A stretch of DNA of 35,522 nucleotides from Bryobacterales bacterium (GTDB lineage Bacteria > Acidobacteriota > Terriglobia > Bryobacterales > Bryobacteraceae): contig JADLDI010000028.1 of NCBI GenBank assembly GCA_020846745.1, forward strand, positions 1 to 35,522. The letters are read 5' to 3'. The notes beneath the pieces are model-generated. The model was not told the origin of the DNA and searched no databases. It saw nothing but the letters and a program-made list of their open reading frames with translations. This document shows, piece by piece, positions 1 to 35,522 of the stretch (the stretch's first letter is position 1; the number at the start of each line of letters is the position of its first letter). The translations under genes and the position numbers were made by a program.

Positions 1-142
1 TAGCCGCCCCGGCCCCGTCCGCACCGTCTCCTCCCATAAACCGCCGTAACGCCGGAGCAAACCTACTCTTGCAGCCCTGGCTCCCTCTCACCCCCAACGG
101 GCTCTCCGCACTGTCTGAACCGCAGGCTACGAACACCGAGGT

Positions 143-172
143 TTGCGTTTCCTCTGGCGGAACTGTTAGACT
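143..172 (+). promoter_or_regulatory. Possible sigma70-type promoter of rpmB
   Basis: A TTGCGT box at 143-148 and a TAGACT box at 167-172 are separated by 18 nt and lie 36 nt before the rpmB start. Between them and the gene is a short perfect hairpin (GGAGCG at 181-186, CGCTCC at 189-194), followed by a GGAG ribosome binding site at 198-201. The box matches are partial, so this is only a plausible promoter. Nothing else is recognisable in positions 1-142. Confidence 0.35.
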
Positions 173-207
173 AGCGTTTTGGAGCGTTCGCTCCACTGGA
201 GATTCCT

Positions 208-399
208 ATGGCCCAAATCTGTACAATGTGTGGCAAGAAACCCCTGTCCGGACATCGCGTGAGCCACGCGCATAACGTGACCAATCGCCGCTGGAATATC
301 AACCTGCAGCGCGTGCGTGCGGTGGTGAACGGCGCGACGAAGCGAATTCGCGTTTGCACCGCCTGCTTGCGGGCCGGCAAGGTTCAAAAAGCCGCGTAG
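208..399 (+). CDS. rpmB: 50S ribosomal protein L28
   Basis: L28 is a small protein of the large ribosomal subunit. The 63-residue product has the family's typical length and opening (MAQICTMCGKKP). Two CxxC pairs, Cys5/Cys8 and Cys50/Cys53, mark the zinc-ribbon form of L28. The middle holds the usual basic segment (NRRWNINLQRVR), which contacts rRNA. The ATG at 208 has GGAG 6 nt upstream. The gene stands alone, with its own possible promoter and a strong intrinsic terminator 37 nt after its stop, so it is probably a single-gene transcript. No rpmG is adjacent. The identification is secure. Confidence 0.97.
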   Translation: MAQICTMCGKKPLSGHRVSHAHNVTNRRWNINLQRVRAVVNGATKRIRVCTACLRAGKVQKAA

Positions 400-435
400 A
401 CGTTTTTCCTCTGTAGCACTCCTCCTTGGTTTGAT

Positions 436-467
436 GGGCGGGCCTTCGGGTCCGCCCTTTCTATTTT
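436..467 (+). terminator. Rho-independent terminator after rpmB
   Basis: A nine-pair stem (436-444 with 449-457, one G-T wobble) closes a TTCG tetraloop at 445-448 and is followed by TTTCTATTTT at 458-467. This is a textbook intrinsic terminator for the L28 transcript. Confidence 0.92.
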
Positions 468-633
468 GCGTGGGTGAGGCGGGCGGAGCACGGATTGCGC
501 CCGTCGCTTGAAAAGGATCTTGGGGGCGCTCCGTGGAGAGTCTGTGGAAAACATGCGTGAGGTAAAGAAACGATTTGCCTCCCAGTCTCACATTCAATAC
601 CATAACGGAATGCCAAATCCGGGAGGCACCACT

Positions 634-3600
634 ATGCTGTCGCGCGACTGGAGCTTGCGCAAAGCTTCTTACGACTTTGTCATCATCGGGTCCGGCTACG
701 GCGGCGCAATCACGGCCGCCCGCCTTGCCACCGCCGACCTGAATCCCAAACCAAGTATCTGCGTCCTGGAGCGCGGAAAGGAATGGCCGGTCGGCCAGTT
801 CCCCGATACCATCGACGGCTATCTGCGCGAGCGCCGCAGCAGCATCAACCCTCTTGGCCTTTACGAGATGCTCGACTATCCCGATATCTCGGTCCTTAAG
901 GGCAGCGGCTTGGGCGGCACTTCGCTCGTCAACGCCAACGTCGCCATCATCCCGGACGAAGACGTCTTCACGCGCGCCGGCTGGCCCTCCGGCACCACGC
1001 TCCATGACATGATGCCCTTCTACACCGAAGCGGTCCGCACCCTTGCCGCCGGACCTCACCCGCGCGCGTTCGACCTACCTAAAGTGCAGGCCCTTGGCCG
1101 CCGCGCCGAACAACTCGGCACCCAAGTTATTCCGCTCAATATAACCGTCAACTTCGACCTCGACAATCAGCCCAACAAACAAGGTGTCATCCAGCATAAG
1201 TGCATCGATTGCGGCGACTGTGTCACCGGCTGCAATGTCGGCGCTAAGAACACCCTGTACATGAACTATCTCCCCATGGCCGCTAACGCCGGCGCGGAGA
1301 TCTACACCCAAACCAAGGTCGAGTCGGTCGAGAAACTCGATGGTGGCGGCTATCGCGTTCACGGCGTTTACGTAAAAAGCGCCAAGCGGCAGGAAAAATT
1401 CACCATCGAAGCGCGCAACGTAGTCCTCTCCGCCGGTGCTATCAATAGTACCGAGATACTGCTCCGCTCCGCCAACTTACAAGGCCTGTCCGTATCTCCG
1501 CTGGCGGGCTCCCGCTTTGGCGGCAATGGAGACTTCTTTGCCATCTCTTACAACGGCGACTACACCACCCAGATGCTCGGCTTCGGAAACCGGCCCGATT
1601 CGCCCGGCGCGAAAGTGGCTCCCGGTCCGAGCATCGTTTCCATCATCAAATACAACTCCACGGCCCCGCTCGGCAAGCGCTTCACGGTCGAAGATATCAG
1701 CTTCCCCTCTGCCTTCGTCCGCGCCTCACAGCTTGCCTTCCAGGCCGTACCGGCCATCGATACCGACACAGGCGACGAGGCACAGGAGTTAGCACGCCGC
1801 CTCAATGACTTCCGCGGCGACGATATCTACTCCCGCGATGGCGCACTCAACCATTCCATGATGTATCTCTGCATGGGCATGGACGACCAGCAAGGTTACT
1901 TCCGCTGGGAGCGGCCCCCGTTCGAACGCGACGGCAAAGTAACTGTCATCTGGCCCAACGCCGGCCGCCAGCCTATCTTCGGCATGATCAACGAAGAACT
2001 CCGCCGCCACACCCGTCGCGAAGGCGGCGCCTTCCTCGAAAACCCCATCTGGACCGCCCTCAACCTCCGCCGCCTCATCACCGCTCACCCGCTTGGCGGC
2101 TGTCCCATGGGCGACGACTTCACGCAAGGCGCGGTCGACCAATACGGCCGTGTCTTCTCGGGCGACGGCAGCATCCACGAAGGCCTCTTCGTCGTCGATG
2201 GAGCCATTCTCCCCTCCGCCCTCGGCGTCAACCCCTTCCTCACCATCTCCGCCGTGGCCGAACGCGCCGCCGCCCGCAAAATCCGCGCCATGCAGGGCGA
2301 CGATTACGAGAAAGCGCCGATGAGCGTGAGCTTCGCCAACCTCAACGCCACTGCGATGATCGACAAGAGCGACGTGGAACTCGAACGTATCTTCGAATCC
2401 GCCACCACGCTCCCCATCGCCGCCTTAATCAACAGCGGCCAGCGCAAACAGGACGTCGGCACACAGTCTATCTACAACGACGAATACTGGAAAGGCTTCT
2501 TCCCCAAGGGCCACATCCTTAACACGATGTCGTCAATCATCTACACCGCCTTCAAGAAACAGTTCAGTAAGAGCGGTAAGAACTACATCGGACTTACTAC
2601 CGATACCGACGGCAACATTCGCGCCCGTAACACCCTCGAAGAAGTCGAAATCAAACAGCGGACCGGCGACCTCAACCCCGGCAAGTACATCCTCCTCCGC
2701 TATACTGACCCGCCGTGGCAGGGTTTCTACGACATCTTCAAAATCGTCAACCCGAACCTCATGATCGGGCGCGTCTATCTCGGCGCATATCCCAACGGCA
2801 ACCGCGTCTTCACCTTCCCCATGACGCGCACTTACGGCTTCGCCCAGATGACCCGGGAAGATCACGCCCAGTTATTCGCCAACGCCGCCGTCCCCACCGC
2901 CCAAGATCTTCAGGGCGCCTGGCACATGGATGCCATCTCCAATAACAACCATGCCTCCGGTGTCGCCTATCTCTCGTTCGACAACAAACCCGACGGCAAG
3001 TTCGAAGCGCGCTATCAGTTAATGGGCCTCCTCGACGGCCTCGTCTTGCCCACCTTCCTCGCCGACCACTTCCGGTTGAACGATTTCACCATGTTCAAGG
3101 ACGAAATCCGCAAGTTGGACGACAATCTGATGATCGGTAAGTGGATCGCCGAGATTCCGCCGGAGATCGCCGTCGCAAACTCCCTGCCGATGTCGCTTGG
3201 TATCTTCCACCGCGAACAGACCACCGGGGGTAAGCAGCGCTTTGGTTTCTACTACTTACTTATTAAGAACGAAACCGGCACTCCCACTAACACCTTACTC
3301 GCCCCGCTGCTCGATAACGAACTGCCCCGCGGCATCGGTATGACCTTCAAAGAGGAGATGGTCGGCTGGTATTTCGAAGGCAAAGACACCCCCTCCAAAG
3401 ACCGTGCAGGCGACCTCGCCATTGCCTCCTCCGTCGATCCCCAAGCCGCACCCACCTGCCGTTTCAACGTCACCATGACCGTGGCCGACTTGAACGACTT
3501 CATCGACAACCCGGATCACGAAGCGCGCCTCAGCGGCACCATCAGCTTTGACAGCTTCCTCCAAATGGGTAAGGTCACCCTGCCCGTCGACGACAAGCGC

Positions 3601-4038
3601 AGTTACTTCAACTACCTGCGCGTCAACCCCGAAACCGGACAGCCCGAGATGCGTTACTACATCGAGTTCACCACGCCCGATGGCCACCGCTACTCGCTCG
3701 AAGGCCGCAAGTTCATGCAGAAAGACGAAGCGATCGGCCGCCGCGGTCCGCAAGAGGTGTTAGAGGATTACACCACCCTCTACGCCCACGTGTGGGAACT
3801 TACAGGTATCCATAAGAACCACTTAGGCACTGCCTATATGAAGTTCCGGACATTTGAAAACTTAGCCGCCGTCGGCAACCTCGCCGGGTTCCTGGCCGGT
3901 TTCAAGATCACCGGCACTACCAACCCCATCCTCCAGGCGACGGGCCAACTCCGCTTCCTCGCCTTTACCGCTCTCTTCGTGCAAACCGAGTACGACCCAT
4001 TAGCCCTGCCCACCGCCGCCGGCAGCAGCGGCGACTAG
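634..4038 (+). CDS. Large GMC-family FAD oxidoreductase (cholesterol-oxidase-like) with long C-terminal extension
   Basis: GMC oxidoreductases use FAD to oxidise alcohols; the substrate here is unknown. The 1134-residue product begins with an FAD-binding motif (VIIGSGYGG, about residues 14-22). It carries Cys190, Cys193, Cys196 and Cys200 in a CxxCxxCxxxC pattern followed by GAKNT, then the GMC active-site segment HPLGGCPMG with His485, and a second catalytic segment GVNPF with Asn533. The last 550 or so residues are an extension with cholesterol-oxidase-like beta-rich segments (FNYLRVNPETG, MRYYIEFTTPDGH); usual GMC enzymes have 500-600 residues in all. I chose ATG 634 because GGGAGG at 621-626 is correctly spaced. 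The frame stays open to a TTG at 508, with ATGs at 553 and 610. No signal peptide is evident. It is convergent with the GNAT gene. Confidence 0.85.
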   Translation: MLSRDWSLRKASYDFVIIGSGYGGAITAARLATADLNPKPSICVLERGKEWPVGQFPDTIDGYLRERRSSINPLGLYEMLDYPDISVLKGSGLGGTSLVNANVAIIPDEDVFTRAGWPSGTTLHDMMPFYTEAVRTLAAGPHPRAFDLPKVQALGRRAEQLGTQVIPLNITVNFDLDNQPNKQGVIQHKCIDCGDCVTGCNVGAKNTLYMNYLPMAANAGAEIYTQTKVESVEKLDGGGYRVHGVYVKSAKRQEKFTIEARNVVLSAGAINSTEILLRSANLQGLSVSPLAGSRFGGNGDFFAISYNGDYTTQMLGFGNRPDSPGAKVAPGPSIVSIIKYNSTAPLGKRFTVEDISFPSAFVRASQLAFQAVPAIDTDTGDEAQELARRLNDFRGDDIYSRDGALNHSMMYLCMGMDDQQGYFRWERPPFERDGKVTVIWPNAGRQPIFGMINEELRRHTRREGGAFLENPIWTALNLRRLITAHPLGGCPMGDDFTQGAVDQYGRVFSGDGSIHEGLFVVDGAILPSALGVNPFLTISAVAERAAARKIRAMQGDDYEKAPMSVSFANLNATAMIDKSDVELERIFESATTLPIAALINSGQRKQDVGTQSIYNDEYWKGFFPKGHILNTMSSIIYTAFKKQFSKSGKNYIGLTTDTDGNIRARNTLEEVEIKQRTGDLNPGKYILLRYTDPPWQGFYDIFKIVNPNLMIGRVYLGAYPNGNRVFTFPMTRTYGFAQMTREDHAQLFANAAVPTAQDLQGAWHMDAISNNNHASGVAYLSFDNKPDGKFEARYQLMGLLDGLVLPTFLADHFRLNDFTMFKDEIRKLDDNLMIGKWIAEIPPEIAVANSLPMSLGIFHREQTTGGKQRFGFYYLLIKNETGTPTNTLLAPLLDNELPRGIGMTFKEEMVGWYFEGKDTPSKDRAGDLAIASSVDPQAAPTCRFNVTMTVADLNDFIDNPDHEARLSGTISFDSFLQMGKVTLPVDDKRSYFNYLRVNPETGQPEMRYYIEFTTPDGHRYSLEGRKFMQKDEAIGRRGPQEVLEDYTTLYAHVWELTGIHKNHLGTAYMKFRTFENLAAVGNLAGFLAGFKITGTTNPILQATGQLRFLAFTALFVQTEYDPLALPTAAGSSGD

Positions 4039-4055
4039 TTCCACTAAGTCACCCA

Positions 4056-4090
4056 CCGCGGTCGCGCCGCCTGTACAGGTGCGGCCGCGG
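4056..4090. terminator. Bulged GC-rich hairpin between convergent genes
   Basis: CCGCGG at 4056-4061 pairs with CCGCGG at 4085-4090. Inside, a palindromic CCTG-TA-CAGG core extends the stem to about 15 pairs with a three-base bulge. It sits between two convergent genes, which suits a shared transcription end. There is no T tract, so an intrinsic terminator is not proven. Confidence 0.4.
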
Positions 4091-4151
4091 GTAACCGCGC
4101 CGTTGGTGCGCCGGCCCGGGTCCGCTCTTCTCAGCCCCGCTTAGTCGTTCC

Positions 4152-5114
4152 CTACAACCGCCACACGATCGCGTCAAACGCCCGCACCGTCTCAAACCCC
4201 AGCCGTTCATACAACCCAACCGCATCCACGTTCGACGCCGTTACCGTCAGACTTACCCGCCGGCACCCCGCTTCCGCCAGCGCCGCTAAGGAATGCCGCA
4301 TTAACTCATAACCCACACCCTTCGCCCGAACCTGCGGATCCACGCAGATCTGGGTAATATGTCCAACATCGAACGCCACCAAACTCGCCAGCGACACACC
4401 GAGTAACTGCCCAGTTAAAAGGTCGACCGCCGTATACGACCCGTTCTGGAAGAAACTCCCACATCCCGGGTACTGCACGATGTTCGTAAGAAAACGCCGC
4501 GCCCCCGACACGCTCCGGTACTGATCGTTGATCTCCGCGTCCACGTGCCCCTGGTAAGCCCGCGCGATCAGCCGCGCCGCCTGCTCCTGTTCCCGCTCAT
4601 GCCACCGCTGGAACTCCGCCCGCGTCGCCGCCTTACCCATCGGCAATCCACGCACATGGCTCAAGTCCGCCATCATGAAGTTCCGCCGGAACGGACACAG
4701 ATGATCCGGGAACGGCACCCGCTCGCGCCCCTGCGCCGACAGCATCATCAACTGCGACTCCACTCGCTCCACATTCGGCGAAGCGAACATCGCCCGCAGC
4801 ACCGCCGTCAGCAGTTGCGACTCATAATCCCCATTCACCCAATCGCGCATCACATAGATGTCGCCGATCAGCCCCTTGCGCTCTTCATTCACGTAGTACG
4901 AATACCCGACGATCCGCCGCCCCGCCGCCAGCACATACCCGCTCAGCGCCTGCATCCGCACAAACCGCCGCACCAAATCCGCCGATGGCCGGAAATCCCA
5001 ATCCAGCTCCGTCTCCCACCGCTCCACCTCTTCTTCCAGCAGCGGATCCAGATCCTCCGCGCGGATCTGCCGCAAATCAACCAGGAGCGGCTTCGGATCC
5101 ATCAACGCGGACAT
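4152..5114 (-). CDS. GNAT-family N-acetyltransferase
   Basis: GNAT enzymes move an acetyl group from acetyl-CoA to an amine. The C-terminal third of this 320-residue protein shows the GNAT core: a beta-4 strand ending ITQICVDPQVRAKGVG (the RxxGxG-like acetyl-CoA loop), then an alpha helix, then the terminal ASNVDAVGLYERLGF motif. The N-terminal 200 residues also look GNAT-like (SGYVLAAGRRIVGYSYYVNEE, then DIYVMRDW), so this may be a tandem GNAT whose first half has lost its CoA loop. The substrate cannot be read from sequence. It starts at ATG 5114, is a single-gene unit, and has a TATAAT box only 6 nt upstream. Confidence 0.85.
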   Translation of the reverse strand: MSALMDPKPLLVDLRQIRAEDLDPLLEEEVERWETELDWDFRPSADLVRRFVRMQALSGYVLAAGRRIVGYSYYVNEERKGLIGDIYVMRDWVNGDYESQLLTAVLRAMFASPNVERVESQLMMLSAQGRERVPFPDHLCPFRRNFMMADLSHVRGLPMGKAATRAEFQRWHEREQEQAARLIARAYQGHVDAEINDQYRSVSGARRFLTNIVQYPGCGSFFQNGSYTAVDLLTGQLLGVSLASLVAFDVGHITQICVDPQVRAKGVGYELMRHSLAALAEAGCRRVSLTVTASNVDAVGLYERLGFETVRAFDAIVWRL

Positions 5115-5120
5115 ACGGCG

Positions 5121-5149
5121 ATTATACGCAGACCGGCCTTATACTTCAT
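5121..5149 (-). promoter_or_regulatory. Promoter predicting a leaderless GNAT mRNA
   Basis: On the minus strand a perfect TATAAT box occupies 5126-5121, and a weak -35 candidate (ATGAAG) lies at 5149-5144, 17 nt away. Transcription normally starts about 7 nt beyond the -10 box, which falls on the A of the GNAT start codon at 5114. No ribosome binding site is present. The message may therefore be leaderless. Confidence 0.45.
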
Positions 5150-5234
5150 CGGAGATGTCGAGCGTTACCCGCACAATGGCATGCTAGCACCTACGCACAA
5201 CCCTAGGCACTTTGGAGTGATTCGGTAGCATCCG

Positions 5235-5277
5235 TAGCGCGCCGGCTTTAGCGCGCCGGGGTGCATTCTCGCGCCGG
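5235..5277. repeat. REP-like GC-rich element
   Basis: TAGCGCGCCGG occurs twice in direct order (5235-5245 and 5249-5259), followed by CGCGCCGGCGG at about 5270-5280. The units are rich in CCGG and CGCG palindromes and can fold. This looks like a dispersed extragenic palindromic element. Only one copy was recognised in the window. Confidence 0.45.
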
Positions 5278-5343
5278 CGGCTTTGGTGTAAGTGGTAGTG
5301 CATTGGGCTTGCGGTCCGGTGGGTTCGTTTGGAAATTTGTCGA

Positions 5344-5371
5344 AGGAGTCAGGAGACGGGAGACAGGAGTC
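5344..5371. repeat. Tandem heptamer repeat, RGGAGWC x4
   Basis: Four head-to-tail heptamers, AGGAGTC, AGGAGAC, GGGAGAC and AGGAGTC, run from 5344 to 5371. They resemble the short tandemly repeated heptamers known from cyanobacteria. The array lies immediately before the RelE remnant. Confidence 0.7.
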
Positions 5372-5387
5372 AGCCCTGCCACCCGAG

Positions 5388-5486
5388 TTCCGTCTACGCG
5401 TGGGCGACTATCGAATCCGTTACCGCGAGCACGGTGGATTTGTCGAGATCCTGCGCGTGCGCCACCGCAGAGATGCTTATCGTTAG
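5388..5486 (+). pseudogene. RelE/ParE-type toxin, C-terminal remnant
   Basis: The frame ending at 5486 encodes EFRLRVGDYRIRY and then VEILRVRHRRDAYR. This is the conserved C-terminal half of RelE/ParE toxins, which normally cleave ribosome-bound mRNA or poison gyrase. The full family has about 85-100 residues; only about 33 remain here. The frame stays open upstream to a GTG at 5292, but residues encoded before 5388 come from the heptamer repeat and are not toxin-like. No antitoxin gene is adjacent. I read it as the remains of a toxin-antitoxin module whose 5' part was lost. Confidence 0.6.
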
Positions 5487-5505
5487 CCAAAGTTCGAAGT
5501 TCTTA

Positions 5506-5607
5506 CTATTGGGGACGACTGTAGTATGTCCACAGCAGATCGATTATCAATATGATCGCACCGCCCAGAATGATCAGAGTGCTTCGCGACGGTCTGTAGT
5601 GCAGCAT
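5506..5607 (-). CDS. Possible 33-residue single-pass membrane peptide
   Basis: This ORF starts at an ATG 30 nt after the cobA-hemD stop and lies in the same frame. It encodes a short basic start (MLHYRPSRS), a strongly hydrophobic stretch (TLIILGGAIILIIDLLW) and a short polar end (TYYSRPQ). That is the profile of a one-helix inner-membrane peptide with a positive N terminus. I see no good ribosome binding site, so it would rely on coupling to the upstream gene. It could equally be chance or a remnant. Confidence 0.3.
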   Translation of the reverse strand: MLHYRPSRSTLIILGGAIILIIDLLWTYYSRPQ

Positions 5608-5637
5608 CCGGGTAGCCGTCGCGCCACCTGCGTACGC

Positions 5638-7134
5638 TCACTCGTCCTCAAAATACCGGCCCGGCCGGGTGGAAGGTAACAGCAACGCGGAAACGAGCCC
5701 ATCGACGGTATACGGCCTCGCCTCCGCCGCCACCGTCAATCCGTAACTCCGCACCGTCTCGCTCGTCACCGGACCAATGCTCGCAATCGAAACGTCCCGC
5801 AACCGCTCCACCCCCTGCGCCTCGACAAAGTTGTGCACCGTCGATGAACTCGTAAACGTCACCCAATCGGGCCGCGCAGGCAACGGCGTACGCGCCGCAT
5901 CGGGCATCACCGTCCGATATACCTCCACCACGTCGATGTGCGCGCCACGCCGCGTAAACTCCGTCGGGATCAAATCGCGAGCCACCGCCGCCCGCGGCAG
6001 CAACACCCGCTTCCCCTCTAACGTCTCGCCCGCGAACGCCTCCATCAAACTCTCCGCGACATACTCCGGCGGCGTCAAATCCACCTTCAAATGCAGCGCC
6101 TCCACGGCACGCCGCGTCGCCGGACCGATCGTGCACACACGCGCCGGGATCGACCGCAAATCGCGCCGCGACCGGTCCAACCGCTCCAGAAAGCACCGCA
6201 CACCGTTCACCGACGTGAAGATGATCCAGTCGTACCCATCCAACTGCTCGATCGCGCGGTCCACCGGACCGTAATCCGCCGCCGGCCCGATCGCAATCGT
6301 CGGCCACTCGATCACACAAGCGCCTAGCCGCCGCAGCGTCGCCGACAGAGTTCCCGCCTGCTCCGCCGCCCGCGTAATCAGCACCGTCTTCCCAAACAGC
6401 GGCAGTTTCTCAAACCAGTCGAGCTTCGCCCGCAAACTCACCACATCGCCGATGACGATCGTCGCCGGTGGCTTCAAATGCGCCTCGCGAATCGCCGCAG
6501 GCAACTCCCGCAGCGGAGCCGTCACCGTATGTTGATCCGGCCGCGTCGCCCAACGCACCGCCAATGCCGGCGTCTCGGGCGACCGTCCATGCGCGATCAG
6601 CCGCTCCACGATCTCCGCAATCGTGGTCAATCCCATGAAGATCACCAGCGTCTCGCACCCCGCCACTTTCGCCCACTCGATCTTATCCACCTCATGCCCT
6701 GTCAGCATCGTCACCACGCTCGTGTGTTCGCGATGAGTCAACGGTACGCCGCAGTAAGCGGCCACGCCCAACGGCGACGTCACGCCCGGCACGACTTCAA
6801 AGGGAATTCCCGCCGCGGCCAGCGCCTCCACCTCTTCCCCGCCTCGCCCGAATAGATACGGATCGCCGCCCTTCAACCGGACCACCGTCTTCCCCGCCCG
6901 CGCCCGCTCAATCAGCAGCCGCGAAATCTCATCCTGCGAAAACGCGTGCTCCGACTTCTTCTTCCCCACATACAACCGCTCCGCCGCCGCCGGCGCAAGC
7001 GCCAGCAACTCATCGCTAGCCAAATGATCGTAAAGGACGGAATCGGCGCAAGCCAAAATCCGCTGCCCCTTCAAAGTAAGCAGCTCCGGATCCCCCGGCC
7101 CCGCCCCCACCAAATAAACCGTCCCCGCCTTCAT
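5638..7134 (-). CDS. Fused uroporphyrinogen-III C-methyltransferase / uroporphyrinogen-III synthase
   Basis: The 498-residue protein joins two tetrapyrrole enzymes. Residues 1-245 are a SUMT/CobA methyltransferase, which makes precorrin-2 for siroheme or cobalamin using SAM. They show VYLVGAGPGDPELLTLKG at the start, then YLFGRGGEEVE and VVPGVTS. Residues from about 250 to 490 are HemD, which closes hydroxymethylbilane to uroporphyrinogen III: VLITRAAEQAGTL, YDWIIFTSVNGV, WVTFTSSSTVHNF and SIGPVTSETV. The start at ATG 7134 gives the exact CobA N terminus, with GGGGCGG upstream. The frame is open to 7434, but that extension is repeat-derived. The gene follows hemC in the same direction after a 386-bp repeat-bearing gap, so it may be co-transcribed. 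The fusion supplies both the heme and siroheme branches. Confidence 0.93.
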   Translation of the reverse strand: MKAGTVYLVGAGPGDPELLTLKGQRILACADSVLYDHLASDELLALAPAAAERLYVGKKKSEHAFSQDEISRLLIERARAGKTVVRLKGGDPYLFGRGGEEVEALAAAGIPFEVVPGVTSPLGVAAYCGVPLTHREHTSVVTMLTGHEVDKIEWAKVAGCETLVIFMGLTTIAEIVERLIAHGRSPETPALAVRWATRPDQHTVTAPLRELPAAIREAHLKPPATIVIGDVVSLRAKLDWFEKLPLFGKTVLITRAAEQAGTLSATLRRLGACVIEWPTIAIGPAADYGPVDRAIEQLDGYDWIIFTSVNGVRCFLERLDRSRRDLRSIPARVCTIGPATRRAVEALHLKVDLTPPEYVAESLMEAFAGETLEGKRVLLPRAAVARDLIPTEFTRRGAHIDVVEVYRTVMPDAARTPLPARPDWVTFTSSSTVHNFVEAQGVERLRDVSIASIGPVTSETVRSYGLTVAAEARPYTVDGLVSALLLPSTRPGRYFEDE

Positions 7135-7281
7135 TGCCGCCGCCCCATAGCATTTGCGCAACCGTGCTGCCGCGGCGTGTAACTGATCGATCCTGCCGCC
7201 ATCGGCCGCGTGGCGCACGCACTCTTCCGTGCCGTGTCGACACTCTTGCCGACACCTGCACCACGCACAATTGTCACGGAG

Positions 7282-7380
7282 CCGCGACCGTAAGGGCCTG
7301 AGAGAAAACCGAAAACGGCGCTCACTGGGGGCGTGTGCAAAAATCCGGAACACCGCTCCCTCGCGGTCGCGGCTCGGTTC
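7282..7380. repeat. Dispersed repeat copy 1, in the hemC / cobA-hemD gap
   Basis: The 386-bp gap 7135-7520 has no convincing gene. It contains CCGCGACCGT followed by GGGCCTGAGA (7282-7302), then GAACACCGCTCCCT (7348-7361) followed by a GCGGTCGCGGCTCGGTTC-like block ending at 7380. The same blocks recur at 12228-12382, some in opposite orientation. Both copies are non-coding and lie inside or beside the heme operon. I see no transposase, so this is a small non-autonomous or REP-type element. Confidence 0.6.
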
Positions 7381-7520
7381 GATGCTGCTTGTTTCCAATG
7401 GTTTTTCGGAGTCAGAGGGCGCACTAAATCGCATTCGCGGCGCTTGCCCGTCTGAACAAGGCCCCTCCCAATCCCCGATCGGCGTTCAGCGGCGTTCATC
7501 GGCGGCCCAAATTCAGGAAA

Positions 7521-8411
7521 TTACCCATTCAGTAAGCGGTCCGCCCCCGCCGCCAACAAATCCTGCGCCAACTGCGCCCCGATCCGCTGCGCCCGTTCGA
7601 GCGGCCCTTCCGCCTCCCGCGCAATCACCTCACCCCCGTCCGGCCGCGCCACAATCGCCCGCAAATGCAATCGATCGGCGCGCACCCGCGCGTGCGCCCC
7701 AATGGGCACCTGGCATCCGCCGCCCAACCCGGCCAGCAACGCCCGCTCCGCCGTCACCGCTTGAAACGTATCCTCGTGGATCAGCGTCGCGCACACCGCC
7801 GCCGCTTCGTCCTGTCCGTTCCGCGTCTCAATCGCCAGCGCACCCTGCCCCACCGCCGGACACATGATCTCCACCGGGATAATCTCCGCGATCCGGCCGC
7901 CCCAGCCCAACCGCCGCAACCCCGCCGCCGCCAGCACGATCGCGTCATACTGCCCGTCGTCCAGCTTCCGCAGCCGCGTATCCAAGTTCCCGCGAATGTT
8001 CTCGATCGCAAGGTCCGGCCGGAATGCCTTCAACTGCGCCGCCCGACGCAACGAACTCGTCCCCACCTTCGCGCCCTTCGGCAACTCGTCCAGCGTCTTG
8101 CCCACAATCGCGTCCCGCGCGTCTTCCCGCTCCGGCACGGCCGCCAGCGTCAGCCCTTCCGGCAACTCCGTCGGCATGTCTTTCAAACTATGCACCGCCA
8201 GGTCGATCCGCTTGTCCAGCAGCGCGTCTTCCAGTTCCTTCGTGAACAGTCCCTTGCCGCCCACCTTCGACAGCGCCACATCGGTGATCTTGTCGCCGGT
8301 GGTTTTAATGATCTGGATTTCCGTCGCCACCGGCAAACGCGACGCCACCCACCGCGACTGCCATAGCGCCAGTTGCGACCCACGCGATCCAAGTATGAGC
8401 TTCTCAGGCAT
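7521..8411 (-). CDS. hemC: Porphobilinogen deaminase (hydroxymethylbilane synthase)
   Basis: HemC joins four porphobilinogen molecules into hydroxymethylbilane in the cytoplasm. The 296-residue product shows the family opening (LILGSRGSQLALWQS), DKITDVALSKVGGKGLFTKELEDALL, the substrate-binding VHSLKDMPTELP, GTSSLRRAAQL and RGNLDTRLRKL. Cys233 in GLGGGCQVPIGAHA is the dipyrromethane-cofactor attachment site. I chose ATG 8411; it overlaps the hemA stop by 8 nt, which implies translational coupling. A GTG at 8426 would add five residues. Its product is the substrate of the HemD half of the next gene downstream. hemB is not in the window. Confidence 0.97.
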   Translation of the reverse strand: MPEKLILGSRGSQLALWQSRWVASRLPVATEIQIIKTTGDKITDVALSKVGGKGLFTKELEDALLDKRIDLAVHSLKDMPTELPEGLTLAAVPEREDARDAIVGKTLDELPKGAKVGTSSLRRAAQLKAFRPDLAIENIRGNLDTRLRKLDDGQYDAIVLAAAGLRRLGWGGRIAEIIPVEIMCPAVGQGALAIETRNGQDEAAAVCATLIHEDTFQAVTAERALLAGLGGGCQVPIGAHARVRADRLHLRAIVARPDGGEVIAREAEGPLERAQRIGAQLAQDLLAAGADRLLNG

Positions 8412-9648
8412 CGAGACGAAATACACGGCGGATCACATCGGTGATGTGATGGTTGCCCGCTCCCTTTCTTAGTTCCGAAATCGGTCCATGCGCGATCTTG
8501 TTGATAATCCCGCGCGTCAACGATTCAATCGCTTCTTCCTGCTGCGGCGTCAGCGCCCCCAGCTTCCCGCGCACGCGCTCCATCTCCGCCACGCGCACCG
8601 TTTCCAACTGCTGCTGCAGGCTCACGATCGTCGGCCCCATCTCCCGGGCCCGCAACCGCGTCACCATCCGCTCCACTTCCTCGGCCACGATCTGCTCGGC
8701 TTCCTGCGCTTCCTGCTGCCGGCTTTGCAGGTTCGACTGCACCACCTTCTGCAAATCGTCGATATCGAACAGAAACACGTTGTCTAACTCGTTCACCGCC
8801 GGTTCGATATTGCGCGGCACCGCGATGTCGATCAAGAACATCGGCCGGTTCCGGCGCGCGCCGATTACCTTCTTCATCTCCTCTTTGTGCAGAATGTAAT
8901 GCGGCGCGCCTGACGATGCGATCAACACATCAATGTCCGGCAGCGCCTGCACAAAGGTCCGGTAATCGACAATCCGTCCGCTGAACAACTCCGCCATCTG
9001 CCGCGCGCGTTCCTCACTGCGGTTCGTCACCAGAATCTCGCCCACGCCCGCCCGTTCCAAATGCCGCGCCGCCAGTTCCGACATTTTCCCGGCGCCCACC
9101 AGCAGCACCTTCTTGCCTTTTAACGACCCGAAGATCTGCTTCGCCAGTTCCACCGCCGCGTAGCTCACGCTCACCGCGTTCTGCCCGATCTCGGTCTCTG
9201 TCCGCACGCGCTTGGCCACCGAAAACGCCCGCGTCAGCACGCTGTCCAGAAAACCGGTTACAGATCCGCTGGTCTTCGCCGCCTCATACGCCGCCTTCAG
9301 TTGACCCAATATCTGCGGCTCGCCCACCACCATCGAATCGAGCGACGACGCCACGCGAAATAAATGCCGGATCGCGTCCCGATCTTCGTACTCGTACAGA
9401 TACTCGCGGATCGTCCGCGCGTCCATCCTATGTACTCGCGCCAGAAAATCGCATAGATCGGTTTCCGAGGCCACCGTTGCCGCGATCTCCACCCGGTTAC
9501 ATGTGGAAAGGATGAACCCCTCATCGATCCCCGGCACCGACTTCAAGTCGGACAAAATGACGGGCAGCTTATCGGCCGGAAACGCCAGCCGTTCCCGAAT
9601 CTCCACCGGAGCCGTATTGTGGTTCAATCCTGTCAACAGCAGCTTCAT
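8404..9648 (-). CDS. hemA: Glutamyl-tRNA reductase
   Basis: HemA reduces glutamyl-tRNA to glutamate-1-semialdehyde with NADPH, the committed step of the C5 heme pathway. The 414-residue product has GLNHNTAPVEIRERLAF at residues 7-23, the catalytic Cys50 in STCNRVEI, GEPQILGQ, the NADPH-binding VLLVGAGKMSELAARHL, and a C-terminal dimerisation helix region. The start at ATG 9648 overlaps the TGA of the upstream membrane-protein gene in an ATGA arrangement. The open frame continues upstream to 9831, but that part is antisense-like and lies within the neighbour. The adjacent hemC gene and the HemX-like protein match the known hemX-hemA-hemC order of Bacillus. Confidence 0.97.
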   Translation of the reverse strand: MKLLLTGLNHNTAPVEIRERLAFPADKLPVILSDLKSVPGIDEGFILSTCNRVEIAATVASETDLCDFLARVHRMDARTIREYLYEYEDRDAIRHLFRVASSLDSMVVGEPQILGQLKAAYEAAKTSGSVTGFLDSVLTRAFSVAKRVRTETEIGQNAVSVSYAAVELAKQIFGSLKGKKVLLVGAGKMSELAARHLERAGVGEILVTNRSEERARQMAELFSGRIVDYRTFVQALPDIDVLIASSGAPHYILHKEEMKKVIGARRNRPMFLIDIAVPRNIEPAVNELDNVFLFDIDDLQKVVQSNLQSRQQEAQEAEQIVAEEVERMVTRLRAREMGPTIVSLQQQLETVRVAEMERVRGKLGALTPQQEEAIESLTRGIINKIAHGPISELRKGAGNHHITDVIRRVFRLDA

Positions 9649-10493
9649 CGCAACAGGCTCGATTGCAGGCCCACGTGCGCCACCCAGGTCAGCGCCGAAC
9701 AGCCCAACACCGTCAAAGACATCCACGCGGCCTTCCGTCCGCGCCATCCTGCCGACGTCCGCAGAAACACCATCAATAAACACAGCGCCCACGTCAGCAA
9801 CGAAATCGCAATCTTTGCTTCCCCAATCCACCGCGTCCCAAACTCAACAAACGCCCAGCTTGACCCCGCGATGGTCGCGAGCGTCAGCAGCACGAACCCA
9901 ATCCCCATCGACCGGTTGATCAAATCGTCCAGCGTCCCCAACGCCGGCAGCCGTTCAAACCATCCCGGCGCCGCCGTCTTCGACTTCATCGATTTCAGCC
10001 GCTTCTCCTGCATCAGGTAAAACAGCGACGCAATCGCCGTCACCAGCAGCGCCGCGTATCCCAGCATCACCAGCGCCACATGCGTCAGCAGCCACGCCCC
10101 CCTCACGCTGTCGGAACTCCACTGCGCTACCGGTATCTCCGTCGCCCCCAACAATGCCATCAGAAACACCAGCGGAAACAGAAATATCGAAAGCGAAGCG
10201 AATTGGTAGCGCCAATACACCATCAAAAAGAACACCGAAATCAGAAACGCGCACAGCGACACCGATTCAAAAAAGTTCTCCGCCGGCAGCCTTCCGTGCG
10301 CAAACCACAGCTCCACAATCGCCACCATGTGCAGCACCGTGCCGACAACAAACGCCGCCAGCGCCGGCCGGAACAGCGATTCGTGCCGCTTCAAAGTCGT
10401 GACAATCACGTGCAGCAGGCCCACGGCATACAGCACCACGGCGATGCGCAGCCAGAACATCGACATCGATTGCATCGTGGCTAACTGGTCCAT
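9645..10493 (-). CDS. HemX / CcsA-like integral membrane protein (cytochrome c assembly family)
   Basis: The 282-residue protein is an inner-membrane protein with about eight hydrophobic segments. It belongs to the cytochrome c assembly (CcsA/CcmC) family by layout: LLHVIVTTLKRHESLF, ENFFESVSLCAF, then GSSWAFVEFGTRW, and a terminal GWRGRKAAWM segment. In heme-handling relatives the region after GSSWA carries a tryptophan-rich WSWDPKE-type motif; here it reads RWIGEAK. Together with its place just before hemA, this favours a HemX role, which in Bacillus lowers the HemA protein level, over cytochrome c maturation. The start at ATG 10493 overlaps the GT2 gene by 13 nt; an ATG at 10475 is an alternative. 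It ends in the ATGA overlap with hemA. Confidence 0.8.
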   Translation of the reverse strand: MDQLATMQSMSMFWLRIAVVLYAVGLLHVIVTTLKRHESLFRPALAAFVVGTVLHMVAIVELWFAHGRLPAENFFESVSLCAFLISVFFLMVYWRYQFASLSIFLFPLVFLMALLGATEIPVAQWSSDSVRGAWLLTHVALVMLGYAALLVTAIASLFYLMQEKRLKSMKSKTAAPGWFERLPALGTLDDLINRSMGIGFVLLTLATIAGSSWAFVEFGTRWIGEAKIAISLLTWALCLLMVFLRTSAGWRGRKAAWMSLTVLGCSALTWVAHVGLQSSLLR

Positions 10494-11401
10494 TTTTGCA
10501 TCAACATGCGGTACGCCAACCCGAACGAGCCTAAGCACTCAGCCAGAAAGCGGTGCGGCTTCAACGGGTTGTACCAGATCCCTAATCCTAAAGTTAGCAG
10601 GTATTTGGGGATCGACGGTTTCGATAGCTCAAAAAACCCGTCTTCCTTATAGAGCAGATACCCCGCATATCCATATAAGTAGTTCAACGGCAGATACCCG
10701 CGGCGCCGCTTCGTAATCTGCGCAATCTCGCGGAACCACTCTTCGCGTCTTCCGAGCGTCTTGTTGTCCATGTACATCCGCGAAGTCGCCAGCACATGGT
10801 CCACCTTCTTCATCGTGTAGCGCTCAGAGATCCGTAGCCACAAATCGTAATCGAGCGTCAGGTGCAAATCGCGGTTCAACCCGCCCACTTCGCCCCACAC
10901 CGTGGTCCGTATAAACGACGCCGGCTGGCAGATGAAACACAGCATGCCCAGCCGGTCGTAATCGTACGGGTCCACCGGATAGCGCTTAATAATCGACCCG
11001 TCTTCCGCCGTGTACCACGCGTCCCCGTAAACAACCCCAACCTCCGGGTGCGCCTGAAACGCCTCCACCGCGTGCCTCACCGCGCCCGGCAAATACACAT
11101 CGTCCGCGTTCAGAAACGTGAAGATCTCCCCACGCGCTCTTTGAAAACCCTTGTTCACCGCGTCCGACTGTCCGCCGTCTTTCTCCGACACCCACTCGAT
11201 CCGGTCCCCATAGCTCTTCAGGATCTCCACCGTCTCATCCGTCGACCCGCCATCCATCACCACGAATTGAATATGCGGATAGTCCTGCGACAGCACGCTC
11301 TCAATCGTTTCCTTGAGAAAACGCCCCATGTTGTAGCTGGGCGTTACAACCGTGACCAGTGGTCCGGCGTTCCCCCCTACTGCGCCCCCTACTGTGCCCA
11401 C
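10481..11401 (-). CDS. Family 2 glycosyltransferase
   Basis: GT2 enzymes transfer sugars from nucleotide-sugar donors, usually in cell-wall, capsule or polysaccharide synthesis. This 306-residue protein opens the GT-A fold with LVTVVTPSYNMGRFL, then VVMDGGSTDETVEIL, the metal-binding FTFLNADDVYLPGA segment, and a later LDYDLWLRISE acceptor-side motif. No membrane helices are obvious. It starts with GTG 11401, which shares one base with the TAG of the preceding gene, so translation is coupled. Its first codons are made of a 12-bp tandem repeat. A glycosyltransferase inside a heme operon is odd; it may simply share the promoter. The specific sugar cannot be assigned. Confidence 0.9.
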   Translation of the reverse strand: MGTVGGAVGGNAGPLVTVVTPSYNMGRFLKETIESVLSQDYPHIQFVVMDGGSTDETVEILKSYGDRIEWVSEKDGGQSDAVNKGFQRARGEIFTFLNADDVYLPGAVRHAVEAFQAHPEVGVVYGDAWYTAEDGSIIKRYPVDPYDYDRLGMLCFICQPASFIRTTVWGEVGGLNRDLHLTLDYDLWLRISERYTMKKVDHVLATSRMYMDNKTLGRREEWFREIAQITKRRRGYLPLNYLYGYAGYLLYKEDGFFELSKPSIPKYLLTLGLGIWYNPLKPHRFLAECLGSFGLAYRMLMQKWTS

Positions 11402-11408
11402 TACTGCG
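11373..11408. repeat. 12-bp tandem repeat x3 at a start/stop junction
   Basis: Three 12-mers, CCCCCTACTGCG (11373-11384), CCCCCTACTGTG (11385-11396) and CCCACTACTGCG (11397-11408), run head to tail. The array covers the last codons and TAG of the hypothetical gene and the GTG start of the GT2 gene. The unit is a multiple of three, so copy-number change would keep the frame. Confidence 0.85.
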
Positions 11409-12153
11409 CTGCGCCTTTAACGGAAAAGTCCCAAACCTGCGTGTTCGTCTTGCCTTCGGTGTATTGGATGAACGCGTATTCCCCCGGCTCCAGCGGCTTC
11501 TGCGGCCAGACCTTATACAGGTCATCGTCCACCTGCTGCCGGAACACTTCCACATCGTCGTGCTCCTGCACCACCTCTTTGGTCACCGGCACAATCGTCC
11601 AGCGCTCTACAACCCGGTTGCCTTTGTTCTCCGCCAGCTTTACGATCCCAAACCGCTGTTCCGCGCTCAGCCGCATGTAAAACTCCGGCCGGTTCCCCGT
11701 CACCGCCATCGCCGAAGCCGCCCCATCCACCTCTAGCGTAGCCTTCCCGGTAATCACCGGAATCGGCGACAACGCCTTCCAAACGTTCCGCCGTTTGTTG
11801 TTCACCACTTTCACGTCGGCCTGCTTCAGCGCCGTCAATTCCTTCCCATTCACCCAATACACTCCCGCGTTCATCGGCACGCGGGCAATCTCTCGCGCCT
11901 GCTCCCGTTCGGCTTTTTCCTCCGCCGCATCCGCCGCCAGTGTCGACTTCCGCTCCGCCTCTATCGAAGCCTGCTCAGCCTGAGTCTTCTTCAGATCGAT
12001 CAGATCTTTAGGAATCTCCTCCCAATCCCCCCGCTCCGTCGAGTAGTACTTCACCCGGTCGCCTTCCACCTGATACTCGCGGACCATCTGAAACGTCCCA
12101 TCCTTCAGATATAGCTTCACCGCAAGCAACAAAGCCAGCCACAAAGTCGACAT
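11401..12153 (-). CDS. Secreted or membrane-anchored hypothetical protein with coiled-coil segment
   Basis: I do not recognise this 250-residue protein as a named family. It starts with a short hydrophobic segment (MSTLWLALLLAVKLYL) that fits a signal peptide or membrane anchor. A short beta-type domain follows (VREYQVEGDRVKYYSTERGDWEEIP, read in parts), which resembles small surface modules common in Acidobacteria. Then comes an Ala/Glu/Lys-rich coiled coil (about residues 55-90), and a C-terminal domain ending in EPGEYAFIQYTEG. It starts at ATG 12153 with a weak GAGA upstream; the frame stays open to 12201. It is the first gene of the minus-strand operon leading into GT2 and the heme genes. 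Confidence 0.7.
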   Translation of the reverse strand: MSTLWLALLLAVKLYLKDGTFQMVREYQVEGDRVKYYSTERGDWEEIPKDLIDLKKTQAEQASIEAERKSTLAADAAEEKAEREQAREIARVPMNAGVYWVNGKELTALKQADVKVVNNKRRNVWKALSPIPVITGKATLEVDGAASAMAVTGNRPEFYMRLSAEQRFGIVKLAENKGNRVVERWTIVPVTKEVVQEHDDVEVFRQQVDDDLYKVWPQKPLEPGEYAFIQYTEGKTNTQVWDFSVKGAAQ

Positions 12154-12227
12154 GGCGATCTCTATATTTATGATACCGTCCGGATACCCATCCGGTTTCA
12201 ATATGGATACGCCGGCATGTAACAGCG

Positions 12228-12382
12228 CCGCGACCGTCGGGGCCTGAGAAAAATCCGTAACCGAACCACGGTGCGTGAGCCCGTGGTCCTTTTTTCTCGG
12301 CCCCTCAGGGAGCGGTGTTCAGGATTTGGAGGACGGCATTCCTGCCATCCTCTTCCGCGTACGAAACCGAGCCACGGTCGCG
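12228..12382. repeat. Dispersed repeat copy 2, upstream of the heme operon
   Basis: CCGCGACCGT followed by GGGCCTGAGA (12228-12249) matches 7282-7302. AGGGAGCGGTGTTC (12307-12320) is the exact reverse complement of 7348-7361. AACCGAGCC near 12365-12373 matches the reverse complement of the block ending at 7380. This region covers most of the stretch 12154-12381, which otherwise holds only a hairpin and the upstream end of the operon. Confidence 0.6.
12265..12295 (+). terminator. Intrinsic-terminator-like hairpin inside the repeat
   Basis: ACCACGG at 12265-12271 pairs perfectly with CCGTGGT at 12281-12287 across a 9-nt loop. CC and six T follow (12290-12295). It looks like an intrinsic terminator on the plus strand, yet no plus-strand gene precedes it. 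It may be a built-in part of the repeat element. Confidence 0.45.
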
Positions 12383-12792
12383 TGCGGCCCAGCAGAACAT
12401 TCTTTTATGACCTCCGCTCCCCCAACCCTCCCCCAAAAAAGGCGCCGCGGCCCACGCTCCCCCTGGCCGATGTCATTAGGATTCAGCGCTTTGCGAAACG
12501 AACTCCCCCACCTCGCACCTCCCCCGAAACGGAACCGCAACCGTCAGGGCGCGGGCCCAATCTCTCCTCAGACTCGCAAGGGAGCACCGCGCAATCCGAC
12601 GACCTCCTCAAACACTTCCCCCCTTCCGTAGCCACTGAAATCCGCCAAGACGCCGACGCCCTCGACGTCACCGTCAACTTCCTTGTCAGCCAATACGCCA
12701 AAATCGGTCACAAGACTGCCCAGGAAGAATGCATGAGGAACGAGCCCAATTTGGACCTGAGCGAGAATACCCGCGAGCCGAAACGGTCCTAA
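12382..12792 (+). CDS. Small hypothetical protein; C-terminal tail shared with the gene at the right edge
   Basis: The supported part is 12598-12792, which encodes DDLLKHFPPSVATEIRQ followed by a short helical region with VNFLVSQYAKIG and a tail containing RNEPNLDL. From 12625 on it aligns without gaps to the gene fragment at 35382-35522: 28 of 43 compared residues are identical, with conservative replacements and nine synonymous codon changes. This shows that both are, or recently were, protein-coding. The upstream part is Pro/Arg-rich and merges with the dispersed repeat, so the start is unclear; GTG 12382 just after the repeat is a guess, and the gene could be 5'-truncated. The function is unknown. 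Confidence 0.4.
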   Translation: MRPSRTFFYDLRSPNPPPKKAPRPTLPLADVIRIQRFAKRTPPPRTSPETEPQPSGRGPNLSSDSQGSTAQSDDLLKHFPPSVATEIRQDADALDVTVNFLVSQYAKIGHKTAQEECMRNEPNLDLSENTREPKRS

Positions 12793-12874
12793 GGCTGACG
12801 CTTGCATCTTTTCTACCCCACACCGGACAAGTCGTAACGCCGCGGCCGTCGTGTCGATTAAGATAGACAGCTAA

Positions 12875-13642
12875 GTGTTCGCACAAGAATTGAAACGTCG
12901 CGTGGCCGCCCGCGAATTGACGGTTGGCGTGTTGATCTCGTTCGACTTTTGGCCGGGATATATCGAAATTTTCAAGCAGGAGAACTTGGACTATGCGGTG
13001 CTCGACATGGAGCACAGCACGTGCGATCTGCGCACCGCGGAGGACCTGTGCCGGACGGCGCGGCTGCTCGAATTCCCGCTGCTCATACGGCCTGAGGCGA
13101 GCGTCCATCACCTGGTGAAGAAGTACATGGACGTGGGCGCGTCCGGGTTGATGATGCCGTGGACAGAATCGTGGGCCCACATCGAGACGATGCGCGACGC
13201 GGTGTTCACGCCACCGCTCGGCAGGCGCGGTCCGGGAGGTCCGTCGATCTTTGCGAACCGCTCGCTCGACCGGAAGGGGTGGGACGAAGTGGAATCGTCG
13301 TTCTTCCTGATGTTCCAGGTGGAATCGCAGGCGGGCATGCGCGGGGTGCAGCAGTTCGCGGCGGCCGATTGGGTGGATGCGACGATGCTTGGTCCGTACG
13401 ACTTGTCGTTAAATTTGTCGCGATGGGGGCTGTTGGACGATCCCGACGTGGTGGAAGCGATCCGCCAGGTGCGGCGCGACTCGGAAGCGGTGGGCAGACC
13501 GTGCGGCATGGTGTGCGGGTCGCCGGAGATGGCGAACTTCTGGATCAAAGACGGCTTCCCCTTGATGCTGATTCCGGACCCGTCGTATTTGGCGCAGCGG
13601 CAACTGAAATCGTTTCTTTCGGCGCTTCGCGAACAGCGCTGA
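12875..13642 (+). CDS. HpcH/HpaI-family aldolase
   Basis: These class II pyruvate aldolases split 2-keto-3-deoxy acids such as 2-keto-3-deoxy-L-rhamnonate or 4-hydroxy-2-ketoheptanedioate, using a divalent metal. The 255-residue product has the usual length and (beta/alpha)8 signatures: VLDMEHS with its acidic pair, PLLIRP, GASGLMMPW, and the metal-ligand segment FQVESQAGMRGVQQF, followed by ATMLGPYDLSLNL. It starts at GTG 12875. The MFS transporter begins 14 nt after its stop in the same direction, so the pair probably takes up and degrades one carbon source. The exact substrate is not readable. The MMPWTES segment departs slightly from the more usual MVPMV-type sequence. Confidence 0.9.
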   Translation: MFAQELKRRVAARELTVGVLISFDFWPGYIEIFKQENLDYAVLDMEHSTCDLRTAEDLCRTARLLEFPLLIRPEASVHHLVKKYMDVGASGLMMPWTESWAHIETMRDAVFTPPLGRRGPGGPSIFANRSLDRKGWDEVESSFFLMFQVESQAGMRGVQQFAAADWVDATMLGPYDLSLNLSRWGLLDDPDVVEAIRQVRRDSEAVGRPCGMVCGSPEMANFWIKDGFPLMLIPDPSYLAQRQLKSFLSALREQR

Positions 13643-13655
13643 TACTCTTTACTGA

Positions 13656-14885
13656 ATGCTTTCCGCGCAAGACGACCGGCATAACGGCTGGGTCTTCACC
13701 GTTTGCTACATCCTGATCTTTCTGGCCGCGCCGATTCTCTATGTGGGCGTGGTGCAGGCGACACTGCTCGACAAATTGGGGGCGAGCAAGACGGTGGCGA
13801 ACCTGCCGGCGGCGACTTATATGCTGGGGCAGATCGCGCCGCTGTTCTTCTCATGGCTGGTGCCGCACCGTTTGGAGCGGCAGGTGGTCGTCTGGGCGAA
13901 CATGGCCACGGGCACCGTGATTGCGCTGGTGTTTGTGACGCTGGTGGTACCGTGTCCGGCGGAAGTAAGAATCGGCGCGGTGGTGTTGCAGGGGTTGTTG
14001 CAAGGGCTGAGCGCATCGACATCGTTCGTGTTTATGGTGGGGTGTTTGCGGCGGGGAACGTCGGAGAAAGGACTGGCGCACACGCTGAAGCGCACATTCA
14101 CGGTCACCCCGATTTTCGCCGTGGCGGGTTCGCTGGGAGCGCAGTATCTGCTGAATCCGGGGCTGACGTTTCTTCCCTACCCTTTCGATTTTGCCTCGCT
14201 GCACCTGATCGGAACACTGGCGGCCTTTTCGATTGCTTTCAATGCGCGGCGGTTCCGGTTGCCGCACCTGGACGATGCGGCGCGGCAGCCGTTCTTTCCG
14301 TTTCTGATCAAGAGCACGCGCGAGTTCTTTGGCGATCGCCAAATGGCGTGCCTGTGGGTGGGATATGTGCTCTGGTACTCGTCGCTCGATATCGTATCGA
14401 ACCTGTCGCTCTACACGCGGCAGGCGATGGGGCGCGATCCGAAGGATTTCTCGGGCATCGTGATGGCGATCCGGTTCGGGTGCAAAGCGATCGGCGGATG
14501 GATGTTGGGCATGCTCGCCGTGCGGTACGGCTTGCGCTCGGCTGTGTTCGGGACGGCGCTGCTGGTGGCGGCGGGGTCGGCCTGGGCGTGGGTAGTGGAC
14601 GGCGCGGGTTACCTGTTTTCGTTTGGTCTGTTAGGGGCGGGTGAACTGGGCGGAGCTTACTTCCCGAACTTTGTAAGTTCGTTATCGGTGGCGGCGGTGG
14701 CTCCTCGGAACCTGGCGATGATCACACTGGCGACCTCAGCATCGAGCTTTGCGCCTGTGCTGCACGGCTATCTGACGGATCGCTTTGGATTTCCGGCCAG
14801 CTTTGCTTTGGGCATCGCGTGCGGCTTACTGGCGTTCGTGATGGTGATCTTTGCCGGCCCTGGTAAGTCGAAAAGGGAAGATTAA
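13656..14885 (+). CDS. Major facilitator superfamily transporter
   Basis: The 409-residue protein is almost entirely hydrophobic, with about twelve membrane-spanning segments, for example FTVCYILIFLAAPILYVGVV near the start and FALGIACGLLAFVMVIFAG at the end. A central cytoplasmic loop lies around residues 190-225 (RRFRLPHLDD to STREFFGDRQ). The short basic tail ends GKSKRED. It follows the aldolase with a 13-nt gap and is probably co-transcribed. No classic ribosome binding site is visible before ATG 13656, so translation may be coupled to the aldolase. The substrate is unknown; the neighbour suggests a sugar acid or aromatic-derived acid. Confidence 0.85.
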   Translation: MLSAQDDRHNGWVFTVCYILIFLAAPILYVGVVQATLLDKLGASKTVANLPAATYMLGQIAPLFFSWLVPHRLERQVVVWANMATGTVIALVFVTLVVPCPAEVRIGAVVLQGLLQGLSASTSFVFMVGCLRRGTSEKGLAHTLKRTFTVTPIFAVAGSLGAQYLLNPGLTFLPYPFDFASLHLIGTLAAFSIAFNARRFRLPHLDDAARQPFFPFLIKSTREFFGDRQMACLWVGYVLWYSSLDIVSNLSLYTRQAMGRDPKDFSGIVMAIRFGCKAIGGWMLGMLAVRYGLRSAVFGTALLVAAGSAWAWVVDGAGYLFSFGLLGAGELGGAYFPNFVSSLSVAAVAPRNLAMITLATSASSFAPVLHGYLTDRFGFPASFALGIACGLLAFVMVIFAGPGKSKRED

Positions 14886-14995
14886 CACTTAGACAATTCG
14901 GGGTGGCACGCCGCTTGCAAATTATTCTGGCAGTCGTACCCGCGGAGATGAAACGCACGTCTCTCTGGAACGACGGGCAAGGAGGTTTGGAAGCG

Positions 14996-15805
14996 ATGAC
15001 GAAAGCAACCGTTTTAGCAGGAATTCTGGTGCTCGGTGCGGCGCCGGTGTTCGCACAGTGGGGGCGGATGGGCAATAATACCGTCTCGTTCCGGCCTCGT
15101 TTCCAGAGCATGGATACGCGCGGCGCCGATGGACGTTGCGTGATCCGTGTACGAATTGACGACGAGGCCGATGTCATTATGAACGGGGATACGGTCAGTA
15201 TCCGGACCTATCGGGGGAATCAGGGCCGCGATGAGGGTTCTGAGTGTACCAGTCCGATGCCCCGGGGCGCGAGCGTACAATTCCGCGGAATCGATGGCCG
15301 CGGCGATGTGCGGCTGACGCAGGCGGGCAACGGCGGACCAGCGGTGGTCCACATTCGCGATCCTAAGGGCGGCGATGAAGGTTATACCTTTGAACTGCGC
15401 TGGACCGGAGGCGGTTATTACGGCAACAACGGCCCTTACAACAACGGTCCCTATAACAATGGTCCCTATAGCAACGGCCCGTACAATAACGGTCCGTACA
15501 GCAACAATGGCGGCTGGTGGGGCAATGGGAACGGCGGTTACAACAATGGCGATCCCTATGCAGTGAACGGCGCTGCTCGGGCGTGTTCCGATATGGCTGC
15601 CAACGAAGTGAGCCGGCGGTACAACGTGCGGCAACGCGACCTGTCGATGATGGGCGCGAATGCCGATCGGCGCGGCCGCAACGGCCGGCGAGCCGACATT
15701 GACGGCGACTTGCAGGATCGTCGGACGGGGAGGGTTTACTCCTACGAATGCTCCGTCAACACGAATAACGGACGAGTGAACAACGTTCGAGTTTACGCGC
15801 GGTAG
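14996..15805 (+). CDS. Secreted Asn/Gly-rich repeat protein
   Basis: I do not recognise a named family. The 269-residue precursor has a clear signal peptide (MTKATVLAGILVLGAAPVFAQ). A beta-rich domain follows to about residue 140 (CVIRVRIDDEADVIMNGDTV). Then comes a low-complexity region with five GPY(N/S)N pentapeptides and a Trp/Gly/Asn stretch, and a C-terminal domain from about residue 195 with a Cys pair (ARACSDMA and YECSVN) and many Arg residues. ATG 14996 is chosen because GGAGG at 14981-14985 precedes it and the signal peptide starts there; an in-frame ATG at 14948 is less likely. A strong hairpin follows the stop. It is probably a cell-surface or periplasmic protein. Confidence 0.75.
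   Translation: MTKATVLAGILVLGAAPVFAQWGRMGNNTVSFRPRFQSMDTRGADGRCVIRVRIDDEADVIMNGDTVSIRTYRGNQGRDEGSECTSPMPRGASVQFRGIDGRGDVRLTQAGNGGPAVVHIRDPKGGDEGYTFELRWTGGGYYGNNGPYNNGPYNNGPYSNGPYNNGPYSNNGGWWGNGNGGYNNGDPYAVNGAARACSDMAANEVSRRYNVRQRDLSMMGANADRRGRNGRRADIDGDLQDRRTGRVYSYECSVNTNNGRVNNVRVYAR
15431..15505. repeat. 15-bp coding tandem repeat x5
   Basis: Five consecutive 15-bp units encode GPY(N/S)N within the secreted protein. The units differ mainly at third codon positions, so they are not a fresh slippage product. Confidence 0.85.
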
Positions 15806-15821
15806 AGGCGTGTAATCAGAG

Positions 15822-15869
15822 CGAGGGGTGCGGCGAGATTGTGCCTGGGGTGGCCCGCCGCACCCCTCG
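15822..15869. terminator. Perfect 14-bp hairpin between convergent genes
   Basis: CGAGGGGTGCGGCG at 15822-15835 is the exact reverse complement of 15856-15869, with a 20-nt loop. It lies between the secreted-protein stop and the glpK stop, so it can end both transcripts. TTTAGTTA follows on the plus strand, a weak T tract. Confidence 0.7.
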
Positions 15870-15870
15870 T

Positions 15871-17337
15871 TTAGTTATGTGAGCGGGCGACAGCTTTTTT
15901 CCACCCGGCGTAGAGTTCCTCGCGCCGGGTTTCGTTCATGCTGGGGTGGAAGATACGGTCGGCTCGCCAGAAGCTTTCGACCTCGGCGGTGGACTTCCAA
16001 AAACCAGTGGCCAGGCCGGCGAGATATGCCGCGCCGAGCGCCGTTGTTTCGATATCGGCTGGGCGGACAATGGGGCGGTTGAGGATGTCGGCCTGGAACT
16101 GCATGAGGAAGTTGTTGGCGGCAGCGCCGCCGTCGACTCGGAGTTCGACTAACGGTTCGCCGGCATCGGCCTGCATGGCATCGACGAGGTCGCGGGTCTG
16201 GTAGGCGATGGATTCGAGGGCGGCGCGGACGATATGGGCAGCGTTGGCGCCACGGGTGAGTCCGCTGATGAGGCCGCGGGCGTGCTGGTCCCAATAGGGT
16301 GCACCCAATCCTGTAAATGCCGGTACAAAATACACACCCGCTGTATCGCTTACCGTGGCGGCGAGGGGTTCGGATTCGGCGGCGGAGCGGATGAGTTTCA
16401 TCTGGTCGCGAAGCCATTGGACGGCGGCTCCGGCCACGAAAACACTGCCTTCGAGTGCATAATCCGCACAGTGGGGCAGGCAGGCGGCGCGCGTGGTGAG
16501 CAGGCCGTGGCGTGACGTCCGAACCGCGCCTCCCGTGTGGAATAGTGCAAAACAACCCGTACCGTAGGTGTTCTTCGATAACCCGTGGCGGAAGCAGGCT
16601 TGGCCGAAGAGGGCGGCCTGCTGGTCGCCCGCGATGCCGGCAATGGGGATGGCCGCGCCGAGGTGTTCGGGTTGCGCTTCGGCTACGGCTTCGCTCGACG
16701 GGACGATACGCGGCAGCATGCGTTGAGGCACGCGGAAAAGCGCGAGCAGGTCGGGATCCCAAACGCCGGATTCCAGGTTCATGAGCATGGTGCGCGAGGC
16801 GTTCGAAACGTCGGTGACATGGGCGGCGCCGTTGGTGAGCTTCCAGATGAGCCAGGTGTCGATGGTGCCGAACAGCAGGTCGCGCTCGCGAGCGTCGGGC
16901 ACATGGTCGAGAATCCATTCGAGCTTCGTGGCGGAGAAGTAGGCGTCGGAGACGAGGCCGGTCTTCCGGCGTATGATCGCGGCGTGGCTGGCGGCTAGCT
17001 CGCTCGAACGGTCCGCCGTGCGGCGGCACTGCCAGACGATCGCCGGAGCTACAGGCTTGCCGGTTTGGCGATCCCAAACCACGGTGGTTTCCCTTTGGTT
17101 GGTGATGCCGATGGCCGTGATATCCGCGGGCGAGATGCCGGCGTTGGCGATGGTGTCGCGGGCGGCTTGTAGCTGGGCGGTAAAGATCTCTTCGGCGTCC
17201 TGTTCGACCCAGCCGGCATGCGGGTAGGCGGTCGAAAACAGGGCGCACTCCATGGCGATTCGGCGGCCCTGGATATCATAGAGCGCGGCGCGGGCGCTCG
17301 ATGTTCCTTCATCGAGCGCGAGTACATAACTTGGCAT
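15871..17337 (-). CDS. glpK: Glycerol kinase
   Basis: GlpK phosphorylates glycerol with ATP to give sn-glycerol-3-phosphate in the cytoplasm. The 488-residue product has the usual FGGY-kinase length and motifs: LALDEGTSSARAALYD at the N terminus, GITNQRETTVVWD, the FGTIDTWLIWKLT segment, AGIAGDQQAALFGQ, TYGTGCFALFHTG, and VDGGAAANNFLMQFQADIL in the C-terminal ATPase domain. The start is ATG 17337. No glpF, glpD or glpR is adjacent in the window, so regulation and the downstream dehydrogenase lie elsewhere. It diverges from the hypothetical gene at 17365 with 27 bp between starts, so the two promoters must overlap. Confidence 0.95.
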   Translation of the reverse strand: MPSYVLALDEGTSSARAALYDIQGRRIAMECALFSTAYPHAGWVEQDAEEIFTAQLQAARDTIANAGISPADITAIGITNQRETTVVWDRQTGKPVAPAIVWQCRRTADRSSELAASHAAIIRRKTGLVSDAYFSATKLEWILDHVPDARERDLLFGTIDTWLIWKLTNGAAHVTDVSNASRTMLMNLESGVWDPDLLALFRVPQRMLPRIVPSSEAVAEAQPEHLGAAIPIAGIAGDQQAALFGQACFRHGLSKNTYGTGCFALFHTGGAVRTSRHGLLTTRAACLPHCADYALEGSVFVAGAAVQWLRDQMKLIRSAAESEPLAATVSDTAGVYFVPAFTGLGAPYWDQHARGLISGLTRGANAAHIVRAALESIAYQTRDLVDAMQADAGEPLVELRVDGGAAANNFLMQFQADILNRPIVRPADIETTALGAAYLAGLATGFWKSTAEVESFWRADRIFHPSMNETRREELYAGWKKAVARSHN

Positions 17338-17343
17338 CCCCTC

Positions 17344-17349
17344 TATAAT
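17344..17349 (+). promoter_or_regulatory. Consensus -10 box upstream of the 17365 gene
   Basis: A perfect TATAAT lies 15 nt before the start codon at 17365, between the divergent glpK and hypothetical genes. No convincing -35 box is at the right distance. The expected leader would be about 9 nt, too short for a normal ribosome binding site, and none is visible. Confidence 0.4.
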
Positions 17350-17364
17350 AGTGAGTTAGCCATC

Positions 17365-17796
17365 ATGTTCTTCCGACGCGAAAAGCCGAAAGTGTACACC
17401 TTCTCCGAGCGCATGTCCGAGTTGCGCCAGGCGGGTTTTGAAGTCCAGGACGGGCCGAAGACTCGCGTCAGCCGCAATGGTTGCGCCGCTGAGCTGTCCG
17501 ATGCGGGCGGCGGATTGGTGCGGGTCGAACAGTCGGGCGTGCTGGTTGGATCGGAGATCGGCCTGTTGGTAGACGTGGGTTACCAGAAAACGTGGCAGAC
17601 GGCGTCAGGTAAGCGCGTTGCGGCGCGGGCCGAGCATCTGAAGGCGTTGCACGCGTTCACGGAAGATCTGCGGGAGACTCTCGGGTTGACCAGTTTCTAC
17701 AACGAAAGCCTGGGCACCACGAACGACCTGCACCTCTACGATCGGGTGGAAGATCGCGACGCGGGCGTCCACACGAAGCCCTGGGAGCACGCCTAG
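17365..17796 (+). CDS. Conserved-looking hypothetical cytoplasmic protein
   Basis: I do not recognise this 143-residue protein. It begins MFFRREKPKVYTFSERMSEL with no signal peptide and has a compact mixed alpha/beta appearance. The middle (LVRVEQSGVLVGSEIGLLVDVGYQKTW, read in parts) is strand-like, and the end (LHLYDRVEDRDAGVHTKPWE) is polar. The composition matches the GC-rich neighbours, so it is likely native. The start at ATG 17365 is the first Met after the putative -10 box; the open frame extends upstream into glpK but would cross its start. It is transcribed divergently from glpK. No function is proposed. Confidence 0.75.
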   Translation: MFFRREKPKVYTFSERMSELRQAGFEVQDGPKTRVSRNGCAAELSDAGGGLVRVEQSGVLVGSEIGLLVDVGYQKTWQTASGKRVAARAEHLKALHAFTEDLRETLGLTSFYNESLGTTNDLHLYDRVEDRDAGVHTKPWEHA

Positions 17797-17853
17797 AAGA
17801 GCGGGGTTTAAGTACGGGAACCCGTCGCTTACTCCCCCAACCTTAGGACTGCC

Positions 17854-18345
17854 TCAGAAGCTCATCAACAGGTTTCGAACGTCGCCGATCTTCGCACGGA
17901 GCTGGTTAACGTAATTAAGCAGCATGGTTATCTGAAACCCCTTGGTCAACTGCTCCATAGGTTTGACGGTCTTGCTAAGGTCCACGCACGATTGATAAAG
18001 GGCGTTGTACTTCTGCAAAGACGATTCACACTTCTTCCTTGCCTCATCCAGCGACTTTCGTTCTTCTTGTGTCAATTGACGGCCCTTCAATCCGCTTTTT
18101 AGACTGGACCATTCGCTATACCTTAGCTCCCATTTCTTTCGGCGCTCCTCAACTACGGTTTGCAATTCATTGACGAGTCCTTTCATCTTTACGAGGTCAG
18201 GCTCTTTGATGTTGTGTTTAGCCGCAGCGGTGCGGGCAAGCTCTTTGGCGATTGCGGTCGCATTTTGAAGCGCATTGATCTTAACTGGATCGTAATCCTG
18301 TGACTTCGCTACGGCCTCAGCAGCTAACTGTTGAAGAGTTTTCAT
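17854..18345 (-). CDS. Helical, probably coiled-coil hypothetical protein in an AT-richer patch
   Basis: The 163-residue product is not a family I recognise. It is nearly all helix-forming and rich in Lys, Glu, Leu and Ala, with heptad-like spacing (for example LVNELQTVVEERRKKWELRYSEW and LDEARKKCESSLQKY), so a coiled coil is likely. It has no signal peptide or membrane helix. ATG 18345 has AAAGG at good distance. The coding region uses more A/T-ending codons than the flanking glpK and slt genes, which suggests acquisition from elsewhere. Two exact GCTTTGAGC direct repeats and an AGTATA/TATACT -10-like box lie just upstream. It may be a small phage- or plasmid-derived gene. Confidence 0.6.
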   Translation of the reverse strand: MKTLQQLAAEAVAKSQDYDPVKINALQNATAIAKELARTAAAKHNIKEPDLVKMKGLVNELQTVVEERRKKWELRYSEWSSLKSGLKGRQLTQEERKSLDEARKKCESSLQKYNALYQSCVDLSKTVKPMEQLTKGFQITMLLNYVNQLRAKIGDVRNLLMSF

Positions 18346-18361
18346 ATGACCTTTCTTCTCA

Positions 18362-18393
18362 GCTTTGAGCGCTTTGAGCTGCCATAGAGTATA
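18362..18393 (-). promoter_or_regulatory. Direct repeats and -10-like box upstream of the coiled-coil gene
   Basis: GCTTTGAGC is repeated exactly at 18362-18370 and 18371-18379. On the minus strand a TATACT box lies at 18393-18388, within an AT-rich stretch. The repeats would fall at or just after the transcription start, a position suited to an operator. No -35 match is convincing. Confidence 0.3.
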
Positions 18394-18534
18394 TACCAGC
18401 AAAACCTTCGTTCGCTCTTCAAAAAAACACGTCAAAAAGAAAACTACTTAGAATTGCAAAACGCGAGTACTGGGTGCAGTGGGCCTTTACACGGCAGCTG
18501 CGGGACAGCGATGGTGCGATCTTTGGAAGGCGGG

Positions 18535-20883
18535 TTAGGGGCGGCCTTCGGAGTTCACTTCCGATAGAGCCTGTTTGCGCGGGGCAGCGCTTTCGGCGCG
18601 GGCGGCGCTGCCGTAAATCCGGCGGTAAATTTCCGCGTTGCGCATCACCGTCTGCACATAGTTGCGGGTTTCGCTGAACGGAATCCATTCAATGAACTCC
18701 GAGGGTTCCTTGAAATTCCCCCAAGCGAGCCAGGCTTTCGCGCGCGAAGGTCCGGCATTGTAGGCGGCCAGGGCGGCTTCCCACGATCCGTTAAACGAAT
18801 CCACGATCTGACGCATGTAGTATGTGCCGAGCCGCAGGTTCACTTCGGGCTGGTAGAGCTGGGCAGTGGTGAAACCGCCGATGCCGAGGCGGCGGCTCAG
18901 TTCGCGGCCCGTACCGGGCATGATCTGCGTCAAGCCCATCGCTTTGGCGCGCGATAGCGCACGGGGGTCGAATTCAGATTCCTGCCGGATGAGCCCGGCG
19001 ACCAGGTACGGATCGAGCGACTGCGTTTGGCTGAAACGTTCAAGACTCTCGCGATAGTGCAAGGGGAAGGCGGCTTTCCAGAACGCGGCGGGTACGCGGT
19101 CGAAGTCCCAGGACAGATAACTCGAAGCCATCGACTTGACGTTGCGCAATCCCTGGCCGGGCGCGCCGCGCGCGGCGGCGATCTGCGAAGCTTCTATGGC
19201 CATCACCGGCGCGCGCGAATCGGTTTTCGCGCCGTAGCGTAGTTCGAGTTCCGCTACCTCATTCAATCCCGCTTTGGCGAGTAGACGGGCGCGTTCGATG
19301 CGGCGCTGGGTGGTGGAGTCCGGCGTGAAGTCGGCTGAACTCAGACTGGCGCTGGGCAGCTTCCAACCGGAGACTTGCGCGCGCACGGCGTCGGAAAGGT
19401 GGGCTTGCCGGATAACGGGCTGGGCCAAACGGTCACGCGCGATCACGCCGTAGTAGTAGTTCGGGAAATGTTGCGTGAGCGCCTCATAGTAGACACGCGC
19501 GGCGCCCGGCTCGGCGGATTCTTTCATGCGGCCGAGATAGTAGAGCGCGGCGGGCGCATCGGGCGATTGCGGATAGCGGTTGAGATGCTCCTGCAGCATC
19601 AGGCCGGCGTCGGGCTCGCGGCGCGAGTAGGCCACCCAGGTGGTACGCCAGTGGCAGAAGGGCGCCTGCGGATCGTTCGGGAACGCGCTGTAGCAGGCCT
19701 TGTACAGCGGCAGGTACGATTCCGTTTCGTTGTTCATCAGATGGCGATTCGCGGCGGAGACCAGGGCTTCCAGCCGCCACTGCGACTGCGGGTACTTAAC
19801 GCTGAGGTCGCGCAGAGAGGCGTCAACGTCTTCCCAACGGTCGAGCCGACGGGCCGCGCTCAAGCGGTAGTAAAGGCGTTCGGCATCGGCCTTCGGATCG
19901 GTTACCGCGAGCGTGCGGAGATACTCCCAAGCTCCGGCGTATTCGCGGGCGAAATACTTCGCGGCGCCGATCCGGACGCGGGCCAGATCACGCAGTTCGA
20001 CGGGCAGCGTTGCCATGGCGGAGCGCAACTCAGCGGCCGCCAGAGCGGCGCCCCCGGCCTGCATGAGCTTTTCGGCACGGGCCAGCAGTAGTTCGGGAGA
20101 AATGCTTCCGGCCAGCAGCAACCCGGACTGATCGGCTTCCGCTGTGCGCGGCCAGTCGCGATAGACTCGCTCGAGCATCGGGCGCGCCGCCTGCACGTCG
20201 CCACTCAAGTGCAGGGCACGGCCCAGGGCGGCCCAACCGTGCGGCTGGGGTAAGTGATCGATGTTGGGCTTCAGTATCTCAACGGCTTCGGCGGGAGCAC
20301 CGGCTTCGATCTTGCATTGTGCAAGCAGGACCAGCGCCCATCCGCGATACGGTGATGAGGGCTGGTGCTTGAGGGCTGCCTCAATATAGGGTATCGCCTC
20401 GGCACGGTATAGGTTTTGGGCAAGCGCACGGCCGGCGCCGTAGTTGGTGAAATCGGCGAGTAGGGGCAGGCGGGGAATAGCGGCAACGAAATTCGGCAGA
20501 GCGTCCGCCGGGCGGAGTTCATCGAGATCGATCGTGGCAAGCGCGAGCAGCGCCAGCGCGCCCTGTTCGTCTTTGGAATGCGCCTGGGCGAAGTTCACGA
20601 GGAGCGTGCGGTTCGCTGAGTTCGCAGAGTCTTTGTATCGCCGGACAATGCCTTCGAGGGTTGTGGGGATCGGCGCCGGAGGCGGCGCTTTCTTCGCAGC
20701 GGCGGCGGTAGACTTCTTTTTCGCCCGCTTGGATTTGGTCGCGGCGGCGCGCTTGGTCTTGCCGGAGGCAACCAAGACCGTGGAAGCGGGCACCAAGCCA
20801 AGCACCAGCAGCAGGGTGACGACGAACCCCGCGCTACACCAGCGGGCCCGGATATTCGGGCCCCAGCAGATCCTCTTTATCAT
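18535..20883 (-). CDS. Soluble lytic murein transglycosylase (Slt70-like)
   Basis: These periplasmic enzymes cut the MurNAc-GlcNAc bond of peptidoglycan, forming 1,6-anhydroMurNAc ends. The 782-residue product has a signal-type N terminus (VVTLLLVLGLVPAS), then a Lys/Ala/Pro-rich linker at about residues 40-75. A long superhelical TPR-like alpha domain follows (about 80-600), then a C-terminal SLT domain with the catalytic Glu635 in LIRQESEFDP, AMGLTQIMPGTG, and the AAYNAGPSRAKAW motif. This matches Slt70 architecture. The start at ATG 20883 overlaps the GAF gene by 50 nt; the first 16 or so residues are therefore encoded in the overlap and a later start is possible. The two genes are probably one transcript. 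Confidence 0.9.
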   Translation of the reverse strand: MIKRICWGPNIRARWCSAGFVVTLLLVLGLVPASTVLVASGKTKRAAATKSKRAKKKSTAAAAKKAPPPAPIPTTLEGIVRRYKDSANSANRTLLVNFAQAHSKDEQGALALLALATIDLDELRPADALPNFVAAIPRLPLLADFTNYGAGRALAQNLYRAEAIPYIEAALKHQPSSPYRGWALVLLAQCKIEAGAPAEAVEILKPNIDHLPQPHGWAALGRALHLSGDVQAARPMLERVYRDWPRTAEADQSGLLLAGSISPELLLARAEKLMQAGGAALAAAELRSAMATLPVELRDLARVRIGAAKYFAREYAGAWEYLRTLAVTDPKADAERLYYRLSAARRLDRWEDVDASLRDLSVKYPQSQWRLEALVSAANRHLMNNETESYLPLYKACYSAFPNDPQAPFCHWRTTWVAYSRREPDAGLMLQEHLNRYPQSPDAPAALYYLGRMKESAEPGAARVYYEALTQHFPNYYYGVIARDRLAQPVIRQAHLSDAVRAQVSGWKLPSASLSSADFTPDSTTQRRIERARLLAKAGLNEVAELELRYGAKTDSRAPVMAIEASQIAAARGAPGQGLRNVKSMASSYLSWDFDRVPAAFWKAAFPLHYRESLERFSQTQSLDPYLVAGLIRQESEFDPRALSRAKAMGLTQIMPGTGRELSRRLGIGGFTTAQLYQPEVNLRLGTYYMRQIVDSFNGSWEAALAAYNAGPSRAKAWLAWGNFKEPSEFIEWIPFSETRNYVQTVMRNAEIYRRIYGSAARAESAAPRKQALSEVNSEGRP

Positions 20884-21892
20884 TCGCGAGTTTCCGGACT
20901 AGCTCCAAATGCATGTAGTCGACCATCGGGCCGCCGTTCGACAAAAACTGGTCCTGATACTGCCGGCGGGCATGGTCGATCTCTGTTTGTAGGACGCGGT
21001 AGAGCGCGGCTTCGATACGGCCGCGTTGTACCGATTCCGCCTTGTACAACTGCCACTCGGCAACCTGCACACGCGCAAACCGTTGGGCGCGCAGGTGTTT
21101 TTCCTGCTCCTCGGGCGACAATTCCTCCCATGCGGGGAAGTCCGCCGATTTCGGTTTGGCGCCTTCAATGTCGATGAGGCCGGCGACGGGCTGCGGCGCA
21201 CGCTTATCCCACACGCTGGCGGCGAGCGAGCCGAGCAGTTCCAGGGCATCCATATCGACCATGTCTTTCGGGCCGTCGGCATAGAGCAGCCCGATGGGTT
21301 TGCCGCGAGCCTCGAGCGGAACAGCATAGACACGAGAGCCTTCCGCCGGAGCGCCAAGTGCGCCAGCCAGGGTTTCCGAAATCTCGCGCGGGGTCCAAGC
21401 CGCGATCAGCGACTCGCCTGTGCGCAGAGCCTGGTCGAAGGCGGCTGCCTCGGCCGCGGCGAATTCGCACACGGGCAGTTCCGGATTGGCGCGCTCGAGC
21501 CTCAGGCGGTCGCCTTGTACGGTCAGCACGCCGATGCGCGGCGCACATGGCCGGGCCGCGTCCAGCAGAGCCAATGTCCAGTCTTCCTGCTTTTCGGCTT
21601 GCAAGAGGCGGCGCGATGCCTGGTTGAGGCGCTGTGTGATGGCGCGTGTAGCGACGGCCGTTTCCCGCTGCAGGGCGGTGTCGACACGCGAGCGGATGAC
21701 GGTTTCCAGTTCGGGAGCGAGGGCATCGAAGCGTTCGGTGAGCAAGTGCTGCAGGTGCGCTTCCCAATCGCTACGCAGGGCCTCTTCGGTTTTTGCGATA
21801 TGCAGCAACCATGCGCTCCCCAGTTGTTCGCGGGCGGTTTGGCGCGCCTGCGCCAGAATTTCTGAGAACTCGCTCGTGTCCGGACTTGGCAT
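20834..21892 (-). CDS. GAF-domain protein
   Basis: The 352-residue protein has no signal peptide. Residues 1-115 are helical, probably coiled coil (LETVIRSRVDTALQRETAV). From about 125 to 245 a GAF-type sensor fold is suggested by IGVLTVQGDRLRLER, AFDQALRTGESLIAAWT, and RVYAVPLEARGKPIGLLYADG. A helical C-terminal segment (about 270-350) follows. GAF domains bind small ligands or mediate signalling; no output domain is visible here, so it may act through protein contacts. ATG 21892 is preferred; ATG 21907 would add five residues. Its 3' end overlaps the transglycosylase start by 50 nt, which links it to envelope growth only by position. Confidence 0.75.
   Translation of the reverse strand: MPSPDTSEFSEILAQARQTAREQLGSAWLLHIAKTEEALRSDWEAHLQHLLTERFDALAPELETVIRSRVDTALQRETAVATRAITQRLNQASRRLLQAEKQEDWTLALLDAARPCAPRIGVLTVQGDRLRLERANPELPVCEFAAAEAAAFDQALRTGESLIAAWTPREISETLAGALGAPAEGSRVYAVPLEARGKPIGLLYADGPKDMVDMDALELLGSLAASVWDKRAPQPVAGLIDIEGAKPKSADFPAWEELSPEEQEKHLRAQRFARVQVAEWQLYKAESVQRGRIEAALYRVLQTEIDHARRQYQDQFLSNGGPMVDYMHLELVRKLANDKEDLLGPEYPGPLV
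20844..20863. repeat. Perfect hairpin within the GAF/slt overlap
   Basis: GGGCCCG at 20844-20850 and CGGGCCC at 20857-20863 form a seven-pair all-GC stem with a six-base loop. It lies wholly within the 50-nt stretch that is both the end of the GAF gene and the start of slt, about 20-40 nt inside the slt reading frame. It could influence translation of one gene from the other. Confidence 0.6.
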
Positions 21893-21999
21893 GAGTGCTA
21901 AGGGCATTCTAGCGAAGGTGGGGTGTGTCAGGCGAAAAATCGTCGACGGGTGACGAGTCCTATAGCGCGGCGATCGGGCGCTACACTGAAAGGTCGCCT

Positions 22000-23112
22000 A
22001 TGAAACGTGCAGTATTGGGTCTTTTTCTAATCAGTTCAGTGTTCGCAGTCGAGGCGCCGAAACGCGCCAGGAACGTAATTCTGCTGCTGGCGGATGCGGG
22101 TGGCGTTGCCACTGTGAACGCCGCGAGCCTCTACGCTTATAACGCTCCGCAAAAGCTCTACATACAGAGTTGGGAGCATATCGGGCTGTCCGACACTTCG
22201 CCCGCCGGCAGGTGGGTGACGGATTCCGCGGCCGGGATGACCGCGATCGTTACAGGAAAGAAGACGCTGAACGGCGTGCTGAGCCAGGCGCCGGATGCGT
22301 TGCGAGGGCAGAAGGATGGTACGCCGCTCAAGACGATCCTCGAGTATGCCGAGGAGAAGGGCCTTTCGACCGGCATTCTGTCGAATGTCACCATTACGGA
22401 CGCGACGCCCGCGGCGTGCATCGCGCAGGTGAACGATCGCGGCAAGTTTGGCGAGATCTTCATGTCGATCTTCCAGCCGCGGTTTGGTGACGGTGTCGAT
22501 ATCGTGTTCGGTCCGGGCCGGCCGCGGATTTTTGAAGCCGTAAGGAAGTTGGGGAAAGATCCCGATGCGGTGGCCGCTGAGTTCAATCGCCCGGTGTATG
22601 CGTCCCTGGACGAAGTGCCCGCGGATGCGGACCGTGCGATCGCGATTTTGGACAAGCCGATCGACCTCGACTTCGCGGCCAAGCGCGCGATTCAATCGCT
22701 CGCGAAAAATCCGAAGGGGTACTTCCTGATGATCGAGTCGGACGCGCACACCGATAATCCGGAAGCGGGGCTGAAGCGCCTGGTGTCGTTCGATAAGACG
22801 ATCCGCGATATCGCGGCGATGGTGAACCTGGACGAGACGCTGTTGCTGTTCACGGCGGACCATTCGTTTGAACTGCGCCTGACGGGCGGCGGTCCCGATC
22901 AGCCGCTGTTGAAGGGTTACGAGGAGTGGCGCACCGCGAACGCCGGCAAGAAGGCGGAGGTGCAGATTCCGGCGATGCGTGTGGGCGGATCGCACACCGG
23001 CGAAGAGGTCCTGGTGGCCGCCAAGGGCGCGGGCTCTGAGCGGGTTCACGGATACATGGCGAACACGCAGTTGTTCCACATCATGTTGCAGGCCTACGGC
23101 TGGCAACAGTAG
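22000..23112 (+). CDS. Secreted alkaline-phosphatase-superfamily protein
   Basis: These exported metalloenzymes hydrolyse phosphate monoesters or related esters. The 370-residue precursor has a signal peptide (MKRAVLGLFLISSVFA). Superfamily landmarks are Asp32 in NVILLLADAGG, Ser76 in WVTDSAAGMTAIVTGKKT as nucleophile, FLMIESDAHTDNPEAG, LLLFTADHSFEL, and GGSHTGEEV. This order of metal-ligand motifs matches PhoA-type enzymes. The first metal site reads LADAGG where PhoA relatives usually have GDGMG, and the second reads SDAHTDN in place of the usual DHAGH, so substrate preference may differ. ATG 22000 has AGG upstream. It is divergent from the GAF gene and 45 bp before the DNA ligase. I cannot tell whether they share a transcript. 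Confidence 0.85.
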   Translation: MKRAVLGLFLISSVFAVEAPKRARNVILLLADAGGVATVNAASLYAYNAPQKLYIQSWEHIGLSDTSPAGRWVTDSAAGMTAIVTGKKTLNGVLSQAPDALRGQKDGTPLKTILEYAEEKGLSTGILSNVTITDATPAACIAQVNDRGKFGEIFMSIFQPRFGDGVDIVFGPGRPRIFEAVRKLGKDPDAVAAEFNRPVYASLDEVPADADRAIAILDKPIDLDFAAKRAIQSLAKNPKGYFLMIESDAHTDNPEAGLKRLVSFDKTIRDIAAMVNLDETLLLFTADHSFELRLTGGGPDQPLLKGYEEWRTANAGKKAEVQIPAMRVGGSHTGEEVLVAAKGAGSERVHGYMANTQLFHIMLQAYGWQQ

Positions 23113-23157
23113 ATCCTCGTTGGCCCCTTCGTTGTAACAGCGCACAATAGGAGCAGG

Positions 23158-24690
23158 ATGCTGTTGCACGAGGTGGTGGAGACATCGGAGCGGCTGGCGG
23201 GAACCTCCAAACGATTGGCGAAGATCGATTTGGTGGCGGACCTGATTCGGCGGGCGAAGGGCGAAGAGATCGAGATCGCGGTCGCCTATCTGTCGGGCGA
23301 GATACGGCAGGGTCGCATCGGTATCGGCTGGTCGATGCTCCAGGTGGGGCGTAGTGCGCCTCCGGCGAGTTCACCGAAGCTGTGGCTGCCCGATGTGGAC
23401 GACGATTTTCAGCGGCTTGGCTCGGTGAAGGGCAAAGGGGGTGACGAGCAACGCCGCGCGATGCTGTACAAGCTGTTCTCGAGCGCTACGAAGGCGGAAC
23501 AGGACTTCCTCTCGCGATTGATTATGGGCGAATTGCGGCAGGGGGCACTGGAGGCAATTGTCCTCGAGGGTGTCGCCAAGGCCGCGGTGGTGGAACCTGG
23601 GAAACTGCGGCGTGCCGCGATGCTGGCGGGCGAGTTGCCGAAGGTCGCGCGCAAGGCGATGGAGGAAGGCGATGCCGGGTTGGGCGGGTACAGTATTGAG
23701 CTGTTCCGTCCGGTGCAGCCGATGTTGGCGCAACCGGCCGAGGATATCGGCTACGCGCTCCAGCAATTAGGTTCCGCCGCATTGGAGTATAAGTTCGATG
23801 GGGCGCGGATCCAGGTGCACAAGTCGGGTGACAATGTAATTGCTTATTCGCGAAGTCTGAAGGACGTGACGGCGGCGATTCCGGAGGTGGTGGAAGCGGT
23901 CCGCTTAATGCCTGCACGAGACCTGATTCTCGATGGCGAAGTGTTAAGTTTTGACGAAGACGGCCGGCCGCAGCCGTTTCAAGTGACGATGCGGCGGTTT
24001 GGGCGGAAGCTGGATGTAGACCGGATGCGTTCGGAACTTCCGGTGAAGCCTGTCTGGTTCGATCTGCTGTATTCGGGCGGCTCGATGCTCGATGAATCGC
24101 AGGCGCGCCGGTTCGCGGAACTGAGGCGGGTATCGGCCGCCGATCAACTGGTGCCACATATGGTGACCGGCGACGTGGAACAGGCGGCCGCCTTTGTCGA
24201 ACAGGCGCTGCGACAGGGGCACGAAGGCGTGATGGCGAAGTCGCTTGAGGCCGGGTATGCGGCGGGGTCGCGCGGGGCAAGCTGGTTAAAGGTGAAGAAG
24301 GCGCGCACGCTCGACTTGGTGATTCTCGCCGCCGAGTGGGGCAACGGGCGGCGCCGCGGACTACTGAGTAACCTGCATTTGGGCGCCCGCGACACGGTGA
24401 ACGGCGATTTTGCGATGCTGGGCAAGACCTTTAAAGGACTTACCGATGAAATGCTGGCCTGGCAAACCGAACAACTGCTGAAGTTGGAAATCGCTCGCGA
24501 TGGGTATGTGGTGTATGTGAAGCCGGAGCTTGTGGTTGAGATCGCGTTTAACGAGATACAGCTAAGTTCCAGATATGAGAGCGGCCTGGCCCTACGCTTC
24601 GCGCGGGTAAAGCGTTACCGGACAGACAAGACGGCCGAACAGGCAGATACGTTCGAGACTGTGCAAAGAATGGCCAACCCACTTACATGA
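23158..24690 (+). CDS. ATP-dependent DNA ligase
   Basis: This enzyme seals nicks in DNA using ATP. The 510-residue product resembles the archaeal/LigB-type architecture. Residues 1-175 form the helical DNA-binding domain. The nucleotidyltransferase domain then has the AMP-accepting Lys212 in EYKFDGARIQVH, LILDGEVLSF (motif III region), EGVMAKS (motif IV) and SWLKVKKARTLDLVI (motif V). An OB-fold domain ends near VEIAFNEIQLSSRY. AGGAG lies 4 nt before ATG 23158. Bacteria normally use the NAD-dependent LigA for replication, so this is an accessory repair-type enzyme. Its TGA overlaps the ATG of the next gene by 4 nt, which indicates coupled translation with the Cas6-like protein. Confidence 0.95.
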   Translation: MLLHEVVETSERLAGTSKRLAKIDLVADLIRRAKGEEIEIAVAYLSGEIRQGRIGIGWSMLQVGRSAPPASSPKLWLPDVDDDFQRLGSVKGKGGDEQRRAMLYKLFSSATKAEQDFLSRLIMGELRQGALEAIVLEGVAKAAVVEPGKLRRAAMLAGELPKVARKAMEEGDAGLGGYSIELFRPVQPMLAQPAEDIGYALQQLGSAALEYKFDGARIQVHKSGDNVIAYSRSLKDVTAAIPEVVEAVRLMPARDLILDGEVLSFDEDGRPQPFQVTMRRFGRKLDVDRMRSELPVKPVWFDLLYSGGSMLDESQARRFAELRRVSAADQLVPHMVTGDVEQAAAFVEQALRQGHEGVMAKSLEAGYAAGSRGASWLKVKKARTLDLVILAAEWGNGRRRGLLSNLHLGARDTVNGDFAMLGKTFKGLTDEMLAWQTEQLLKLEIARDGYVVYVKPELVVEIAFNEIQLSSRYESGLALRFARVKRYRTDKTAEQADTFETVQRMANPLT

Positions 24691-25517
24691 CATTCGCGGT
24701 CGAAGTGTGCACGCTGCGGTTTCAGGCGATCGATACAATCTACTTCCCCGCCCCAAGCGCCGGCAATGTGCTGCGCGGAGCGCTGGGCGACTGGCTGCGG
24801 CACGCGCCGAACCTGGAGCCTTACCGGTACTGGTTCGCGCCGCAAGCGAATTCCGGTCCCAGCGGGTTTGCCGACAGCGCGCGGCCGTTTGTGCTGCGGG
24901 CGCAATCGCTGGATTACCGGCGAGTCCAGCCGGCCGAGGAGTTCTGCTTCGATGTGCATATCTTCCCGGCGGGCGATGAAGGACCCGATATGTTCGCCCG
25001 TATGTTCAAGTTTGCGGAGGTACACGGATTGGGCGCCGGGCGGGGCCGGGCGAAGTTCGTTGAGCTAGGCCGCCGGACGGAACGCGTTGAGCTATTGCAA
25101 CCGGTGGCGGCTCGCGAAGCGTCCATCGAGTTCCTGACACCGACCGAACTGAAGCACCAGGGCGCGATCGTGTCAACACCGGAGTTCGGCGTCCTGTTCG
25201 GGCGCATTCGCGACCGGGTAGCGCGGCTGTTGCAGCTGTATGGAGCGGGGACGCCGCCTGATTTCGACTTTAGAGCGATGGGCGAACGCGCGGCGAGAAT
25301 CCGAATGACACGCTGCGATGTCGCCTGGCAGGACGCGGAGCGCCGCAGCAGCCGCACCGCTCAGGTGCATCCGCTGGACGGGTTTTGCGGCAGCGCACAG
25401 TATTCAGGCGCATTGTCTGAATTCATACCGTGGCTGTACGCTGCGCAGTTGTGTGGCGTGGGCCGGCAGACGGTTTGGGGAAAAGGCGCGATACGAGCGG
25501 CCATTCTGATCCGATAG
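24687..25517 (+). CDS. Cas6-family RAMP endoribonuclease, no CRISPR array in view
   Basis: Cas6 proteins cut precursor CRISPR RNA within the repeat hairpin. The 276-residue product shows the RAMP-type Cas6 layout. LRGALGDWLR at residues 29-38 is typical of the N-terminal ferredoxin-like fold; GLGAGRGRAKF (114-124) is the first glycine-rich turn; TPTELKHQG (151-159) and PEFGVLFGRI open the C-terminal domain; WQDAERRSSR follows; and the glycine-rich loop GVGRQTVWGKG (257-267) closes it. His39 is a candidate catalytic residue. It starts at ATG 24687 within the ligase stop codon. No repeat-spacer array and no other cas gene lies in the window. It could process another host RNA, serve a distant array, or be a repurposed relic. 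Confidence 0.8.
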   Translation: MTFAVEVCTLRFQAIDTIYFPAPSAGNVLRGALGDWLRHAPNLEPYRYWFAPQANSGPSGFADSARPFVLRAQSLDYRRVQPAEEFCFDVHIFPAGDEGPDMFARMFKFAEVHGLGAGRGRAKFVELGRRTERVELLQPVAAREASIEFLTPTELKHQGAIVSTPEFGVLFGRIRDRVARLLQLYGAGTPPDFDFRAMGERAARIRMTRCDVAWQDAERRSSRTAQVHPLDGFCGSAQYSGALSEFIPWLYAAQLCGVGRQTVWGKGAIRAAILIR

Positions 25518-25656
25518 CATGTCTGGGAGGCATGCGCCCGAATCGCCGCAAACCAGATGGAGGGCCGGTGTATGGCTTCGATCGCGACAAACGGGCGGGC
25601 GATGTTTTTGCGCACCGATTCGCGCCTGTACCGCGTTGAAAAGGTATCTTCAAAGC

Positions 25657-26046
25657 ATGCTGATTGAATACGAAGCTGCGCCGGCGCGCGTGAAGGCAGT
25701 GTACGACGATATCCGCGCTACGCGGAAAACCGAGTACATCAATAACTTCTGGAAAGCCCTGGCGAGCGATCCCGCGACGCTCGAACGCACGTGGGAGAGC
25801 GTGAAGGCCGTGATGTCGCCGGGCGCGCTGGATCCGCTTACAAAAGAGCTAATCTACGTTGCTGTTTCCGCTACGAACGGCTGCGGCTATTGCATCGCGA
25901 GCCACACGGCGTCAGCGCGGGCCAAAGGCATGACGCCGGAGATGTTCGGTGAACTGATGGCCGTAACCTCACTGGCGAACGCGACGAACCGGCTGGCGAA
26001 CGGCTATCAGGTCGAAATAGACGCGATATTTCGCGAAGGAGCATAG
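25657..26046 (+). CDS. AhpD / carboxymuconolactone decarboxylase family protein
   Basis: The 129-residue protein belongs to the all-helical AhpD-like family, often peroxidase-associated thiol oxidoreductases. It has the active-site pattern Cys76-GY-Cys79 with His83 in NGCGYCIASHTA, the AhpD-type CxxC with a nearby histidine. Upstream, DPLTKELIYVAVSATN is the usual helix preceding the active site. ATG 25657 has an AAAAGG about 12 nt upstream. It follows the Cas6-like gene by 139 bp with no obvious function in between, and its stop directly abuts the stop of the convergent glycosyltransferase gene. A role in removing peroxides is likely but the partner is unknown. Confidence 0.85.
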   Translation: MLIEYEAAPARVKAVYDDIRATRKTEYINNFWKALASDPATLERTWESVKAVMSPGALDPLTKELIYVAVSATNGCGYCIASHTASARAKGMTPEMFGELMAVTSLANATNRLANGYQVEIDAIFREGA

Positions 26047-27186
26047 TTAGCGTCCCCGCCTGAGTATCTCGGCGAGGATTTCAGTGATCTCGAAAACGGC
26101 GCGGTTCCGGATGAGGGCGGTGCGTTCGCGATACGCGTCTAACTCGCCCGGCGCGAGCAGGCGAGATACGGCAGGGACAATACCGCCCCAGTTCTTGACG
26201 ACGATTCCGAGACGCTTCTCTTCGAGCCACGCGGCGTTGTAGCGCTCCTGGGGCATGGTCCAGGCATTCAGATCCACGATGATCGGCAGTTTCATCGCGA
26301 GGGCCTCGCTGATGCTTCCAGGACCCGGCTTGCCGATCATAAAATCGGCCATCTGCATGAACTTCGGCACTTCCGAAGTGAAGCCTTGGACATGCACCGG
26401 GAATGGAAGCTTCAATTGACGCAACCGCGCGCCCAGCCTCTGGTTGCGGCCGTGCATCAGGATCAATTGCAGTTTGAGGCTGCTGTCGCCAAGGCGGCGC
26501 GCAATGTCGACCATGGCGCGCGAGCCTTCACCGCCGAACAGCACGACGCCGGTCGGCAAGTCCGGAGATAGCCCGAGTTTCTGCCGTTCGGCCTTGCGGT
26601 CGATGGGCGCGACATCATAGAACGCGGGCCGCAGAATCATTCCGGACACGCGGAACACACGGTGTTTCGGGTGGCCGAATGAATATGCCTGTTCCACCGC
26701 TTTATCTGTCCCACAGATGACATATTGCTGCTGACGTTCCAGCCAAACGCGGGGCGGAATGTCCGCGAAGTCAGTGATGATGGTGACGAACGGGGCCTTG
26801 GGATTCGCGAGTTCGATGCCTTTTTTGAGCGCCCGGTTGAAGTGCGGGATAAGCGACACCACCATATCCGGCGTGTTGGCGACCCACTTATCGCGCAACA
26901 TGCCCACCTGCTTGTTTTCATAGAGCCAGATCAACAGGTGCATCGGCTGCATAAGTTGCTTGGTGCCGAGGGTCCAGCCGTTCTTCAGCAGGATGTTATA
27001 GATGTCTTCGACGCCTTGGCCGGTCAGCTTTTTGACGATATCAAGCGAGCCAAGTTCCTGGGTGAAGTTGAACAGCCTTACGTTCCAGGGCCGTCGCCGG
27101 CTGCGGATGACGTCGCCCAAAGCGGTGGCCGCCGCTTTGTGGCCGCCCCCGGCTTCGACGTACACCAGATCGACTCGAGCGTCCAC
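26047..27186 (-). CDS. MGDG-synthase / MurG-like glycosyltransferase (GT28 type)
   Basis: Enzymes of this GT-B group add a hexose from a nucleotide sugar to diacylglycerol or other lipids. The 379-residue product begins VDLVYVEAGGGHKAAATAL, the glycine-rich N-terminal acceptor loop of the MGDG-synthase and diglucosyl-diacylglycerol-synthase group. It continues with TIITDFADIPPRVW, GVVLFGGEGSRAMVDI, and the donor-binding FMIGKPGPGSISEALAMKLPIIV. GTG 27184-27186 is the start, with AGGA upstream; the gene lacks membrane helices, so it would be a peripheral membrane enzyme. It is divergent from a PAP2 phosphatase, which could supply or recycle lipid acceptors. The acceptor is not proven. Confidence 0.8.
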   Translation of the reverse strand: MDARVDLVYVEAGGGHKAAATALGDVIRSRRRPWNVRLFNFTQELGSLDIVKKLTGQGVEDIYNILLKNGWTLGTKQLMQPMHLLIWLYENKQVGMLRDKWVANTPDMVVSLIPHFNRALKKGIELANPKAPFVTIITDFADIPPRVWLERQQQYVICGTDKAVEQAYSFGHPKHRVFRVSGMILRPAFYDVAPIDRKAERQKLGLSPDLPTGVVLFGGEGSRAMVDIARRLGDSSLKLQLILMHGRNQRLGARLRQLKLPFPVHVQGFTSEVPKFMQMADFMIGKPGPGSISEALAMKLPIIVDLNAWTMPQERYNAAWLEEKRLGIVVKNWGGIVPAVSRLLAPGELDAYRERTALIRNRAVFEITEILAEILRRGR

Positions 27187-27362
27187 TGCATTCCTATTCT
27201 CCCTTCACCAGACCCAAGAAAACAAACAATTTCTGCATTTTCTGATTTGGCGCGCCGATCGAAACCGGAATTCAACTCAACACACACTAGCGTGAAACAG
27301 AAGTGGCGAATACTGTGGCCGGAGGATGATGAGAAATAGCGGAAGTTGCGCGATACGGCGGT

Positions 27363-27407
27363 GGTCCACGAAACTGGTTAATAAGAGTTTTTCTGGGACT
27401 GTGGACC
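27363..27407. other. 7-bp inverted repeat in the glycosyltransferase / PAP2 intergenic region
   Basis: GGTCCAC at 27363-27369 and GTGGACC at 27401-27407 are exact inverted repeats with a 31-nt AT-richer interval that includes GGTTAATAAGAGTTTTT. The site lies 28 nt before the PAP2 start and in the only divergent gap here, so an operator or RNA hairpin is possible. Nothing more is recognisable in 27187-27435. Confidence 0.3.
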
Positions 27408-27435
27408 GAATTGCAGTAGTGGAGATGTTGGCGGA

Positions 27436-27972
27436 ATGACCAGCCAGCAGCGGATGCTCGACTTCATCACTACGCGCGACCACTCGCTCATGCGCCGTGT
27501 GCACAAGTGGCCGGCGCCGCGTTGGGTGCGGCTGTGGATGATTTGCGCGACGCGCGGTGGCGATGGCTGGTTGTGGTATTCGCTGGCGATCCTGCTGGCG
27601 GCTCTGGGAGGCGATCACCGGTTCTGCGCATTGGGCGCGGCCGGAATGGCTTCATCCATCGGTATCGCGTTGTTTCTGTTCCTGAAGCGACTCACAGGGC
27701 GGCGGCGGCCATGCCATGTGGAACCACATTGCTGGTCGACATTGCTTCCGCCGGACCAATTTTCGTTCCCGTCAGGCCATACCATCACGGCGTTCGCGTG
27801 GACCGTGGCGATTGCGCAGTTCTACCCGGACCTCGCGGCCGGCCTCTATTTCTGCGCTCTATCCATCGCACTTTCGCGAATTGTTCTGGGCATGCACTTT
27901 CTATCCGACGTCGTGGCCGGGGCCGTGCTTGGGTCGGCGCTCGGCTACTGGGCATTCCTCATAGTTCACTAG
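27436..27972 (+). CDS. PAP2-superfamily membrane phosphatase
   Basis: PAP2 enzymes remove phosphate from lipids such as phosphatidic acid or undecaprenyl diphosphate. The 178-residue protein has about five membrane segments and all three phosphatase motifs: Lys84 with Arg91-Pro92 (KxxxxxxRP), PSGH at 112-115, and Ser147-Arg148 to His154 with Asp158 (SRxxxxxHxxxD). It starts at ATG 27436 with GGAG 11 nt upstream. The catalytic residues are intact. It is divergent from the MGDG-synthase-like gene and convergent with the histidine kinase gene, 5 bp from the latter's stop. The natural substrate could be phosphatidic acid, which would yield the diacylglycerol acceptor. Confidence 0.92.
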   Translation: MTSQQRMLDFITTRDHSLMRRVHKWPAPRWVRLWMICATRGGDGWLWYSLAILLAALGGDHRFCALGAAGMASSIGIALFLFLKRLTGRRRPCHVEPHCWSTLLPPDQFSFPSGHTITAFAWTVAIAQFYPDLAAGLYFCALSIALSRIVLGMHFLSDVVAGAVLGSALGYWAFLIVH

Positions 27973-27977
27973 TGGCG

Positions 27978-29588
27978 CTATTCGCGTGGCGCTCGGCTCA
28001 TCTTCGCCATTGGCGCTATTAACTCGGCGTCCGCTATAGCGGGGAGCGTGAAATAGAAGGTCGCACCTAGTCCGGCGTTTCCTTCCGCCCACATTCTTCC
28101 GCCATGCCGTTCCACTACTCTGCGGCAAATCGCCAAGCCGATTCCAGAACCCGGCACATCGCGCCCGTGCAGGCGCTTGAACATTCCAAACACCCGTTCG
28201 GCGTGTTCCTGTGCAAAGCCTTGGCCGTTATCCGCAAACGAGAAAAGCCACTGCCCATCCAGCGGTTCAGCGGTTATGCGAATCTCCGGCTGGACACCCG
28301 GCCGCGCGTATTTAATGGCGTTGCTCAGCAGGTTCTCAAACAACTGGCTGTATTGCCGCTGGTTGCCCGGTACCACGGGCAATGGCGCAGCTTCGATACG
28401 CGCGCCACTTATCGAAATGGCGGCTTGAAGCTCGTGCGCCGCGGTGTCGAAGGCACGTTGCAGGTCCGCCTCTTGTGGGGCGGCCCTGTCGTCGCCTGCC
28501 ACTTGCGAGTAGGCAAGTACATCGGATATCAACTGGCTCATGCGGCGGCCGGATTGAACGATGGCACGAAACTGATCGCGAGCAAGGTCGTCCAGCCGGT
28601 CGCGGTAGGTCACGTCCAACCATTGCGACAACGTCACTACCGTCCGGATGGGCTCCTGCAAATCATGCGCCGAGATGTAAGCAAACTGGCTTAAATCGTC
28701 GTTAGCCTGCCGCAGCGCCTCATTCGTGCGGCGTAATGCCGCGTTCGTCTCCGACAGTTCCACTTGCGCGCGCTTCGGCTCCGTGATGTCCTGCAAGATA
28801 ACTTGAACGCCCAGGGGGTTGCCACCCTGCAGATCAACCGGCGCGCAGTGCACAAGCCAGAAGGCCACATCCGGGGCCGTCCCCGTCGTGATTTCGAAGT
28901 CGGAAATCGGCTGCCGCGTCGCCATCACTCGCAGCAGCACGGCTTCCAGTTGGACGGCCAGATCCGTCTTCATGGCCGTTTGGAACGCACTGCCCACCAC
29001 CGGACCGTCGACACCCCCGGCGATTCGGGCAAACTGATCGTTCAACCGCACGACACGCAGGTCCTTATCGAGGTAGCACAACCCCACCGGAGCCTTCGCG
29101 TACAGCCCTTCCAATTCCGCAACGCGATGGCGCAGGTCGACGTTTGTCTTCTCCAGTTCCGCCGTCTGCCGATGCACCCGCTGGTCGAGTTCGGCGTTCG
29201 TCAACCGCAGCACCTGCTCCGCGCGGCGGCGCGAACTGGCCAAGCGACTGATCAAAACCGACAACAGCGCTAGCGCACCGAATCCGTACAGGTCAACCTG
29301 GCGCAGCGTAAATCCGGGTTTGACGAAGAACGGAACGATAGTGGCTGCGATCGCTACCCACAGCAGTCCCGGCCCGTAACCCTGCCATGCCGAGTAAAGC
29401 AGCGAGATCAAGTAGGTGACGAATGCGGCGGCGCCCACACCACGGCTTGTCCCTCCAAATTGCGCCAAACACCAGTGGAAGAGGCCAGCCACGAGAAGGG
29501 AAAAAACGGCCGCGGCGTACCGCTCCCCGACCTTGGCCGGGCTAAGTAACCGAGCAATCTGCTTTCCGTTCAAAAGGCGCTGCAGCAC
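27978..29588 (-). CDS. Membrane PAS-domain sensor histidine kinase
   Basis: The 536-residue protein senses a signal and autophosphorylates to drive a response regulator, none of which is adjacent. Residues 1-110 hold about four membrane helices (AAAVFSLLVAGLFHW, GLLWVAIAATIVPFF). A coiled coil (RVHRQTAELEKTNVDLRHRV) leads to a PAS domain (about 155-270: LYAKAPVGLCYLDKDLRVV, VILQDITEPK). The HisKA domain of the phytochrome-like subclass has the phosphoacceptor His308 in ISAHDLQEP, and the HATPase domain shows NLLSNAIKYA, FADNGQGF and GSGIGLAICRRVVERHGG. The start is GTG 29588. The four-helix N terminus without extracellular domain resembles intramembrane-sensing kinases. Confidence 0.92.
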   Translation of the reverse strand: MLQRLLNGKQIARLLSPAKVGERYAAAVFSLLVAGLFHWCLAQFGGTSRGVGAAAFVTYLISLLYSAWQGYGPGLLWVAIAATIVPFFVKPGFTLRQVDLYGFGALALLSVLISRLASSRRRAEQVLRLTNAELDQRVHRQTAELEKTNVDLRHRVAELEGLYAKAPVGLCYLDKDLRVVRLNDQFARIAGGVDGPVVGSAFQTAMKTDLAVQLEAVLLRVMATRQPISDFEITTGTAPDVAFWLVHCAPVDLQGGNPLGVQVILQDITEPKRAQVELSETNAALRRTNEALRQANDDLSQFAYISAHDLQEPIRTVVTLSQWLDVTYRDRLDDLARDQFRAIVQSGRRMSQLISDVLAYSQVAGDDRAAPQEADLQRAFDTAAHELQAAISISGARIEAAPLPVVPGNQRQYSQLFENLLSNAIKYARPGVQPEIRITAEPLDGQWLFSFADNGQGFAQEHAERVFGMFKRLHGRDVPGSGIGLAICRRVVERHGGRMWAEGNAGLGATFYFTLPAIADAELIAPMAKMSRAPRE

Positions 29589-29692
29589 GCTTCTCGTTCC
29601 CAGTAGCGTGCGCTGCCCCCGTGCGACCTAGTTGGCTATTGTAACGCTTCTCACGCTACGCGCGCGTGTCTCACAGTAGAATCTGAAGAATT

Positions 29693-31987
29693 ATGCCCCT
29701 TCGCCTCCTCGTTCCGCTACTCGTCTGTGTCGCATCGTTCGCCCAGGACGGCCGCCCGATCTTCGCCGCCCGGTGCACTGTGTGCCATGGCGATGGCCAC
29801 GGGACGGAACGCGGTCCAAACCTTGCGAATAACCGGCGAGTTCGAATGCAGACCTTCGAGCAGTTGCGTGCGGTTATCCGGAACGGCATGCCCGCCACGG
29901 GGATGCCGGCGTTTGACCTGCCGGCGGCGGAGCTTGATGCCGTCACACGAATGGTGCGGTCGCTCAGTGCACCCGCAGCCGATTCGAACCCGCCTGGAGA
30001 CGCCGCCGCGGGCGAGCGGTATTTCTTCGGGGCGGGCGACTGCGCCAACTGCCACATGGTGTTTGGAAAGGGCAAAGCGGTCGCGCCGGACCTGTCGGGG
30101 ATTGGCCGCGAACTCACCTTCGAGGAATTACAGGCTGCGGTAAAGGAGCCGGCAGCGAAGGTGAAGTCCGGTTACGAGGTTGTGAAGGTCCAATCCAAAA
30201 ATGGCCAAACCTTGCGCGGATTCGCCCGTAACCAGAGCCGTTACAACCTCCAGCTACAGGACCTTACAGGTAAGTTCCACCTCTTCACTCATCGTGAGAT
30301 AGTGCGAGTAACTTCAGAAAGCGGCTCTATCATGCCTCCGCCGAAGTGCAGCGCCGCCGAATGCCGCGACTTACTGGCGTTCCTAAGCTCTCTAACGGGT
30401 GTATCGCTCACGAAACGAGCGGCCCCGCTCGCGGCGGAAAGCGGACCGCCGTTCGCGCAGATCGCAAATCCAAAGCCCGGCGATTGGGTGTCCTATCACG
30501 GAGCGCTTACCGGGAACCGGCATAGCGCGCTCGATCAGATCAACACATCGAATGTTAACCGGCTGGCGCTGCAGTGGGTGTTTCCGATTGCGCATTTCAC
30601 GCTGGAGGTGACGCCTCTCGTGATAGACGGCGTCATGTATGTGACGGGACCAAACCAGGTATTCGCGATTGACGGGAGGGCGGGCCGGACGATTTGGCAC
30701 TATCAACGCCCCCGGTCCGGCGAAACTCGCGGCGACCCGGCTAAGGGAACCAATCGCGGTGCAGCTGTTCTTGGCGATAAGGTCTTCACGATCACTGATA
30801 ACGCCCACTTACTCGCATTGCACCGTGTTACCGGGCAGCTCCTCTGGGAAGTGAACATTACTGAAGGCATGCCGAATCGCAATTACGGCAATACGGCCGC
30901 GCCGCTGGTGGTGAACGACCTTGTGGTAGCCGGTATCTCGGGCGGCGACTTAGGCGTTCGCGGCTTTCTGACAGCGTACAAAGCCGATACCGGCAGCGAG
31001 GCGTGGCGGATTTACACGACACCCAAGCCCGGTGAGAAAGGGTCTGAAACCTGGCAAGGCGCCGCACTCGCACAGTTCGGCGGCGGCGGTGCTACCTGGA
31101 TGACGGGCACGTTCGATGCCGAAACAAACACGGTCTTCTGGGGCACCGGCAACCCCTTCCCTGCCCTGGATGGCGATGAACGCAAAGGCGATAACCTATA
31201 CACCGACAGCGTGCTTGCGATTGATGCCGCAACAGGTAAGCTGAAGTGGCACTACCAGTTCACCCCGCACGATCTTTACGACTGGGACGGCGGACAGACG
31301 CCGCTGGTTGTCAATCGTCCGTTTGGTGGCCGTGAGCGCAAGTTACTCATTCAGGCCAATCGCAACGGTTTCTTTTATGTGTTTGACCGGACAAACGGCG
31401 AACTACTCCTGGCTAAGAAATTCTCTGATCGCGTAAATTGGGCGACGGCGATCGGCAAAGACGGACGTCCGGTGGTAGTCCCCGGCCTGGAACCGACGCG
31501 CGAAGGGACAAAGGTTTGCCCGAACATCCTGGGCGCCGCGAATTGGCCGTCGGTCGCGGTCAGTCCGCAGACCGGGTGGTTCTATGTCCAGTCGCGTGAC
31601 GCTTGCGGTATCTACGCAAAGCCGCCAAGTTGGAACGCACGGCCGATCCCACTGGAGCCCGGCCGGATGGTGCTGCGTGCCCTGAACATTGAGACCGGCG
31701 AACGCATGTGGGAAGCGCCGCAAATAGGTCCCGCTGATAGCTGGGGAGGCGTACTTTCGACGGCCGGCGGCGTGATCTTCTTCGGCGAAGATAGCGGCGC
31801 GCTGGGTGCGGCCGACGCTAAGACCGGCAAGGACCTATGGCATATCCAAACTAACGCTTCCGCCGAACTCGGCGATGGTCACAGTTGGCGCTCGTCGCCG
31901 ATGACTTACATGGTTGCAGGCAAGCAGTACATCGCTTTCGCCGCCGGACCGAATATTCTGAGCTTCGCCCTGCCGTCAGTCGAGTAG
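29693..31987 (+). CDS. Cytochrome c / PQQ-dependent dehydrogenase (quinoprotein)
   Basis: This exported protein oxidises alcohols or sugars with pyrroloquinoline quinone and passes electrons to its own c-type hemes. The 764-residue precursor has a signal peptide ([18 protein letters not shown]). Cys28-TV-Cys31-His32 is the first heme site. Cys117-AN-Cys120-His121 begins a second heme domain of the putative heme-binding type, which ends near [15 protein letters not shown]. From about 260 the eight-bladed PQQ propeller follows: [51 protein letters not shown] and [15 protein letters not shown]. The heme domains are N-terminal, unlike the C-terminal cytochrome of classical quinohemoprotein dehydrogenases. 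Its 3' end overlaps the convergent DUF1080 gene by 12 nt. Confidence 0.92.
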
Positions 31988-32701
31988 CGGCGCGGCCTGC
32001 TCCGCGGAAGTGATACCGGGGGGCAGTTCCATAATCTTTATATTGCGGAAGTGGATCTCCGCGCCTTCCGACTCGAGGCAGAGATAACCCTTCTTCTGTG
32101 TCGACTTACTGATGCCGTTCACGAACTTACCGTTGATTGCGAGCTTAATAACGCCGTCCACCGCCACCACATCGTACGTATTCCACTGCAACCGCGGCAG
32201 GCAGCGGTTTTCGAACGACATGCTGCGCTCGCCGCGCGGGTTATCGGGAGTAGTCTTGACACCGCCGACGCCGAACAACTCGCCGTGTACATAGGCGATG
32301 GGCGGGGTGACACCGTCGCGCTTGTGCAGGTTCGGCCACTCCAGTTCGAGCATCTGGACTTCAACGCCGTTTGGCAAACGGTTCTTTTCGCCGGGCACGG
32401 CATTACTCCACGCAAACACGCCCGAGTTCCCGCCCGGTTCCATGTGCATCCACTCGATGTGCAGGATGAAATTCTCATACTGCCGGTCGGAACGCATCAC
32501 GCCGATCGGCTTGCCCGAGCAGACGATCATCCCGTCTTTGACCTTCCACGTGTCCGGGTCGGTATTCACGTTTACCCACCCCGTCAGGTCTTTCCCGTTG
32601 AACAGGTCGCGCCACTGCGGAATGGCCTGTCCCGGAGCCTGGTGAACCAGCAGCGCCAGCGTTCCCAGCGCCAAAATTGCGAACGGTCCTGCGATCTTCA
32701 T
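31976..32701 (-). CDS. DUF1080 (3-keto-disaccharide hydrolase domain) secreted protein
   Basis: The 241-residue precursor has a signal peptide ([26 protein letters not shown], read in parts). It then forms a single concanavalin-like beta-sandwich with the domain's hallmarks: [58 protein letters not shown], and [23 protein letters not shown]. Known members cleave 3-keto-disaccharides, a step in periplasmic sugar oxidation. ATG 32701 has AAAGAG upstream. It is the last gene of a three-gene minus-strand operon (11 nt after the exporter gene) and converges with the PQQ dehydrogenase. The neighbouring esterase suits carbohydrate degradation. Confidence 0.92.
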
Positions 32702-32712
32702 CGCTCTTTAGA

Positions 32713-33444
32713 TTACCGAAATAACATGACGGCAGAGACACCGGTCAAAGCGATGACGAGCCATTCGAAGAGTTTGGGCGAAATGTGACTAAGCAGCCAG
32801 CGTCCGGAAACCGCGCCCAATGCGATCGCCGGAATTACCATTATGTTGAAGGTCAGCGATGCCCGGCTGAATAGTCCGTGGTAGAGGTAGATGGGCACTT
32901 TCGATAGGTTGATGATAAAGAAGAACCATGCGCCAGTGGCGATAAACTCTTCCTTGGAAAGGTTCTTACTCAATAGGTATAGGTTCATCACCGGACCCGC
33001 CGCGTTGGCCACCGTCGTGGCGAAGCCCGCGGACACGCCATAAGGAAGCGGATGCGCACTGCCCATCGGCGTATCGGGGCGTAGCTTCCGCCGTACATAT
33101 AGGAGCAACATCACCAGGACAATGACTCCGATAATCGGCCGCAGCGTACGCTCGTGGAGGTTCAACGCCACAGCCCCAAGCGCCACACCAACCAGTACCC
33201 ATGGAGTAAGCGCGAAAAGCCGGCCCGCCGCGGCGTGCTTACGCCAATAGGCGATCGCGAACACGTCGGCAATGCACAGTATCGGCAGCAACCACCCGGC
33301 CGACAACCGGGCGTCGCCTACCGTCAGCACCATCAGGGGCACCACCGGCCCAGCTACGCCCGGCAACCCGGTCTTCGCCACACCGATCAGCACGGCGCAC
33401 AGTGTGCCGATCGCCCACTGCCACCAGGCGAGGTCCGGAATCAC
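32713..33444 (-). CDS. TauE/SafE-family membrane exporter
   Basis: The family moves small anions such as sulfite or sulfonates out of the cell; the substrate here is unknown. The 243-residue protein has about seven to eight membrane segments and the family signatures: an N-terminal ALCAVLIGVAKTGLPG-type segment (glycine-rich first half), ADVFAIAYWRKH, and in the second half YGVSAGFATTVANAAGPVMNLYLL, which repeats the first-half pattern. The start is GTG 33444, whose bases overlap the TGA of the esterase gene (GTGA), and there is no separate ribosome binding site. It is the middle gene of the esterase-exporter-DUF1080 unit. Confidence 0.9.
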   Translation of the reverse strand: MIPDLAWWQWAIGTLCAVLIGVAKTGLPGVAGPVVPLMVLTVGDARLSAGWLLPILCIADVFAIAYWRKHAAAGRLFALTPWVLVGVALGAVALNLHERTLRPIIGVIVLVMLLLYVRRKLRPDTPMGSAHPLPYGVSAGFATTVANAAGPVMNLYLLSKNLSKEEFIATGAWFFFIINLSKVPIYLYHGLFSRASLTFNIMVIPAIALGAVSGRWLLSHISPKLFEWLVIALTGVSAVMLFR

Positions 33445-35303
33445 TGCGTGATCACCGGCCGCGGCTGCACCAACCCGATTATCTGCGGTATGTCAAACGA
33501 TTCGAGTAACCCGAAGCAAAATAACTCCGGCGCTTTATCTACTGTAAGATCGCGCGTCAGGATATCTTTGAGCGAGGCGAACGAGTCCTTCAACTCGAGC
33601 CCCGCCACGGGTTGCGGCTCCACGGCGGCAGCCACCAGCGCCATCAGGCTGGTGCGCGGGCCAACGGCCAGTACAGCCACGGACGAAGCGCCCCGTGCCG
33701 TCCTTAACCATCGCGCCGCCGCGTTGATCTCGCCGGCCTGCAATGCCAAGGGGCGCTCGCCCAGGCCCGCCAGTAACATCGCATAGAGGAAGTCGCGGCG
33801 TGTGATCTTCGATTCGCCGAGATAGAACGGGTCGATCGCCAGCACACGCTTGCCGGCAGCAACAAGACGATCAATATGCGCCGCCGCCGAAGCCTTCCCC
33901 TGGTCCGCAATGACGATTACGGCTTCGTTGCCGGAACCGAACTCTACTGCCGGCACGGTCCACGAACGGTCCACTTTGAGCTTCCAGTAAGTGGCGGCGC
34001 CGTCCTTCGCCGCCTCCGTACCATCCGCAGCCAGCGGCCGGTAGCGAGTTACGGCGCGCAGATTGTCTAAATTCGCACGCCCAGGCCGGGGTAAGTTCGC
34101 GGCCAGGCTCAGCGCCACTTTGTGGAAGTCGAGGTTATCCGCCGGAAGCGTGGGCCGCAGTTGCGTGTTCGGCCGCACCTGGTCTTCGACATTCACTTCC
34201 TTGGTATCGAAGTTCATCCGGAAGGCTTCGCGAACGAAGCGGTAGAAGGCTTCGCGATTGTCCTGATCATAGTTATGGCCTGCGCCGTGATTGACGTGAT
34301 ACTTGAGCGCGTTCATGTTGTCGTACAAGCGGTAGAACGGCGTTGCCGCCTGTAACAGTGGACTGATCGCGTAATCGGCGCGGAAGCAGCAGCTATCTTT
34401 GGCGTTGTTCGCCAACTGGATCGGCCGCGGCGCCATCATGGCGGTAAGGTGCGTGTAGTCGGCAACCGACGCTAAGTCGGAAGGTGTCTGCTCGCTATCT
34501 CCCAGGTCGAGGTCAGGCCACTGCGCCCGGGTTAGATAAGACGAGTAACCCGCCACCGGCATTGCGGCGCCGACGCGCGGATCGAGTGAAGAGAAGAAGA
34601 TCGTCTGCCAGCCGCCTCCGGACAAACCCGTCACCGCGATCCGCTGCGGATCGGCATGCGGCAGTGTCAGCGCAACGTCCAGCGCGCGCTTTTGCCCGAG
34701 GAAATGCAGCGCCACCCCGCTTGTCCCGGTCAGATCGATCTGCGGCATGCGGTAATGGTTCAACGCATCCATCTTCATTTGCCCCATGCCCAGCCATTCC
34801 GGGTTGATCGCATAGAAACCTTTCTTCGCCAGATTCATGCAACGGATCTGGATGTAAGGCGTGGCCGTGCCGTCACCCTCGTGGCCATTCACATTCAGCA
34901 CCACCGGCGTCGGGCCGTTCACTTGCTCCGGCTCATAGATCAATCCTGGCAACCAGAAGCCCGGTATGATCTCATAGCGGAATTGCCGGACCTTATATCC
35001 CGGTCCGGAAGCGAATACGGGTAGGACCTCGAACTTCGTCTTCGCATCACGCCAGGCCTTCGCCTCCCCGCGAAACACGACCTCGTCCAGCACCCTTTGG
35101 CGCAACGCCGTTGAATATTTCTCCCATTCCGCGGTGGTCTTGAAACTGCCGAGCGGCGGCACCTTCCAGCCCGTGTACACCTGAACATCGAGCAACGGCT
35201 GGTTGGGATCTAAGATGTGCTTCTCGAGCAACTGCGCTGTATTCGATTGGGCAAACGCGGTGGCGACTGCGGACAAGGCAAAAGCTGAAATAAGTAGCTT
35301 CAT
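33441..35303 (-). CDS. Secreted acetyl xylan esterase-like alpha/beta hydrolase, duplicated fold
   Basis: The 620-residue precursor has a signal peptide (MKLLISAFALSAVATAFAQ). The first half is an alpha/beta hydrolase of the acetyl-xylan-esterase type: VVLNVNGHEGDG forms the oxyanion-side loop, Ser228 in VTGLSGGGWQT is the nucleophile, and His343 in NHGAGHNYDQ the likely catalytic histidine. Residues from about 390 repeat the fold (EAVIVIADQGKAS, KRVLAIDPFYLGES), but the elbow reads LAVGPRTSLMAL, with no GxSxG, so the second half is probably inactive. AGGA lies 8 nt before ATG 35303. It is the first gene of the operon and may remove acyl groups from plant or microbial polysaccharides. Confidence 0.88.
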   Translation of the reverse strand: MKLLISAFALSAVATAFAQSNTAQLLEKHILDPNQPLLDVQVYTGWKVPPLGSFKTTAEWEKYSTALRQRVLDEVVFRGEAKAWRDAKTKFEVLPVFASGPGYKVRQFRYEIIPGFWLPGLIYEPEQVNGPTPVVLNVNGHEGDGTATPYIQIRCMNLAKKGFYAINPEWLGMGQMKMDALNHYRMPQIDLTGTSGVALHFLGQKRALDVALTLPHADPQRIAVTGLSGGGWQTIFFSSLDPRVGAAMPVAGYSSYLTRAQWPDLDLGDSEQTPSDLASVADYTHLTAMMAPRPIQLANNAKDSCCFRADYAISPLLQAATPFYRLYDNMNALKYHVNHGAGHNYDQDNREAFYRFVREAFRMNFDTKEVNVEDQVRPNTQLRPTLPADNLDFHKVALSLAANLPRPGRANLDNLRAVTRYRPLAADGTEAAKDGAATYWKLKVDRSWTVPAVEFGSGNEAVIVIADQGKASAAAHIDRLVAAGKRVLAIDPFYLGESKITRRDFLYAMLLAGLGERPLALQAGEINAAARWLRTARGASSVAVLAVGPRTSLMALVAAAVEPQPVAGLELKDSFASLKDILTRDLTVDKAPELFCFGLLESFDIPQIIGLVQPRPVITQ

Positions 35304-35381
35304 GAAACAATTCCTGAGATATCGAACAGATACATTGGGCGGCCGCCGCTATGAGGCGAGTCGCGTCAACCATATTAACGT

Positions 35382-35522
35382 TTAACGCAGTCCCAAATTG
35401 GGTTCGTTCCGCACGGATTCTTGCAGGGCGGTCTGGTAGCCGATTTTGGCGTACTGGCTGATGAGGAAGTTGACGGAGATATCGAGGTTGGCAGCGTCGT
35501 CGCGTATTTCGGCGGCTACGGA
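35382..35522 (-). CDS. Small hypothetical protein, partial; same tail as the 12.6-kb gene
   Basis: The gene enters from the right edge of the window; only its last 46 residues are present (SVAAEIRDDAANLD to RNEPNLGLR, stop TAA at 35384-35382). Those residues align without gaps to the C terminus of the gene ending at 12792, sharing SVA-EIR-DA, VNFL-SQYAKIG and RNEPNL. The family is not one I recognise. It is transcribed toward the esterase gene in the same direction, 78 bp upstream of it. The start and N-terminal domain lie outside the window. Confidence 0.6.
   Translation of the reverse strand, partial: SVAAEIRDDAANLDISVNFLISQYAKIGYQTALQESVRNEPNLGLR

Follow-up and report, generated by a model that had tools for sequence, protein, structure and literature searches.

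Why should a gene for a stand-alone Cas6-family endoribonuclease overlap one for an ATP-dependent DNA ligase, on a contig in which neither a CRISPR array nor another cas gene is seen? The window, by which we mean the whole stretch of DNA that was analyzed, is contig C28 at its full length (35.5 kb), in an acidobacterial genome of 7.83 Mb and 157 contigs. The original prediction for this locus offered two answers, namely that the two proteins form a module for nucleic-acid processing or repair, or that the Cas6 protein serves a distant array. Here we followed both answers through the genome and across the family Bryobacteraceae. We consider it probable that the window Cas6 is a stand-alone enzyme processing pre-crRNA in trans for effector loci on other contigs, and that the ligase is unrelated to this role.

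Results

A Cas6 family protein beside an apparently unrelated ligase

Upon re-reading the sequence, the ligase stop was found to overlap the Cas6 start by 4 nt, exactly as described earlier (Table 1). The array scan of the window was empty, and among 10 window proteins run through Pfam no cas domain other than that of Cas6 appeared. Rfam also returned nothing on the window, a result that tells little, since the true arrays of two other loci (L035 and L036) were missed by Rfam as well.

Table 1. Features of the ligase-Cas6 locus, in window coordinates
Feature	Position	Strand	Evidence
ATP-dependent DNA ligase, LigB/PRK03180 type; neighbor outside the proposed mechanism	23158..24690	+	NF002868; PF01068/PF04679/PF04675; K212 in KFDGAR
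ATGA shared by ligase stop and Cas6 start	24687..24690	+	Sequence
Stand-alone Cas6-family endoribonuclease gene, 276 aa	24687..25517	+	PF10040; PADLOC Cas6; homologues in 35/37 family genomes
R30 codon, LRGALG stretch	24774..24776	+	R30 invariant in 38/38 family proteins
PF10040 region, C-terminal half of Cas6	25125..25493	+	Profile match
H228 codon	25368..25370	+	His invariant in 38/38 and 74/74 family proteins
Glycine-rich loop GVGRQTVWGKG, residues 257-267	25455..25487	+	G259, G265, G267 in 38/38

The placement of the downstream gene in the Cas6 family was borne out, as the protein matches both the general Cas6 profile PF10040 (61.1 bits, cut-off 25) and the PADLOC Cas6 profile PDLC01477 (183.9 bits). 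The score against the NCBIfam equivalog TIGR01877, 20.9 bits, is under the cut-off of 58.65 and counts against a crRNA-processing role. The RAMP motifs LRGALGDWLR, TPTELKHQG and GVGRQTVWGKG are present as reported, starting at residues 29, 151 and 257; a C-terminal glycine-rich loop is typical of Cas6/RAMP proteins. The classical catalytic histidine of Cas6 belongs to the N-terminal domain, and some Cas6 proteins lack it. That histidine is not conserved here, which may also weigh against such a role: the N-terminal part of this Cas6 family holds no conserved histidine, and its invariant one, H228, sits in the C-terminal half, at a position where none of eight divergent Cas6 proteins from the same genomes has a histidine. 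Judged by this conservation, H228 is a candidate active-site or RNA-binding residue. A scan of genome contigs confirmed no named homologue of the window protein.

The upstream ORF (510 aa) scores 689.8 bits against NF002868 (cut-off 641), which places it with the LigB-type enzymes, and K212, as noted earlier, lies in the nucleotidyl-lysine motif KxDG. The pairing with Cas6, in turn, was not recovered elsewhere. When the ligase was run by tblastn against the window plus 40 fetched loci (39 of which contain a Cas6 homologue), the window gave the only match; within the DNA fetched, all 39 other Cas6 loci thus lack the ligase. Orthologues of the ligase, at 58-66% identity, occur at full length in five other family genomes and as fragments in two; at the six of these seven loci that were examined there is no Cas6 beside them, and the downstream gene is different each time. 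Two genomes, G009 and G029, carry both genes on one contig, ~90 and 109 kb apart. In the same-genus genome G001, the sister of the window Cas6 (tree support 100/98) is flanked by an efflux-pump-like gene and an aminotransferase-like gene, and elsewhere this genome offers only a ligase of 39% identity, not an orthologue. The absence of the pair in relatives is the very outcome that the original prediction had named as telling against its processing or repair module, and synteny rules out a conserved module. Because the neighborhood is not conserved, adjacency carries no meaning of shared function, and the ligase is apparently an unrelated neighbor placed by chance; that an RNA-cutting and a nick-sealing enzyme are translationally coupled here for nucleic-acid processing or repair, as the overlap would suggest, is very improbable given these surveys and an NF002868 model that describes a DNA ligase, not an RNA ligase.

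No other partner gene emerged. When the ORFs flanking Cas6 were clustered across 40 records (the window and 39 loci), none recurred in more than six loci, in a set where ORFs were chosen by length, were sometimes the antisense frame in GC-rich DNA, and where the Cas6 cluster itself took in just 31 records. Carriage on mobile elements was considered and rejected, with zero matches among 50,697 phage records and seven among 72,556 plasmid records, at 22-29% identity.

Arrays elsewhere in the genome and a Cas6 acting in trans

The genome-wide search proposed earlier for arrays was productive, finding them on contigs C1, C13 and C25. The C1 locus is of type III-B, with Cmr1, Cas10, Cmr3, Cas1 and two arrays, and has no PF10040 gene, whereas C13 holds a type I-A locus comprising cas3, cas8a, cas7, cas5a, cas1 and cas4, together with an array and a Cas6 of its own that belongs to the window's Cas6 family. 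Across the genome, PF10040 matches only the window gene and the C13 gene, and Cas1 matches occur only on C1 and C13. The repeats of C1 and C13 are alike, sharing the hairpin CCCC-N8-GGGG followed by ATTGAAAC, as well as the stretch GCCCCG-N5-AAGGGGATTGAAAC. We propose that the arrays on C1 (and C13) would be transcribed, that Cas6 would bind to the hairpin in the repeat and cleave directly 3' of it, and that each crRNA would thereby carry ATTGAAAC as an 8-nt handle, as the repeat architecture and the action of Cas6 elsewhere suggest. According to PMC12669027, type III systems for the most part apparently rely on a Cas6 supplied in trans. The C13 enzyme, of the same family, could alone serve all arrays of its own genome, which weakens the case for the window copy.

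Further support comes from G029, in which the type I-A locus (C37) and the type III-B locus (C40) both lack a PF10040 gene. The latter holds homologues of the C1 Cmr1, Cas10, Cmr3 and Cas1 proteins at 38-55% identity, and the sole PF10040 gene of this genome is the stand-alone Cas6, with 283 kb between it and the RAMP genes of the III-B locus. Together with the three array-bearing contigs and the Cas6-less C1 locus, G029 supports the second of the two original suggestions, that the window Cas6 serves a distant array.

Repeats in other family genomes agree in part. The pattern CCCC-N(5-10)-GGGGATTGARAC has matches in eight of 37 genomes, and repeats with the CCCC-N8-GGGG hairpin (class (a)) are real in six: G000 (the genome of the window), G001, G002, G008, G021 and G029. 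G003 and G015 each have a single match to this hairpin that looks fortuitous, with no second copy in the DNA viewed. That all six genomes have Cas6 is weak evidence, because 35 of 37 have it anyway; in four of them (G001, G008, G021 and G029), the window's Cas6 family provides the only PF10040 gene. Copies of this family also lie inside true CRISPR loci of four genomes, adjoining two arrays and RAMP genes in G008 and in loci with cas3 in G000 (C13), G031 (C356) and G036 (C608). A divergent Cas6 lies near the arrays of other classes in G002 (C130, C13), G024 (C558) and G027 (C3). However, G028 has two other-class arrays and no PF10040 gene beyond the stand-alone copy, so the match between repeat class and Cas6 family is loose.

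Retention of Cas6 and a core csm operon in apparently array-less genomes

The window's Cas6 family and a csm1-5 operon are core in Bryobacteraceae. Cas6 homologues are present in 35 of 37 genomes (from 36 genera) and core Csm3, by which the operon was counted, in 33, with both in 32, versus 19 of 37 for cas1. The operon is unlinked to Cas6. Core Csm3 proteins, fragments included, share 69-86% identity with the copy of the window's genome, compared with 45-50% for other Csm3 proteins of the same genomes in loci with divergent Cas6.

Fourteen Cas6-bearing genomes have no cas1, no cas3 over the cut-off and no array in a search restricted to two handle patterns, YTGARRC and ATTGAAA, and a pure crRNA-processing role leaves their Cas6 unexplained. 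Some arrays may be missing from draft assemblies, and so may Cas6 proteins of kinds invisible to PF10040. Stray array-pattern matches in these genomes number 24, against 30 with a reversed control; among 30 loci from the stray-pattern scan, repeats of at least three copies occur only in those of G000, G014 and G018. Thirteen of the 14 Cas6 copies are full length, the one in G012 being cut by a contig end, and R30, H228, G259 and W264 are intact in all 13. The csm operon is found in 12 of the 14.

In the C48 core operon, all five subunits (Csm1-Csm5) are recognized by Pfam or PADLOC, as in a type III-A Csm operon, and the Csm1 palm motif GGDD of such operons is present in 24 of 33 members. The motif is GEDD in the window's genome and GEDG in G001. 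The core operon further differs from type III-A in its family-wide conservation and its short Csm1; in the Csm1 copy of the window's genome Pfam sees palm2, plus domain B under the cut-off, and no HD domain. No array, cas1 or cas6 was found in the 115 core-Csm loci fetched, which are about 100 distinct loci (15 named loci being duplicates), many of them flanked by under 10 kb of sequence. Ten repeats flagged near core Csm were all head-to-tail tandem or low-complexity sequence, not arrays.

These observations would also fit a different reading, in which Cas6 and the unlinked core Csm1-5 make up a domesticated system of Bryobacteraceae for housekeeping or regulatory RNA processing, with host RNAs in place of CRISPR arrays as the source of guides or substrates. 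We regard this as possible but rather unlikely. The co-occurrence of Cas6 and Csm is confounded with descent, because both genes follow one family, and it is imperfect: G032 has Csm without the window's Cas6 family, and G004, G006 and G008 have Cas6 without core Csm3. An alignment of 32 stretches upstream of csm1 held no conserved block but the csm1 start, and thus neither a conserved leader nor a host guide RNA. The handle patterns limit the array search on which the reading leans, and same-family Cas6 proteins in the true CRISPR loci of four genomes also count against it. A related version, in which III-A Csm1-5 and Cas6 were domesticated as unlinked core genes without arrays or spacer acquisition, Cas6 making and Csm using guide RNAs drawn from host transcripts or passing arrays, is in our judgment a tentative and doubtful one.

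Alternatively, Cas6 could be vestigial, left after CRISPR loci were lost and functionless today. Only three of 41 fetched records have an array, and L036, one of the three, lacks Cas6; gene neighborhoods are scrambled among relatives. Both points speak for a relic. We nevertheless find this improbable: none of the listed Cas6 places in the family genomes contains an internal stop, R30, H228 and the glycine-loop residues are invariant, and the gene persists throughout nearly all genera sampled, where a relic should disappear no less frequently than cas1, absent from 18 of 37 genomes.

Discussion

Processing in trans by the window Cas6, our preferred explanation, has close precedents. Two papers describe Cas6 provided in trans, with type I-A and III-B systems sharing it in Sulfolobus islandicus (cited in PMC12814883) and for type III systems (PMC12669027). 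The present case resembles these in having a Cas6 family member, Cas6-less effector loci, arrays elsewhere in the genome and a hairpin repeat with the 8-nt ATTGAAAC end. It differs in that the window Cas6 stands apart from all cas genes found and has relatives almost family-wide, even in genomes that yielded no array.

Candidatus Solibacter usitatus Ellin6076 is presumably a genome of the group studied here, and a Csm1-like protein of a MAG named Solibacter usitatus is among our core-Csm matches. In Ellin6076, the three genes Acid_0892, 0893 and 0895 have been listed as cas genes with no CRISPR, and were read as remnants of past CRISPR (PMC3174227). Array-less cas genes in this species suit domestication as well as decay. 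The Ellin6076 genes are probably the same core Csm operon as that of Bryobacteraceae, a conclusion drawn from the MAG protein of the same species name rather than from the Ellin6076 genes. Conservation throughout the family, as observed here, speaks against such a relic.

Among the open-access papers listed by our searches, none dealt with a solo acidobacterial Cas6 or with a core Csm operon that lacks arrays. The provision of Cas6 in trans is known already; what goes beyond the known is a near-universal, unlinked Cas6 together with a complete Csm operon across a bacterial family, including members that yielded no array. The 4-nt gene overlap at this locus is a warning against inferring shared function from overlap. 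More broadly, the Cas6 and Csm proteins of Bryobacteraceae are a natural test of type III complexes without an array of their own, and open the way to concrete experiments.

The ligase-Cas6 pairing in relatives

The pairing of the ligase with Cas6 is not conserved. The two reading frames do share the ATGA noted in the window, which spans the whole of contig C28 in a draft assembly of 7.83 Mb and 157 contigs, and the sequence features first read in them stand. The ligase scores 689.8 bits against NF002868 (cut-off 641) and is of the PRK03180/LigB type, with K212 lying within KFDGAR. The downstream protein belongs to the Cas6 family (PF10040, 61.1 bits against a cut-off of 25; best PADLOC Cas6 model, 183.9 bits), but scores 20.9 bits with the more specific NCBIfam equivalog TIGR01877, whose cut-off is 58.65, and an array scan of the window found no CRISPR array. 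The neighbouring AhpD-like frame begins 2 nt past the Cas6 stop codon; by eye a later start (~25658) seems likelier, which would leave a gap to Cas6.

Comparison did not support the proposed ligase-Cas6 processing or repair module: a tblastn search with the ligase, run on the window and 40 loci, 39 with a Cas6 homologue (some on short contigs, with a minimum of ~0.6 kb upstream of Cas6), matched in the window only. Seven other family genomes have a ligase orthologue at 58-66% identity, complete in five and a fragment in two. At the six of these seven loci that were examined, the downstream neighbour is a different gene each time, a transporter-like gene lies upstream at two, and one neighbour has a domain in common with a gene of the window that lies 4.8 kb off. 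Five of these six genomes have Cas6 at another place, and a search of the sixth, G032, found none. Ligase and Cas6 share a contig in G009 and G029, ~90 and ~109 kb apart, respectively. The sister of the window Cas6, in the same-genus genome G001 (support 100/98, bootstrap not settled), lies between an efflux-pump-like and an aminotransferase-like gene, and that genome has just a ligase of 39% identity, at another place.

A mostly stand-alone Cas6 family

The family of the window Cas6 is mostly stand-alone. Of 61 relatives, 36 have a homologue: 35 of the 37 genomes of the family, taken to be Bryobacteraceae (Acidobacteriota), and one of the 24 others. The two family genomes in which none was found are G017 (62% complete) and G032; that of G012 shows only its N-terminal part, running into the end of a contig. 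Their neighbourhoods are scrambled, with neighbour clusters reaching at most 6 of 40 records. A tree of 46 Cas6 proteins, 38 from this family and eight divergent ones, leaves 20 of its 43 inner branches open; seven of the divergent set form one group at 100/99, the eighth being a long branch of unsure placement. The seven divergent genes examined (all but that on contig C25 of G034) have an array, cas1 or RAMP genes in their loci.

Eleven residues (R30, G34, R173, R177, R219, S221, H228, G259, W264, G265 and G267) are identical in all 38 family proteins. H228 is kept in 74 of 74 homologues aligned (74 of 120 listed), and none of the eight divergent proteins has His at that position. A Cx3Cx5Cx5C motif is carried by 18 of the 38, among them the second family Cas6 of the own genome, on C13, and is missing from the window copy.

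Feature coordinates in the window, the own genome (G000) and relatives
Feature	Location	Strand	Description
ATP-dependent DNA ligase	window 23158-24690		
Cas6	window 24687-25517		
Carboxymuconolactone decarboxylase/AhpD-like ORF	window 25519-26046		
Isolated CRISPR array	G000:C25:47602-49269 (L271)		22 repeats of 36 nt, 8-bp stem, ATTGAAGC end
Core csm1-csm5 operon	G000:C48, L204:1365-6775	(-)	own genome
IcmF-like type VI secretion gene	L204:6979-10716	(-)	directly adjoins core csm operon
Two-repeat mini-array	G001:C319, L187:1788-1897		hairpin repeat CCCC-N8-GGGG, then ATTGAG; 6.5-kb contig
Cas6 with Cx3Cx5Cx5C motif	L035:1819-2781		zinc-finger-like, N-terminal half; also in 17 relatives

Arrays and effector loci

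The best-supported reading is that the stand-alone Cas6 would process pre-crRNA in trans. The alternative first proposed, that it serves a distant array, is supported. The whole-genome check found arrays on C1 (10 and 6 repeats), C13 (31) and C25 (22). C13 is a type I-A locus (cas3, cas8a, cas7, cas5a, cas1, cas4) with its own Cas6 of the window family, and C1 a type III-B locus with recognised Cmr1, Cas10, Cmr3 and Cas1, at which a profile search found no PF10040 gene; their repeats have the core GCCCCG-N5-AAGGGGATTGAAAC in common. Processing in trans would be most direct for this Cas6-less III-B locus. One paper holds that most type III systems apparently take Cas6 from elsewhere (PMC12669027), and another cites the use of a single Cas6 by both I-A and III-B systems (PMC12814883). 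No cas gene was noticed within the 12-kb stretch around the C25 array, whose architecture was found again at G014:C91 and G009:C1.

The hairpin pattern CCCC-N(5-10)-GGGGATTGARAC matches in eight of 37 family genomes; the single matches in G003 and G015 appear fortuitous, and repeats are seen in G000, G001 (two repeats only), G002, G008, G021 and G029. All six have the window Cas6 family, which is little surprise because Cas6 is in 35 of the 37 genomes; more telling, it is the sole PF10040 gene in four of the six. The clearest case is G029, where a I-A locus (C37) and a III-B locus (C40; typed by homologues of C1 Cmr1, Cas10, Cmr3 and Cas1 at 38-55% identity) both lack a PF10040 gene, the only one being the stand-alone Cas6 at C40:604 kb; the III-B RAMP genes lie 283 kb from it. 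Divergent Cas6 genes lie near arrays whose repeats belong to other classes at G002 (C130 and C13), G024 (C558) and G027 (C3), but G028, which has two arrays of the repeat class seen in G027, carries the stand-alone Cas6 as its sole PF10040 gene.

The window-family Cas6 of G008 adjoins two arrays and RAMP genes; a nearby ~1247-aa open frame with several RAMP domains (G008:C13; L072, L239) may encode a type III effector of the fused-Cas7 kind. Near arrays of the hairpin class, G021:C38 (L190) and G002:C228 (L191) carry Cas1 58-61% identical to that of C1, which suggests a recurring III-B-type locus.

Genomes in which no array was found, and a core Csm operon

What processing in trans leaves unexplained is why Cas6 and Csm1-5 are kept where no array was found. 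Cas1 is over cut-off in 19 of 37 family genomes, and 16 of the other 18 have Cas6. Once G018, which has an array and a Cas3 over cut-off, and G014, whose C91 carries an isolated array, are set aside, 14 drafts of 80-99% completeness have Cas6 but lack cas1, a cas3 over cut-off and any array visible to two patterns that detect YTGARRC or ATTGAAA handles only (G003, G004, G005, G006, G007, G010, G012, G015, G019, G022, G023, G025, G033 and G035). There one of these patterns matched 24 times and its reversed control 30 times; the same pattern recovered the known arrays of the own genome. A paper on strain F-183 of the family reports that it has no CRISPRs (PMC8759368).

Twelve of these 14 genomes (all but G004 and G006) have a core Csm operon. 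RAMP proteins matched in 34 of 37 family genomes (PF03787 search), and csm1-csm2-csm3-csm4-csm5 forms one conserved operon in 33, divided between two contigs in G019 and G036. With fragments included, core Csm3 shares 69-86% identity with the own copy. The same genomes have further Csm3 copies, in loci with divergent Cas6, that share 45-50% with it, and outside the family it matched in G057 only (37%; 24 other relatives searched). Identity is 52-90% for core Csm2 and 34-76% for the remaining three subunits. In Pfam, the own Csm1 has palm2, with domain B below cut-off and no HD domain found. Of the 33 members, 24 have GGDD as the Csm1 palm motif; the own genome has GEDD there, and G001 has GEDG. 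Neither cas6 nor cas1 was found by tblastn in the loci of the best 80 of 187 Csm3 relatives from named genomes and in 35 other core-Csm loci (about 100 distinct, 15 of the 80 repeating loci of the other set), where ten repeat-like stretches were tandem or low-complexity repeats and no array.

A domesticated, array-independent role of Cas6 and Csm may, with lower probability, account for such genomes. The conservation of Csm3 and of the Cas6 residues across the family speaks against mere remnants, which is what the genome paper on Solibacter usitatus took three cas genes in a genome without CRISPR to be (PMC3174227). The core Csm operon is an unexpected candidate partner for Cas6; beyond processing pre-crRNA in trans for the III-B locus, the stand-alone Cas6 would possibly also serve the core Csm complex.
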